NCBI GenBank assembly: GCA_025766275.1
Contig: JAFKAC010000027.1
Location: 372,001 to 436,000 of the forward strand
DNA: 64,000 bases
DNA from: Lactarius indigo
Taxonomy: Eukaryota; Basidiomycota; Agaricomycetes; Russulales; Russulaceae
Direction: 5' to 3'
Under the pieces are notes generated by a model that ran no database searches, had not been told where the DNA came from, and saw nothing but the letters and a program-made list of their open reading frames with translations. The first letter of the stretch is position 1; each line of letters opens with the position of its first letter. Made by a program: the position numbers and the translations under genes. Below are positions 1 to 64,000 of this stretch, one piece after another.

Positions 1-657
1 GCCGTACTCAAACGACAGAAAAATTACATCCATCTTAAGGCGAGACTCAACGAGTACAAGAATACGACAACGCAGCCAAAGAAGCAGAGCGGCAATGCGG
101 GGTGGACACTTCCGCAAAACCTACCTCAAACCAACCCGTGGGCGATGGATACCTCGGCTGATCGCGCCAGGGTAAGGCTCGCAGGATCAGAAGAGATCGA
201 CTTCAACAAACTGCCACATCACGATTGGCAGACACCGCCTTTCCCACCAAGAGGGGGGCCGGGAGCAAGAGGACGAGGAAGAGGGGGATCCCGAAGGGAC
301 TTGAGGAACGTCCTCTGTTATAACTGTCATGCTCCAGGGCACCTCTCACGAAATTGTCCTCACCCCCGCGTCCAGAGGCAATGGCAGACAACGCCATCAA
401 GCAGCAGAATGACCGAGACGTGGCCACCCCAGTGGTCTACTTCGCAAGGGCCGACATCGCAGTACGAACCCTCACTACCAGGGTACGCGACGCCGGCGCC
501 CAGCGCAACCCCGATACCACAAATAAACGCGGCAACAACAAAAACGCCTGGAGAACAGGCAAAGGAGTGGCTCACGCAGGTGGCCAATAGTACGGATGAG
601 GTGAAGGACCTCATACTTCAAGATCTATGGGGAAAAGAGGGTTTTCGGGACGCCTAA
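1..657 (+). CDS. gag: Ty3-1 Gag, C-terminal part
   Basis: Frame 1 is open from the first base to TAA at 655-657. It encodes the end of the capsid region and a CCHC zinc knuckle (CYNCHAPGHLSRNC, near 318-357) preceded by a Gly/Arg-rich basic stretch, as in nucleocapsid proteins that package element RNA. The motif NPWAMDTSADR before the knuckle recurs in the Gag of Ty3-2, Ty3-3 and Ty3-4. The C-terminus (LWGKEGFRDA) overlaps the start of pol in the -1 frame. The N-terminal two thirds are outside the window. Confidence 0.9.
   Translation, partial: AVLKRQKNYIHLKARLNEYKNTTTQPKKQSGNAGWTLPQNLPQTNPWAMDTSADRARVRLAGSEEIDFNKLPHHDWQTPPFPPRGGPGARGRGRGGSRRDLRNVLCYNCHAPGHLSRNCPHPRVQRQWQTTPSSSRMTETWPPQWSTSQGPTSQYEPSLPGYATPAPSATPIPQINAATTKTPGEQAKEWLTQVANSTDEVKDLILQDLWGKEGFRDA
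639..645 (+). promoter_or_regulatory. -1 ribosomal frameshift site GGGTTTT, Ty3-1 gag/pol
   Basis: In the gag frame the bases read G GGT TTT, a canonical X XXY YYZ heptamer. The pol frame is -1 relative to gag and opens across it. Twelve bases downstream, ACCC (658-661) can pair with GGGT (670-673). The same heptamer is at the same place in Ty3-2, Ty3-3 and Ty3-4. Recoding is inferred, not demonstrated. Confidence 0.75.
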
Positions 658-1978
658 ACCCGTCAGTCTGGGTGAGGGCTCTTCAATGTAATTCTGTAAT
701 TGTGACAACACGCTATCGATCTATGCGAATTCCAGTAACTGTCCATACAAATTACCAAACGACTGAAACCAATGCGCTTGTCGACTCTGGCACAACCGAC
801 AACTTCATCCGACCCAGCTTGGCGAAGCGGGCCAGCATCAACACACAGCCACTAGACACGCCTCGCAAGATATGGAACATAGATAACACGGAAAACAAAG
901 CTGGGTTAATCACTCATTACGTTAACCTAGAAGTAAAAACATGAGGACAGATAAAGCAAATGACCTTCCTGGTCACTGATCTAGGGAACGAAGACATGGT
1001 ACTGGGTTATCCATGGCTGAGCGCCTTTGAACCAACGATCAGCTGGGCCACTGCCACTATGCACCCCGACATGCAACCGGTCGTGCTAGCAACTACCGAA
1101 GTGTTGCTAACAACGACAACCATTCGAGCCCTCATTGTGGCCGAAAAGGAAGACATTGTACGAGAACTCGAAGAGGAGACATTCATTAAGGCCACCACCT
1201 CGACGGAATTGGCCATACAAGCAAAACAGCAACAGACGGCAGCAGTGCTCCCTCAAGAATACACGACGTTCAGCGAACTCTTTAATGAGCAAGCCTCACA
1301 CCGCTTTCCCCCGGCTAGGCCGTGGGATCATGCGATCGACTTCAAACCATCCGCGCCGGCCGCCATCGACTGCAAAATCTACCCCATGACCCAAAAGGAA
1401 GAAGGCGAACTCAAAGAGTTCCTCGAAGAAAAGCTAAAACAGGGATACCTACGCCCTTCCATCTCTCCGTACGCATCCTCCTTCTTCTTCATTAAAAAGA
1501 AGGACGGAAAACTACGCCCGGTACAGGACTATCGGGTTATTAACTCCCACACCATTCGAAATCAATACCCGCTGCCGCTCATACAAGACCTCATCCTTGA
1601 CCTCAGCAACGCCCATATCTACACAAAACTCGACATCCGATGGGGTTACAACAACATACGCATTCGCGATGGCGATCAGGAAAAAGCAGCGTTCAAAACT
1701 AAATTTGGCCTCTTCGAACCCACGGTCATGTTCTTCGGACTCACCAACTCCCCCGCCACCTTCCAGGCCATGATGAACCATATCTATCGTGATACGATAG
1801 CGAAGCACGAACGGCTGGGCACTACCATACGTGTCTATATGGACGACATCGGTATCGCCACCCACTTTGATCACGATTTAGCAGCCCACGTGAACGCCGT
1901 CCGCGATGTGTTAAGCGTCGCGAAAGAACACGACCTCTACTTCAAGCTCGAAAAATGCCTGTTTCATCAACCGCGGAT

Positions 1979-2013
1979 GGATTACCTGGGGGTAATCCTT
2001 GAAAGGGGGGTGA
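1979..2013 (+). promoter_or_regulatory. Internal hairpin plus central polypurine tract in pol, Ty3-1
   Basis: GGATTACC-TGGG-GGTAATCC (1979-1998) is a perfect 8-bp hairpin with a 4-base loop. It is followed by GAAAGGGGGGTGA (2001-2013), a near copy of the 3' polypurine tract of the related elements. The hairpin is identical in Ty3-2, Ty3-3 and Ty3-4. A second plus-strand priming site is inferred. Confidence 0.6.
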
Positions 2014-4239
2014 CCCGAATGGACCCTGTAAAAGTCCAAGGAATCAAGGACTGGCCAACGCCGACAAAAGTCAAAGATGTCCGTTCTTTTCTCGGATTCT
2101 GTAACTTTTACAGGCTTTTCATCCGCGGTTTTGCAACTCACGCTAAGCCACTCACTAAACTGACACGAAAGGACGAAGACTGGAGATGGACCGAAGAGGA
2201 AGACAGGGCGTTCAACACCCTAAAACGCCTCGTAACGGAGGAACCGGTGCTAGCACACCCCGTCCTTCAGGACCCGTTCGAATTGGAAGTTGACGCCTCG
2301 GGCTACGCGGTGGGAGCCGTATTGCTACAAAAGAAATCTGACGGCAAGCGACACCCCATAGGTTACTACTCAGCAACGCTTTCCGAGGCTGAAAGAAACT
2401 ACGACATCTACGACCTGGAACTCCTTGCGATAGTCAAAGCCCTACGGAACTGGCGACCGCTCCTCGCGGGCGCCCCCCACAAGATCAAAATCTATTCGGA
2501 CCACCTAAACCTACAATATTGGAAGTCACCGCAGAAAATCAGCAGGCGAGTCGCTAGGGAAGTACTTGAACTCTCTGAGTACGACTTCGAGATTCACCAC
2601 ATTAAGGGAAAGAACAACGGAAGAGCAGATGCTCTGTCAAGACGACCGGACTACGACCAGGGAGTCGAAGACAACAATGAGGTGGTGGTCCTACCACCAG
2701 AAGTTTTCGTACGAACCCTTAGCACCGCGCGCACCTTTATCGCGAATCCAAATTTACTACAACCGCGCCACCAGCAAGACGAGGAAGTGATCAAGAAGTG
2801 GGTCGATCCTCATCACCTCAAAAAGATACAGGGAGAATGGTACAAAGACGGCAAGTTCGTGATCACCGGACCCACGTCAACTCAACGTGTGCTAATACAC
2901 GACCATCACGACCTACCCATACATGGCCATCCGGGAATTGCGAAAACTCAACGCATCCTGGAGAGACACTACTGGTGGCCGCGACTCAGAAAAGACGTGT
3001 ATGAATACGTGCAAGGTTGCGCAGAATGCCAACGGAACAAAGTCAACACGAGGCCCATACGAGCGGCGCTACATCCCATCACGCCCATACTAGAAGCAAT
3101 GCCGTTCCACACGGTAGCGGTGGACTTCATCACCAAGCTTCCCACTTCCAATGGGTACGACAGTATACTAACTGTCACGGACCACGACTGCAGCAAGGCT
3201 TCCGTCTTTATCCCATGTCGAGAAGAGATCACCGCAGAAGAGACGGCGACTCTGTATGTCGCCCAGGTATTCAAACGCTTCGGGTTACCACGCAAGATAA
3301 TAAGCGATCGCGACCCCCGCTTCACATCCAAGTTCACCAGAGAAGTATGCTGCGTTCTGGGGATTCAACAGAACATATCGACGGCATATCACCCGCGTAC
3401 TGATGGGCAATCTGAACGAACTAACCAGTGGCTAGAGCAATACCTACGCTTCTGGGTAAATGAGCGGCAAGATAACTGGGTAACTTATCTACCAATCGCC
3501 GAATTCGTGCACAACAACTGGCCGCACGAACACACAAAGGAGTCGCCGTTCCAACTTCTGATGGGGTACAACCCGCAAGCGGATTGGACGGATAAGCCAT
3601 CCCCCGTTCCTCTCGCATCCGCACGACTGACACAGCTGAAAGAAGCTAGAGACAACGCCCAACGCCTCATCAAGAAGGCACAAGAGTCATGGGTGCGCAA
3701 CAAAGACACACCCAAATTCAGCATCAACGACCTCGTATGGCTTGAAGGAAAGCACCTTCGAACCAACCAGCCTACAGCGAAATTAGCGGCGCGACGCCAC
3801 GGACCCTTTCGGGTGATACAGGTGATGTCCCCTTACAACTATCGATTGGAACTTCCCACGCAGTGGAGCATCCACCCAGTGTTTCACATCGATCTTCTCA
3901 CCCCGTACAAACAAACTTCCTTACACGGGGAGAACTTCACACGACCGCCACCCGAACTGATAGATGGGGAAGAAGAATACGAGGTCGAGGCCATTCTAGA
4001 CGCTCGGCATTTCGGCAGGGGAAGACGCCTCCAATACCTTGTCAAGTGGAAGGGGTACCCGGATTCGGAAAACCAGTGGGTCAACAAGGATGACGTCTTT
4101 GCGCCAGAAGCGCTCCGCCTGTATCAGGAAACGCGAACCCACGGGAAAAAGGATAAAGTGGGGGTCGTCCGAACAGAGGACAGTCACCCCCTTCTCCTCC
4201 GCTCTACCACTACTCTTATGCCTACTTCCCCCCTACGAC

Positions 4240-4956
4240 ATGTCACACAAGCGCAACTCCTCGACTCCCTCGCGGAAGACGCCCGCGCCCTCCTGGCTGA
4301 GGACGACGACACCGAAGTTCCAAACACTCAGCTCACGCCATGGACGCCTCTTACACCAGCAGAGGGGCCCATCACCGCACAAGAATGGATCAATGTCGTC
4401 ACCAGATTCCCAGACCCAACGACTACCCCCGACGACGACCGAGCTGTCGTCCACGTCTTCCGAAACGATCGCGGCGAGCACGAACCCATCGCCGCTATCC
4501 CCCCAAGCGACGACCTCATCGGCGTTCGCGGAATTTTCCCGAGCAACGACCAGCGTTCAAGCGCTGATGGAGTACGAGTTGGAGGGCTGGAGGAGGGTGG
4601 CGGCAGCGTGGCAGAAGGAACAGTTGGACTCAGCAGCGGCCCGACTGAGGGAGATGCGCGAGCGACGGCAGCGATGGCGGCAGCTGAGGCTGGCCATGAC
4701 GACGAAGATTATTACCCGGCGAGACACTCCTTCCTTCGAACGAAACGCGACCCTGATAATCCCCTCATCACGCCCTGGCTCGTCTACACCGACGGCTCCC
4801 CCATGTATCGAGGACGTGTGCGCGTGCCTGGTGCCGCCGATCACCGTCCGTTCACCGCCGCCGAGGACCCCGCACATGTCATTGCGCCTGAGGGGTTCCG
4901 GGCGAACCGACGACCCCATCACATTCGATACCCCATCACCGGGCCAGATGGAGTAG
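4240..4956 (+). CDS. Candidate overlapping ORF in the +1 frame of the Ty3-1 pol extension
   Basis: An ATG-started frame of 238 codons runs inside the pol C-terminal extension, one base ahead of pol. It contains a helix-forming stretch (EGWRRVAAAWQKEQL) and ends near SLRLRGSGRTDDPITF. Ty3-2 and Ty3-3 have the same frame open at the same place, with recognisably similar Trp/Glu/Arg helix and GSG..DPITF motifs. In the helix segment the pol frame is a poorly conserved Gly/Ala/Ser-rich stretch. No known function. GC-rich third positions could also keep this frame open, so it may not be translated. Confidence 0.4.
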   Translation: MSHKRNSSTPSRKTPAPSWLRTTTPKFQTLSSRHGRLLHQQRGPSPHKNGSMSSPDSQTQRLPPTTTELSSTSSETIAASTNPSPLSPQATTSSAFAEFSRATTSVQALMEYELEGWRRVAAAWQKEQLDSAAARLREMRERRQRWRQLRLAMTTKIITRRDTPSFERNATLIIPSSRPGSSTPTAPPCIEDVCACLVPPITVRSPPPRTPHMSLRLRGSGRTDDPITFDTPSPGQME

Positions 4957-5349
4957 AGAGGGACGCGTCGCACGTCCAGATCATCGGAGGGGCCGACCCC
5001 CTCATATTAGGAGTTATACCGGGTTCACCTCACGTCTATGGTAAGCCCTTCTACGCCGAACCCCACGTATCCGCCGCGCTCCGCCCCACGTATCCGCACG
5101 AAGACCTCGTCGTCTTCGAGGCGGACAAAATCACCGACCGCGCCCTCAATCGCATCAACGACGAGTCGCTTACCGCCGAGGTCACGCGCTTCCGCGCGGC
5201 CAGCTACGAGCTGGATCGGCTTCGAGCGAGGGTGAGCCAACTCCGCGCAAGACGACCGGTGCGACGCTATCTACCGTCTAGAGCGCGCCACCGCGCTGGA
5301 GCGCATCGCCGACGAACAGCGCGATTGGCCGGCCCGTGACTTCCGGTGA

Positions 5350-5380
5350 GTCTGGGGTCTCACACTAGAAGAGGAGGTGA
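5350..5380 (+). promoter_or_regulatory. 3' polypurine tract region of Ty3-1
   Basis: The purine-rich run GAAGAGGAGGTGA (5368-5380) directly precedes the LTR, where plus-strand synthesis starts. It differs from the GAAAAGGGGGTGA of Ty3-2 and Ty3-3, probably by decay. Confidence 0.7.
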
Positions 5381-5881
5381 TGTTACGTTTCGACTGAGAC
5401 CCTTACTGTACCGGTTGCAACTACGGCGGTAAGGTAGATTAGTTGCGGACTTAATTACGACAGCGCGGTGATACGGTAGTACGATAGGAGATATGGCATC
5501 GATAGCTGACTGAGAATGGACGCCACTAATACTAGTACTAGTAGTATTAGGGTTCGAGTTGTTTCTGCGACACGTTGGACGCTACTTTACAGTGACTCAT
5601 AGCAGCGCTTGAAAGCCTGCTCGATATGTATTTAAGCTCTCTTGTGAAGACCAAGATACGCCATCTTGGTCTTCTTGAATCGTCACTTGTTTTCCGTTCT
5701 CTCATTCTTCGACCATCCGACTTCGTTCGTGAACAAGACTTCCGACTTGCCAGTGTACCTCCGGAGTATTCACTAGGGCAAGGGCTTGGACCTTCGCGTC
5801 TTCAAGTTAGACAACCGTTGCTTCGCTAAGTTGTTACCGCCGCTTGCGCTCAAGTCGAGCTAACGTCGTGACGGCGTAACA
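5381..5881 (+). repeat. Ty3-1 3' LTR (501 bp)
   Basis: It begins TGTTACG and ends CGTAACA. A TATA-like TATTTAAG at 5629 lies 34 bases before ATCTTGGTCTT (5663-5673), the predicted RNA start. That stretch is preceded by its own inverted copy, so a perfect inverted repeat spans the start. The left LTR is outside the window. Confidence 0.9.
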
Positions 5882-6512
5882 CCAGTGACGAGGTTTTTCT
5901 CGACAAGAGCTTGGGCACTTGCTGGCGCGATGTGGCCCATCCGTCGATGCAACTCCATGACTGTGATGGTCTCGACGGAGTGCGCGGATTCGGCGGCATG
6001 TGCAACGTGGTACAGGCCGCGGGAGGACTGGGGAATGCGGGCAACGCGCCCACTTTCTGGGGTGAACAGGTCGAGGTGGCCGCCGCCGATCGAGACACGG
6101 TAGCCGATCTTGTCCAACGCGCCGAGTGATACCAGAGTGTATCCCACAGCCGGCGCGTGGAGAACGTTGGTGAGGGTGAGGGTGGACGGGGTGCTGCCAT
6201 TCGGTACATGCAGTGTGAGGGTGCTGGTTCCGATGGCAGGGAACTGCTGCTGGTTCGCGGCGTTGAGGGTGATGGGTGGGTCGAGGACTGTGTAAGTGGT
6301 GAAGTCGGATTTGTAGGGGGTGATATGTCGTGTCATGCCCGAGTCGTATAACTCAATGCGCTCGCCCCGGTCGTTGCTGGCTGGCACGGTAGCTGCTGCC
6401 ATGGTGTCCCCGTGCATTCCCACTGGCTCCTCAAGAGCGAGGTCCACAGCCCAGCACTCATCGACATCCTCATTGTTGGCCGTGACAGCGTTCGCCGACC
6501 CGACAGGCTTCG
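5882..6512 (-). pseudogene. Copia-3 Pol fragment: protease and GAG-pre-integrase region
   Basis: The minus frame encodes YDSGMTRHITPY, the Copia-type aspartic protease active site, and then a GAG-pre-integrase domain (MELHRRMGHI). At 6512 the frame is cut by Ty3-2. The next upstream codons lie at 23074 and beyond, and the reading frame joins without interruption across the removed insert. At 5882 it is cut by the Ty3-1 LTR. Integrase, RT and RNase H would lie to the left of Ty3-1, outside the window. Confidence 0.85.
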
Positions 6513-6964
6513 TGTCACGGTTCTCAGTATTGACCCTTACTGTACCGGTTGTGGCTACGGCGGTAAGGTAGATTAGTCACGGACTCGGGGTTTACGATAG
6601 GAGTTAGGCTCAGAACGATGACTCGATCCTAATACGAGTAGTAGTAGTACTAGGATTGCGGTACTTACGCGATACGTTGGACGCTACAATACGATGACTC
6701 ATAGCAGCGCTTCTAAGCCTGCTCTTCTGTATTTAAGATAGCTGCGGAAGACCAAGACGCGCCATCTTGGTCTTCTTCAATCGTCACTTCTCTATCTCCA
6801 CGTTCGAGTTCTGCCTCTGTATCGATCAGAGAGTCGCGTGCCATACTAGTGTCTTCGAACATCTAGACCCTGCCTTCGTGCCATACGCCTTAGTGCGTGA
6901 TCAGCTAAGTTGCCGAGTCGCCTTCTACGAGCTCAAGTCGAGCTAACGCTGTGACGGCGTTACA
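6513..6964 (+). repeat. Ty3-2 5' LTR (452 bp)
   Basis: It begins TGTCACGG and ends GGCGTTACA. TATTTAA at 6730 lies 34 bases before ATCTTGGTCTT (6764-6774), the inferred RNA start. Arms at 6747-6757 and 6765-6775 form an 11-bp inverted repeat over the start. The inferred leader from 6764 to the gag start contains no ATG. Confidence 0.93.
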
Positions 6965-6966
6965 TT

Positions 6967-6977
6967 AAGACCAAGAT
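6967..6977 (+). promoter_or_regulatory. Primer-binding site of Ty3-2, self-primer type
   Basis: AAGACCAAGAT starts two bases after the LTR and is the exact reverse complement of ATCTTGGTCTT at the predicted 5' end of the RNA (6764-6774). No TGG, the usual start of a tRNA-complementary site, is present here. This matches the Tf1/sushi mechanism, in which the RNA 5' end folds back as primer. Confidence 0.75.
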
Positions 6978-6984
6978 CACCATT

Positions 6985-9003
6985 GTGGCGACCGTCAACA
7001 CCCGCGAACAGTGGACGAGTTTTCGTCCTTACCACCTTGAACGAAGAGGAGACCGCAACGTACCAACCCGCTTTCTAGGAGCAGCCCGGTGGAGAGACCG
7101 AGGAGACGAGACCGGATATTTCGTCGAATTCAATGGACCAACACGGTTCAGACCGGTTGAGTTTAATTTCGACCATTTGTGCTGGGTGGAAATTACGTGG
7201 AACCCCATAGATCATCGCTGGGACGTCGTACGACCAGCAGGAAGACAATATCAGTGCGACATCGACGCACGAGAACTCAATTCACGAGCGGACTGGGGCC
7301 CTATTGATGGACAACTGCGTGAACACTCCACAGGTGAAGCAGTAAGCGAAGAAACTGAAGAAGACGAACAAAGTGAAGAAAATCCACCTGCAAGCATCGG
7401 GCCTATCGAACAATACACCATTCAACGAGCTGAGTCCTTACACCTAACAGAACAGCCAGAAGCCATTCACGTGCAATCGCCAGTGGCAGAAATGGCAACA
7501 ACTACCATGACAACCGAAGAAATCATAGCCGTCCGAGAACAAGCGGCGTGAGAAGCAGCCGAAGCAATTAGACAGGAGTCGCAGCGAAATCTCCTCCCAA
7601 TCAACCCCGAAACAGGGCATCGCATGACTGCAGACGACGCAGCGATCTTTTGGGCCATCGGGCCTGATCAAGGAGACCCCCCATCGGGAGGTGGGCAATG
7701 ACAACCACTAGCACTCGACCCTCCGCCAGGGTGGGGAGGACCGCCAGGAGACGACTTTCCCTGTCAACCGGGCGGCGGAGGCAACCCACCTGACCTTCCG
7801 GGACACCCGCAAGGAGGAGGACCGCCAGGAGGAGGCGGGGGAGGCCCACCAGCAGGAGGTGGGGGAGGCCCACCAGGGGGAGGAGGGCATGGACACGAAA
7901 AACTAACAGGTGAACCCCCGACAATCTTTGATGGAGACCACACTAAAGTGGACTCGTTCCTCACGCAATGGCATGTGTATTGGGGAATGAATCTTGACAC
8001 TCCCGTCATGTGAAATGACTACCGACGGTCCCTCCTCTTCCTATCCTACATAAAGGGAGTATCCGTTAGCGAATGGGTGCTCTCATACCTCAAATGGCTC
8101 AATCGGCAAATACAACGCGGAATAGATCAGCATACCAGAGATCTGTGGAATGCAGTAGCAGACGGGTTTAACCAAAGGTTCGTTAATACCCTTGAACGAG
8201 AACAGGCTCAAGCGCTCCTGCGAAAGGGACTCAAGATGGTCGATGGAGACATAGACAAATACGTGAACGAATTCGAAGAAGCCGCAAGGAAGGCGGGATA
8301 CCGCCTTAACGACCCGCAGACCATCGACCTATTCACGAAGGGGTTGCCGAAGAAGTTATATGAGAAAACGTATGACCTAGACAAACCCGAGACGTTTGAC
8401 GAATGGAAACGAGCGACGTTGCGCCGCCAGCGCAACTATATCCACATCAGAGCACGAGTGGACGAATACAAGGACACCACCAAACCCAAGAAGACGGGTA
8501 ACGCAGGATGGACAGTTCCTCAAAACCTCGCCAATCCCTGGGCAATGGATACCTCCGCAGACCGGGTGAAAGCGCGATTGGCTGGATCAGAAGAAATCGA
8601 CTACAGCCAGCCGCCTTACACCGGCCATGTCAATCCACCTCCCTTTCCGCCTAGAGGGGGACCTGGAGTTAGGGGGCGTGGGAGAGGAGGGTCACGACGA
8701 GACCTGAGGATGGTGTTGTGTTACAACTGTAACGCCCTGGGTCATCTCTCACGAAATTGCCCCTATCCCAGACAGCCACGACAGTGGCAATCGCAAAACC
8801 CCGGGCCGTCGACAGCCCAGGTGACGGAAACAGACTATTACACACAAGAGCCGAAAGAGGCCCATATACAAGCCGCCTCCACTAGCAAGACAGCCGAAGA
8901 AAGAGCAAAAGAGTGGCTCACCGGAGTCGCAAACACGCCTGACAAAGTAAAGGACCTCATACTGCAGGATTTATGGGGAAAAGAGGGTTTTCGGAGCGCC
9001 TGA
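6985..9003 (+). pseudogene. gag: Ty3-2 Gag with three premature TGA codons
   Basis: One frame runs from GTG at 6985 to TGA at 9001-9003 and is interrupted by TGA at 7549, 7699 and 8011. It contains the N-terminal domain shared with Ty3-3/4 (EQWTSFRPYHLERRGDRNVP), a Gly/Pro-rich linker (about 7680-7900), a capsid region (LFLSYIKGVSVSEWVL) and a zinc knuckle (CYNCNALGHLSRNC). No ATG exists near the N-terminus. The GTG has A at -3 and G at +4, as in Ty3-3, Ty3-4 and Ty3-5. Confidence 0.88.
8985..8991 (+). promoter_or_regulatory. -1 frameshift site GGGTTTT, Ty3-2 gag/pol
   Basis: It is read G GGT TTT in the gag frame, 10 bases before the gag stop. Downstream, ACCCA and TGGGT flank TCGGCC and can form a small hairpin. 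Pol opens in the -1 frame (RLNPSAWVRAL). Confidence 0.75.
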
Positions 9004-10553
9004 ACCCATCGGCCTGGGTGAGGGCATTAAATTGTAATTCTGTAATCATGACGTGCTTTCGTTCTCTTCGAATTCCAGTCTCGATATGCACAAATTACCG
9101 AATGGCCGACATAAAAGCATTGGTGGACTCGGGAGCCACCGACAATTTCATACACCCAAAATTCTTGAAAAGGATGGGTATTGGTACACAACCAATGACG
9201 CAACCCCGCAAAGTCTGGAATATCGACCATACGGAAAATAAAGCTGGGTCTATCACTCACTTTACGGATCTTGACATATACACCAACAGATATCACAGGA
9301 CTATGCGGTTCCTCATAACCGACCTCGGAACGGAAGATGTTGTCCTGGGATATCCATGGCTGGTGACATACGAGCCAACCATCAACTGGCGCGACGCAGT
9401 AATACACGAAAAGATCATGCCAGTAGTGATCAGTACGCAGGACAGTTCACACCCATATACCGTTGTTGCTGCCGCCCTCACCGAAGACCAGAAGGAAGAC
9501 ATCATTGCAAGTCTAGACGAAGAAGACACATACCTGCGTGCTACTACGTCCACGGAATTAGCGATACAAGCGAAGAAAGATGACAATCCTGTAGAGCTGC
9601 TGGCAGTCTACCAAGAATTCCAGAAGCTCTTCAGCGAAGAAGCATCGCAACGCTTTCCCCCCGCACGACCATGGGACCATGCCATCGACTTCAAACCTAA
9701 TACCCCTTCCGCAATAGACTGTAAAATATACCCACTAACGCAAGAAGAGGAAGGCAAGCTCAAGGAATTCCTTGACGAAAAACTCAAGCAAGGGTACTTA
9801 CGCCCCTCTATTTCCCCGTATGCCTCATCTTTCTTCTTTGTTAAAAAGAAGGATGGCAAGCTACGCCCAGTACAGGACTACCGTGTAATCAACTCTCACA
9901 CCATACGCAATCAATATCCCCTACCTCTCATCCAAGATCTCATTTATGACCTCAGCAACGTGTACATCTACACCAAACTTGACATCCGCTGGGGGTATAA
10001 CAATATTCGTATCCGGGATGGTGACCAAGAAAAGGCGGCTTTCAAAACTAAATTCGGGTTGTTCGAACCTACGGTAATGTTCTTCGGCCTCACAAACTCA
10101 CCGGCAACATTCCAAACAATGATGAATCACATTTATCGAGACACAATTGCCAAGCATGAGCTATGCGGCACGGTCATCCATGTCTACATGGACGATATTG
10201 GGATCGCCACACGCGAAGGACACACCTCCGCGGACCATATTGCCGCCGTTACTGATGTCCTTCGGGTGGCCCAAGAACACGACCTCTACTTCAAACTCGA
10301 CAAATGCCTTTTCCATCAACCTCGGATGGATTACCTGGGGGTAATCCTTGAAAAGGGGGTAACTCGCATGGACCTGGTAAAAGTCTGAGGTATCAGAGAT
10401 TGGCCGACGCCAACAAAGGTCAGGGACGTACGCTCCTTCTTGGGCTTCTGCAACTTTTACCGCTTATTCATCCGAGGTTTTGCAACACACGCCCGACCAC
10501 TAAATCGCCTCACAAGAAAAGATGCTGAATGGCGATGGACGGAAGAAGAAAGC
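8991..10553 (+). pseudogene. pol: Ty3-2 Pol, N-terminal part (protease and RT), cut by Copia-1
   Basis: Protease (DSGATDNFI near 9130) and most of RT are present, with YMDDIG near 10188. An in-frame TGA at 10386-10388 replaces a codon that is CAA in Ty3-1. The frame then continues to 10553, where Copia-1 is inserted after the target bases AAAGC. The next codons are at 18018. Once the insert and one AAAGC are removed, the RT/RNase H frame is continuous. Confidence 0.87.
10328..10362 (+). promoter_or_regulatory. Internal hairpin plus central polypurine tract, Ty3-2
   Basis: The 20-base hairpin at 10328-10347 is identical to the one in Ty3-1. It is followed by GAAAAGGGGGTAA (10350-10362), which differs at one base from this element's own 3' polypurine tract (22609-22621). 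Confidence 0.6.
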
Positions 10554-11091
10554 TGTTGAGACACGACTGTTAAAGTCACATGTCTCGTGGGATCTGATTG
10601 AGTCAGCCCACATACTATATACGGTATCTGTCCCTTATGGACTTATGGACACTCCGGACTCATACGGACCACTTTTGTTTATCTTTATTGTTAAGACCCA
10701 TATATGGTTCTTATTGTTCTTCTATATTTAAGATACCGGTATTACCTGCTTTAGGCAGTTATTGTTCTCTGCCATCCAATGGCATTTCTCCCTCTGGCGC
10801 ACAGACCACCTGTATTGTGTTTGGGTCACCAGTGCGCACAGACCATTATTAGCTAAGCGTCCTGTATATAAGGACTGCTGTTTTCGCCTCTACACTTCAG
10901 AGTTCCCTTCACCTCTGAAGTGTAAGTTCCCTTTCTCATTACTTCTCTATTACCTTTGCTCATAGACGTTCCTTTATAGTAACTTGTCTTCTAGGTATGC
11001 AGTTGTAATAGAGTTCCCTTCACCTCTGAAGTTAACTTGTCTTCTAGCTGTTCAAAGCTTACACCTTGCTCGTTAGTTCTGCGCTTCAACA
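10554..11091 (+). repeat. Copia-1 5' LTR (538 bp) with duplicated start block
   Basis: TATATAAG at 10865 lies 34 bases before block X (10899-10921). X is followed by a GTAAGT...TATAG intron-like segment (10922-10979), block Y (10980-10994), a 15-base linker starting GTATGC, and then X and Y again without the intron (11010-11047). The second copy is the exact spliced form of the first. The LTR ends CAACA. Confidence 0.93.
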
Positions 11092-11103
11092 GGTTATGGG
11101 CCC
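11092..11103 (+). promoter_or_regulatory. Copia-1 primer-binding site, initiator tRNA-Met anticodon type
   Basis: GGTTATGGGCCC directly follows the LTR. Its complement, GGGCCCATAACC, contains CAT and matches the anticodon region of initiator tRNA-Met. Drosophila copia and relatives prime from such a half tRNA. Copia-2 and Copia-3 have the same 12 bases. Confidence 0.8.
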
Positions 11104-12098
11104 TGACGCCTAATAACTAACTTGCTCTTATCAGATCTACTTGTGTCACTTTGCTCTCTCAGCCGACCACATACCTTTGTCGTCTTCCACACCTTCAGTG
11201 AGCATCCTCTATCCTCTTTCGACACACCCTTCTTTTCTTGTCCACCATGACTTCAGTCATGTGCCATTTTGGCTAGCCTCCTAAGGAGGTTCTCATGAGA
11301 GGTTTTACACAACCTCAAATTCCTCTGTGCGCACTACTATATCTTCATTACCCAGTTTTCGTCTGGAAGTGCTTTCATAGGCCAACAGGGGAAGACCCTT
11401 GCGGCTATAGGCCTCTCTAATGGTTGGGTGATACTCGGTTAATACCTGGGTCACTTTAAGGGGTGTGAAGGCCTGGTTAATAGTCAAACCCAGAAGTCCT
11501 TCCCTCTGATACAACTAGGAGACGCTACTTAGTACTATACACAGTGGCTATGACTAGACCTCTGCTAGGAGAAGTATTCGCTCCCCTTGTGCAGGATTCG
11601 CTGCATAGCATGTATCACTAGTCTAGTTACTTAGTATCAAGACCCTTAATGGTCTGTTCTAGAGACTCCACAGACGGAAGATTCAGTTGTTATGGGAGTT
11701 GATCCCTATCACTGTCTCTTGAACTCGCTGTTGGCTCCTCTCTAGGGTACTACCCTTTACTATAGATCCTTAGTAGCCCCAGCATCAAGGCTGTAAGGCT
11801 GAGGGATACAGAGACTTAGTAGTCCTTCGCCGGACCAAAAGCTCCTATTCCGTCGAAGCCAACAAAGCTGTTGCATGACTATTACCCATAGTAACATTTG
11901 GGCTTTGTGGATCTTAGTATAAGGCAGCCATCAGTACAATGATTCCACTACATTACTATATCCAAGTCGCACATACTTGAGGCATGACACCATATGTGTT
12001 ATGGAGTATAGCGCTCCTATGGCTGGACATTTACTTTCTCTACCAAGATCTGAGCTGGTTCTGACTGCTCCTCGGAACCAGATTCACAAACATCTCAA
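11104..12098 (+). other. Copia-1 long untranslated leader, probably spliced
   Basis: About 1 kb between PBS and gag has no convincing ORF on the plus strand and more than ten ATG triplets. Just before gag, CTGAC followed by a pyrimidine-rich stretch and CAG (ending 12081) looks like a branch point and 3' splice site. Donors GTAAGT (10922) and GTATGC (10995) in the LTR could be joined to it, giving a short ATG-free leader. Confidence 0.5.
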
Positions 12099-13081
12099 AT
12101 GTCTTTCCACCTTGTCTTCCCTCCGTCCGTCACCCTTGCCAAGTTGGATGGCACCAACTGGCAGACTTGGTCTGCCACCTTCACCTCCCTCATGCTGATG
12201 AACGGGTGCAGCAGGCACCTTACACATGGTGCCCCTGCGTCTGTACCCCAACATCCCCCTCTTGCAGCAGGTGCTGTGGGGCCCACTGGCCCTACAGATG
12301 AGGGACTCGCCATCCTTGCCCTTTGGGCAAAACAAGAAGAGGTCATTACTGGCCTCCTATTTTTATCAGTGACAACGGAGGTCCTATCTGGTATTCACTC
12401 CTCCCACATCTTCCCAACTGTCCATGACAAGTTCGTGGAGTTGGAAAACCTCTATGGTCAGGTTGGCTCTATGGCCACCTTCAACATTTGGGTGGGCTTG
12501 GCAAATACCAAGCTTCAGGAAGGTAGCCCCTTCCTGCCTCAGCTCCAAAAAATGCTGGACCTGAGGAACACCCTGGTGGAACAGGGAATGCCCGTCTCGG
12601 ACATGCAAATGTCCTTCATACTACTAGACGTGCTCCCCCCATCCTACAGCACCATAGCTGGTACCATTCTGGCCTCTGGCCCCCCTTCTAACCTCCAACC
12701 TCAGGACCTCATCAATAGGTTCATCAATGAGGAATCCCGTCTCACTGGTCCCGTGGCGTCCTACAATAAGGTCACCCCCGTCAAAAAATCTTCGGCCCCT
12801 CACGCTCATGAGGCGCGGCCATCAGGCAGCTCTGTGTCATCAGACATAATCTGCCACTACTGCAAAAAACCTGGCCATAAAAAGCCAGAATGTTACAAAC
12901 TTAAACGGGACCAGGAAAATGCGAAGAAGGGGAAGGCAGGACAGCGGGCAAAAGCTGCCCAGAATACCACAGTTGAGGTGCCGGACTCACTTCCGGCAAA
13001 CAGGATGAATAGTATACCTGTACCAAAGAGCCGACTATTTACCATAGTTAATGGCTCTGGCAAAATAGAGGAGGTACATGA
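12099..13081 (+). CDS. gag: Copia-1 Gag portion of gag-pol, cut by solo LTR-E
   Basis: ATG at 12099 begins a Copia-type Gag (LAKLDGTNWQTWSATFTSLM) of about 300 residues with a zinc knuckle CHYCKKPGHKKPEC (near 12850). The frame runs into LTR-E and stops at once inside it. With LTR-E and one CATGA removed, the frame passes into protease exactly as in Copia-2. The ATG is the first in frame and follows a possible 3' splice site. Confidence 0.92.
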
Positions 13082-13694
13082 TGTTGATAAGTGACCCTTG
13101 CGCACTTAGCGGCTCTTACGGACCGGACTTACAGATACGGACTGCTGTAGATTAATTAGGACCGCTTTAGATTAGATTTGATCTGTACAATCTCGGACTT
13201 CTTTATCTATGACATCATGTACAGTGACATCATATGGACATATCCAGACCTTTCATTGTACTATGCGTTCTTGTATCTTTCTTTGTTCTCTTTTTTCTAT
13301 CCTTATTATGATGTCATTATGATATCACTAACTTCTAGACTCTCCTTGTTCTTTCTGTACTTGTTCTCAGAACGTCCATTCCTTTGTCCGTTTGTAGAAC
13401 AATAACTGTCTTGTAGTACGTGACTTGTGTTACATCCCTTGTATAGTGTCACTCTCAGAAAGTGTATAAGTAGAGTAGCATGTACGCTCCTGGTCCACAT
13501 CAGTTCTCACTGTTTGTGTGCCAGGTAAGCTCCCTTCCCTCCAATGTATAACATCAGTTCTCACTGTTTGTGTGCCAGACTTCCACTTTGCTTCACTCTG
13601 CTTGACACCCCTGTGCTGCTTCCAGTCACCCTCTATATCTCACCACAGTACTATCAGTCCACTGTGAGTATAGTTCTTATGTGTCTGTTCATCA
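13082..13694 (+). mobile_element. Solo LTR-E (613 bp) in Copia-1 gag-pol
   Basis: It begins TGTTGATAAG, ends TGTTCATCA and is flanked by CATGA on both sides (13077-13081 and 13695-13699). TATAAG at 13465 is followed about 32 bases later by a 28-base block that occurs twice: 13497-13524, followed by GTAAGC, and 13551-13578. No internal part of this family is in the window. Confidence 0.9.
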
Positions 13695-13699
13695 CATGA

Positions 13700-16600
13700 A
13701 GTACCTCAGGTTTCCCTTTACACGATGGGTACACATAATACCCAGATTGCATCAAAATGGATGATGGACAGTGGGGCGTCAGCACACTTTACACCACACA
13801 TAGAAGACTACGACACCTACACCCCTCACAAAGGTGTTGAAGTACTTCTAGGAGATAACTCCCTGCTAAGGAGTGTTGGTACTGGAACAGTAACAATCCA
13901 CACCAACTTTGGGTATGACCTAAAGATCTCCAATGTGCTGCACCTACCCAATACGCACTCGCGTATACTGTCCACCCCTGCCCTAACAGCTAAGGGGGCC
14001 ATAGTAAGTTTTGATGCCACTACCTTTGCTATAAGGTATGATGGGAAAACCATTGCGGAAGGACACAAGGCTTCAGGCCTATATTGGCTTGATGGGCATC
14101 ATAAAGTAAATGCCCAAGCAACTGCATCTGCTAGCCTTGATGTCTGGCATCAGCGCATGGGACATATGTCCAAAGAAGCGCTTCAAAGATATGCTCCAAA
14201 GTCTGTAAAAGGACTTAATATAGATGAATCCCCTGAGGAAGAAGGTCCCTGCCATGGGTGTGAACTTGGCAAGTCCACCCGCAAACCTTTTCCCACCTCC
14301 CAGAAGCGTGCACAAGAATCCCTTGAACTTGTGCACAGTGACCTTGTTGGCCCACTACAGAGTAACTCTATCCAGGGCAACAAATACTTTGCCACCTTCA
14401 TAGATGACTTCTCAAAAGCTGCAGTTGTCATCCCCATGAAGTCTAAAGACGAGTTCACGGGTGCCTTTTTACACTACAAGGCATGGGCTGAAAAACAACA
14501 AAACAAGCCCATTAAAACCCTGCACTCAGATCGTGGTGGCGAGTATGTCAACAATGTCCTAAAAGACATTCTTCTGGAGGAAGGGATTGAGCATATGCTT
14601 ACGATGCCTTATTCCCCACAACAGAACGGGAGAGCCGAGCGGTTTAACCGCACCATCATGGAAAAAGGCACCAGCATGCTTCATCATGCTGGCTTGAGCC
14701 TTGGCTTTTGGGAACAAGCAGTTCAGACTGCGGTGCACATCTACAATCGCACCCCAACCCGTTCTAATGAGTGGAAAACTCCGCTGGAGCTCTGGGATGG
14801 TACAGTCCCAGATGTCTCTTACTTTAGAGTATTTGGCTGTAAAGCCTACTATCATGTACCAGAGCACAACCGGCGCAAATTAGATCCTAAATCAAAGGAA
14901 GCCGTGTTTGTGGGCTATGAACCCAATTCAAAGGGTTACAAACTCTGGGATAGACATAGCTGGTGCTTCGTCTCTTCACGAGATGTTACATTTGACGAAG
15001 CTACTTTCCCATCCCTGAGTGACCTGACTAGTCACTCCAAACCACCCATTACCTCTCCCATGTCCGGCGAACCTGCTAAAGGGGCTGCTGTTGCTGGTGA
15101 GATATTCTTTGTAGTGCCTAGTCAGCCTACGCCAGCTGTTGCCCCTGCAGCACCTCAGACACCAGTCTTTGTGTTACCACCTGTTCAGGTGCCTGCAGTA
15201 CCAGTACAACAGCCTAGCACACCCCCCAACACCTCTCCAAATCCCGCCGACCAGACTATCTATCATACTCCGCCATCCCAAGCACCTGCTCCCACAACTC
15301 CAAGGCGCCCTCGCACTCGCTCACAAGGGAGACTGCCTGTAGTAACTGCCCCAATCCCTGCTCCCAACTTCAATAGGGATATCTCTCCTCCTAGGGAAAC
15401 ACCTAGATCTCCGAGGAATGGGCTAGTTACCTCACCCCCTCGCCCAAGGCGTGGGACCAGGGTACGATTCACAAATCCTCGCTACTACACGGAGGAGAAC
15501 GATGAATTTGTGCCTGGGAGCAGTAGGCTGGGAATGATGGACTTGCTAAATGCTGCTGAGGTTCCTGGCTATAAGGACCCGCAGACCTTCAAGCAAGCTA
15601 TGGAGTCTGACCAAGCTGTCAATTGGCTTGAAGCATGCCAGTATGAACTGGATGCTCTCGACAAGCTTGTGGTCTGGAGGCTTGAACCCCTTCCTGAAGG
15701 AAGGAAGGTGGTCAAGTGTAAATGGGTGTTCAAAAAGAAAGCTGATGGTCGCTTTCGTGCTAGGCTAGTGGCAAAAGGGTTCACCCAACTAGAGGGGGTG
15801 GACTTTGACGAAACTTTCTCCCCAGTTGCCCGCTTTGAGTCCTTGCGACTCCTTCTTGCGTTGGCTACGCTTGAAGACTGGCATATTCACCAGATGGATG
15901 TCAAATCGGCATTCCTTCATGGGGAACTGGAGGAAGAAATCTATATGGAGCAACCAGTCGGTTTTGTCACAGCTGGCTCCGAGCACCTTGTGTGCCGGCT
16001 ACAGAAGGCCCTCTATGGCCTGAAACAAGCTTCCCGCGCATGGAATGTGCAGTTCCATGGGGTCCTGGTTGACCTAGGCTTTACGCGGACGTACTCTGAT
16101 GCAGGAGTATACGTGTATCATCTTCAAGAGGGGGGTGATACACTTTTCGTGATCTTATATGTAGATGACATCACTATACTCGGAAGTTCCCTATCAAAGA
16201 TTAAAGATCTGAAGGCTTCTCTATCTAGTCGATATGAGATGACCGATCTGGGAGAAATCCAGTCCTATCTTGGTGTTAACATCACCAGAGATCGCGCTAA
16301 TCGCACTATGGATATCAACCAGTCAGACTACATCCGCGACGTGGTGGAACGCTTTGGAATGTCTGATTCCAATCCAGTATATACCCCTCTTCCCTCTGGC
16401 GCCGAGGCACACTTGATCAAGTACACAGATCAGGCCTCTACTTCTGAGATTAAGAAGTATCAACAGATTATTGGGTCTCTGCTATATGCGCAGATTGGAA
16501 GCAGACCCGATATTTCCTTCGCTGTTGCGCGCCTTAGCCAATTTGCTTCCAGCCCCTCACCTCAGCATTTACGCCTAGCCAAGTATGTCCTAGCCTATCT

Positions 16601-17120
16601 TAATAGCACCAAGGACTACTCGTTACACTATGCTGGAGGGAATGGCAATGGTGGAGAAGGCCTTCATGGCTACTGTGACGCTTCCTGGGGAGATCAGGAA
16701 GAAAAACACTCCACTTCAGGTTTTGTCTACCTGCTTGCAAATGGAGCCATTTCATGGTGTACCAGAAAGCAAAAGACAATTGCGCAGTCTACCACTGAGG
16801 CGGAATACATGAGCCTCTCAGACGCCTCTAATCAGGCTCAGTGGTATGCCACCTTCCTTGAAGAACTGGGGTATGAGGTACCCTCCCCCATTCCTCTGCA
16901 CTGTGACAATAAGGGCGCTGTGGACTTAGCTCTCAACCCTGTCACTGGGAGACGCTCCAAACACATCCTGATCAAGCACCATGTAGTCAGGGAATACGTA
17001 GAAAACAAGGTCATACACCTGATACGTACACCCACAGGGGAAATGGTTGCAGATGGACTTACTAAGTCACTGCCCAGAGAACCCTTTGAAAAAATGGTTG
17101 CTGATCTAGGAATGATGTAA
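13700..17120 (+). CDS. pol: Copia-1 Pol portion of gag-pol (protease, integrase, RT, RNase H)
   Basis: Protease has MDSGASAHFTP. GAG-pre-integrase has WHQRMGHMSKEAL. The integrase core shows D, D and E in HSDLVGPLQ, HSDRGGEYVN and QQNGRAERFNRT. RT has KCKWVFKKK ... GVDFDETFSPVARF and YVDDITIL. RNase H has YCDASWGDQ and TTEAEYMSLSDA. A Pro/Ser-rich hinge (about 15040-15460) lies between integrase and RT. The frame is open to TAA at 17118-17120. The order protease-integrase-RT defines the Copia superfamily. Confidence 0.94.
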
Positions 17121-17474
17121 GATGGGTTCTAGGACGTCGAACTATTGTGTATACTTGCAACAGACTTCCTAGTTTAATAGCTAAGAAAAACCCTTCTTAG
17201 AGAACTGAAGAAGTTGGACCTTGTTCCATCTTATCTCCCAGCTCATGGCTCTTCAAAAAGTAGTTCTTCTGAACTACATTATCCTCATAGAGCAGTGCAT
17301 GAAAACTTCCAAAAAAGTTGTCCTTTATTAGGACTTCTGCGTACATAGATTCTTTCTAACCAGAGAATCGAAACATTTCCTCACAGTACAGTAAAGCAAT
17401 GTGATAATGCCCTGCCAAGGCACTTTTACTAGATGCTTGCACCACTCTTGTGGACTGTCTCTATCATGGAGGGA
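17121..17474 (+). other. Copia-1 3' untranslated region and polypurine tract
   Basis: No ORF is supported. The purine run GGAGGGA (17468-17474) directly precedes the 3' LTR. Confidence 0.6.
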
Positions 17475-18012
17475 TGTTGAGACGCGACTGTTAAAGTCAC
17501 ATGTCTCGTGGGATCTGATTGAGTCAGCCCACATACTATATACGGTATCTGTCCCTTATGGACTTATGGACACTCTGGACTCATACGGACCACTTTTGTT
17601 TATCTTTATTGTTAAGACCCATATATGGTTCTTATTGTTCTTCTATATTTAAGATACCGGTATTACCTGCTTTAGGCAGTTATTGTTCTCTGCCATCCAA
17701 TGGCATTTCTCCCTCTGGCGCACAGACCACCTGTATTGTGTTTGGGTCACCAGTGCACACAGACCATTATTAGCTAAGCGTCCTGTATATAAGGACTGCT
17801 GTTTTCGCCTCTACACTTCAGAGTTCCCTTCACCTCTGAAGTGTAAGTTCCCTTTCTCATTACTTCTCTATTACCTTTGCTCATAGACGTTCCTTTATAG
17901 TAACTTGTCTTCTAGGTATGCAGTTGTAATAGAGTTCCCTTCACCTCTGAAGTTAACTTGTCTTCTAGCTGTTCAAAGCTTACACCTTGCTCGTTAGTTC
18001 TGCGCTTCAACA
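17475..18012 (+). repeat. Copia-1 3' LTR (538 bp)
   Basis: Same length and structure as the 5' LTR, with three base differences seen by eye (in positions matching ACACG/ACGCG, CTCCGG/CTCTGG and GTGCGC/GTGCAC). Confidence 0.95.
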
Positions 18013-18017
18013 AAAGC

Positions 18018-20297
18018 CGCGCGTTCAAAACGCTCAAACGCCTCATAACCGAGGAACCAGTATTGGCACACCCGAGTTTACAAGATCAATTCAAATTAGA
18101 GGTAGACACCTCTGGATTCGTGGTGGGTGCAGTCCTCCTACAAAAGAAAAGTGACGGGCGCAAGCACCCCATAGGATACTACTCCGTGACACTAAGCGAA
18201 GCAGAACGAAATTATGACATTTATGACTTAGAACTTCTTGCCATTGTGAAGGCCCTCCGGCACTGGCGACCACTGCTGGCGGGATCCCCGCACAAAATTA
18301 AGATATTTTCGGATCACTTAAACCTACAGTACTGGAAAACCCTGCAGAAAATCAGCAGAAGAGTTGCTCGAGAAGTACTGGAACTGATGGAGTATGACTT
18401 CGAGATCCATCATATCAAAGGGAAAAACAACGGTAGGGCAGACGCACTATCAAGACGACCAGATTACGATCAGGGAGAAGGAGACAATCAAGGTGTGGTT
18501 GTCCTACCCCCAGAAGTATTCATATGGGTCGCTAACGTCGCACGCACACTGGAAATACACCCCATGATGCAACAACCGAGACGACAACAAGACCCTGCTA
18601 TGATCAAAGCATGGGTCGACGCCCATCGGTTGAAGAAGATAGACGGGGAGTGGTATAAGGATGGGCGGTTGGTAATCACGGGACCGATGGCAACATATCG
18701 GGCCATCATACAAGACCACCATGATCCACCAGTACATGGACACCCAGGGATAAGCAGAACCCAGCGGATTGTAGAACGACATCACTGGTGGCCAAACCTC
18801 CGTCAACATGTATACGAGTACATTACGGGATGCACAGACTGTCAACGAAACAAGGTCAACACCAGACCGACCCGTGCCCCACTTCACCCAATCACCCCAA
18901 TTACAGACGCTCCCCCCTTCCATACCATCGCCCTAGACTTCATTACTAAACTGCCAAGCTCACAGTCGTACGACAGTATCCTGACTATCACAGACCACGA
19001 CTGCAGTAAGGCTTCTATCTTCATTCCGTGCAACGAAGAGATTACGGCCGAGGACACCGCTATCCTGTACGTCAATCACGTGTTCAAGCGATTCAGATTA
19101 CCACGCAAAGTTATCAGTGACCGAGATCCTCGATTTGCTTCCAAGTTCATGAGAGAAGTATGCCGGATACTGGGTATCCAGCAGAATATCTCTACGGCCT
19201 ATCACCCACGTACAGACGGGCAATCTGAACGAACCAATCAGTGGCTGGAGCAATACTTACGCTTCTGGGCCAATGAGCGTCAAGATAACTGGGTGGAATA
19301 CCTTCCGGTAGCAGAATTTGCTCATAACAACTGGCCCCATGAACATACAAAACAATCTCCATTCATGCTTCTGATGGGATACAATCCTGTTGCCAATTGG
19401 ACGGATAAGCCATCCCCTATTCCAAACGTCATTACCAGACTCACTCAGCTGAAGGAAGCACGTCAACTCGCCCAGGATCTTATCAAAAAGGCACAAGATA
19501 GTTGGATCCGGCACAAGGATACTCCACAGTATCAAGTCGGCGATCAAGTGTGGCTGGAAGGGAAACACTTACGAACCAATCAACCCACGGCAAAATTGGC
19601 GGCGCGACGCCACGGACCATTTAAAGTAATACAGGTGATGTCCCCATACAACTATCGCCTCGAACTACCCACGCAGTGGAGCATCCATCCAGTGTTTCAC
19701 ATTGATCTTCTCACGCCGTACAAAGAGACTACCGTTCACGGCGAGAATTTCACACGCCCGCCACCAGATCTTGTGGACGGCGAAGAAGAATATGAAGTTG
19801 AGGCCATTCTAGACTCACAGCATTTTGGCAGAAAGAAGCGATTGCAATATCTGGTCAAGTGGAAGGGCTACCCGGACTCGGAAAATCAGTGGGTCGATAA
19901 GGATGACGTGTTCGCTCCAGAGGCCATACAGAATTACCAAGCGGGCCGAACAGCCTTGCGATATCTTAAAAGCCAGCCAGAGGACGACCAGGGAGAGTAT
20001 CACTCCTACATTCAATCCTCCTCTACGTCTATGCCCACCTCTCCTCTTAGACATGTCACCACGGCGATCCTCCTCGACCAAGTCGCACAAGACGCCGCCA
20101 ACCTCCTCGAAGACGACGAAGAAACCGTGGTACAACCGGTCCAGCTCACTCCGTACACACCTGCAGACGTGCGAACGGGGCATATCACCACTCAAGAATG
20201 GGCTAATGTCTTACAGAGGTTCCCCGACCCGACTCGCCAGCCCGACAACGAGCAGCAGCATGCCGTCCCTCACATCTTCAGAGACAACAACGGCAAT
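18018..20297 (+). pseudogene. pol: Ty3-2 Pol, middle part (RNase H, integrase, chromodomain), ends at LTR-F
   Basis: The frame continues the RT of 8991-10553 after the Copia-1 insertion. RNase H shows VDTSGFVVGAVLL. The integrase HHCC domain is near 18735-18850. Catalytic residues are in ALDFITKLP, ISDRDPRF and TDGQSERTNQW. The chromodomain has LQYLVKWKGYPDSENQW near 19848. The frame is open from 18018 to LTR-F at 20298, and the stop at 20346 belongs to the insert. Confidence 0.88.
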
Positions 20298-21074
20298 TGT
20301 AGCGGTATGACTTATCGCGTACAACTAGACCAAGGTGAAGGTAAGTGAACTGAACTGGTATACACCCAAGCCTAGCGCGGAGACAAGTCACGCGCCGAAC
20401 GTACAGTCACTGCGGAGGATAGACACACGTGAGGTCTTTATGCAAGACCAAAGGTCAGGTGATCACGCAGTGGCATGCTGAGTGGAGAACCAAGAGGACA
20501 AGTTAACATTGGTGAAGAGAGAGGGAAATACAAAGGAATGCGCACCTGAGTGGAGAACCAAGAGGACAAGTTGGTTCCACTCAGGACGCTACATGAGGGT
20601 TTATATACTATGCTGTGGCTGAGTTTGAATTACTACGGAACCTTGTTACTAAAGGTACATGTAATAGTAATGAGTCAGGCGCTGACGCGTCGTGTCTAAT
20701 AATAGCGTTATCTATTGTGCTGACTGATGCACAGTCATTAACGCTGACAGAATGATGACGTGTCCTTATCTATGAGTCACAACCCTATGACAACATGATC
20801 TAGAACTATCTAGAATGTTCCCTGCTTATCGTCCAATGAGAAACTACTATACTAATGAGGAAGGTGACCTAAAGAGGTAACATCCTATAAGGAAGTTACT
20901 ATCCCAGGGTCACGTGCTTGTAGGTGCACATGTTGGCATCACGTGACTAACCATCTTATCTAATGATAAGGACTTGGATGTTTGAGCACAACGTTAGAGT
21001 CTCATATCTCCACCAAATAAATCCGTAAAAATACAGAAAAATAAGGTGAAAATAGAGCGTCCGTGACAACAACA
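20298..21074 (-). mobile_element. LTR-F, minus-strand solo LTR (777 bp)
   Basis: On the minus strand the segment begins TGTTGTTGTCACGG, ends ACCGCTACA, and has TATATAAA about 35 bases before a 27-base block that occurs twice (20546-20572, followed on that strand by GTGCGC, and 20478-20504). This is the layout of the Copia-1 and LTR-E LTRs. The host frame of Ty3-2 pol is split at ACGGCAAT, repeated on both sides (8 bp, not the usual 5). A longer, imperfect duplication that includes a GACAACAAC stretch is also possible, so the exact ends are uncertain. Confidence 0.65.
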
Positions 21075-21082
21075 ACGGCAAT

Positions 21083-21284
21083 CGGGAACCCGTCACCATC
21101 ATCCCCCCAGGTGACGACCTCATCGTCACGCGGGGAATTCTCCCTGCCGACCGACCCCTCGAAGACCCAACGGGAGTTAGAAGCAGCAGAGGACTGGCGG
21201 AGAGTGGCGAAGGATTGGGCCGACGAACAACTGCGCTTGGCGCAGAAGAGATTGAGCGAGTTGCGGCAGCGCAGGCTACACTCC
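21083..21284 (+). pseudogene. pol: Ty3-2 Pol extension, segment between LTR-F and LTR-E
   Basis: It reads on from 20297 in pol frame (IIPPGDDLIVTRGILPAD, matching IPPSDDLIGVRGIFPSND of Ty3-1) and is cut by LTR-E at ACTCC. Confidence 0.8.
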
Positions 21285-21897
21285 TGTTGATAAGTGACCC
21301 TTGCGCACTTAGCGGCTCGTACGGACCGGACTTGCAGCATGGACTGCTCTAGATTAGATATAGGACTTGTAGATTAGATACTGTTTTGATCTGTACAATC
21401 TATCACTTATCATTGCGTCACCTATGACATCATGTACTATGACATCATGCGGACTCCTCTGGACTTGTCATTGTACTACGTCTTTGTTCCTCCTTTAGAT
21501 ATATCTTTATTGTGATGTCATTATGATATCATCTTAGTCTGGACTCTTCTTGTTCTATACGCCTTGTTCTCCATATGCACACTCCTTTGTCCTGTTGTAG
21601 AACAATGCGCTCCTTGTATTCTGTGACCTGTAGTTACTTCCCTTGTACTGCTGTCACACCTCTGTACAGTATAAGTAGACTGCTTGTACGCCCTGGCTCA
21701 CATCAGTTCTCTCACTGCTGTGTGCCAGGTATGTCCCCTCCTCTGTAATACTATTATCAGTTCTCTCACTGCTGTGTGCCAGACACCTTGCTTTACCCTG
21801 CTAGACTTTCCTGTTGCTGCTTCCAGCCACCCAGCTTGTCTCACCACAGAACACTTTGTCCCTCTGTGAGTAAGCTATCTATGTGTGCTGTTCATCA
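21285..21897 (+). mobile_element. Solo LTR-E (613 bp) in Ty3-2 pol
   Basis: It is flanked by ACTCC on both sides (21280-21284 and 21898-21902) and has the same length as the copy at 13082. TATAAG is at 21670. A 27-base block occurs at 21702-21728, followed by GTATGT, and again at 21756-21782. The block differs in sequence from that of the other LTR-E copy, but its two occurrences match each other. Confidence 0.9.
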
Positions 21898-22591
21898 ACT
21901 CCCTCACGACGAAGCTCACGTTGACGACGAAGATTACTACCCGGTCAGACACCCCCTCCTTCGAACGCACAGCCACCCTACTGATTCCCGAATCACCCCT
22001 TGGCTCGTGCACACCAACGGAACCGCCATGTCTCGAGGACGTGTGCGACTGCCCGGCGTCGCATTTCACACCCCCATTACGCACGACGACGACCCTGCGC
22101 AGGTCCTTGCGCCTGAAGGGTTCAGGGCGAATCGACAGCCCCATTACATTCACTTCCCCATCACCGGACCCAACGGCGTAGAGAGGAACGCCAGTCACGT
22201 ACAGATTGTCGGAGGTGTGAACCCATTCGTCCTGGGACTCATCCCGGGTTCCCCCCATCTTTACGGCAAACCCCTCTACGCCTTCCCGGTGCTACCGGCC
22301 GCGTCACGCGCCTTCATCGCCCACGAGGACTTAGTCATCCTCGCCGCTGACAAAGTTACCGACCGCGCGCTGCACCGCATCGGAGACAAGTCTCTGACTG
22401 CGGAAGTGATGCGGTACCGAGCAGCCGCGTACGAAGAGGAGCGGCTTGCGGCCCGCATCCGCCAACTCCAGGCGATGCAGCTGTCGGCACGGGATGACAA
22501 GCGGGACTGTATCTATCGACTGGAGAGGGCTAACGTATTCGAGTGGATTAGCGACAAGCAATCCACCTGGACGGCGCGGGACTTTCGGTGA
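21898..22591 (+). pseudogene. pol: Ty3-2 Pol C-terminal extension
   Basis: The conserved post-chromodomain region: DDEDYYPVRHPLLRT, APEGFRANRQPHYIHFPIT, ASHVQIVGG, LYGKPLYA, then a basic/acidic helical tail (IYRLERANVFEW ... ARDFR) and TGA at 22589-22591. Function unknown. Similar blocks occur in Ty3-1 and Ty3-3 but not in Ty3-5, whose Pol ends shortly after the chromodomain. Confidence 0.85.
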
Positions 22592-22608
22592 GTCTGGGGT
22601 CTCACGCT

Positions 22609-22621
22609 GAAAAGGGGGTGA
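22609..22621 (+). promoter_or_regulatory. Ty3-2 3' polypurine tract
   Basis: GAAAAGGGGGTGA ends at the base before the LTR. The same 13 bases occur at the end of Ty3-3 (54871-54883) and inside pol of Ty3-3 and Ty3-4. Confidence 0.85.
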
Positions 22622-23073
22622 TGTCACGGTTCTCGGTATTGACCCTTACTGTACCGGTTGTGGCTACGGCGGTAAGGTAGATTAGTCACGGACTCGGGGT
22701 TTACGATAGGAGTTAGGCTCAGAACGATGACTCGATCCTAATACGAGTAGTAGTAGTACTAGGATTGCGGTACTTACGCGATACGTTGGACGCTACAATA
22801 CGATGACTCATAGCAGCGCTTCTAAGCCTGCTCTTCTGTATTTAAGATAGCTGTGGAAGACCAAGACGTGCCATCTTGGTCTTCTTCAATCGTCACTTCT
22901 CTATCTCCACGTTCGAGTTCCACCTCTGTATCGATCAGAGAGTCGCGTGCCATACTAGTGTCTTCGAACATCTAGACCCTGCCTTCGTGCCATACACCTT
23001 AGTGCGTGATCAGCTAAGTTGCTGAGTCGCCTTCTACGAGCTCAAGTCAAGCTAACGCTGTGACGGCGTTACA
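22622..23073 (+). repeat. Ty3-2 3' LTR (452 bp)
   Basis: It begins TGTCACGG and ends GGCGTTACA, followed by CTTCG. It pairs with the LTR at 6513-6964. Confidence 0.93.
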
Positions 23074-23976
23074 CTTCGTCTCCGCCTTGTGCTCTTTGCC
23101 CGCCTTTTCCTCCTTCTTGGGAGATCGGCACTCCCGCACCCAATGGCCTGCCTTGCCGCAGTTGTGACAGTTGCCCTTGCGGCGACATCGTTTATTCTCA
23201 GAGCCCGTGGCTGCGAGAGCTTCGTCTCCGGCGGCCTGAGACCTGGCCCCGGACTTGGTGGGTTGAGACTTGGCCCGGTAGTTCTTTATTCGGTCTGCCT
23301 CCTCGCATATGTGGGTGATGAGATCGTCAGTGTCTATGGTGGTGAGATGGTTGTAGAGGGCGGCGCCGGAGAGAAGGCCCGACGTGAAGCGTGCGAGCTC
23401 TTCTGGGATTCCCCGAAGGACCGTGTGCTGGTAATCCCTGTGCGAGATTATCACCCCAGCAGCCGAAAGCTCTTCGCGTTTGAAACGCAGGCCCGTGAGG
23501 AAAGCGCGAACATCGCCTCCCTTGGGACAGCGCATCTCGTAGAATGCCGTTTTGAGGTCATTCTGCGCGTAGATACTCTTGGCCATGAACTCTTGGGCGA
23601 TTCTCTTCCATCGCAGGTGGGCGGTGGGGGAAGGGCCCATGCGTACAGCCGTCGTGTCGTGGAGCCGTTGCGAGAGGAGGTATCGTGCGACCTTGTCGTC
23701 GTGCTCCCACTTCACTTTTTCTGCTTTCTCTTCCTCTGTAGGGGCCATGGGGTCTTTGGGCAGCAGGCAAGGGTTGGTGCTGTCGAAGAAGCCCCATCGG
23801 TTGGTTATGTCCATCGCCTCACTGAAGCGCATAAGAAATACGGCCCAGTTTGAGCCGTCAGTTTCCAGGCGAGGGATGTTTGCAGGGAGCAGTTCTACAG
23901 TGGAAGGAGGTTGGGAAGGGGGCGGCATGGCTGACGAAGACGCGGACGCAGATCCAGATGCAAGGGTTCCAGTCAT
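23074..23976 (-). pseudogene. gag: Copia-3 Gag, cut by Ty3-2
   Basis: The minus frame from ATG at 23976 encodes a Copia-type Gag of about 300 residues with a zinc knuckle CHNCGKAGHWVREC, then Lys-rich sequence up to the Ty3-2 insertion. The last codons continue in frame into 6512-5882 (protease). No stop is seen within the visible part, so Copia-3 may have been intact here before Ty3-1 and Ty3-2 landed. Confidence 0.85.
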
Positions 23977-24033
23977 ACTGATTTCAGACAATAGCGAGGT
24001 GGAGATAGTGTGTGGTATTAGTGGCGCTCGGCA

Positions 24034-24045
24034 GGGCCCATAACC
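24034..24045 (-). promoter_or_regulatory. Copia-3 primer-binding site, initiator tRNA-Met anticodon type
   Basis: On the minus strand GGTTATGGGCCC follows the LTR end (TTACA), as in Copia-1 and Copia-2. Confidence 0.78.
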
Positions 24046-24418
24046 TGTAAGTTATGGATAGTTTTGGGAGCTCGGAAGCAGCACGTGAGGCAAACTAGAA
24101 AGGACGGATAATCTCAGTATCGCGTGTGTACGAGCGATGTCTGTATTGTATTTACCTAGAAAGGACGGATAATCTTTCTAGGCGTAAGCGTGCTGAAAGT
24201 AAACGAGTGGTAAAGTAAGCTCACCTCAGTATCGTGCGTGTATGAGCGATGTCTGAGGTGCTAGGTACGAGGGAACGAAAGTACTTGTACTACGGAGTCA
24301 AAAGATGTAATACGTATGGCTGTCATGCTAACAGATATTCAGGGGGACAGGCGACGGACAGTTGTATTGTGCTAGAGTAAGGTTTTAGAGTACGTGTGAC
24401 GGAAGCAAATGTTCATCA
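24046..24418 (-). repeat. Copia-3 5' LTR (about 373 bp; outer end tentative)
   Basis: The inner end (…AACTTACA) is fixed by the adjoining PBS. The outer end is placed at TGATGAAC (24418 on the minus strand), next to the broken DUF6535 gene. It contains block X twice (24225-24255 and 24113-24143, three mismatches) and block Y twice (24156-24173 and 24095-24112). Between the first X and Y is a 51-base segment starting GTGAGC and ending AG. In the second copy X and Y are directly joined. Confidence 0.7.
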
Positions 24419-24422
24419 CGCA

Positions 24423-26133
24423 TTATCTGCGCTCGATCTCAACAGGTTTCCAGAAATTGTCGAATTGACGGCGAATGATGTGAATCAAGACGATAAGTGA
24501 CAGGCTATCACCATGTGCGGCGTAGTCTCGAAGGACAGATCCCGGGATGCCCAGTTCGTCGGAGGCGATAGCAAACCAATCGTCATCGCGTCTTTGTGCC
24601 CTTGCGACAACACTGGAAACTATAGCCGAGATCAGCTCGGTCAAATGAGCATCCTTGCAATTATCCCAGCTTCTTACAAGACGCGCAATTCCGGCAGATT
24701 GCACCGGACCATACTGATTTTCGGACATGATTCTGCCAAGAACCTGCCGAAATGCTTGAGGAATGTGTGCCAGATCGATTGCCCGTGAACAGATGACAGC
24801 TCTCCGACGTTTGACATGCTCGGGAAGCAAGTCGGACGAGAATGTACGGTCAAACAACCCGATCACCGCTTGACAAAGCCTCCAGATTTGCTCTTCGGTG
24901 AGATGGGGAAGAGGATCGTCGACCACTTTGGAGCTGCGGAAGCCAGGTAAGCCGGAAAAGAAGCGTTCCTGATCGTGATCTTCGCCCAAACTGTCGAGCG
25001 TCCACAGAAATACGCGGGTGTCAATGTCCGGTGGTGCATTCAGAGCGGATTCTTCGGCTGTCTTCTGCATGCCTTGCGCAAGCAGAGCACGATAGCCTTT
25101 CTCTCCATATCTGGAAGTTTGGCGTGAAGTTCCTCTGTGAAAGTTAACCAGCCGGGTATACCACCGAGGGACCCCATCGATGACAAATAGTATGCCAATA
25201 ATAATGGGCCAGACCAATGACGTGAGCGGGGTAGAGTACGGGCTGTCGTGGCGAAAAATGGGGATGAACGTGATAGATCCATATAGAGCCGTGCAAACGC
25301 AGACCCATGATAGCACCAGTTTGAAAATAGTGAGATCAACGTTGCATAGGAACGTCACTAGACCGGCAAAGAACAGAAACAGGGACGCGTGTAGTAGCGT
25401 GGGCAATGCTTCAACTGAGCAGCATGGTAGGAGAAACTTTTCGACTCCTTCGAAAAAGAATGCACGAATCCTCGATCGCTTGTGCGGACCATAGCGTGGT
25501 TGAGTTGCCTTGAGGTATCTTCGTGCCCACTGCTGTAGCAGCGTCGCGAGCAGAGCACAGGTAAGACTGATCGTCAAGCTCAAGAACCAAAGTGAGTTCA
25601 CCCACACGGCATAGTTTGGTGGAGTGAATGGGGGCGGAGAAGGAAGGGATATATTCAGTCAATTCGAGTCGGCAATAACTTGGTAGATATTCGCGAGGTA
25701 GAAGTTGGAGGTGTCCTGTGGGTTTGGTCGAATGTCCTGAATGGACACTGAGATCAACGACGCGACAGCAGCGGAGAATAAACCAGTCTATAACTGTTGA
25801 GTTGGCGTGAGGCACAGAATTAGGAGATAGAGACGCACAAATATAAGGATCCCGTCAGCGTCCGCTTTCCAACCTTCGACCATCTTCTTGTCTTCTTCCG
25901 TCGCCATTTCCAGGTACATGGAGAAGATAGGACCAGAACCATCAATGAAAGTAGGTTCTCCCTGTGTTGCTTGGGTTTGCGCCAACGGGGGTGGGTACGG
26001 GTTGCTATCTATGGGTGCGGCGGTGGCAGTTGAGAACGGTATGAACAGAGTTGTGTAGAAAGGGAACTGTACCTTTTCCCCCTTCGGGTACGTTGGCCTC
26101 GTGAAGGGTATGGGTCATTGAAGATGGTCGCAT
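24423..26133 (-). pseudogene. DUF6535 membrane-protein gene 1, broken
   Basis: Minus strand: exon 1 26073-26133, intron 26009-26072, exon 2 25839-26008, intron 25788-25838 (51 bp, GTGCGT..TAG), exon 3 from 25787. Exon 2 has the same 170-base length and phase as in the intact gene at 36298. Exon 2 encodes EEDKKMVEGWKADADGILIF, and exon 3 the membrane segments (VNSLWFLSLTISLTCALLAT) and FFSGLPGFRSSKVV. An in-frame TGA at 25659-25661 interrupts exon 3. The gene ends after 24423, where the Copia-3 LTR begins; the rest would lie beyond Copia-3. Function of the family is unknown. Confidence 0.8.
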
Positions 26134-28986
26134 GGGTCCAGTATTGAGAATGAGAAGTGGGTTGGTGGTGAGCGCGATCCCTCAGTTGCGTTCCTTGGGG
26201 GCGGTGTACGACGTACCTTGATTTTGGTTGAACCGGTTTGTGTATCACTTTCCCAATATGGAAGGCCGGAGATACTGTGCAAATAACTATTGGTGTCAAT
26301 ATCGATGTTGTAGAGTTGGGATTTGAGTCGGCTACCCAGGTACTTGCGTCAACTTCCGCGTCATTGTTGGGTTTGCTCATCGGCCCGCGAGTGCTTTCTA
26401 CCCGGCGCCGGACAGCCTACCATCGCCCATGCAACATCTATGCTGCCACTAACTTCTTCGAGATTGGGACGTCGGCCGCACATATGGCGTTGTGCACGGG
26501 CCGTCCCCGCCGGATCTTGCATTCCTCGACTTCGGCCACCTCTGCAAATCCCAGTTTCTGGATCACAGGTCTCGCCGAGAAAGCGCAGTTGAGATGGAGA
26601 CCATAAGGTTGGCGAAGAGGGCACGTTTTACGATATGATGGACCTGGACAACACCGTCCCTTCTCTTACTTCGGAGACATCTGTACTTGGGGACAACGTG
26701 GGGGAATGGAGTCCAGTGTCGAGTACGAAACGGTACCATCCGTGGGCTTTCCTTCCCCGCAGACATTCGTATCAAACATCCCTCCTCGCCCATGCCACGA
26801 TCAAATGAGCAACCCGTGAGGACCTACCACGGCTTCCTCATCAGTTCTCGCCGTGCGCCCAGCATACCCACATACTCGCACCTCTATAAGCTATCCAAGA
26901 CACCCACCCCACCGCTGTAACTTGAACCATTCCTCATCTTCCCCAGGCTGTATCGCCCCTTGATGCTGTATACCCACGATCTAAGCTCCAACGACAGCGC
27001 AAAAATACATAAGGTAAATGGAGGTCTGGATGTCACTCGGCTCGAGCGCAACGCGCATCTACTCGTTCTCACCGCCAGCGGATTCCAGAGGATCATCCGT
27101 GCAAGCAGCCGCTGCGCCGCAACCCAAGTCGAGCGCTGGGTCATGATGGTGAGCTCTCCCCCTCCTTTTCTCCCTGGCGATAACCATACGTTGAAGTTAT
27201 CGTGAATAAGGTGATCCGCGCGGGATTGTTAGCGGACAAGCTCGCGCAAACCGTTGGACGTTACCCGCTGCCGCACGTATATTCGGTTCGACTGTTCGTT
27301 CGACCTTCGCGGTAGCGATCGATTCGCACTCCTTAACACCGTGCACTCCTGATTTCCTGAGGCCGAATTCGTCTTCCTCTCCACCTGCCATCCTCAGAAT
27401 TGGTTGCCCCGTCTCACTACCGAGCTGCAGCAAAGATCGAATAATTCTTCAACCTTTTTTTGTGTCTACCTATTAAACTTGCCAAAAATGCGTGTGACTG
27501 ACCCTGCCAATCCCCAGCCGTAGAGTTCGCGATCAAGTACTGCGCGTGCATTCCCTCCTCACTATGGTGTCCCCTAGCCCTTGTTTTCATCTAGTCTCAA
27601 TATCTCCATTGTCGCAGATGGTACTGTACGTGGATACTCAGCTGTTCTACAATTCAAGACGAAGCGCAGATCTCCCGGTTACTCACCGGGTACCCCTCGT
27701 CAGGCAGACCCGAATGTGCACCCTTTTTCCAATCGATTCGACAGGACCTTGTAGTCGAGGATGGTTGACTATCTATTGAATGACGGTGTGAGGAAAAGAG
27801 GGGCCGTTTCTGTCCTATTGGTGTCAAGTGGTTAGTCGAGGGACCACTGTGAGTGCCAAAGTCTCGGGAAGTCGTCTCCTTTGACCCGCCGTCTTATTAC
27901 CATCCTGAAACAGAGATCGAAGGATCCTTCAATCTTTTTCTATCCCCATTCATTCAACGCGCGGTCGACCGATTCTCTAGAAATTCTATCTTCACACCCG
28001 CGACTACAGGGTCTGCGTTCAAGCTATAATATTCAAGTACCACGTGTGCGTCTCCGCCTCGGTGTGATGTCTCCTAGCACTTCTAGCCCTCGTCAACCAT
28101 TTACATAAGCTTTGACAAACTTCAACACGCACCCACGACAATATCCCCTTAATTTCTCATCCTACAACCCTCTCCCAGGTCTTGCCGACACAAGCAACAA
28201 ACTTCGCATGTTGGAGTTCTCTCGTCAAGAGGTGGCCAAACAAGTGGAAGATCATGCCCTCAGAGAAATTTTTTTGAGAGCGTCTTGCGACGTCTCTTCC
28301 AAAGCGGGATAGCCGTGCGTCTTCTACTTCTCCCCCCCCTTCGCCTGCTGACTCGCCTCGCTCTCCGTACAGACTTTGGCCTACCGCTGGAAAGCTCGCA
28401 CACGTCCTCTCGCGTCGCAAGCCACGCAACTTACCATACTCGACGTGATCACCGCGGCCATGTCCGACCTAACTGTCGTCTTGGCCCTCCCTCTCCTCAA
28501 AATCAACGCGGTCCTCGTTGCGCAAGTGCACTCGCTCTTCGTGCTCCTCCGGATATTCCAAAGTAGTGGCTGGACGACCTGGATGCCTACCAGCACACGC
28601 ACGCAGACACGTCGCCAATGGTAAGTAAGCCTTTCCTCCGCCTCCGCTGCCAAACACTTTTCTTCGCTTCTTCGCTTTCTTCCTGGACGGCACAGGCCTT
28701 AGCACAAATAAAAGAGATCCGCATGGACCTGTCAACTTGCAAGCTCGCTTGGCCCGCGCAGACGTTGCGCGCTGTTTGGCCTAGTGGGGTGGGCCTCACA
28801 GGGTGGCCCACCTTGCCCGTAGAAGTGCTTGACGTTATCTCTTTCGCCCAGCGCTGTTACGAAGCAGTCTTGGCAGTGGTGACGCCGGTAGCAAAGCAGT
28901 CTGAGACTCTTGAATGTAGGATGGTGTTCCTACGTCAGTTTCAAACGCGCACAAGGATTTGTCGACAGCAGCAGAATTCATTCGAC
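26134..28986. other. Decayed host region with repeated unknown-gene fragments
   Basis: No intact gene is seen. A segment at about 26960-27420 (plus frame LDVTRLERNAHLLVL, then a GTGAGC donor) resembles 55590-55960. Segments at about 28200-28640 resemble 40740-40968 plus 55397-55580, including an intron-like stretch ending TACAG and the phrase coding DVIT(A). The pieces look like exons of one unknown gene present in several tandem copies beside the DUF6535 genes. A plus frame near 28700-28986 (LPVEVLDVISFAQRC) faintly resembles an F-box start. Too decayed to name. Confidence 0.35.
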
Positions 28987-29528
28987 TGTTGAGACGTGAC
29001 TGTCAAAGTCACATGTCTCGTGGGATCTGATTGAGTCAGCCCACATACTATATACGGTATCTGTCCCTTATGGACTTATGGACATTCCGGACTCATACGG
29101 ACCGCTTTTGTTTATCTTTATTGTTAGATCCATATATGGTTCTTATTGTTCTTGCTATTGTTAAGATACCGGTATTGTCTGCTTTAGGCAGCTATTGTTC
29201 TCTGCCGTCCAATGGCATTTCTCCCTCTGGCACACAGACCACCTGTATTGTGTTTGGGTCACCAGTGCGCACAGACCATCATTAGCTAAGCATCCTGTAT
29301 ATAAGGACTGCTGTTTTCGCCTCTACACTTCAGAGTTCCTTCTACCTCTGAAGTGTAAGTTCCCTCTTTCTACCTTACTCTTTTCACCTTTACTTATAAG
29401 ACGTTCTATAGAACTTGTCTGTCTCTAGGTGTGTAGTAATGGTATTAGAGTTCCTTCTACCTCTGAAGTAACTTGTCTGTCTCTAGCTGCCCAGCTTATC
29501 CCTTGCTTGTTAGTTCTGCGCTTCAACA
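28987..29528 (+). repeat. Copia-2 5' LTR (542 bp)
   Basis: It begins TGTTGAGACG and ends TTCAACA. Block X is at 29332-29354, the intron-like segment at 29355-29411, block Y at 29412-29428, and the directly joined second X and Y at 29447-29486. X and Y differ from those of Copia-1, yet both copies agree within this LTR. Confidence 0.95.
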
Positions 29529-30537
29529 GGTTATGGGCCCTGACGCCTAATAACTAACTTGCTTTATCAGATCTACTTGTGTCACCTTGCTCTCTCAGCC
29601 GACCACACATCTTTTTTGTCGTCACCCACACCTTCAGTGAGCATCCTCTATCCTCTTTCGACACACCCTTCTTTTCTTGTCCACCATGACCTTGGTCATG
29701 TGCCATTTTGGCTAGCCTCCTAAGGAGGTTCTCATGAGAGGTTTTATATAACCTCAAATTCCTCTGTGCGCACTACTATATCTTCTATACCCGGTTTTCG
29801 TCCGGAAGTGCTTTCATAGGCCAATAGGGGAAGACCCTTGCGGCTATAGGCCTCTCTAATGGTTGGGTGATACTCGGTTAATACCTGGGTCACTTTAAGG
29901 GGTGTGAAGGCCTGGTTAATAGTCAAACCCAGAAGTCCTTCCCTCTGATACAACTAGGAGACGCTACTTAGTACTATACATAGTAGCTATGACTAGACCT
30001 CTGCTAGGAGAAGTATTCGCTCCCTTTGTGCAGGATTCGCTGCATAGCATGTATCACTAGTCTAGCTACTTAGTACCAAGACCCTTAATGGTCTGTTCTA
30101 GAGACTCCACAGACGGAAGATTCAGTTGTTACGGGAGTTGATCCCTATCACTGTCTCTTGAACTCGCTGTTGGCTCCTCTCTAGGGTACTACCCTTTACT
30201 ACAGATCCTTAGTAGCCCCAGCATCAAGGCTGTAAAGCTGAGGGACACAGAGACTTAGTAGTCCTTCGCCGGACCAAAAGCTCCTATCCCGTCGAAGCCA
30301 ACAAAGCTGCTGCATGACTATTACCCATAGTAACATTTGGGCTTTGTGGATCTTAGTATAAGGCAGCCATCAGTACAATGATTCCACTATTTAATTATAT
30401 CCAAGTCGCACATACTTGAGGCATGACACCATATGTGTTATGGAGTATAGCGCTCCTATGGCTGGACATTTACCTTCTCTACCAAGATCTGAGCTGGTTC
30501 TGACTGCTCCTCGGAACCAGATTCACAAACATCTCAA
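29529..30537 (+). other. Copia-2 PBS and long leader
   Basis: It opens with GGTTATGGGCCC (29529-29540), the initiator tRNA-Met type PBS. Many ATG triplets precede gag. The CTGAC...CAG arrangement just before the gag ATG is the same as in Copia-1. No plus-strand ORF is supported. A 69-codon minus-strand frame is shared with Copia-1, but the two copies are too similar for this to mean selection. Confidence 0.6.
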
Positions 30538-33500
30538 ATGTCTTTCCACCTTGTCTTCCCTCCGTCCGTCACCCTCGCCAAGTTGGATGGCACCAACTGG
30601 CAGACTTGGTCTGCCACCTTTACCTCCCTCATGCTGATGAATGGGTGCAGCAGGCACCTCACACACGGTGCTCCTGCTTCAGTGCCCCAACATCCCCCTC
30701 TTGCAGCAGGTGCTGTGGGGCCCACTGGTCCTACAGATGAGGGACTTGCCATCCTTGCCCTCTGGGCAAAACAAGAGGAGGTCATCACTGGCCTCTTATT
30801 TCTATCAGTGACAACGGAGGTCCTATCTGGTATTCACTCCTCCCACATCTTCCCAACTGTCCATGACAAGTTCGTGGAGTTGGAGAACCTCTATGGTCAG
30901 GTTGGCTCTATGGCCACCTTTAATATTTGGGTGGGCTTGGCAAACACCAAGCTTCAGGAAGGTAGCCCCTTCCTGCCTCAGCTCCAAAAAATGCTGGACC
31001 TGAGGAACACCCTGGTGGAGCAAGGGATGCCCGTCTCGGACATGCAAATGTCCTTCATTCTTCTAGACGCGCTCCCCCCATCTTACAGCACCATAGCTGG
31101 CACCATCCTGGCCTCTGGCCCCCCCTCTAACCTCCAACCTCAGGACCTCATCAACAGGTTCATCAATGAGGAATCTCGACTTGCTGGTCCCGTGGCGTCC
31201 TACAACAAGGTCGCCCCCGTTAAGAAATCTTCGGCCCCTCACGCTCATGAGGCGCGGCCATCCGGCAGCTCTGTGTCTTCGGACATAATCTGCCATTACT
31301 GCAAAAAACCTGGCCATAAAAAGCCAGAATGTTACAAACTCAAACGAGACCAGGAGAATGCTAAGAAGGGGAAGGCAGGACAGCGGGCAAAGGCCGCCCA
31401 GAATACCACAGTAGAGGTGCCGGACTCACTTCCGGCAAACAGGTTAAATAGCATACCTGTACCAAAGAGCCGACTATTTACTATAGTCAATGGCTCTGGC
31501 AAAATAGAGGAGGTACATGAAGTACCTCAGGTTTCCCTTTACACGATGGGTACACACAGTACCCAGATTGCATCAAAATGGATGATGGACAGTGGGGCAT
31601 CAGCACACTTTACCCCTCACATAGAAGACTACGACACCTACACCCCTCACAAAGGTGTTGAAGTACTTCTAGGAGATAACTCCTTGCTAAGGAGTGTTGG
31701 TACTGGAACTGTAACAATCCATACCAACTTTGGGTATGACCTAAAAATCTCCAATGTGCTGCACCTACCTAATACGCATTCGCGTATACTGTCCACCCCT
31801 GCCCTAACAGCTAAGGGGGCCATAGTAAGTTTTGATGCCACTACCTTTGCTATAAGGTATGATGGGAAAACCATTGCGGAAGGACACAAGGCTTCAGGCC
31901 TATATTGGCTTGATGGGCACCATAAAGTAAATGCCCAAGCAACTGCATCTGCTAGCCTTGATGTCTGGCATCAGCGCATGGGACATATGTCCAAAGAAGC
32001 GCTCCAAAGATATGCTCCGAAGTCTGTAAAAGGACTTAACATAGATGAATCCCCTGAGGAAGAAGGTCCCTGTCATGGGTGTGAACTTGGCAAGTCCACC
32101 CGCAAACCTTTTCCTCCTTCCCAGAAGCGTGCACAAGAATCCCTTGAACTTGTGCACAGTGACCTTGTTGGCCCACTACAGAGTAACTCTATCCAGGGCA
32201 ACAAATACTTTGCCACCTTCATAGATGACTTCTCAAAAGCTGCAGTTGTCATCCCTATGAAATCCAAAGACGAGTTTACGGGTGCCTTCCTACACTACAA
32301 GGCATGGGCTGAAAAACAACAAAATAAGCCCATTAAAACCCTACACTCAGATCGTGGTGGCGAGTATGTCAACAATGTCCTTAAAGACATTCTTCTGGAG
32401 GAAGGGATTGAGCATATGCTTACGATGCCTTATTCTCCACAACAGAACGGGAGAGCCGAGCGGTTTAACCGCACTATCATGGAAAAAGGCACCAGCATGC
32501 TTCATCATGCAGGTCTTAGCCTTGGCTTTTGGGAACAAGCAGTTCAAACTGCAGTGCACATCTATAATCGCACTCCCACCCGTTCTAATGAGTGGAAAAC
32601 TCCGCTGGAGCTCTGGGATGGTACAGTCCCAGATGTCTCTTACCTTAGAGTATTTGGCTGCAAAGCCTACTATCATGTACCAGAACACAACCGGCGCAAA
32701 TTAGATCCTAAATCAAAGGAAGCCGTGTTTGTGGGCTATGAACCCAATTCAAAGGGTTACAAACTCTGGGATAGACATAGCCGGTGCTTCGTCTCTTCAC
32801 GAGATGTTACATTTGACGAAGCTACTTTCCCATCCCTGAGTGACCTGACTAGTCACTCCAACCAACCAATCACTTCTCCCGTGTCCGGCGAACCTGCTAA
32901 AGGGGCTGCTGTTGCCGGTGAGATATTCTTCGTAGTGCCTAGTCAGCCTACGCCAGCTGTTGCCCCTGCGGCGCCTCAGACACCAGTCTTTGTCTTACCA
33001 CCTGTCCAGGTGCCCGCAGTACCAATACAACAGCCTAGCACACCCCCCAACACTTCTCCAAACCCCGCGGACCAGACAATATATCACACTCCTCCATCCC
33101 AAGCACCTGCTCCTACAACCCCAAGGCGCCCTCGTACTCGCTCGCAAGGGAGACCGCCTGTAGTAACTGCCCCAATCCCTGCCCCTAACTTCAATAGGGA
33201 CATCTCTCCTCCTAGGGAAACACCTAGATCTCCGAGGAATGGGCTAGTTACTTCACCCCCTCGCCCAAGGCGTGGGACCAGGGTACGATTCACAAATCCT
33301 CGCTACTACACAGAGGAGAACGATGAATTTGTGCCTGGGAGTAGCAGACTGGGTATGATGGACTTGCTAAACGCTGCCGAGGTTCCTGGCTACAAGGACC
33401 TGCAGACATTTAAGCAGGCTATGGAGTCTGACCAAGCTGTCGATTGGCTTGAAGCGTGCCAGTATGAACTGGACGCTCTCGACAAGCTTGATGTCTGGAG

Positions 33501-34941
33501 GCTTGAACCCCTTCCTGAAGGAAGGAAGGTGGTTAAGTGTAAATGGGTGTTTAAGAAGAAAGCAGATGGACGCTTTCGTGCTAGGCTAGTGGCAAAAGGG
33601 TTCACCCAACTAGAGGGGGTGGACTTTGACGAAACTTTCTCCCCAGTTGCCCGCTTTGAGTCCTTGCGACTCCTTCTCGCGTTGGCTACGCTTGAAGACT
33701 GGCATATTCACCAGATGGATGTCAAGTCAGCATTCCTTCATGGGGAACTGGAGGAAGAAATTTACATGGAGCAACCAGTCGGTTTCGTCACAGCTGGCTC
33801 CGAGCACCTTGTGTGCCGGCTACAGAAGGCTCTCTATGGCCTGAAACAAGCTTCCCGCGCATGGAATGTGCAGTTCCATGGGGTCCTAGTCGACCTAGGC
33901 TTCACGCGGACGTACTCTGATGCAGGAGTATATGTGTATCATCTTCAAGAGGGGGGTGATACACTTTTCGTGATCTTATATGTAGATGACATCACTATAC
34001 TCGGAAGTTCCCTATCAAAGATTAAAAATCTGAAGGCCTCTCTATCTAGTCGATATGAGATGACCGATCTGGGAGAGATCCAGTCCTATCTTGGTGTTAA
34101 TATCACCAGAGATCGTGCTAATCGCACTATGGAAATCAACCAGTCAGACTACATCCGCGATGTGGTGGAACGCTTTGGAATGTCTGATTCCAATCCAGTA
34201 TATACCCCTCTTCCCTCTGGCGCCGAGGCACACTTGATCAAACACACAGATCAGGCCTCTACTTCTGAGATTAAGAAGTATCAACAGATAATTGGGTCTC
34301 TGCTGTATGCGCAGATTGGAAGCAGACCTGATATTTCCTTCGCTGTTGCGCGCCTTAGCCAATTTGCTTCCAACCCCTCACCTCAGCATTTACGCCTAGC
34401 CAAGTATGTCCTGGCTTATCTTAATAGCACCAAGGACTACTCGTTACGCTATGCTGGAGGGAATGGCAATGGTGGTGAAGGCCTTCATGGCTACTGCGAC
34501 GCTTCCTGGGGAGATCAGGAAGAAAAGCACTCCACCTCAGGTTTTGTCTACCTGCTTGCAAATGGAGCCATTTCTTGGTGTACCAGAAAGCAAAAGACAA
34601 TTGCGCAGTCTACCACTGAGGCAGAATACATGAGCCTCTCAGACGCCTCTAATCAGGCTCAGTGGTATGCCACTTTCCTTGGAGAACTGGGGTATGAGGT
34701 ATCCTCCCCCATTCCTCTGCACTGTGACAATAAGGGCGCTGTGGACTTAGCTCTCAACCCTGTCACTGGGAGACGTTCCAAACACATCCTGATCAAGCAC
34801 CATGTAATCAGGGAATACGTAGAAAACAAGGTTATACACCTGATACGTACACCCACAGGGGAAATGGTTGCAGATGGACTTACTAAGTCACTGCCCAGAG
34901 AACCCTTTGAAAAAATGGTAGCTGATCTAGGAATGGTGTAA
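30538..34941 (+). CDS. gag-pol: Copia-2 Gag-Pol polyprotein, intact, 1467 aa
   Basis: Gag (residues 1-300) has the CCHC knuckle CHYCKKPGHKKPEC. The protease active site MDSGASAHFTP is near residue 350. GAG-pre-integrase is WHQRMGHMSKEAL. The integrase D, D and E lie in HSDLVGPLQ, HSDRGGEYVN and QQNGRAERFNRT. A Pro/Ser/Thr-rich hinge lies near residues 800-920. RT has YVDDITIL. RNase H has YCDASWGDQ and ends ADGLTKSLPREPFEKMVADLG. No stop or frameshift. Gag and Pol are in one frame, so any excess of Gag must come from processing or RNA-level control rather than a gag/pol frameshift. Confidence 0.96.
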   Translation: MSFHLVFPPSVTLAKLDGTNWQTWSATFTSLMLMNGCSRHLTHGAPASVPQHPPLAAGAVGPTGPTDEGLAILALWAKQEEVITGLLFLSVTTEVLSGIHSSHIFPTVHDKFVELENLYGQVGSMATFNIWVGLANTKLQEGSPFLPQLQKMLDLRNTLVEQGMPVSDMQMSFILLDALPPSYSTIAGTILASGPPSNLQPQDLINRFINEESRLAGPVASYNKVAPVKKSSAPHAHEARPSGSSVSSDIICHYCKKPGHKKPECYKLKRDQENAKKGKAGQRAKAAQNTTVEVPDSLPANRLNSIPVPKSRLFTIVNGSGKIEEVHEVPQVSLYTMGTHSTQIASKWMMDSGASAHFTPHIEDYDTYTPHKGVEVLLGDNSLLRSVGTGTVTIHTNFGYDLKISNVLHLPNTHSRILSTPALTAKGAIVSFDATTFAIRYDGKTIAEGHKASGLYWLDGHHKVNAQATASASLDVWHQRMGHMSKEALQRYAPKSVKGLNIDESPEEEGPCHGCELGKSTRKPFPPSQKRAQESLELVHSDLVGPLQSNSIQGNKYFATFIDDFSKAAVVIPMKSKDEFTGAFLHYKAWAEKQQNKPIKTLHSDRGGEYVNNVLKDILLEEGIEHMLTMPYSPQQNGRAERFNRTIMEKGTSMLHHAGLSLGFWEQAVQTAVHIYNRTPTRSNEWKTPLELWDGTVPDVSYLRVFGCKAYYHVPEHNRRKLDPKSKEAVFVGYEPNSKGYKLWDRHSRCFVSSRDVTFDEATFPSLSDLTSHSNQPITSPVSGEPAKGAAVAGEIFFVVPSQPTPAVAPAAPQTPVFVLPPVQVPAVPIQQPSTPPNTSPNPADQTIYHTPPSQAPAPTTPRRPRTRSQGRPPVVTAPIPAPNFNRDISPPRETPRSPRNGLVTSPPRPRRGTRVRFTNPRYYTEENDEFVPGSSRLGMMDLLNAAEVPGYKDLQTFKQAMESDQAVDWLEACQYELDALDKLDVWRLEPLPEGRKVVKCKWVFKKKADGRFRARLVAKGFTQLEGVDFDETFSPVARFESLRLLLALATLEDWHIHQMDVKSAFLHGELEEEIYMEQPVGFVTAGSEHLVCRLQKALYGLKQASRAWNVQFHGVLVDLGFTRTYSDAGVYVYHLQEGGDTLFVILYVDDITILGSSLSKIKNLKASLSSRYEMTDLGEIQSYLGVNITRDRANRTMEINQSDYIRDVVERFGMSDSNPVYTPLPSGAEAHLIKHTDQASTSEIKKYQQIIGSLLYAQIGSRPDISFAVARLSQFASNPSPQHLRLAKYVLAYLNSTKDYSLRYAGGNGNGGEGLHGYCDASWGDQEEKHSTSGFVYLLANGAISWCTRKQKTIAQSTTEAEYMSLSDASNQAQWYATFLGELGYEVSSPIPLHCDNKGAVDLALNPVTGRRSKHILIKHHVIREYVENKVIHLIRTPTGEMVADGLTKSLPREPFEKMVADLGMV

Positions 34942-35292
34942 AGATGGGTTCTAGGACGTCGAATTGTTGTGTATACTTGCAACAAACTTCCTAGTTTAAT
35001 AGCTAAGAAAAACCCTTCTTAGAGAACTGAAGAAGTTGGACCTGTTCCATCTTATCTCCCAGCTCACGGCTCTTCAAAAAGTAGTTCTTTAGAACTACAT
35101 TATCCTCATAGAGCAGTGCATGAAGACCTCCAAAAAGTTGTCCTTTATCAGGACTTCTGCGTACATAGATTCTTTCTAACCAGAGAATCGAAACATTTCT
35201 CATAGTACAGTAAAGCAATAAAAAGTGTCCTGCCAAGGCACTTTCACTCAATGCTTGCACCACTCTTGTGGACTGTCTCTATCATGGAGGGA
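34942..35292 (+). other. Copia-2 3' untranslated region and polypurine tract
   Basis: Noncoding. The purine run GGAGGGA ends at 35292, next to the LTR. Confidence 0.65.
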
Positions 35293-35834
35293 TGTTGAGA
35301 CGTGACTGTCAAAGTCACATGTCTCGTGGGATCTGATTGAGTCAGCCCACATACTATATACGGTATCTGTCCCTTATGGACTTATGGACATTCCGGACTC
35401 ATACGGACCGCTTTTGTTTATCTTTATTGTTAGATCCATATATGGTTCTTATTGTTCTTGCTATTGTTAAGATACCGGTATTGTCTGCTTTAGGCAGCTA
35501 TTGTTCTCTGCCGTCCAATGGCATTTCTCCCTCTGGCGCACAGACCACCTGTATTGTGTTTGGGTCACCAGTGCGCACAGACCATCATTAGCTAAGCATC
35601 CTGTATATAAGGACTGCTGTTTTCGCCTCTACACTTCAGAGTTCCTTCTACCTCTGAAGTGTAAGTTCCCTCTTTCTACCTTACTCTTTTCACCTTTACT
35701 TATAAGACGTTCTATAGAACTTGTCTGTCTCTAGGTGTGTAGTAATGGTATTAGAGTTCCTTCTACCTCTGAAGTAACTTGTCTGTCTCTAGCTGCCCAG
35801 CTTATCCCTTGCTTGTTAGTTCTGCGCTTCAACA
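35293..35834 (+). repeat. Copia-2 3' LTR (542 bp)
   Basis: Virtually identical to 28987-29528. It is followed by the target duplication TCGAC. Confidence 0.96.
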
Positions 35835-35839
35835 TCGAC

Positions 35840-36297
35840 CACATGTCTTATCCGTGCCTACTCGTACTCATTGACCCATTAGATCGTTCGCCACGAGTTC
35901 CCTGTAATCTGTACTGCCTGAAACGTCCTTGTCCCCCCATCTTGCAACGACTCCATAGTGCCGACTCTATAAGTTTCTCAATGCTGAAACGCTGCTCTCC
36001 ATAAGAGGCCCAAGGAAAAAATATTCGCAGAGACTACCGGAGCTGATATAATAGAGAAGGCTACTTGTGTGTGTGCAGAGGTTTCCGTGTCACTTCCTGG
36101 TACACTCACTGGCCCACTTAAGAGGATTACCGAGACTCCTCGCTAACAGCTCTCCACTCTACCAAGTTTACACATTTCGCCACGTATTTACATCATATAA
36201 TAGGGCAGTATGTACACAGGATGAGAAAAGTGTTGAATAGTATCAGTAATGGTGATATTGGGAGCCCTATGGGAATATATACTCAATAGGGGGGACG
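35840..36297. other. Intergenic, downstream of DUF6535 gene 2
   Basis: No ORF, repeat or RNA gene is seen. It lies 3' of the minus-strand gene at 36298-39074 and probably contains its 3' untranslated region and polyadenylation signals. Confidence 0.5.
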
Positions 36298-39074
36298 TTA
36301 AACAATATCATACGAGCAACAGAAAGGCTGTGGTGGACGACCTCCTCCTGTACGCTCGGCATTCGGCTCACGTGGTGAAGGGCCTGCGATAGCTAAGTCC
36401 ATATCAGTGGCCGATGGTGACGGGGATTGAGGAGAGGTATCTAAGGTGGCCATAGCGTTTTCGTGGATTGAGCGAGTCGCTGACGGGGGATTAAGAGCGT
36501 CGTTTTCATTGTGTGGACCAAGCTCTGGGCTGCCGTCGTCCTCGACAGCGGCGTGCAAATAAGGTGCAGAGGCCGGCCCTATCGAAGCGCTGATAGTAGG
36601 GATTATTTCCGAACGACGATGTTCTGTGAAAGAAGACGAGGGGTCAGAGTGAGTCATGGGTAAGTGTGAAGACAGCGACAAACCTGTAGGAAGTGTAGTG
36701 TCGAGAATTGGACGGGAAGCTGAAGAAGGGTGGTTTGATGGATTGGAAGGCGCCATGAGGTCTGCGTTGTGCTGGAGGGCAACGACAGCGGGTGGGGGGG
36801 TAGAAGAAAGAGGGGTGGATGTCGAAGTTGCGGAAGTAGGACAGGGTATTAGTCTACCAGAGGTGACAAACGCATCAGCGGTCGCTGTATCTGGTGAGGC
36901 GTCAGGAAGTGAGAAGCTTTCGGTGGTTGTCTCATGAGCGGTCTGGGGGTGGGAGTCGTCAAGCGGTATATCCGAGGGGCTTTCGACAGTGTCAGGTGGG
37001 GCAGGTGCGGACGAGGGAGGTACATTAGGGCTGGTAAGGGGAGCAGGGAGCGGTGCGTCATTATCGTGCAGGACAGCCCGAGCTGAGGTTGTGGAGTCAG
37101 TCTCGTGGATATGGCTAACAACGTTGCACTGTGGATATGAGCTTGGGTAGAACAGAACGTCATCCCACCTACTTGTGGAGGCGGAGAATTGTGTTGGGGC
37201 AGCATCGGTACCTTCATGAAGAGCAATGTATACCTTCCGAATCGGGCTGAGGATCAATATTGCCATCCGCCGATTGCCGTCATTCTGCGCTTTGAGAACG
37301 ATTTGATTCCAGAGTGCACAGAACTCGTGCTGCAGATCAGGTGACGTATCTTGCGCATTGAATATTGAAGCTTTCTCTAGAACATCTGAGAACCAGTAAT
37401 CTAGCCAGGACAATTTCCCGAACTGGCTAAATTGGTGGCGAGTGATGCAAATCAAGCTTGTGAGTGACAAGTTGCTGTCTGTAGCGTAGCGTCGGAGGTC
37501 AGCTTCTGGGATTCCCAGTTTATTGGGGGCGGAAATAAGCCAAGAGTCGTCGCCGCGTTGCGCTTCTGCAATAAGACAGGTGAACATGGCCTCTCCAAAT
37601 AATGCATTTTCTCGGTCTCCACCACTGCGCCAACCTCGTATGACACGGATAAATTGGGCGGTTTGCAGTCCACTATGTTGATCCTTAGAGATGACCCTGC
37701 GGAGGATATTCCAGAATGCTTTGGGAAAATGCAGCGGGTCAAGGGCTTTCGCGCAGATCATGGCCCGGCGATTTTTGACAGGCCCTGGAAGCAAATCGGA
37801 TGAGAAGGTGCGGTCAAAGAATCCTATTAATGCATTGGAAAGGTTGCGTTTGTCCTCGTTGGTGAGATCAGGCAGAGGATCGTGGACCACCTTGGAGCTG
37901 CGGATGCCGGGTAAGCCAGAAAAGAAGCGCTCCAGTTCGTGATCTTCGTCCAGACAATCGAACGTCCACATGAAGGCGCGGGTGTCTAGTTCTGGTCGGG
38001 ACCTCAGAGCAGTTTCCTCGGCTATCTCCTGGATACCTTCTACAACCAAAGGGTTCCAGAGTTCCGAAACGACCAGACGGCAATCGCAAACCAACATGCA
38101 GATCCCATAACAAATTTGAAGGGTGACAGTTACTATCACGTAAACAATGAACCACGCAGAGGATGAAAGTGATGTGTAGTATGGGCTATCGCGACGAAAG
38201 ATTGGCATCAATGTGATGACTCCGTACACAGCCGTGCAAAGGCCGACCCAGGACAACACCAACTTGAAAATCGTCATATAAACGTTGGTTAGGAAGACTA
38301 CCAGGCCAGCGAAGAACAGGAAAAGGGAAATGTGGAGTAGAGCCGGCAATGTTTCGACCACCCATGGGAGGAGACACTTCTCAACTCCCTCGGCAAAGAA
38401 CGCACGAATTCGTGCTCGCTTGTGTGGACTGTAACGTGTCTGAGTCACCTTGAGATATCTTCGTGCCCATTGCTGCAACAATGTCGCGAGCAGGGCACAG
38501 GTAAGACTGATGACCAAGCTCATGAACCAAAGTGAGTTCACCCAAATTGCGTATTTTGGCGGAGAGAATTTGGGAGGGGAAGCGGGGAGGGAAGCCGAGA
38601 TATTGGGGTTGATGGTAGTCTGGTAGATATTTGCGAGGTAGAAATTGGAGGTGTCCTGTGGGTTCGGTCGAATATCCTGAATTGAGACCGAGATCAAGGA
38701 TGCGACAGCAGCAGAGAATAAACCGGTCTACGAGACTTGGGTCAGTACGAAGCACCAGATTAAAAGAAAGAGACGCACAAATATGAGGATCCCGTCTGCA
38801 TCCGCTTTCCAGTTCTCGGCCATCTTCTTGTCCTCTTCGGTCGCCATTTCCATGTACATCGAGAATATGGGCCCGGAACCATCGACGAAATTAGATACAT
38901 CATGGGATGCTTGATTCTGTGCCGACGGAGGTGGGTACTGATAGTCGCCTATTTTGGCGGCAGTGAGGCGAGAACTTTGGTGAGAATGACGAGGATGGAG
39001 TTATGTGGGAGAACGGTACCTTCACCAAATCCTGTGTTGAGTACGTTGCTGGCCTCGTGAGGATCCCGGGACAT
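36298..39074 (-). CDS. DUF6535 multi-pass membrane protein gene 2, three exons, 884 aa
   Basis: Exons on the minus strand: 39020-39074 (ATG at 39074), 38779-38948 and 36298-38727. Introns are 38949-39019 (71 bp, GTACCG..TAG) and 38728-38778 (51 bp, GTGCGT..TAG); lengths 55+170+2430 keep one frame. Exon 2 encodes the family start EEDKKMAENWKADADGILIF. Exon 3 has about five hydrophobic segments (SAAVASLISVS; NSLWFMSLVISLTCALLAT; ISLFLFFAGLVVFLTNV; VLSWVGLCTAVYGVI; IVYVIVTVTLQICYGI), a soluble region with FFSGLPGIRSSKVV and FDRTFSSDLLPG, and a Ser/Thr/Pro-rich tail of about 300 residues. The family is common in agaric fungi and has no known function. Splice sites are supported by the same structure in gene 1. 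Confidence 0.85.
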
Positions 39075-39266
39075 TTCAGCGAAGACTGTGATGTGTGTCG
39101 ATTGTTAGAGAGTACGATGCGGTGGGGTAGCCTAGTCTTGTAGAACACTTTCGAACGACCAGCGATCGCCCAGAGTGACCGCCCTCTGTGACATAGCGCG
39201 TGACTGCGTGACCGTCGGTCTTCACTGTACATTCTCACGACAACCTGCCCTCCGTCTTCCGGTCTC
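39075..39266. promoter_or_regulatory. Upstream region of DUF6535 gene 2
   Basis: Probable 5' flank of the minus-strand gene. No clear TATA box is seen. It is cut off from its former upstream sequence by the inverted-repeat element at 39267. Confidence 0.35.
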
Positions 39267-40699
39267 AGTCTTTGACTTTTCGCATCGGTCCCACGGACCG
39301 GGCCGCTCGGACCGTTTTTCCGCCACTCAGTTTTAAACTCCGTTTTTTTTTTTGACTTTGATATTTTATTTCCAGAGTAAATAAAACTAAATAAAACCAA
39401 ACAACACGTAAACAACGCGTTACGTTTGTGTTTGTGTATCGACACGTGTCGGATCCCGCGCCTACACACCCTCTCCTGCAACCCCCCCTTGCCCGCCCCC
39501 TCCCGTCCTTGCGCCCCCTCCACCGGCCCCTTCCCTTGTGCCCCCCCCTTCCGCGTGCCCTGTTGGCTGCGGAGGGGTGGGGGCACAAATGGTGTGTGCG
39601 CGCACCTCCCTGCATCGCCGCATGGCCCCTTCCCTTACCCCTCCTTAGCCTGCCCCTTCCCATTGCCCCCCCTCTACCCCTGTTCACGCGTGAACAGGAT
39701 ACGCAAACAAGGACCGCGCGGGACAAGCCCCCCCCCTTTGCGACCCCGCCTCCGTTTGCGCGCGGACGGGAAGGGGCATGACCCCTTTGGCCCCCAACCC
39801 CTGTTTTCATGCAAAGGGGGCGCAGGAAAGGTGAGCCCCCCATTTATCTCCTTTCGTGTGCGCTCGCCCCCTTTTGCCCGCCCCCTCCACCTGTTCTGCG
39901 CAAAGGGGGCGCGGGAAAGGTAAGTCCCCCTCACTTGCCCCCTCCGCCCTCGTTCACGAGCAAACAGGACGTGAACGGGGACCGCGCGGGACGAGACCCC
40001 CTTTGCGCCCCCGCCTCCGTTTGCGCACGAACGGGGAGCCGCGCAGCATGCAGGGCCAAAGGGGTAGGGCTTGGCCTCGCACGCCCCCCTTCACGCCCAC
40101 CTTTGCGCAGAACGGAGGGCCAGGGCGGCGCACAAGCCGTGCGGGGGATGACTGGGAGGGGGTGCGCGCCCGCAGGGGAATGGTGGGGGGTCACGCACGA
40201 ACGGGAGGGGTAGGCCGCGTGCAGCCCCGGAAGCGGCGTGGGGGCCCCCTCCTCTTCTCCCGGTTTACACGCAGGGGGCGCGCAAACGAGGGGTGGCGCG
40301 GGAATGGGAAGAGCGCCACCCTTCACCCATATGCGCGCGCCCCCGTTCGTCCGAAGCGGGGGGCGCGCGGAGACCCGCGCCACCCCGCCCAGGTTGCCGC
40401 GCAGGGGCGACACACGAACGGGGCGGGGGCACGCGGAATGGGGGGCGCGCACGTTTGCTTGTTTGCTCGGGGTATCGACTTGGACAAAAAAATAGTCTTT
40501 AGTTTATGTAATTTGTATCAGCTAATGATAATCTAACCGAGGAATCACGTGTGCTAAACTTTGTAATATTATCTATTAGCTAATAGTTGCGAAATTCTTT
40601 GCTCGAGTAAGCAATGAAAATGTGTGTTTGGGCGGAGAGTAAAATTTGGGGCCGGTCCACAGCGGACCGGTCCGTGGGACCGATGCGAAAAGCAGCCAA
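39267..40699. mobile_element. Terminal-inverted-repeat element with a GC-rich core, non-autonomous
   Basis: A 32-base inverted repeat (39276-39307 and 40661-40692, 31 matches, CTTTTCGCATCGG at its outer end) bounds about 1.4 kb. Outside it an 11-base direct repeat CTTCCGGTCTC stands at 39256-39266 and 40700-40710, which would fit a Mutator-like target duplication. The outermost 7-9 bases on each side do not match. The core (about 39460-40460) is extremely GC-rich, strongly C-rich at first and then G-rich, with recurring motifs such as TTTGCGC and CGCGGGA. Long frames here lack any protein-like pattern. No transposase. Confidence 0.6.
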
Positions 40700-40710
40700 C
40701 TTCCGGTCTC

Positions 40711-40968
40711 CAACGCGCTCTTATATCTCGCCAGCACCAACGACGAAGCTGCATGTGCTGTGCCGGTTTCGAGAAATATCTAACGGAATGTGAGTTCATG
40801 CCCTCAAAGAAGGAGGCCTGATTGGAGCGCCTTGTGGACGCGTCTTCTAAAGCAGGGCAGCTGTATGGTCTCTGCCTCTCTTTCTGCTTCACCTCCTTAT
40901 GCCTCCTCTCCGTGCAGAGACCTCACATTACACTCGAGACAGCCCATCGTTATTGACGTGATCGCCAC
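40711..40968 (+). pseudogene. Unknown host gene fragment, cut by Ty3-3
   Basis: A stretch coding DASSKAG, an intron-like segment ending GTGCAG, and IDVIA resembles 28200-28460. The Ty3-3 insertion at GCCAC separates it from its continuation at 55397. The gene is not identified. Confidence 0.35.
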
Positions 40969-41476
40969 TGTTACGGTACGGACTTGGTGACTCATTACGC
41001 ACGACTCATGACCGGTTATGACTACGGTCCGGTATTAGTATTAGTCATGGACTCTTACATCGTATCAGTCAGCATAGTAGTTCGCATGTGATTGTGACTC
41101 ATGTATGACTCATTTCTAGGATAGCTGTACTAGGGTTCGAGCTAGTTACGCTATTGGTCACATACTATTCCAGCGGCACTTTAAAGCCCGCGTGTATCTG
41201 TATAAGTAGTTGACTCGGAAGACCAAGAGTCCCCATCTTGGTCTTCTTCAATCCACCATCTTGACTCGTCTCTTGTCTGCCTTAGTCTTCGACTAAGTGC
41301 GCTTCCACTTCTGTCCACCAAGGGACAGTACTTCTTCATCTTAGCTGCGGCGTGTGCTAGGGAGCCCCCGTTCAGCTTGCGTTGGGTTGACACGTGATCC
41401 CCATTCGCCTAACTTTCGCTAAGTCGACTACGCCTTCTTCGAGTCCAAGTCGGACTAACGCTGGTGGAGCGTAACA
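40969..41476 (+). repeat. Ty3-3 5' LTR (508 bp)
   Basis: It begins TGTTACGG and ends GCGTAACA. TATAAG at 41201 is 34 bases before ATCTTGGTCTT (41235-41245), the inferred RNA start, and an inverted copy of that stretch lies just upstream. Confidence 0.94.
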
Positions 41477-41478
41477 TT

Positions 41479-41489
41479 AAGACCAAGAT
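41479..41489 (+). promoter_or_regulatory. Ty3-3 primer-binding site, self-primer type
   Basis: AAGACCAAGAT is exactly complementary to 41235-41245 at the predicted RNA 5' end, two bases after the LTR. Confidence 0.75.
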
Positions 41490-41496
41490 CCTCATC

Positions 41497-42135
41497 GTGG
41501 CGTACTCGACCAGAGACCAGTGGACGTCCTTCCGTCCTTACCATATTGAACGACGAGGAGATCGCAACGTACCTACAAGATTCTTAGGAGCAGCTCAGTG
41601 GAGAGAAAGAGGAGAAGACACCGGATATTTCGTAGAGTTTAACAGTCCTAACCGTTTCCGACCCGTTGAGTTTAACTTCAAACATCTCTGTTGGGTCGAG
41701 GTTACTTGGAACCCTATAGATCATCGCTGGGATATTGTACGACCAGCAGGAAGAAACTACAATTGCGATATAGACGCGCGAGAACTCAACAGCCACGCCG
41801 ATTACGGTCCTATTGACGGACAAGCGCAAGAACATACAGACGACGGAGTTAGCGGAGAAGAAGCCTCCGAAAGCCAATCACCAAGCAGGGGAACAATGCC
41901 AGCAGAGGAAGTCAGCCTAGGAGCCATTGGCGATCACATCATACAACGAACTGAGTCCCTCACTATTCACCAACCTGAACCAGAAGTAATTCACATTCGC
42001 AGCCCAGCAGTCGCAATGGCAACGGCCACCATTACTCAAGAAGACGTATACCTCACCAGCGAAGCAAGGGATCAAATCGCCCTAGAAGAACAGAGACGAA
42101 TCGCGGCAGAATCGCAAGCCAATTTGGCCCCTATC
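41497..42135 (+). CDS. gag: Ty3-3 Gag, N-terminal part, cut by Ty3-4
   Basis: The frame starts at a GTG (A at -3, G at +4) 21 bases after the LTR, with no ATG upstream or for well over 100 codons. It encodes the N-terminal domain (DQWTSFRPYHIERRGDRNVP) and an acidic Glu/Gln-rich stretch. It ends at the insertion point (NLAPI) and continues at 48748 (NPYTGHRMTDDDVAIH) in the same frame. Confidence 0.88.
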
Positions 42136-42643
42136 TGTTACGGTACGGACTTGATGACTCACTACACACGACTCACGACCGGTTATGACTACGGTCCGAT
42201 ATTAGTATTAGTCATGGACTCTTACATCGCATCAGTCAGCATAGTAGTTCGCATGTGATTGTGACTCATGTATGACTCATTCCTATGATAGCTGTACTAG
42301 GGTTCGAGCTAGTTACGCTATTGGTTACTTACTATTCTAGCGGCGCTTTAAAGCCCGCGTGTACCTGTATAAGTAGTCGACTCAGAAGGCCAAGAGTCCC
42401 CATCTTGGTCTTCTTCAATCCACCATTTGACTCGCCTTCTATTTGCCTTAATCTCGGACTAAGCGTGCTTCCACTTGTATCCGCCAAGGGATACTCATCT
42501 TCCTTCTTTCGCTGCAGCGTGTGTCAGTGGACCCCTGTTCAGCTTGCGTTGGGTTAACACGTGATCCCCATTCGCCTTTGTTTCGCTAAGTCGATTACGC
42601 CTCTTCAGAGTCCAAGTCGGACTAACGCCGGTGGAGCGTAACA
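42136..42643 (+). repeat. Ty3-4 5' LTR (508 bp)
   Basis: It begins TGTTACGG and ends GCGTAACA. TATAAG at 42368 is 34 bases before ATCTTGGTCTT (42402-42412). AAGACCAAGAT, the matching self-primer PBS, follows the LTR at 42646-42656. The inferred leader has no ATG. Confidence 0.92.
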
Positions 42644-42663
42644 TTAAGACCAAGATCCTCATC

Positions 42664-44652
42664 GTGGCGTACTCGACCAGAGACCAGTGGACGTCCTTCC
42701 GTCCCTATCATATTGAACGACGAGGAGATCACAACGTACCAACAAGATTTTTAGGAGCAGCTCAGTGGAGAGAACGAGGAGAAGACACTGGATATTTCGT
42801 AGAGTTTAACGGTCCTAACCGTTTCCGACCCGTTGAGTTCAACTTTGAACATCTCTGCTGGGTCGAGGTTACTTGGAACCCAATAGATCATTGCTGGGAT
42901 ATTGTACGACCAGCAGGAAGAAACTACAATTGCGATATTGACGCACGAGAGCTTAATAGCCGCGCAGATTACGGTCCTATTGACGGACAAGCACAAGAAC
43001 ACACTGACGAAGGAATCAGCGGGGAAGAAGCCTCTGACAGTCAACAATCACCAAGTCGAGGGACAATGCCAGCAGAAGAGGCAAGCCTAGGAGCCATTGG
43101 CGACCACATCATACAACAAACTGAGTCGCTAACTATTCATCAACCCGAACCAGAAGTAATCCACATCCGTAGCCCAGCAGTCGCAATGGCAACAGCCACC
43201 GTTACCCAAGAAGAGGTATACCTCACTAGTGAAGCAAGGGACCAGATTGCCCTAGAAGAACAAAGACGCATCGCAGAAGAATCGCGAGCTAATTTAGCTC
43301 CTATCAACCCATACACGGGTCATCGAATGACCGACGATGATGTAGCAATCCATCGTGCCATTGGACCCGACATAGCTGACCCTCCCAGCGGAGGAGGTGG
43401 ACCCCCTGGTAACCTGCCCGGAGGAGGAGGCAGAGGACCTCCACCAAGAGGGCCGGGGTTCGAAGGATTCCCTGGAGGATTCCCAGGAGGACCGCCAGGA
43501 GGAGGACCACCAGGAGGAGGACCTCCAGGAGGAGAATTACCAGGTGCAGGTCCTATTATTCCCCCTCCAAGTAATAAATTAGCCGGTGAAGCACCCACAG
43601 TATTCGACGGAGAACGCGCCAAGGTCGAAGCGTTTCTCACTCAATGGCATGTCTACTGGGGCATGAACGCAGACGAAGGCATAATGGCCACACCCTATCG
43701 ACGAGCCCTACTTTTCCTATCCTACATCAAAGGCGTCAACATTAGCGAATGGGTACTAGCAATGCTTACCTGGCTCAACGGCCAGATACAAGCCGGTATA
43801 CCTCGTACTAGTGAGGGACTATGGAACGAAGTTACGCGCAGCTTTATGCAGCGCTTCCGCAACACGATGGAGCAAGAACAAGCTCAATACGAGCTCAAAA
43901 GGGGAATCAAAATGATCGGAGGCAATCTAGATGAGTATTGCACCCAATTCGAACAATTAATACGCCGCGCTCAGTATCGACTTGACGATCCGCAGATGCT
44001 AGATCTGTTTGCAAGCGGATTACCAAAAGACCTATATGAAAAGGTCTATACTCTCGACAACCCCCGCAACTACCGCGAATGGAAAGAAGCAGCTACCACT
44101 CGCCAACAACAATATCTTCATCTCAAGGCGGTGCTGAACAAAGGAGTTCCCCCGGGACAAGGACAAGGGCAGGGAAGGCAACGACAACAACGACAGTGGC
44201 AGGGACCACCAAGGAGTTCATGGCAACCCAGAAATCTACGAGATCCGAACGCCATGGATACCTCTGCCGATCGGATTCGAGGGCGACTCGCAGGAGCGGA
44301 AGATATACTCACTCCACGTCCTCCATACCGACCAAGGGGAGGATTTCTCCAAAGAGGAGGAGGACGTAATAATCAAAGGCCAGTCGCATGTTATAACTGT
44401 GGAAAGGACGGACACATGGCCCACGATTGCAGACAACCACGGGGGGGATATCAACCCCAAGCATCGAGCAGTCGATACGTCGACACCGATTACCATCAAC
44501 AAGAACCCGAAGTCGCTACCAGGGCGGTCCAAGATGTACCCCCTCAACAACATGCCAGTGACTGGCTTAATGGAGTAGCAGGAGAATCAGACGACGTAAA
44601 GGACATTATCCTCCAGCAATTGTGGAAGAAGGAGGGTTTTCAGGACGCCTGA
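42664..44652 (+). CDS. gag: Ty3-4 Gag, intact, about 662 aa, GTG-started
   Basis: Open from GTG at 42664 to TGA at 44650-44652. In order: N-terminal domain DQWTSFRPYHIERRGDHNVP; Glu/Gln-rich linker; Gly/Pro-rich low-complexity run (about 43390-43545); capsid region (LFLSYIKGVNISEWVLAML ... QRFRNTMEQEQAQ); NAMDTSADRIRGRLAG; zinc knuckle CYNCGKDGHMAHDC. The first in-frame ATG lies about 130 codons in, which would remove the whole N-terminal domain. The C-terminus overlaps pol. Confidence 0.9.
   Translation: MAYSTRDQWTSFRPYHIERRGDHNVPTRFLGAAQWRERGEDTGYFVEFNGPNRFRPVEFNFEHLCWVEVTWNPIDHCWDIVRPAGRNYNCDIDARELNSRADYGPIDGQAQEHTDEGISGEEASDSQQSPSRGTMPAEEASLGAIGDHIIQQTESLTIHQPEPEVIHIRSPAVAMATATVTQEEVYLTSEARDQIALEEQRRIAEESRANLAPINPYTGHRMTDDDVAIHRAIGPDIADPPSGGGGPPGNLPGGGGRGPPPRGPGFEGFPGGFPGGPPGGGPPGGGPPGGELPGAGPIIPPPSNKLAGEAPTVFDGERAKVEAFLTQWHVYWGMNADEGIMATPYRRALLFLSYIKGVNISEWVLAMLTWLNGQIQAGIPRTSEGLWNEVTRSFMQRFRNTMEQEQAQYELKRGIKMIGGNLDEYCTQFEQLIRRAQYRLDDPQMLDLFASGLPKDLYEKVYTLDNPRNYREWKEAATTRQQQYLHLKAVLNKGVPPGQGQGQGRQRQQRQWQGPPRSSWQPRNLRDPNAMDTSADRIRGRLAGAEDILTPRPPYRPRGGFLQRGGGRNNQRPVACYNCGKDGHMAHDCRQPRGGYQPQASSSRYVDTDYHQQEPEVATRAVQDVPPQQHASDWLNGVAGESDDVKDIILQQLWKKEGFQDA
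44634..44640 (+). promoter_or_regulatory. -1 frameshift site GGGTTTT, Ty3-4 gag/pol
   Basis: It is read G GGT TTT in the gag frame. ACCCA-TCGGCC-TGGGT follows 12-13 bases downstream. Confidence 0.75.
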
Positions 44653-47600
44653 ACCCATCGGCCTGGGTGAGGGCAGTCAATTGTAACAGTGTAATCATGA
44701 CTCGCTATCGTTCTATGAGAGTTCCAGTATCGATTCGCACCAGTTACGCAATGGCCGACATACGAGCATTAGTCGACTCAGGAGCAACCCATTGCTTCAT
44801 GAAACCCTCCTTCGCAAAAAGGATGGGACTTGGGACTAAACTACTCGACATCCCAAAGAAGATATGGAATATTGACAATACGGAAAATAAGTCGGGGCGT
44901 ATTACCCACTATACAGATGTCGACGTTCAAACTAAAGGCATCCACAAGGAAATCCGTTTCCTCATTACAGATATTGGCAACGAAGACATCGTATTAGGAT
45001 ATCCCTGGCTCGCCATCTACGACCCGCATATCAAATGGTCGCAAGCGGCCATTCACGAAGACATGCTTCCTATTATTATTCGCTCCACTAATCCTTATAT
45101 TAAGACTACACCAGTGGTGGCCACAGTCACTGTTCATAACGATGACTATGAAGTAGTACACTCCTGCGTCATCACTGACGAGCAACGGCAGCAATTTGAA
45201 GAAGGGTGTCGAATCAGGGCCACTGCCACTGACCTCGCCATCGCCGCTCAACAATACATCACTAAAGCTGAGTTACCTCCAGAGTATCGAGAATTTGAGC
45301 GCCTTTTCAGTGAAGAAGCGTCGGACAGGTTTCCACCCAGCAGGCCCTGGGATCATGCTATTGAATTCAAACCAGGAACAGCTGACGCAATCGATTGTAA
45401 AATATACCCAATGACCCAAGAAGAAGACAAGAAACTACGCGAATGGATCGACGAACAACTGAAGAAGGGATATATACGACCCTCGAAATCCCCTTACGCA
45501 TCATCTTTCTTCTTCATCAAAAAGAAGGATGGCAAGTTAAGACCGGTCCAAGACTACCGGAAGATCAATGCGGTTACTATCCGCAACCAGTACCCGCTCC
45601 CTCTCATTTCCGATCTCATCACCGATCTTAGCAACGCTCATATCTACACTAAGCTCGACGTCAGGTGGGGGTACAACAACATACGTATTAAAGAAGGAGA
45701 CGAAGAAAAGGCGGCGTTCAAAACACGTTATGGCTTATTCGAACCCACGGTGATGTTTTTTCGGCTTAACCAACTCTCCAGCAACGTTCCAGACTATGAT
45801 GAACTTCATCTTCAGGGACATCATGGCAAAACACGAAAAACGCGGCACAATTATTCGCGTCTACATGGACGACATTGGCATCGCTACGGGACTCAACCAT
45901 TCATTGCAGGATCATGTTGAAGCGGTCAAGGACGTACTCCGTGTATCTGCGGAGCACGACTTGTACTACAAACTCGAAAAGTGCCTCTTCCATTCCCCGC
46001 GTATGGATTACCTGGGGGTAATCCTTGAAAAGGGGGTGACACGCATGGACCCTGTCAAAATTTCCGGCATTAAAGACTGGCCTACGCCAACCAAGGTCAA
46101 GGACGTCCGCTCTTTTCTCGGTTTTTGCAATTTTTACCATCCTTTTATACGAGGTTTCGCGACCAAAGCACGCCCCCTCAACAAACTCACACGCAAAGAC
46201 ACCGAATGGCGCTGGGGAACAGAAGAAGAAAAGGCATTCCAAGACCTCAAAACCCTCGTTACCAGCGAACCCGTTCTCGCGCACCCCGATATCACACAAC
46301 AGTTTGAGCTAGAAGTCGACGCATCGGGATTTGCTACGGGAGCCGTTCTCCTCCAGCGAAAAGCGGATGGCAAATGACACCCCATTGGCTACTACTCGTC
46401 TACCCTCAATGAGGCCGAACGGAACTACGACATTTACGACCTCGAACTTCTAGCAATTGTCAAGGCCTTCCGCCACTGGAGACCCCTTTTGGCGGGTTCT
46501 CCTCACAAAATCAAAGTATTCTCTGACCACCTCAACCTACAATACTGGAAATCGCCACAAAAGATTAGCAGGCGGGTAGCCAGGGAAGTGCTCGAACTCT
46601 CAGAATATGACTTCGAGATTCACCACATCAAAGGCACTTCCAATGGACGCGCTGATGCGTTATCGCGAAGACCAGATTACGATCAAGGAGAAAACGACAA
46701 CGAAGGGGTAACGGTACTACCAGAAAGCGTCTTCGCGCGCGCTACCACACTGGAAGAACCGCGACACCCTCACTGGAGACCCGAAATCCTGCCTGCAGAA
46801 ATGACACCGGAACATCCCATTTACGAACAAGACACAGCTAAGTTAAAACCCTGGGTCGATGCTCACAAGCTAAAAGATATCGAAGGGACATGGTACAAAG
46901 ACGGACGCCGAGTGATCACCGGCGGCCTTCATGACAAGCGTACTATCATCGCTGCTCATCACGACTCTCCTGTTTACGGCCACCCTGGTATCAAGCGAAC
47001 TCTCCAACTTACTGAACGGCATTACTGGTGGCCGCAAATGAAGAACGATGTCACAGAATACGTCAAAGGTTGTGCCGAATGCCAGCGGCACAAAGTCAAC
47101 CTCCGACCAATCAGAGCATCCCTACAACCTATTTATCCTAAACCGGAAGCCCTGCCATTCGAGACCATCGCGGTGGACTTCATTACCAAACTCCCTGTTT
47201 CCCGCGGTTATGACTCTATTCTCACGGTGACAGATCACGACTGTACCAAAGCCGCTGTCTTCATCCCTTGTAATGAAGAGATAACGGCCGAAGGGACGGC
47301 TGCCCTGTACGTCTCTCATGTCTTCCCATGATTCGGACTCCCCTCGCGCGTTATCAGCGATTGAGATCCCCGCTTCGCATCCAAGTTCATGCGGGAGATA
47401 TGCAAAATCCTTGGCATCAGCCAAAATATCTCAACAGCTTATCACCCCAGAACCGACGGCCAATCAGAGCGAACAAATCAATGGCTGGAGCAATATCTCC
47501 GCTTCTGGGTAAATGAGCGGCAAGACGACTGGGTCCGCTATCTGCCTATGGCAGAATTCACGCATAATAATTGGCCTAACGAGACCACGCGGGAGTCCCC

Positions 47601-48091
47601 CTTCTTTCTCTTGTCCGGGTTCAATCCCCATGCTGATTGGACTGATAGGCCTTCCCCTATCCCACAAGTGTCGTTAAGACTAGACCAATTCAAACAAGCG
47701 CGACAGCGTGCCTTTTCCTGCATGGTTCGGGCGCAAAAGTCATGGGTCAAACACAGAGATACGCCCAAGTTCAAAGAAGGAGACCTCGTGTGGTTAGAAG
47801 GGCGCCACTTACGCACCCATCAACCAACCGCAAAACTAGCGGCCAAACGGCACGGACCATTCAAGGTCATCCAGGTGATGTCCCCTGTCAACTATCGACT
47901 CGAGCTTCCCACGCAGTGGAGCATCCATGATGTGTTCCACATAGATCTTCTCACACCTTATCGCGAGACACCCACGCACGGACCAAACTATCAGCGCCCA
48001 CCACCTGATTTGGTCGATAACGAAGAAGAATACGAAGTCGAGAAGATTCTGGACTCTCGGCGATTCGGCAGAAGACGCCGGCTCCAATACC
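44640..48091 (+). pseudogene. pol: Ty3-4 Pol, broken and 3'-truncated
   Basis: Protease (DSGATHCFM), RT, RNase H, integrase and the first half of the chromodomain (to RRRRLQYL) are recognisable. One extra T in the run at 45756-45761 (six, against five in Ty3-3) shifts the frame in RT. In the new frame TGA at 46375, 47329 and 47362 each replace CGA of Ty3-3. The frame ends at the solo LTR at 48092. Chromodomain end and extension are deleted. Confidence 0.9.
46005..46039 (+). promoter_or_regulatory. Internal hairpin plus central polypurine tract, Ty3-4
   Basis: The 20-base hairpin at 46005-46024 and GAAAAGGGGGTGA at 46027-46039 are both identical to those of Ty3-3. Confidence 0.62.
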
Positions 48092-48634
48092 TGTTGAAGC
48101 GCAGAACTAACAAGCAAGGGATAAGCTTGGACAGCTAGTAGGACAAGTTAACTTCAGAGGTGAAGGGAACTCTATTACAACTGCATACCTAGTAGGACAA
48201 GTTACTATAGAGAAGCAACGCCTATGAGTAAAGGTAATAAGAGAAGTAAAGAGGAAGGGACTTACACTTCAGAGGTGAAGGGAACTCTGAAGTGTAAGGG
48301 CGAAAACAGCAGTCCTTTTATACAGGACGCTTAGCTAATAATGGTCTGTGCGCACTGGTGACTCAAACACAATACAGGTGGTCTGTGCGCCAGAGGGAGA
48401 AACACCATTGGATGGCAGAGAACAATAACTGCCTAAAGCAGACAATACCGGTATCTTAACAATTGAAAGAACAATAAGAACCATATATAGGTCTTAACAA
48501 TAAAGATAAACAAAAGCGGTCCGTATGAGTCCGGAGTGTCCATAAGTCCATAAGGGACAGATACCGTATATAGTATGTGGGCTGACTCAATCAGATCCCA
48601 CGAGACATATGACTTTAATAGTCGCGTCTCAACA
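48092..48634 (-). mobile_element. Copia-1-type solo LTR (543 bp), minus strand, with unmatched flanks
   Basis: On the minus strand it runs TGTTGAGACGCG ... TTCAACA and is a close relative of the solo LTR at 59958. The bases on its left are ATACC and on its right TGTTC, so there is no target duplication. The left flank is Ty3-4 pol (chromodomain) and the right flank the 3' LTR of Ty3-4. A deletion therefore accompanied its formation. Confidence 0.88.
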
Positions 48635-48742
48635 TGTTCAGCTTGCGTTGGGTTAACACGTGATCCCCATTCGCCTTTGTTTCGCTAAGTCGATTACGCC
48701 TCTTCAGAGTCCAAGTCGGACTAACGCCGGTGGAGCGTAACA
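48635..48742 (+). repeat. Ty3-4 3' LTR remnant (last 108 bp)
   Basis: It matches the end of the 5' LTR of Ty3-4, ends GCGTAACA and is followed by the duplication CTATC. The first 400 bp are deleted. Confidence 0.9.
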
Positions 48743-48747
48743 CTATC

Positions 48748-50079
48748 AATCCATACACTGGTCATCGAATGACCGATGACGATGTAGCAATCCATCGCGC
48801 CATTGGACCTGACGTAGCCAACCCCCCCAGCGGAGGAGGTGGACCCCCTGGTGATCTACCAAGAGGAGGAGGAGGTGGAGGACCCCCACCACGAAGACCG
48901 GGGTTCGAAGGATTCCCTGGAGGGTTCCCAGGAGGACCACCAGGAGGAGGACCTCCGGGAGAAGGATTACCAGGTGTAGGCCCTATCATTCCCCCTCCAA
49001 GTAACAAATTAGCTGGCGAAGCTCCCACAGTATTCGACGGAGAACGCGCCAAAGTCGAAGCATTCCTCACTCAGTGGCATGTCTACTGGGGCATGAACGC
49101 CGATGAAGGCATAATGGCCACACCCTACCGACGAGCATTACTCTTCCTATCCTACATCAAAGGCGTCAACGTTAGCGAATGGGTATTAGCCATGCTTACT
49201 TGGCTCAACGGCCAGATACAAGCTGGAATACCCCGTACCAGTGAAGGGTTATGGAACGAAGTCACGCGCAGCTTTATGCAGCGCTTCCGAAACACCATGG
49301 AGCAGGAACAAGCTCAATACGAACTCAAGAAAGGAGTCAAAATGATTGGGGGCAACTTAGATGAGTATTGCACCCAATTCGAACAGCTCATACGCCGCGC
49401 TCAATACAGACTCGACGACCCCCAAACGCTGGATTTATTCGCAAGTGGGTTGCCAAAAGACCTATATGAAAAGGTCTATACCCTCGACAACCCCCGCAAC
49501 TACCGTGAATGGAAAGAAGCAGCCACCACCCGCCAACAACAATATCTTCACCTCAAAGCGGTGCTGAACAAAGGAGTCCCTTCAGGACAAGGACAAGGGC
49601 GACCCCGTCAGTCGCGACAGTGGCAAGGACCGCCAAGAAGCTCTTGGCAACCAAGGAATTTGCCCCGCGATCCAAATGCCATGGACACTTTGGCAGACCG
49701 AATCCGCGGGCGACTTGCAGGGGCCAAAGACATACTCGCTCCTCGTCCCCCATATCGACCAAGGGGAGGATTTTTGCAGAGAGGAGGAGGACGTAACAAT
49801 CAGAGGCCAGTCACTTGCTATAACTGTGGAAAAGACGGGCACATGGCACGAGACTGCAGGCAACCACAGGGGAACTATCAACCCCAAGCATCCACTAGTC
49901 GGTATATCGACACCGACTATCATCAACAGGAACCCGAAGTCACTACCAGGGCAGTTCAAGACGTACCCCCTCAACAGCGCGCCAGTGATTGGCTCAATGG
50001 AGTAGCAGGAGAATCAGACGACGTAAAAGATATCATCCTCCAACAGTTATGGAAGAAGGAGGGTTTTCAGGACGCCTGA
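48748..50079 (+). CDS. gag: Ty3-3 Gag, C-terminal part
   Basis: It continues the frame of 41497-42135 after removal of Ty3-4: Gly/Pro-rich linker, capsid region (LSYIKGVNVSEWVLAML), NAMDTLADRIRGRLAG and the knuckle CYNCGKDGHMARDC. TGA is at 50077-50079. Joined Gag would be 656 residues. Confidence 0.9.
   Translation, partial: NPYTGHRMTDDDVAIHRAIGPDVANPPSGGGGPPGDLPRGGGGGGPPPRRPGFEGFPGGFPGGPPGGGPPGEGLPGVGPIIPPPSNKLAGEAPTVFDGERAKVEAFLTQWHVYWGMNADEGIMATPYRRALLFLSYIKGVNVSEWVLAMLTWLNGQIQAGIPRTSEGLWNEVTRSFMQRFRNTMEQEQAQYELKKGVKMIGGNLDEYCTQFEQLIRRAQYRLDDPQTLDLFASGLPKDLYEKVYTLDNPRNYREWKEAATTRQQQYLHLKAVLNKGVPSGQGQGRPRQSRQWQGPPRSSWQPRNLPRDPNAMDTLADRIRGRLAGAKDILAPRPPYRPRGGFLQRGGGRNNQRPVTCYNCGKDGHMARDCRQPQGNYQPQASTSRYIDTDYHQQEPEVTTRAVQDVPPQQRASDWLNGVAGESDDVKDIILQQLWKKEGFQDA
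50061..50067 (+). promoter_or_regulatory. -1 frameshift site GGGTTTT, Ty3-3 gag/pol
   Basis: It is read G GGT TTT in the gag frame. The downstream hairpin ACCCA-TCGGCC-TGGGT and the motif coding NPSAWVRA are the same as in Ty3-4 and Ty3-2. Confidence 0.77.
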
Positions 50080-53000
50080 ACCCATCGGCCTGGGTGAGGG
50101 CAGTTAATTGTAACAGTGTAATCATGACTCGCTACCGATCTATGAGAGTCCCAGTATCGATTCGCACCAGTTACGCAATGGCCGACATACGAGCATTAGT
50201 CGACTCAGGAGCAACTCATTGCTTCATGAAACCCTCTTTCGCAAAAAGGATGGGACTTGGGACAAAACCACTCGACGTCCCGAAGAAAATATGGAATATC
50301 GATAACACGGAAAATAGATCAGGGCGTATCACTCACTATACCGATGTCGATGTCCAAACTAAAGGGATACACAAGGAAATACGTTTCCTTATTACAGATA
50401 TCGGCAACGAAGACATTGTATTAGGATACCCCTGGCTCGCCATTTACGACCCACACATTAAATGGTCGCAGGCCGCCATTCACGAAGACATGCTCCCTAT
50501 TATTATCCGATCAACCAACCCCTATCTCAAGGCAACGACAATTGCCGCAATCACTTCCCAAAACGACGACTATGAAGTCGTACACTCTTGCGTTATCACA
50601 GACGAACAACGACAACAGTTTGAAGAAGGATGCCAAATCAGGGCCACCGCCACAGATCTCGCTATTGCCGCTCAACAATATACTACTAAAGCTGAACTAC
50701 CTCCCGAATATCGTGAATTTGAACGTCTCTTCAGCGAAGAGGCATCGGACAGGTTTCCACCCGGCAGGCCTTGGGATCACGCTATTGAATTCAAACCGGG
50801 AACGGCTGACGCCATCGATTGCAAGATATACCCTATGACTCAAGAAGAAGATAAGAAACTACGCGAGTGGATCGATGAACAACTGAAGAAGGGGTATATA
50901 CGACCCTCCAAGTCTCCATACGCATCATCCTTCTTCTTCATCAAAAAGAAGGACGGTAAGTTGCGACCTGTCCAGGATTACCGAAAGATCAACGCCGTCA
51001 CCATTCGCAATCAATACCCACTCCCTCTCATTTCCGATCTCATCACTGACCTCAGCAACGCCCACATCTATACCAAACTCGACGTTAGATGGGGATACAA
51101 TAACATACGCATCAAAGAAGGAGATGAGGAAAAAGCGGCGTTCAAAACACGATACGGATTATTCGAACCAACGGTGATGTTTTTCGGCCTAACCAATTCT
51201 CTGGCGACGTTCCAGACTATGATGAACTTCATCTTCAGGGACGTCATCGCGAAGCACGAAAAACGCGGTACCACCATTCGGGTCTACATGGACGACATTG
51301 GCATCGCTACGGGACTTAGTCATTCCTTACCAGATCACATCGACACAGTCAAAGACGTTCTCCGCGTGTCCGCGGAGCATGACTTGTATTACAAACTCGA
51401 GAAATGTCTTTTCCACTCCCTGCGTATGGATTACCTGGGGGTAATCCTTGAAAAGGGGGTGACACGCATGGACCCCGTCAAAATTTCAGGCATTAAAGAC
51501 TGGCCTACGCCAACCAAAGTTAAGGACGTCCGCTCTTTCCTCGGATTTTGCAATTTTTATCGACCTTTTATACGAGGATTTGCAACTAAAGCACGACCAC
51601 TTAACAAACTTACGCGCAAAGATACCGAGTGGCACTGGGGAAACGAGGAAGAAAAGGCGTTCCAGGATCTTAAAACTCTCGTCACTAGCGAACCCGTCTT
51701 AGCACACCCAGACCTCACACAGCAATTCGAATTAGAAGTCGACGCATCTGGTTTCGCCACAGGTGCAGTCCTTCTTCAACGAAAAGCAGACGGCAAACGA
51801 CACCCCATCGGCTATTACTCGTCCACCCTTAACGAAGCAGAGCGGAACTACGACATCTATGACCTCGAACTCCTCGCGATTGTCAAAGCTTTCCGTCACT
51901 GGAGACCCCTCTTAGCGGGCTCCCCTCACAAGATCAAAGTGTTCTCCGACCATCTTAATCTACAATACTGGAAATCACCGCAAAAGATTAGTAGGCGCAT
52001 CACCAGGGAAGTACTTGAACTCTCGGAATACGATTTCGAGATTCACCACATTAAAGGAACTTCTAATGGACGTGCCGACGCACTATCGCGGAGACCAGAC
52101 TATGACCAGGGAGAAAACGACAACGAAGGAATCACAGTACTACCCGAAAGCGTCTTTGCACGCGCCACCACGCTGGAAGAACCACGACATCCGCACTGGA
52201 GACCTGAAATTCTACCAGTAGAGATGACTCCGGAACACCCCATATACGAACAAGACACAGCTAAGTTGAAACCTTGGGTCGACGCCCACAAGCTAAAAGA
52301 CATCGAAGGGACATGGTACAAAGATGGACGCCGAGTGGTCACCGGCGGTATCCACGACAAACGTACTATTATCGCTGCTCACCATGACTCCCCCGTCTAC
52401 GGTCACCCAGGTATCAAGCGCACTCTTCAACTCACAGAACGACACTACTGGTGGCCACAAATGAAGAATGACGTCATGGACTACGTCAAAGGTTGTGCCG
52501 AATGCCAGCGGCACAAAGTCAATCTTCGTCCCATCAGGGCGCCCCTACAACCTATTTATCCTAAACCAGAAGCCCTGCCATTTGAGACTATCGCAGTGGA
52601 CTTCATTACCAAACTTCCTGTCTCTCGAGGGTATGATTCTATCCTCACGGTAACAGATCATGACTGCACCAAAGCTGCCGTCTTCATCCCTTGTAATGAA
52701 GAAATAACGGCCGAAGGGACAGCTGCCCTGTATGTCTCTCATGTCTTCCCACGATTCGGACTCCCCTCGCGCGTCATTAGTGACCGAGATCCCCGCTTCG
52801 CATCCAAGTTTATGCGGGAGATATGCAAAATCCTTGGCATCAGCCAAAATATCTCAACTGCTTATCACCCCAGAACCGACGGCCAATCGGAGCGAACAAA
52901 TCAATGGCTGGAACAATATCTCCGTTTCTGGGTAAACAAACGACAAGATGATTGGGTCCGTTATCTACCAATGGCGGAATTCACGCACAACAACTGGCCC

Positions 53001-54851
53001 AATGAAACCACACGGGAGTCCCCCTTTTTCCTCTTATCAGGGTTCAACCCTCGCGCTGATTGGACCGATAGGCCTTCCCCTATCCCACAGGTGTCGCTGA
53101 GGCTAGACCAGTTCAAACAAGTGCGACAGCGCGCCTTCTCCTGCATGCTCAGGGCACAAAAGTCATGGGTCAAGCATAAAGATACGCCTCAGTTCAAAGA
53201 AGGCGACCTCGTGTGGCTAGAAGGACGCCACTTACGTACTCACCAACCAACCGCAAAACTAGCGGCCAAACGGCATGGACCATTTAAGGTCATCCAGGTG
53301 ATGTCCCCTGTCAACTACCGCCTTGAACTTCCCACGCAGTGGAGCATCCACGATGTCTTCCACATAGATCTTCTCACACCTTATCGCGAAACACCCACGC
53401 ACGGACCAAACTATCAGCGCCCACCGCCTGATTTGGTCGATAACGAAGAAGAATACGAGGTCGAGAAGATTCTAGACTCTCGGCGGTTCGGCAGAAGACG
53501 TCGGCTCCAATACCTCGTGAAATGGAAGGGATACCCAGACTCCGATAACCAGTGGATAGATAAGGATGACGTATTCGCCGACGAAGCCGTTCGGGAATTC
53601 AAACATTCTAACCCCGACAGAGAAACGCATATAAGGATGACCTCCTGTCGTGATAAGTCCCCATCTCCCACTCACTCCATGCCCTCTACTCGACACAATG
53701 ACCAGCTCGCACTCCTCTCTACCCTCGTCAACGACTCCTCCGCCACGCTTGTCAACCCCGACTCCGCCAACGACACCGCAACCGCTAACACTGCGAATGG
53801 AAGCCGTACCTCCATGCAGCATGAGGAAGACGGCCCTATCACTGGTGAAGAATTGCACCAGACACTGCAACGATTCCCTATGCCCATACAGGGAACTCTC
53901 GACGACGATCCAGCAGCAACTCAACCAACACCTCTGCCAATGTACGCCCTCACAAACCCCGACACCGGTGAGCCCGAAGTCTTCCTCACCGAAGACGAGC
54001 TCTTTCGGCTTCAAGCAGCTGTCCCGCGCGGTGAAGCCACCAGACGCCATGAAGAGGTACGAACAAGAATGGAAGGAGACGGCGGGGCGGTGGCAGCAGG
54101 AGCAACTGCATATCGCCGCCTGCCGACACCGAATGATGAAGGAGCGGAGGGAGTACTGGACGAAGATGAGGATGAAGACGAGCTTGGAGACCACTACCCC
54201 ATCAGGCACACGTTCCTTAATCATGAATTCTACGCTGAAGATCCAGCCGCCACTCCCTACCTCGTCGACGCAGCGGGGGGACCTCTACACAGAGGACGAG
54301 TCGCCATGGCACAAGCGGCTCGTTATACACCAATGGGCGAACGAGACCCAGCAACCCGGCTCGTCGTCCCTGAAGGGTTCCGGGTCAATCGAGGACCCGA
54401 TTACGTTCCGTTCCCGATCAAACTCCCCAACGGACCAACGGTACAGGCATCTCACGTACAGGTTATCCGAGGAGGAGACCCCTTCGTACTCAGACTAGCT
54501 CCGGGGTCGGGCTTCCTTTATGGTAAACCCCTTTATGCTACCCCTCACCTTCCAAAAAACAACCGCGCATTCATTCCACATGAGGAGTATTTCATGCTCC
54601 GCGATCGACATCCCACCGACTTGCTGCTTACGTGCATTGGGGATGTCACCCTCACTCAAGAGCTGCGACGGTTCCGGCAGTTCGCCTTCGCCGAAGACCA
54701 ACTGGAGAAGCGGATGCGGCAGTTGCAGATGGAAAGGGAAATGGTAGCCGCCGACAAAAAGGACAGTCTTTATCGATTGGAACATGCTAACATACTGGCA
54801 AGGATGGAAGACGAGGCGGAACGAATGAGGCAGGAATCGGTAGCGGATTAG
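50067..54851 (+). CDS. pol: Ty3-3 Pol, intact, about 1594 aa
   Basis: Protease DSGATHCFM is near 50200. RT runs from PLPLISDLITDLSNAHIYTKLD to YMDDIG (near 51287). RNase H has VDASGFATGAVLLQ. Integrase HHCC has HPGIKRTLQLTERHYWWP and CAECQRHK. D, D and E lie in AVDFITKLP, ISDRDPRFASKF and TDGQSERTNQW. The chromodomain has LQYLVKWKGYPDSDNQW near 53508. About 420 further residues follow: a variable stretch, then VPEGFRVNRGP, ASHVQVIRGGDP, LYGKPLYA and a coiled, charged C-terminus (YRLEHANILARMEDEAERM). Stop TAG is at 54849-54851. No lesion. Function of the extension is unknown. Confidence 0.93.
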   Translation, partial: SGRLNPSAWVRAVNCNSVIMTRYRSMRVPVSIRTSYAMADIRALVDSGATHCFMKPSFAKRMGLGTKPLDVPKKIWNIDNTENRSGRITHYTDVDVQTKGIHKEIRFLITDIGNEDIVLGYPWLAIYDPHIKWSQAAIHEDMLPIIIRSTNPYLKATTIAAITSQNDDYEVVHSCVITDEQRQQFEEGCQIRATATDLAIAAQQYTTKAELPPEYREFERLFSEEASDRFPPGRPWDHAIEFKPGTADAIDCKIYPMTQEEDKKLREWIDEQLKKGYIRPSKSPYASSFFFIKKKDGKLRPVQDYRKINAVTIRNQYPLPLISDLITDLSNAHIYTKLDVRWGYNNIRIKEGDEEKAAFKTRYGLFEPTVMFFGLTNSLATFQTMMNFIFRDVIAKHEKRGTTIRVYMDDIGIATGLSHSLPDHIDTVKDVLRVSAEHDLYYKLEKCLFHSLRMDYLGVILEKGVTRMDPVKISGIKDWPTPTKVKDVRSFLGFCNFYRPFIRGFATKARPLNKLTRKDTEWHWGNEEEKAFQDLKTLVTSEPVLAHPDLTQQFELEVDASGFATGAVLLQRKADGKRHPIGYYSSTLNEAERNYDIYDLELLAIVKAFRHWRPLLAGSPHKIKVFSDHLNLQYWKSPQKISRRITREVLELSEYDFEIHHIKGTSNGRADALSRRPDYDQGENDNEGITVLPESVFARATTLEEPRHPHWRPEILPVEMTPEHPIYEQDTAKLKPWVDAHKLKDIEGTWYKDGRRVVTGGIHDKRTIIAAHHDSPVYGHPGIKRTLQLTERHYWWPQMKNDVMDYVKGCAECQRHKVNLRPIRAPLQPIYPKPEALPFETIAVDFITKLPVSRGYDSILTVTDHDCTKAAVFIPCNEEITAEGTAALYVSHVFPRFGLPSRVISDRDPRFASKFMREICKILGISQNISTAYHPRTDGQSERTNQWLEQYLRFWVNKRQDDWVRYLPMAEFTHNNWPNETTRESPFFLLSGFNPRADWTDRPSPIPQVSLRLDQFKQVRQRAFSCMLRAQKSWVKHKDTPQFKEGDLVWLEGRHLRTHQPTAKLAAKRHGPFKVIQVMSPVNYRLELPTQWSIHDVFHIDLLTPYRETPTHGPNYQRPPPDLVDNEEEYEVEKILDSRRFGRRRRLQYLVKWKGYPDSDNQWIDKDDVFADEAVREFKHSNPDRETHIRMTSCRDKSPSPTHSMPSTRHNDQLALLSTLVNDSSATLVNPDSANDTATANTANGSRTSMQHEEDGPITGEELHQTLQRFPMPIQGTLDDDPAATQPTPLPMYALTNPDTGEPEVFLTEDELFRLQAAVPRGEATRRHEEVRTRMEGDGGAVAAGATAYRRLPTPNDEGAEGVLDEDEDEDELGDHYPIRHTFLNHEFYAEDPAATPYLVDAAGGPLHRGRVAMAQAARYTPMGERDPATRLVVPEGFRVNRGPDYVPFPIKLPNGPTVQASHVQVIRGGDPFVLRLAPGSGFLYGKPLYATPHLPKNNRAFIPHEEYFMLRDRHPTDLLLTCIGDVTLTQELRRFRQFAFAEDQLEKRMRQLQMEREMVAADKKDSLYRLEHANILARMEDEAERMRQESVAD
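51428..51462 (+). promoter_or_regulatory. Internal hairpin plus central polypurine tract, Ty3-3
   Basis: GGATTACC-TGGG-GGTAATCC (51428-51447) is followed by GAAAAGGGGGTGA (51450-51462), identical over 13 bases to the 3' polypurine tract at 54871-54883 of the same element. The coding product there is VILEKGVTR. Confidence 0.65.
53698..54498 (+). CDS. Candidate overlapping +1 ORF in the Ty3-3 pol extension
   Basis: An ATG-started frame of 266 codons inside pol, +1 relative to it. It shares with the Ty3-1 and Ty3-2 counterparts a Trp-containing charged helix (QEWKETAGRWQQEQL) and a GSGSIEDPITF motif near its end. Ser/Thr/Pro-rich elsewhere. No known family. Translation is unproven. Confidence 0.4.
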   Translation: MTSSHSSLPSSTTPPPRLSTPTPPTTPQPLTLRMEAVPPCSMRKTALSLVKNCTRHCNDSLCPYRELSTTIQQQLNQHLCQCTPSQTPTPVSPKSSSPKTSSFGFKQLSRAVKPPDAMKRYEQEWKETAGRWQQEQLHIAACRHRMMKERREYWTKMRMKTSLETTTPSGTRSLIMNSTLKIQPPLPTSSTQRGDLYTEDESPWHKRLVIHQWANETQQPGSSSLKGSGSIEDPITFRSRSNSPTDQRYRHLTYRLSEEETPSYSD

Positions 54852-54870
54852 TGAGGTGGGCCTCACTCCT

Positions 54871-54883
54871 GAAAAGGGGGTGA
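54871..54883 (+). promoter_or_regulatory. Ty3-3 3' polypurine tract
   Basis: GAAAAGGGGGTGA ends at the base before the LTR. Confidence 0.85.
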
Positions 54884-55391
54884 TGTTACGGTACGGACTT
54901 GGTGACTCATTACACACGACTCATGACTGGTTATGACTACGGTCCGGTATTAGTATTAGTCATGGACTCTTACATCGTATCAGTCAGCATAGTAGTTCGC
55001 ATGTGATTGTGACTCATGTATGACTCATTTCTAGGATAGCTGTACTAGGGTTCGAGCTAGTTACGCTATTGGTCACATACTATTCCAGCGGCACTTTAAA
55101 GCCCGCGTGTATCTGTATAAGTAGTTGACTCGGAAGACCAAGAGTCCCCATCTTGGTCTTCTTCAATCCACCATCTTGACTCGTCTCTTGTCTGCCTTAG
55201 TCTTCGACTAAGTGCGCTTCCACTTCTGTCCACCAAGGGACAGTACTTCTTCATCTTAGCTGCGGCGTGTGCTAGGGAGCCCCCGTTCAGCTTGCATTGG
55301 GTTGACACGTGATCCCCATTCGCCTAACTTTCGCTAAGTCGACTACGCCTTCTTCGAGTCCAAGTCGGACTAACGCTGGTGGAGCGTAACA
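54884..55391 (+). repeat. Ty3-3 3' LTR (508 bp)
   Basis: It pairs with 40969-41476 and is followed by the target duplication GCCAC. Confidence 0.94.
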
Positions 55392-55396
55392 GCCAC

Positions 55397-55960
55397 GACC
55401 CTGGCCTACTCGACCACCTTCGACTTTGTCCTGCTCTTCAAGCTTCAAGTTCGACGCCGTCCTCGAGTCGGATGCGTAACCGCACACGGAGTTTGCACTC
55501 CTATGGATATTCTTAAGTGGAAGGCTTGACGACCCGCATGCCAGATAGCATACGCATGTAGACACCGAGGAACACGGTACGTATCCGGGAGTTTGTCTCT
55601 CTTCGACGCACTGCTCTTTGACGACAGTGCAAAAAGCAAATGCCGGTCTGGATGCCATTTGACTCAAGTGCAACGTGCGTCTACTAGGTCTTACTGGCCA
55701 TGTATTCCAGAGCACCAATCAGGACCCTACTACGTGCAAGTAGCTGCTGCGCTGCAGGTGTCCGCAACCCAATTCGAGCGCTGGATTATGATTGTGAGCT
55801 CTCCCCCGTTCCTTTTCTTCCAGACATTAACCATATATTGAGGTTATCGTAAATAAGGCGATCCGCACTGGCTTGTCAACGGACAAGCTCACGCAGGCCG
55901 TCAGAATTTGCGCGCTGCGGAGTGCATATTTGGTTTGACTCCAAGCTTCACCTTAACACT
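55397..55960 (+). pseudogene. Unknown host gene fragment, continuation of 40711-40968
   Basis: 55397-55580 resembles 28480-28620, and 55590-55960 resembles 26960-27400, including a GTGAGC donor-like site at the same place. Stops interrupt every frame. The gene is not identified; its copies flank the DUF6535 genes. Confidence 0.35.
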
Positions 55961-57129
55961 GTGCACTCCTGACTTCCTGTAGCCAAACTCGCCTTCCTCT
56001 CCGCCTGCCTCCCAATGCAGATAACGCACGGAAACATAGGCACTCCACCACGCTGCGACGATACAGTATTGTGGATTCCGAAACCTGATCTGGACTATGT
56101 GCGTGATTGCGAACATAGTTGGACGAGTCCTCATAAGGCACTTCTCTACATTGACGTTCCCTCATGAAGGGCAGGGCATTGCCTCTTATGAGAAATGGGC
56201 AGAGGCGCTTTGCAGAGGCTGAAAATTAAGTAAGTTGGGTTAGAGCATTGTCTAAAATTTCGTGTATTAGGGGACGATAGTTAGTTTTAGGCGTCGTCGT
56301 AAGTGGTCGTGGTCGAGTCTCTTGCCTGACCTGGTTTGGGAAGCTTATCACTCGCGGTTGAACGGGGTGAAAAGAGGGTCTGCGGGATGTAGCCGCAAGT
56401 CATCTGGCTCCCCACAAACCCAACACCGGCGGTCTAGATCAGGAATATATTTTCTGAACAGATATGCGTCTGGTGGGAATCCAGTAGACATTGACGAAAG
56501 AGAATGCAGAGTTATCCTGCGAAGTCGGGTTATGTCCTGGGTTTACATTACGATCAAGCTGTGAAGGTGGCACGCAAGACTCTGTCATGTTCGGTGACTT
56601 GAAAGTCTGTGCATTTTCTTGGACCTGGCCATCAAAGTTGGTTCCCGTATGAAAGCTCAGATAACGTTATCTGGATATTCACGGTGACATCGGGGCGACT
56701 TGTCTTATGACCTGGCTTGAATAGAGTCCGCGATCAAGTGATGTGTATGCAGTCCCCCCATGTGGCCCGGGAATCGAGCAATTCTCGCCTTCCTCGCTCA
56801 CATCCTCCACTCTAGTACTCGCAGTTATACATACTTACTACCTATTCTCAAAAAACAAAAAAAGTACAGTTAGCAAGAGCCTGGGGAGCGCCAATACTTC
56901 GAGTTTTTCTATGTAGGTCAGGGGAGATGTGCAGTGCTGATTGAGAGGGAAGTATGAGAGCGTCTTTCTCGCGGGAATACATAGAGAAATATGATAATGG
57001 AAGAAACACAGATGTCACACATATTTTTCCGGATCTTGTAAGTGTGGTATTAGATACATCAGAAAATCCAGAAACGAGAGTGCCACACATTTAAGGCACA
57101 ACAAGAACACATATTATATGAGGGATGCT
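55961..57129. other. Intergenic, no supported feature
   Basis: Only short unrelated frames are seen. The right part (about 56800-57129) lies 3' of the minus-strand DUF6535 tail and is probably its 3' untranslated region. Confidence 0.5.
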
Positions 57130-57388
57130 TCACGCGATATCATACTGGTCATACGAGGTGTGTGGAGGGTGGGGTCCTGTATTCACGACAACATGAGGGC
57201 ATTGCGAAGGACTTGCGATGGCTGCGTGAGTAACTGACGACACTGGCGGAAACTGTGGTGGAAGATCTGGGGCAGTCATAACATTTTCAAGAACCATCGA
57301 AGGGGGGTCAAGAGCGTCCCTTTCCTTGTGCAACGCAGCCATCGTGCCACTCTCTCCCTCAGCCGTGCCGTCCAAGCCAGGTGCAGAG
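57130..57388 (-). pseudogene. DUF6535 gene 3, C-terminal tail, cut by Ty3-5
   Basis: The minus frame ending at TGA (57130-57132) encodes SAPGL, ERDALDPPS, ENVMTAPD and ends SYDQYDIA. Gene 2 has SAPYL, ENDALNPPS, ENAMATLD and ends CCSYDIV at the same positions. The gene body lies to the right of Ty3-5, outside the window. Ty3-5 inserted in the tail-coding region, next to CAGAG. Confidence 0.72.
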
Positions 57389-57801
57389 TGTCATGAACAC
57401 CCCTATCTTTTTCCTACCTCTCTCCTTCTCCCCTCACACTTCGCAGCTCTGCTGGCATTCGTCCTGCTGGCATCTGCTTCGCTGGCACTTGTCTCGCTGG
57501 CATCTGCCTTGCTGGCATTCGCCTTGCTGGCACTCCTGGACATTAGCTATATAAACCCTGTAATGTACACTGTATTTCCTTAGCTTTGGCTTCGTCAATA
57601 TACTGTCTAGTCCCATCAAGTGCCTCCCCCTCATCTCTATCACAGTCCTCTTCTCTGAAGCCTTGTTGCCTTGAGCTATATCAAGGAATGCTCACAGACT
57701 TGGGCGCCGTTCTGCTCAGCAGCGGACCAACTCAGTATCCTTTGCCCTAGGCAGGACCTGTTACAGACCGACCCAACGCACGCCCCGACAGTGGCGTGAC
57801 A
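57389..57801 (+). repeat. Ty3-5 5' LTR (413 bp)
   Basis: It begins TGTCATGAAC and ends GGCGTGACA. TATAAA at 57550 precedes TAGCTTTGGCTT (57581-57592), the inferred RNA start region. A short upstream ORF (ATG in the leader, about 20 codons) lies between the start and gag. Confidence 0.92.
57451..57540 (+). repeat. 15-bp minisatellite, six units, in the Ty3-5 LTR
   Basis: Six consecutive 15-base units each begin GCTGGCA. They end seven bases before the TATATAAA box. The same array is in the 3' LTR (63874-63963). It may be an upstream activating array; this is inferred from position only. Confidence 0.8.
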
Positions 57802-57802
57802 T

Positions 57803-57814
57803 AAGCCAAAGCTA
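57803..57814 (+). promoter_or_regulatory. Ty3-5 primer-binding site, self-primer type
   Basis: AAGCCAAAGCTA is exactly complementary over 12 bases to TAGCTTTGGCTT at 57581-57592. The sequence differs from the AAGACCAAGAT of the other Ty3 elements, but pairing with the element's own start is kept. Confidence 0.75.
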
Positions 57815-57835
57815 CAGACCTCGGAACTAGCCACC

Positions 57836-59551
57836 GTGGCTAGCATCGAACTTGACCTCCTCTCGGACGACCAGTGGACCGAAGTCTTTCGTCGTTGGAA
57901 CGACGACCTCCCGATACACGTCTTAGGCACTGCCTTTTGGAACACCACTCACACCGATCGCCGCGGAGGCTACCGCGCTCTCTTACAGGGAAGGACCTGT
58001 TACCTCGAATTTATTAACCACCGTTGGCACATCCTCGAAAAGCGAGGAACTGAGTTCTACACGAGAACCTCTCTCTGTATCCCGCGCAACAACGACTTTG
58101 AACTAGGGTGGTGGAACCCAGAGGACGCTGAGAACCCCGAAAGATATTTCCTCGAAAACCCCGAATCCTTCCCAGAACCAACTGCACCCGCTCGCATAAA
58201 CTCTCCCGCAGAGGAGGATTACCCCAGCGATAACCAGGAAGCACCTGCTGAAACATCAGTACCAGTTGGAAACGAGCTCGCCGAAGCCCTAGAAAACGTA
58301 CCCATCGACGCCCCGGACTTTTGGCACCAGATTGCAGCTGCCTCCACGCCCGTCTCACCCGTATTCCCACCTCTTCCTACTGTCACCACACCACCCGTCA
58401 TCACCTCGCCAGCACCTGCCATGTCCTCAGGATCCGCAGCTAACGCCTCTTCAGGAGGGAAGCTCAGCAGCAACGCCCCAGCCACATTTGATGGCTCCCG
58501 CGATAAGTCGAAAAAGTTCTTGAGAGAATTCGACCTATATCGCGGCATGAACGAAGATTCATCCGTTATCCGATCACCTTATCAGCGCGTATTCCTAGCG
58601 CTCTCCTTCATTCGCGGACCGAACGTTGACGACTGGGTCGACACCCAACTGGAAGGATTACGCGCAAAAGTCAACGGCACCGCTACAGCAGCAGCCGTTC
58701 CTAAGACAGAAGAGTCGCTGTGGAACGACTTCGTCACCAGTTTTAAATCAGCTTACACCAACGTCACCGAGAAGCAGGACGCTTACCAGCTCCTGAAAGC
58801 ACTCCAAATGAAAGGAGCAGACCTCGACACGTATACCGCCACGTTTCAGAACCTTGCCGCGAAGGCAGGATACGCTCTTGATGCCGCAGCCACGGTTGAC
58901 CTCTATTCGGGAGGGCTGCCGCGTGGCCTCTTATCGGCCATCTTGAAACGCGACGCGGTCCCCGAAACATTCACACAGTGGGTCGAATCGGCCCAAAAAG
59001 AGCAGCGAAAATACGCGATGCTTCGCGCTCGTGTCGGCCTCAACGACGGAGGCAAAAAGATTGGCGGAAAGACTAAACAAGAATGGTTTCAGCTGTTCAA
59101 TTCGAGTGGCAACCACGGAGGAGGACGACGCACCAATAACCAACCCAGTCAACAGACCACGATCCCGACTCGCGATCCCGATGCGATGGATGTCGATCGC
59201 GCTCGTATCACGCTAACTGACGAAGAGATGCAACGTTGCCGTTCAGAAGGACGTTGCTTCCGTTGCTTCGGAAAAGGACATCTATCCCGCGATTGCCCGA
59301 AGCGATCGTCTAGCCAGGTCAGTGGAGGAGCAACAACGATCCACCAGAACGACAATCGTCGTGGAAATACGACTTCCGCACGCATCGCCGAAGTCGAACC
59401 AACCCCACCACCAGTAGCACCCGTTCCCAGCACCACCGCACCAACCCAGTCCAAGAAGAACGGTGACAGCTTCGTCGCCCAAGTCCGCGCCATGAAAAAC
59501 GACGAAAAAGAGGCCATCCTCGACGCCCTCTTCACAGACGAGGATTTTTAG
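57836..59551 (+). CDS. gag: Ty3-5 Gag, about 571 aa, GTG-started
   Basis: The frame opens at a GTG in the context GCCACCGTGG, the ideal vertebrate-type start context except for G in place of A. No in-frame ATG is near. In order: an N-terminal domain with DQWTEVFRRWNDDLP; an acidic, Pro-rich linker; a capsid region (VFLALSFIRGPNVDDWVDTQL ... YQLLKALQMKGADLDTYTATF); DPDAMDVDRAR; and the zinc knuckle CFRCFGKGHLSRDC. It ends DEDF and TAG at 59549-59551. Confidence 0.88.
   Translation: MASIELDLLSDDQWTEVFRRWNDDLPIHVLGTAFWNTTHTDRRGGYRALLQGRTCYLEFINHRWHILEKRGTEFYTRTSLCIPRNNDFELGWWNPEDAENPERYFLENPESFPEPTAPARINSPAEEDYPSDNQEAPAETSVPVGNELAEALENVPIDAPDFWHQIAAASTPVSPVFPPLPTVTTPPVITSPAPAMSSGSAANASSGGKLSSNAPATFDGSRDKSKKFLREFDLYRGMNEDSSVIRSPYQRVFLALSFIRGPNVDDWVDTQLEGLRAKVNGTATAAAVPKTEESLWNDFVTSFKSAYTNVTEKQDAYQLLKALQMKGADLDTYTATFQNLAAKAGYALDAAATVDLYSGGLPRGLLSAILKRDAVPETFTQWVESAQKEQRKYAMLRARVGLNDGGKKIGGKTKQEWFQLFNSSGNHGGGRRTNNQPSQQTTIPTRDPDAMDVDRARITLTDEEMQRCRSEGRCFRCFGKGHLSRDCPKRSSSQVSGGATTIHQNDNRRGNTTSARIAEVEPTPPPVAPVPSTTAPTQSKKNGDSFVAQVRAMKNDEKEAILDALFTDEDF
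59542..59548 (+). promoter_or_regulatory. -1 frameshift site GGATTTT, Ty3-5 gag/pol
   Basis: It is read G GAT TTT TAG in gag, directly before the stop. CGAA-T-CCCA and TGGGTTCG around CGGCC form an eight-pair stem with one bulged T nine bases downstream. The -1 frame continues into NPTAWVRAF and protease. Confidence 0.77.
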
Positions 59552-59957
59552 CCAGCTCGAATCCCACGGCCTGGGTTCGAGCCTTCAAAGTAGACAGCAT
59601 GTATGTATGCCGACGAAACAGCCTGCAAATATCAGTCACCTTTCGATCTACTTGTGAAACGGCCAAAATCGCGCTCGTTGACAGCGGCGCAACCAAAAAC
59701 TTCATTCACTCCAGAGTCGCTCAACGACTACAACTCCCCACACGACAACTCACCATGGCTCGAACAATTCGGAATGTCGATGGCACCGAAAACCGTGCAG
59801 GACGAATCGACAAATATGTTGCATTGAAAGTACGACTTGGAAATCGACAAACGATCCAACGATTTTATATTACAGACCTAGGAAACGACGATATCCTACT
59901 AGGGTACCCCTGGCTTCAGCAATTCGAGCCCACAATCGACTGGAAACAAGGAGTACT
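59548..59957 (+). pseudogene. pol: Ty3-5 Pol, N-terminal part (protease), cut by solo LTR
   Basis: Protease active site DSGATKNFI (near 59680) and the flap region (DILLGYPWLQQFEP) are present. The frame is cut at GTACT by the LTR at 59958 and resumes in phase at 60506. Joined Pol would be about 1234 residues without a stop. Confidence 0.88.
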
Positions 59958-60500
59958 TGTTGAGACGCGACTATTAAAGTCATATGTCTCGTGGGATCTG
60001 ATTGAGTCAGCCCACATACTATATACGGTATCTGTCCCTTATGGACTTATGGACACTCCGGACTCATACGGACCGCTTTTGTTTATCTTTATTGTTAAGA
60101 CCTATATATGGTTCTTATTGTTCTTTCTATTGTTAAGATACCGGTATTGTCTGCTTTAGGCAGTTATTGTTCTCTGCCATCCAATGGTGTTTCTCCCTCT
60201 GGCGCACAGACCACCTGTATTGTGTTTGAGTCACCAGTGCGCACAGACCATTATTAGCTAAGCGTCCTGTATAAAAGGACTGCTGTTTTCGCCCTTACAC
60301 TTCAGAGTTCCCTTCACCTCTGAAGTGTAAGTCCCTTCCTCTTTACTTCTCTTATTACCTTTACTCATAGGCGTTGCTTCTCTATAGTAACTTGTCCTAC
60401 TAGGTATGCAGTTGTAATAGAGTTCCCTTCACCTCTGAAGTTAACTTGTCCTACTAGCTGTCCAAGCTTATCCCTTGCTTGTTAGTTCTGCGCTTCAACA
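59958..60500 (+). mobile_element. Copia-1-type solo LTR (543 bp) in Ty3-5 pol
   Basis: The target duplication GTACT is at 59953-59957 and 60501-60505. Block X is at 60304-60326, the intron-like segment at 60327-60387 (GTAAGT..TATAG), block Y at 60388-60403, and the joined second X and Y at 60419-60457. Block Y differs from those of Copia-1 and Copia-2, yet matches its own second copy. Confidence 0.94.
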
Positions 60501-60505
60501 GTACT

Positions 60506-63500
60506 CACCCCAGAACCCCTCTACTTGTCCACCCTCCTCGTACCTACAGCGCGTCGATCTACCACGATCCAAGACGAAGCCCCTAGTAGGGGAGACGCAT
60601 TCGTGGTTCAGAACGACCCCTGTAACTCGGAAACGAAGCTGGTCAACGATCGGACGCAGAAAACGAGCCCTGCAACAGAAAAAGGTCAACACCAGACCAT
60701 ATCACCTTACCTAGTCGTAAGAGCCGCCGCTTTTAACGAGTGGCGGTCGCTCGTTGATGCTATCGACCCCTGGGAAGCTGGAGACGAGCTACACATCAGA
60801 ATACCAGAAGAGGGGACAATCCGAGGCACGAATATGGCCCAGCAATGGGCCATAGAGGCGAATAAAGACAAGGCAAAACTGACTGAGGATTCAATCCCCG
60901 CCGAATACCGTCGCCACATCAAGGTGTTTTCCGAAGCAGAGTCTCAACGTTTCCCACCATCACGTGACTGGGACCACGCGATCGAACTCGCCCCAGACGC
61001 GCCTGCCACGCTTGATTGTAAAGTATATCCCCTAACTAAGGATGAACGTGGGGCATTACGAAAGTTCTTAGATGAACATCTGGCAAAGCAATACATCCGG
61101 CCATCACGCTCCCCCTATGCTAGTCCCTTTTTCTTCATCAAAAAGAAGGATGGGAAACTACAGCCTGTTCAGGACTATCGACGCCTAAACCAACACACCA
61201 TTCGTAACACATACCCTCTTCCCCTCATTAAGACCCTTACTGAGGGCCTTAGAGGCAGCTGCCTCTATACCAAGTTTGACATCAGATGGGGGTATAATAA
61301 TGTGCGCATTAAGGAAGGCGATGAGTGGAAAGCAGCCTTTAAAACAGAGGAAGGACTATTTGAACCACGCATTATGTTCTTCGGGCTAACCAATTCGCCC
61401 TCCACCTTCCAAGCTATGATGGACACCATTCTACGCACCCAGCTGAAAGCAGAGAGCCGTCGCTATGTCTTCGATTATATGGATGACATCCTTATTGCTA
61501 CCCCAGACAACCTCTCTCTCCACCGTGCTATTGTCCATGAGGTGCTTGACATCTTGGAACGAGAGAGCCTCTTCCTCAAACCAGAAAAGTGCACCTTCGA
61601 AGCACGACGAGTGGAGTATCTGGGACTCATCCTCGAAGGCGATAAAATTGAAGCTGACCCCACCAAACTTGCCGGACTTAGAGACTGGCCTCGTACCCTT
61701 AAAACGGTAAAACAAGTACGCAGCACCTTAGGTGTCTTTGGGTACCAACGACCCTTTATTCCCGGCTTTGCCAATATTGCCCGACCACTTACCAACCTCC
61801 TCAAAAAGGATTGCCCCTTCATCTGGACGCCAGAGTGCACTGCTGCTATCAACAAACTTGTTGACATTCTCACCAGTCATCCAGTCCTTTGGCAACCCGA
61901 CCTAAACGCTCCCTTTGAAGTTGAAGTCGACGCCTCTGCCTTTGCCACCGGCGGCATCCTGTACCAGCGTGACACTAATAATAAGCTTCGACCAGTCACT
62001 TACCACTCCAAAACGTTCAACGAGGCAGAGCGCAACTATGATATCCATGACCGCGAACTCCTTGCAGTTATCACTGCCCTAAAGGAGTGGCGACACTTCC
62101 TCCTCGGCTCCCCACACCCTGTTACCATCTATACAGACCACGCGAACCTCCAGTACTACAAACAACCCCATAAAATCAACCGACGTGTCACCCGCTACAT
62201 CCCCCTGCTTGGGGAATACAATCTTCGGCTTGTCCACAAGCCTGGTGCCACTAATCGTGCTGATGCTCTCTCTCGCCGACCCGACCATGATGATGGCTCC
62301 GCTGACAACCAGGACATCACCGTCCTCCCTGCACAACTCTTCACCCGCGCCACTCAGCTCTCCTCGCTTGAGCAGGCTGTCCTTACCCTCCAACAGTCCC
62401 ACCTTCCCACTATCCTGCGATGGAAGGACCCTTATGCGCTCTCCTTCTCTGATGGGTCCTGGTGGCACGGCACCTGCCTTGTGGTCATGGAAGACCCCGG
62501 TCTGAGGAGGGGGGTAATTTCCCTCTATCACGATTCCCCTAGTGCTGGCCACCCAGGAATTGCCAACACACACGCCCTCATCTCACGTGACTACTGGTGG
62601 CCTGGAATGCGAAACACCATTATAGCCTACATCAAAGGATGCGCCGCCTGTCAGGCAAACAAAGCCATCTCCCATCGACCTCGACCCCCACCTTTCCCAA
62701 TCACCACTAACCCCTCAGCACGACCGTTTGAAACAGTAACCATGGACTTCATCACCAAACTCCCCCTCTCTCATGGGTTTGATTCCATATTGACAATCAC
62801 GGACCACGACTGCACTAAGGGGACGCTGTTTATCCCTTGCAAAGAGTCGATTGATGGCCCCGGGGTAGCAGCACTCTATCACCGACACGTTTACCCCCAC
62901 TTTGGATTACCCACCCGCGTTATCACTGATCGAGATCCCCGCTTTGCCTCTGCCTTCTCTTGGCAGCTGTGCAAATCCTTGGGGATCACACAGAACATTT
63001 CCACCGCCTATCATCCGCAAACAGACAGCCAATCCGAACGATCTAATCAGTGGTTAGAACAGTACCTGCGCTTTTTCTGCAATGGACGACAGACGGATTG
63101 GGTAGACTGGCTCCCCTCGGCCCAGTTCGCACATAACAGCTGGCCAAACGCCTCCACACACCAAACACCATTTGACCTCCTCATGGGCCACACTCCCCGC
63201 ACTCCTGGCACTCACGCTAACAATCACATCGCCCCATCCGTCAGTAAACGACTTGCTGCAATGTTGGAACTACGTGCACTGGCACAACAAGGCATCAAAG
63301 CAGCACAAAAGACAATGATCAAGGTCCCGTCTTCCTTCGTCCCATACAAGGATGGCGACCTTGTCTGGCTAGAAGTGAAGAACCTTGCCACATCACACCC
63401 TACTGCCAAATTGGCCCCTAAACGTTATGGTCCATTTCCAATCACCAAGGTGATTTCCCCCGTGGTCTACCAGCTCAAACTCCCATCGACATGGAAGATC

Positions 63501-63800
63501 CATAATGTCTTTCACGCATCCCTTCTTCTTCCTTATCACGAAACCATTGAGCATGGCCCGAACTTCTCAAGGCCAGCCCCTGACCTTATTGATGGAGTGG
63601 AAGAGTATGAGGTCGACGAAATCCGTGACTCACGTAGACGACACAACCAACTCCAGTACCTTGTCAAATGGAAAGGTTATCCTGATGCAGATAACACCTG
63701 GGAACCCCACGAGAACGTCCATGCCCCTGACCTCGTACAGGCGTTCCACGACATGCATCCAGACGCCATTCGACTTGGTGACGTGGAAGTCACCCCTTAG
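60506..63800 (+). pseudogene. pol: Ty3-5 Pol, main part (RT, RNase H, integrase, chromodomain)
   Basis: RT has LDCKVYPLTKDE and YMDDIL (near 61479). RNase H has VDASAFATGGILYQ. Integrase HHCC has HPGIANTHALISRDYWWP and CAACQANK. D, D and E lie in TMDFITKLP, ITDRDPRFASAF and TDSQSERSNQW (the usual TDGQSER reads TDSQSER here). The chromodomain (EYEVDEIRDSRR ... LQYLVKWKGYPDADNTWEP) is near 63603-63710, followed by only about 25 residues and TAG at 63798-63800. The frame is intact within this part. Confidence 0.92.
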
Positions 63801-63811
63801 AATGGGGGTAA
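63801..63811 (+). promoter_or_regulatory. Ty3-5 3' polypurine tract
   Basis: AATGGGGGTAA directly precedes the LTR at 63812. Confidence 0.7.
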
Positions 63812-64000
63812 TGTCATGAACGCCCCTATCTTTTTCCTACCTCTCTCCTTCTCCCCTCACACTTCGCAGCTCTGCTGGCATTCGTCCTGCTGGCATCTGC
63901 TTCGCTGGCACTTGTCTCGCTGGCATCTGCCTTGCTGGCATTCGCCTCGCTGGCACTCCTGGACATTAGCTATATAAACCCTGTAATGTACACTGTATTT
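63812..64000 (+). repeat. Ty3-5 3' LTR, first 189 bp
   Basis: It matches the start of 57389-57801 with two differences by eye, including the 15-bp array (63874-63963) and TATAAA. The window ends just before the RNA start region. Confidence 0.92.

Follow-up and report, generated by a model that had tools for sequence, protein, structure and literature searches.

How can a retrotransposon keep an intron in its long terminal repeat (LTR), the most exposed place there is, when reverse transcription of a spliced RNA should erase that intron in one cycle? The question is raised by a Copia element of Lactarius indigo that lies in the 64,000-nt stretch of contig JAFKAC010000027.1 analysed here (hereafter the window). 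A classical LTR (U3-R-U5) has as its R a single unbroken repeat from the RNA start onward. In the 5' LTR of this element, the stretch after the predicted start of the RNA contains an intron-like segment and then a second copy of the flanking blocks, and the two copies change together. Such a segment persists in a large family, whose linker/X' junction is present at 190 places, and in one or more families of very different sequence.

The seat of the finding is the 5' LTR of the element at 10554-18012 on the plus strand (Table 1). The assignment of this LTR to Copia, made in the first-pass annotation, is borne out by the domains of the element and by its ends. A gag_2 domain is present, and pre-integrase, rve and SH3 domains (residues 118-429) stand ahead of RVT_2 (650-889), which is the order of the Copia superfamily; the two LTRs, 538 nt each, are 99% identical, have TG..CA ends and are flanked by AAAGC on both sides. 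The insertion splits a Ty3-type element with a chromodomain (window positions 8973-10388 and 17958-20348). GGTTATGGGCCC directly adjoins the 5' LTR, as a tRNA primer site would, and recurs in the second family (family C). The putative primer-binding site GGTTATGGGCCCTG probably matches the anticodon loop of the initiator tRNA. A scan of 10300-18300 gave no Rfam family at gathering score, and no relatives of the pol were found in viral contigs in a search that may omit records close to the genome of the window.

Table 1. Coordinates of the Copia element, of its duplicated block and of related copies in the window.
Feature	Position	Strand	Details
5-bp target duplication AAAGC	10549-10553 and 18013-18017		flanks of the Copia element
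5' LTR	10554-11091	+	TG..CA, 538 nt; partner 17475-18012
TATATAAG	10865-10872	+	starts 34 nt 5' of X; full TATA box
X, putative first exon	10899-10921	+	predicted RNA start A 10899, perhaps rarely C 10898 (scar analysis)
Intron 1 (putative)	10922-10979	+	58 nt, GTAAGT..TATAG; conserved ends and CTYAT stretch; missing from X'Y'
Y, putative micro-exon	10980-10994	+	15 nt, ends TAG
Linker L	10995-11009	+	last base 11009 T or C in the family, proposed strand-transfer scar
Intron 2 (putative)	10995-11047	+	53 nt, GTATGC..CTAG; linker + X' + Y'; removal leaves X-Y-U5
X'Y', encoded intronless copy	11010-11047	+	X' 11010-11032, Y' 11033-11047; proposed landing site of strong-stop cDNA
U5-side remainder of 5' LTR	11048-11091	+	44 nt
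Primer-binding site GGTTATGGGCCCTG	11092-11105	+	would be retained in the double-spliced RNA; common to family C
gag ORF	12099-13094	+	Retrotran_gag_2
pol ORF	13725-17120	+	integrase, RVT_2
3' LTR	17475-18012	+	X 17820-17842, intron 17843-17900, Y 17901-17915, L 17916-17930, X'Y' 17931-17968
Family C gag ORF	23047-23991	-	21% identical to family A gag
Family C LTR rest and primer-binding site	24032-24094	-	LTR rest 24046-24094; GGTTATGGGCCCTG 24032-24045
Family C block	24095-24255	-	X 24225-24255 (its first base, C, perhaps part of U3), GT..AG 24174-24224, Y 24156-24173, linker 24144-24155, X'Y' 24095-24143
Subfamily B block in LTR at 28987	29332-29486	+	X 29332-29354, intron 29355-29411, Y 29412-29428, L 29429-29446, X'Y' 29447-29486
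Subfamily B block in LTR at 35293	35638-35792	+	X 35638-35660, intron 35661-35717, Y 35718-35734, L 35735-35752, X'Y' 35753-35792
Subfamily A block in minus-strand LTR	48135-48288	-	intron 48205-48265
Subfamily A block in LTR at 59958	60304-60457	+	intron 60327-60387

The layout of the block is exact. In the 5' LTR of the window element X equals X' and Y equals Y', and the joined copy is, to the base, what X and Y become when the 58-nt GT..AG segment between them is taken out. The junction between X and Y cannot slide, so the GT..AG ends of this segment are not a choice of register. X begins 34 bases after the start of TATATAAG (10865), and the stretch from the GTATGC of the linker to the end of Y' measures 53 nt with an AG end. 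With the exception of the fixed junction, these features had been described in the annotation; its coordinates proved accurate to the base and the same layout was recovered in the 3' LTR.

We scanned both strands of the window for two 10-mers lying 40-200 bases apart whose copies stand side by side within 400 bases. The matches were six LTRs of the same family, one unrelated LTR (family C) and one tandem repeat without GT..AG. The latter lies at 57461-57522 and has a unit of 45. Five 6-mer-block shuffles of the window gave no match at all, while the window read backwards gave 12, as is expected because reversal keeps the repeats. Over all 291 contigs of the genome (90.3 Mb), 220 places match the promoter stretch of the LTR with at most two mismatches, and exact patterns placed the linker/X' junction at 190.

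The LTRs compared below form a non-random sample, which consists of the window together with the 40 best matches of one similarity search (its own copy and 39 others), 30 of the 40 matches of another search (those with loci) and the first 30 of the 220 promoter matches. Of the 97 pieces one was double (C2:444880/445123), and 91 of the 96 distinct pieces parse fully. The five dropped pieces fail for structural reasons, i.e. deletion, breakage, truncation or collapse: X'Y' of C35:686275 has an internal deletion, C28:108678 and C28:109810 are broken, C43:94107 is truncated and C2:381897 is collapsed. Two of the five come from L070 and could be the two parts of a single broken LTR. The parsed LTRs fall into subfamilies A (55 LTRs) and B (36 LTRs), which differ in X, intron, Y and linker.

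The signals expected of a spliceosomal intron, namely a GT 5' site, a branch-like motif and an AG 3' site, are present in the LTR. GTAAGT and the final AG of intron 1 are constant in 91 of 91 parsed LTRs, as are the GT start and TAG end of the second candidate intron (linker, X' and Y', 53-58 nt), although the parser demanded the ends of both. The CTYAT stretch shows no variation in A and almost none in B. It shares this conservation with a few further short stretches, and the remaining columns of intron 1 vary in up to half of the elements. Removal of both introns would leave X-Y-U5 and the primer-binding site, thus a doubly spliced RNA could still be primed, and by reasoning this is the only splice form whose strong-stop DNA, placed on X'Y', would restore the same LTR. 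One would argue that the layout could be kept without splicing if the RNA started directly at X': X'-Y' would then be an ordinary R, and X-intron-Y a relic or the product of another promoter. The intron end TTTATAG, 31-37 nt before X' in the window copy, could indeed pass as a weak TATA box. However, the intron ends in ACAG in seven and in GTAG in two of the 92 listed LTRs, and the full TATA box stands before X. Such a start is hardly credible to us, also because it involves no copying of XY to X'Y' and cannot explain the mirrored changes to which we now turn.

X and Y together equal their own X' and Y' in 88 of the 91 parsed LTRs, and 17 different versions of Y occur among them. Y' equals Y in 89 of 91; in 10,000 rounds of shuffling Y' within subfamilies the matches averaged 36.6 and never exceeded 49. 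Even the one-base difference at the splice junction, AG/TAAC in A versus AG/AAC in B, is mirrored in X'Y'. On a tree of 72 elements, with one LTR each, built from intron, Y and linker (the block tree), 16 changes are required for Y, 18 for Y' and 18 for the two together, so that all 16 changes of Y are mirrored and two occur in Y' alone; X changes four times and X' three times. A tree of the U3 of the 91 LTRs gives 39 changes for Y, 39 for Y', 41 for XY and 41 for XY with X'Y'. Since U3 has been shuffled against the block, the U3 tree mixes A and B blocks, therefore the counts were taken from the block tree. The independent divergence of the two blocks, which had been set beforehand as the observation to speak against the annotation, is thus absent, and the comparisons establish the concerted change, its exact limits and the spliced join. 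The direction from XY to X'Y' is our inference.

One pair of LTRs illustrates these limits. C34:81599 and C250:148157 have an identical 62-nt intron and Y, and their linkers differ in the last base only. One has the B form of X and the other the A form, and in both the X' agrees in form with the X of its own LTR. Copying from X to X' with the middle untouched is what a transfer of a spliced end would do.

Three of the 91 LTRs, C254:62862, C242:203031 and C34:98406, do not match. The changed Y' of C254:62862 is also found in the LTR 6.3 kb away (L112), hence the change arose no later than the last cycle. That of C242:203031 is absent from a similar LTR at a distance of 17 kb (L113), perhaps its partner and perhaps not. 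The two changes are the same, TAAC to TAAT, and stand unmirrored in Y' of two elements with different Y's, which counts against the mechanism proposed below. The same C to T change also occurs in Y of the collapsed LTR L111, so that it is seen on three backgrounds. The three unmirrored changes compare with 11.8 expected over the 91 LTRs from the divergence of LTR pairs (19 pairs), a deficit that lies outside the account given by the mechanism. The annotation held that the second copy is rewritten in every cycle. Frequent rewriting is upheld, as no unmirrored change is common to elements with the same Y, but "every cycle" exceeds the data and rewriting may fail now and then.

We propose that the two copies are kept alike in the following way. 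Transcription would start at X and the leader would be spliced twice, at 10921/10980 and 10994/11048, which would give an RNA that begins with X-Y-U5-PBS and keeps the primer site. Strong-stop cDNA made over U5, Y and X would be the complement of X-Y-U5. It would be transferred to the 3' end of an RNA that ends beyond X' and has an unspliced 3' LTR (U3-X-intron-Y-L-X'-Y'), where it would pair with X'Y', the only place in which X and Y are contiguous, and its extension would proceed through L, Y, the intron, X and U3. An LTR made in this way would keep its intron, and its X'Y' and U5 would be copied from the spliced 5' end. The 5' terminal repeat R would, in other words, be made by splicing, and its 3' partner would be the encoded intronless copy. 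We are fairly confident that the best explanation of the layout is an LTR that stores the 5' end of the genomic RNA in two forms, with the spliced strong-stop cDNA landing on X'Y'. The interpretation offered in the annotation is in this respect supported, and it survives the strongest test that the genome sequence allows here. What counts against the mechanism is that the intron would have to be spliced out at the 5' end of the RNA and yet stay in the 3' LTR of the template RNA, an escape for which the mechanism gives no reason.

The junction between linker and X' shows a mutation hotspot that bears on the point of transfer. Exact patterns, which miss copies changed nearby, found the last base of the linker to be T at 159 places and C at 31, and A or G at none. 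All 72 elements have a C in front of X. A C at the end of the linker is found in eight of the 72 (six of A and two of B), which makes eight changes on the block tree, or seven if two near neighbours share an origin, whereas all other linker positions together show seven differences (71 elements with the standard linker length). The binomial probability of this excess, 1e-6, is only rough because the counts are of elements. Among 19 LTR pairs both LTRs have C in two, both have T in 17 and none is split, therefore the change took place before or during reverse transcription. We read this base as a scar at the point where the 3' end of the strong-stop cDNA lands, and the junction does resemble one left by strand transfer. 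It could be that some RNAs start one base 5' of X and bring the C along, or that the reverse transcriptase sets G opposite U at the first step after the transfer; both options would place the transfer point at the start of X'. The annotation had put the RNA start at X, and the identity of the scar base with the base before X in both subfamilies speaks indirectly for this predicted start, as does the spacing between the TATA box and X.

The scar also bears on another possible course, in which the RNA ends after the linker and the X-Y-U5 strong-stop cDNA is joined to it end to end in each cycle, so that X'Y' is made anew without pairing. Such joining, too, would leave the intron in place and pass XY on to X'Y' in each cycle. 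As a rule, end joins and poly(A) sites vary, yet the linker has a constant length in each subfamily, namely 15 nt in 53 of the 55 LTRs of A and 18 nt in all 36 of B. The exceptions are the two LTRs of one element (the C6 pair), which have 16 nt with one extra T at the linker/X' junction. The scar is moreover a substitution that leaves the length unchanged, which suggests that the cDNA pairs with a pre-existing X', while end joining should give insertions and varied lengths. We therefore consider end joining very unlikely.

The LTR of family C, a different Copia family, provides a second instance of the layout in the window; it lies on the minus strand ahead of a Copia gag. It is dissimilar to the family A LTR except for 17 bases at the LTR end and the primer site, and still has a 31-nt X, a 51-nt GT..AG segment, an 18-nt Y ending in TAG, a linker beginning with GT, and X'Y'. 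Its junction slides by up to two bases, GT..AG being one of three registers. An ORF with DUF6535 lies on the minus strand upstream of the block (24423-25607). The copy is an old one, with X and X' different at three places that are all G/A at CpG sites; no TATA was seen about 30 nt before its X. We compared by eye eight fetched pieces of the 44 that match, the copies being 98% to 70% alike. Y' equals Y in seven of the eight comparable copies, the window copy included, and six different Y's are found among the seven; L118 has a Y quite unlike that of the window copy and still doubled. In L119 Y and Y' mismatch, and three differences are seen there between the visible ends of X and X' as well. 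In X', AGACATC is preceded by T in L115-L117 and L122, by the C that also precedes X in the window copy, and by G in L118; in L119 and L121 divergence is too great for the junction base to be placed, thus the scar is only partly repeated in family C. This G and the missing TATA of the window copy count against the mechanism. L117 (G000:C1:1364470-1364700) carries the joined copy twice in tandem with the linker between, as is expected if intron 1 was removed but not intron 2, or from unequal exchange at Y.

The doubled Y's of family C are of importance for the question whether X'Y' goes back to a single ancient event (a spliced RNA that was reverse transcribed, or a duplication by chance) and has been inherited passively since. 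The junction is exactly GT..AG, hence an event that involved spliced RNA is likely at the origin. Inheritance alone predicts that the copies diverge independently, and is already contradicted by the mirrored changes, which on the block tree comprise 16 of 16 changes of Y. In addition, X' follows the switch of X alone from A to B form, and the unrelated Y's of family C are doubled too. We give the ancient event as a sufficient explanation almost no chance. As to the mechanism that we prefer, it is rather probable that splicing creates the replicative R, that a whole lineage of Copia elements keeps its LTR introns by means of an encoded spliced junction that serves as a landing pad, that the flow from XY to X'Y' is one-way and passes through spliced RNA, and that this mode has outlived all similarity between the LTRs of families A and C.

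It remains to consider gene conversion at the DNA level, or recombination between direct repeats, which could keep X and X' as well as Y and Y' alike without splicing. Exchange between X and X' would yield collapsed LTRs of the form U3-X-Y-U5 without intron, and such LTRs exist. Among 100 listed of the 114 places with the U3-X-Y pattern five are collapsed and the other 95 have an intron; L108-L111 and L059 are collapsed LTRs, as is L120 of family C. The triple copy in L117 can come from unequal exchange at Y as well. However, repeats of 15-23 bp would have to be converted whole and separately with intron and linker untouched, and the base gained at the hotspot, right at the start of X', is always the one that precedes X. 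The join of Y to U5 that is expected of Y-Y' exchange was found at no place (exact pattern, subfamily A introns ending in TATAG); it would also be the product of splicing intron 2 only. The exact pattern of X'Y' followed by the linker, i.e. the product of splicing intron 1 only or a triple copy, was likewise found at no place in subfamily A, while the control pattern X'Y'-U5 was found at 128. Taken together, recombination seems to us an unlikely explanation. The collapsed LTRs themselves were not counted as evidence, because they fit a wrong landing on X and plain X-X' recombination alike. L109 and L110 are two collapsed LTRs 5 kb apart with a primer site after the first, thus their element was probably made collapsed during replication. 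In another element, L058/L059 (C2:375001 / C2:381897), the 5' LTR is full and only the 3' LTR is collapsed to the form U3-X-Y-U5; this is beyond strong-stop transfer alone and counts against the transfer to X'Y' as we propose it.

Compared with known systems, the element is of a known kind with a putative replication detail that is not known from elsewhere. In HTLV-1, BLV and foamy viruses a splice donor lies in R, near the start of the RNA, as the predicted 5' splice site does here; in these viruses, however, the genomic RNA is left unspliced and the primer site is lost on splicing, whereas U5 and the primer-binding site would stay in the RNA of the L. indigo element. Tyl6 of Yarrowia is a fungal LTR retrotransposon with a spliceosomal intron, but one that is not known to lie in the LTR. 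We recognised no published LTR that contains an intron plus its own spliced copy in open-access full texts (most subscription journals lie outside that scope), in line with the statement of the annotation that no LTR with this layout has been described.

Among the Copia elements, Onsen is reported to recombine at the first template switch in R (PMC5668417). The L. indigo element resembles such ordinary Copia elements in its gag and pol, TG..CA LTRs, 5-bp duplication and shuffling of LTR parts among family members, and differs in that the 3' partner of R is an encoded intronless copy and the 5' R would be made by splicing (PMC5668417). In BARE of barley, separate RNA pools are reported, and the spliced RNA serves Gag and is not copied; its authors hold that retrotransposons must avoid reverse transcription of spliced RNA (PMC3735527). 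Both are Copia elements with a spliced RNA, putatively so in L. indigo, where, contrary to BARE, this RNA would be the template (PMC3735527). Ogre and EVADE are LTR retrotransposons with functional internal introns that give subgenomic RNAs by alternative splicing, and the passages on them describe no intron in the LTR; the same source relates how the movement of Ty elements by way of RNA was classically proved, namely by the loss of an intron inserted into them (PMC12786077). For HIV-1, it is reported that the start site matters for first-strand transfer (PMC4668388) and that spliced RNAs are reverse transcribed in particles (PMC1868081). Spliced RNA can thus be a template there, as is proposed here, but HIV-1 is not known to have an encoded spliced copy that receives the cDNA. 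Should the proposed mechanism be true, contiguous encoding of R at both ends would not be necessary, and spliced RNA could be the main template. Each LTR would then be a readable record of its last splicing and perhaps of its last start site, and start-site use and transfer fidelity could be read from genome sequence alone.

The comparison of elements also bears on which RNA would receive the cDNA. Frequent landing on the RNA of another family member should produce copies with Y and Y' from different haplotypes. Such copies were found in none of the 72 elements; in two elements they differ by one base, which is present in no other Y. The cDNA would therefore have to be transferred mostly to the same or an identical RNA, although U3 and U5 shuffle freely against the block; this contrast counts against the mechanism, which gives no reason for it. 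Distances in the intron correlate with those in XY (0.46) and the linker (0.76) and hardly with those in the nearest U3 segment (0.06) or U5 (0.04) when all 72 elements are taken. Within A only (49 elements) the values are 0.08 for U3, 0.15 for U5, 0.42 for XY and 0.04 for the linker, which is nearly constant in A. U3, the block from X to Y' and U5 are freely shuffled among the A and B copies of the 72 elements, as if the block were a cassette.
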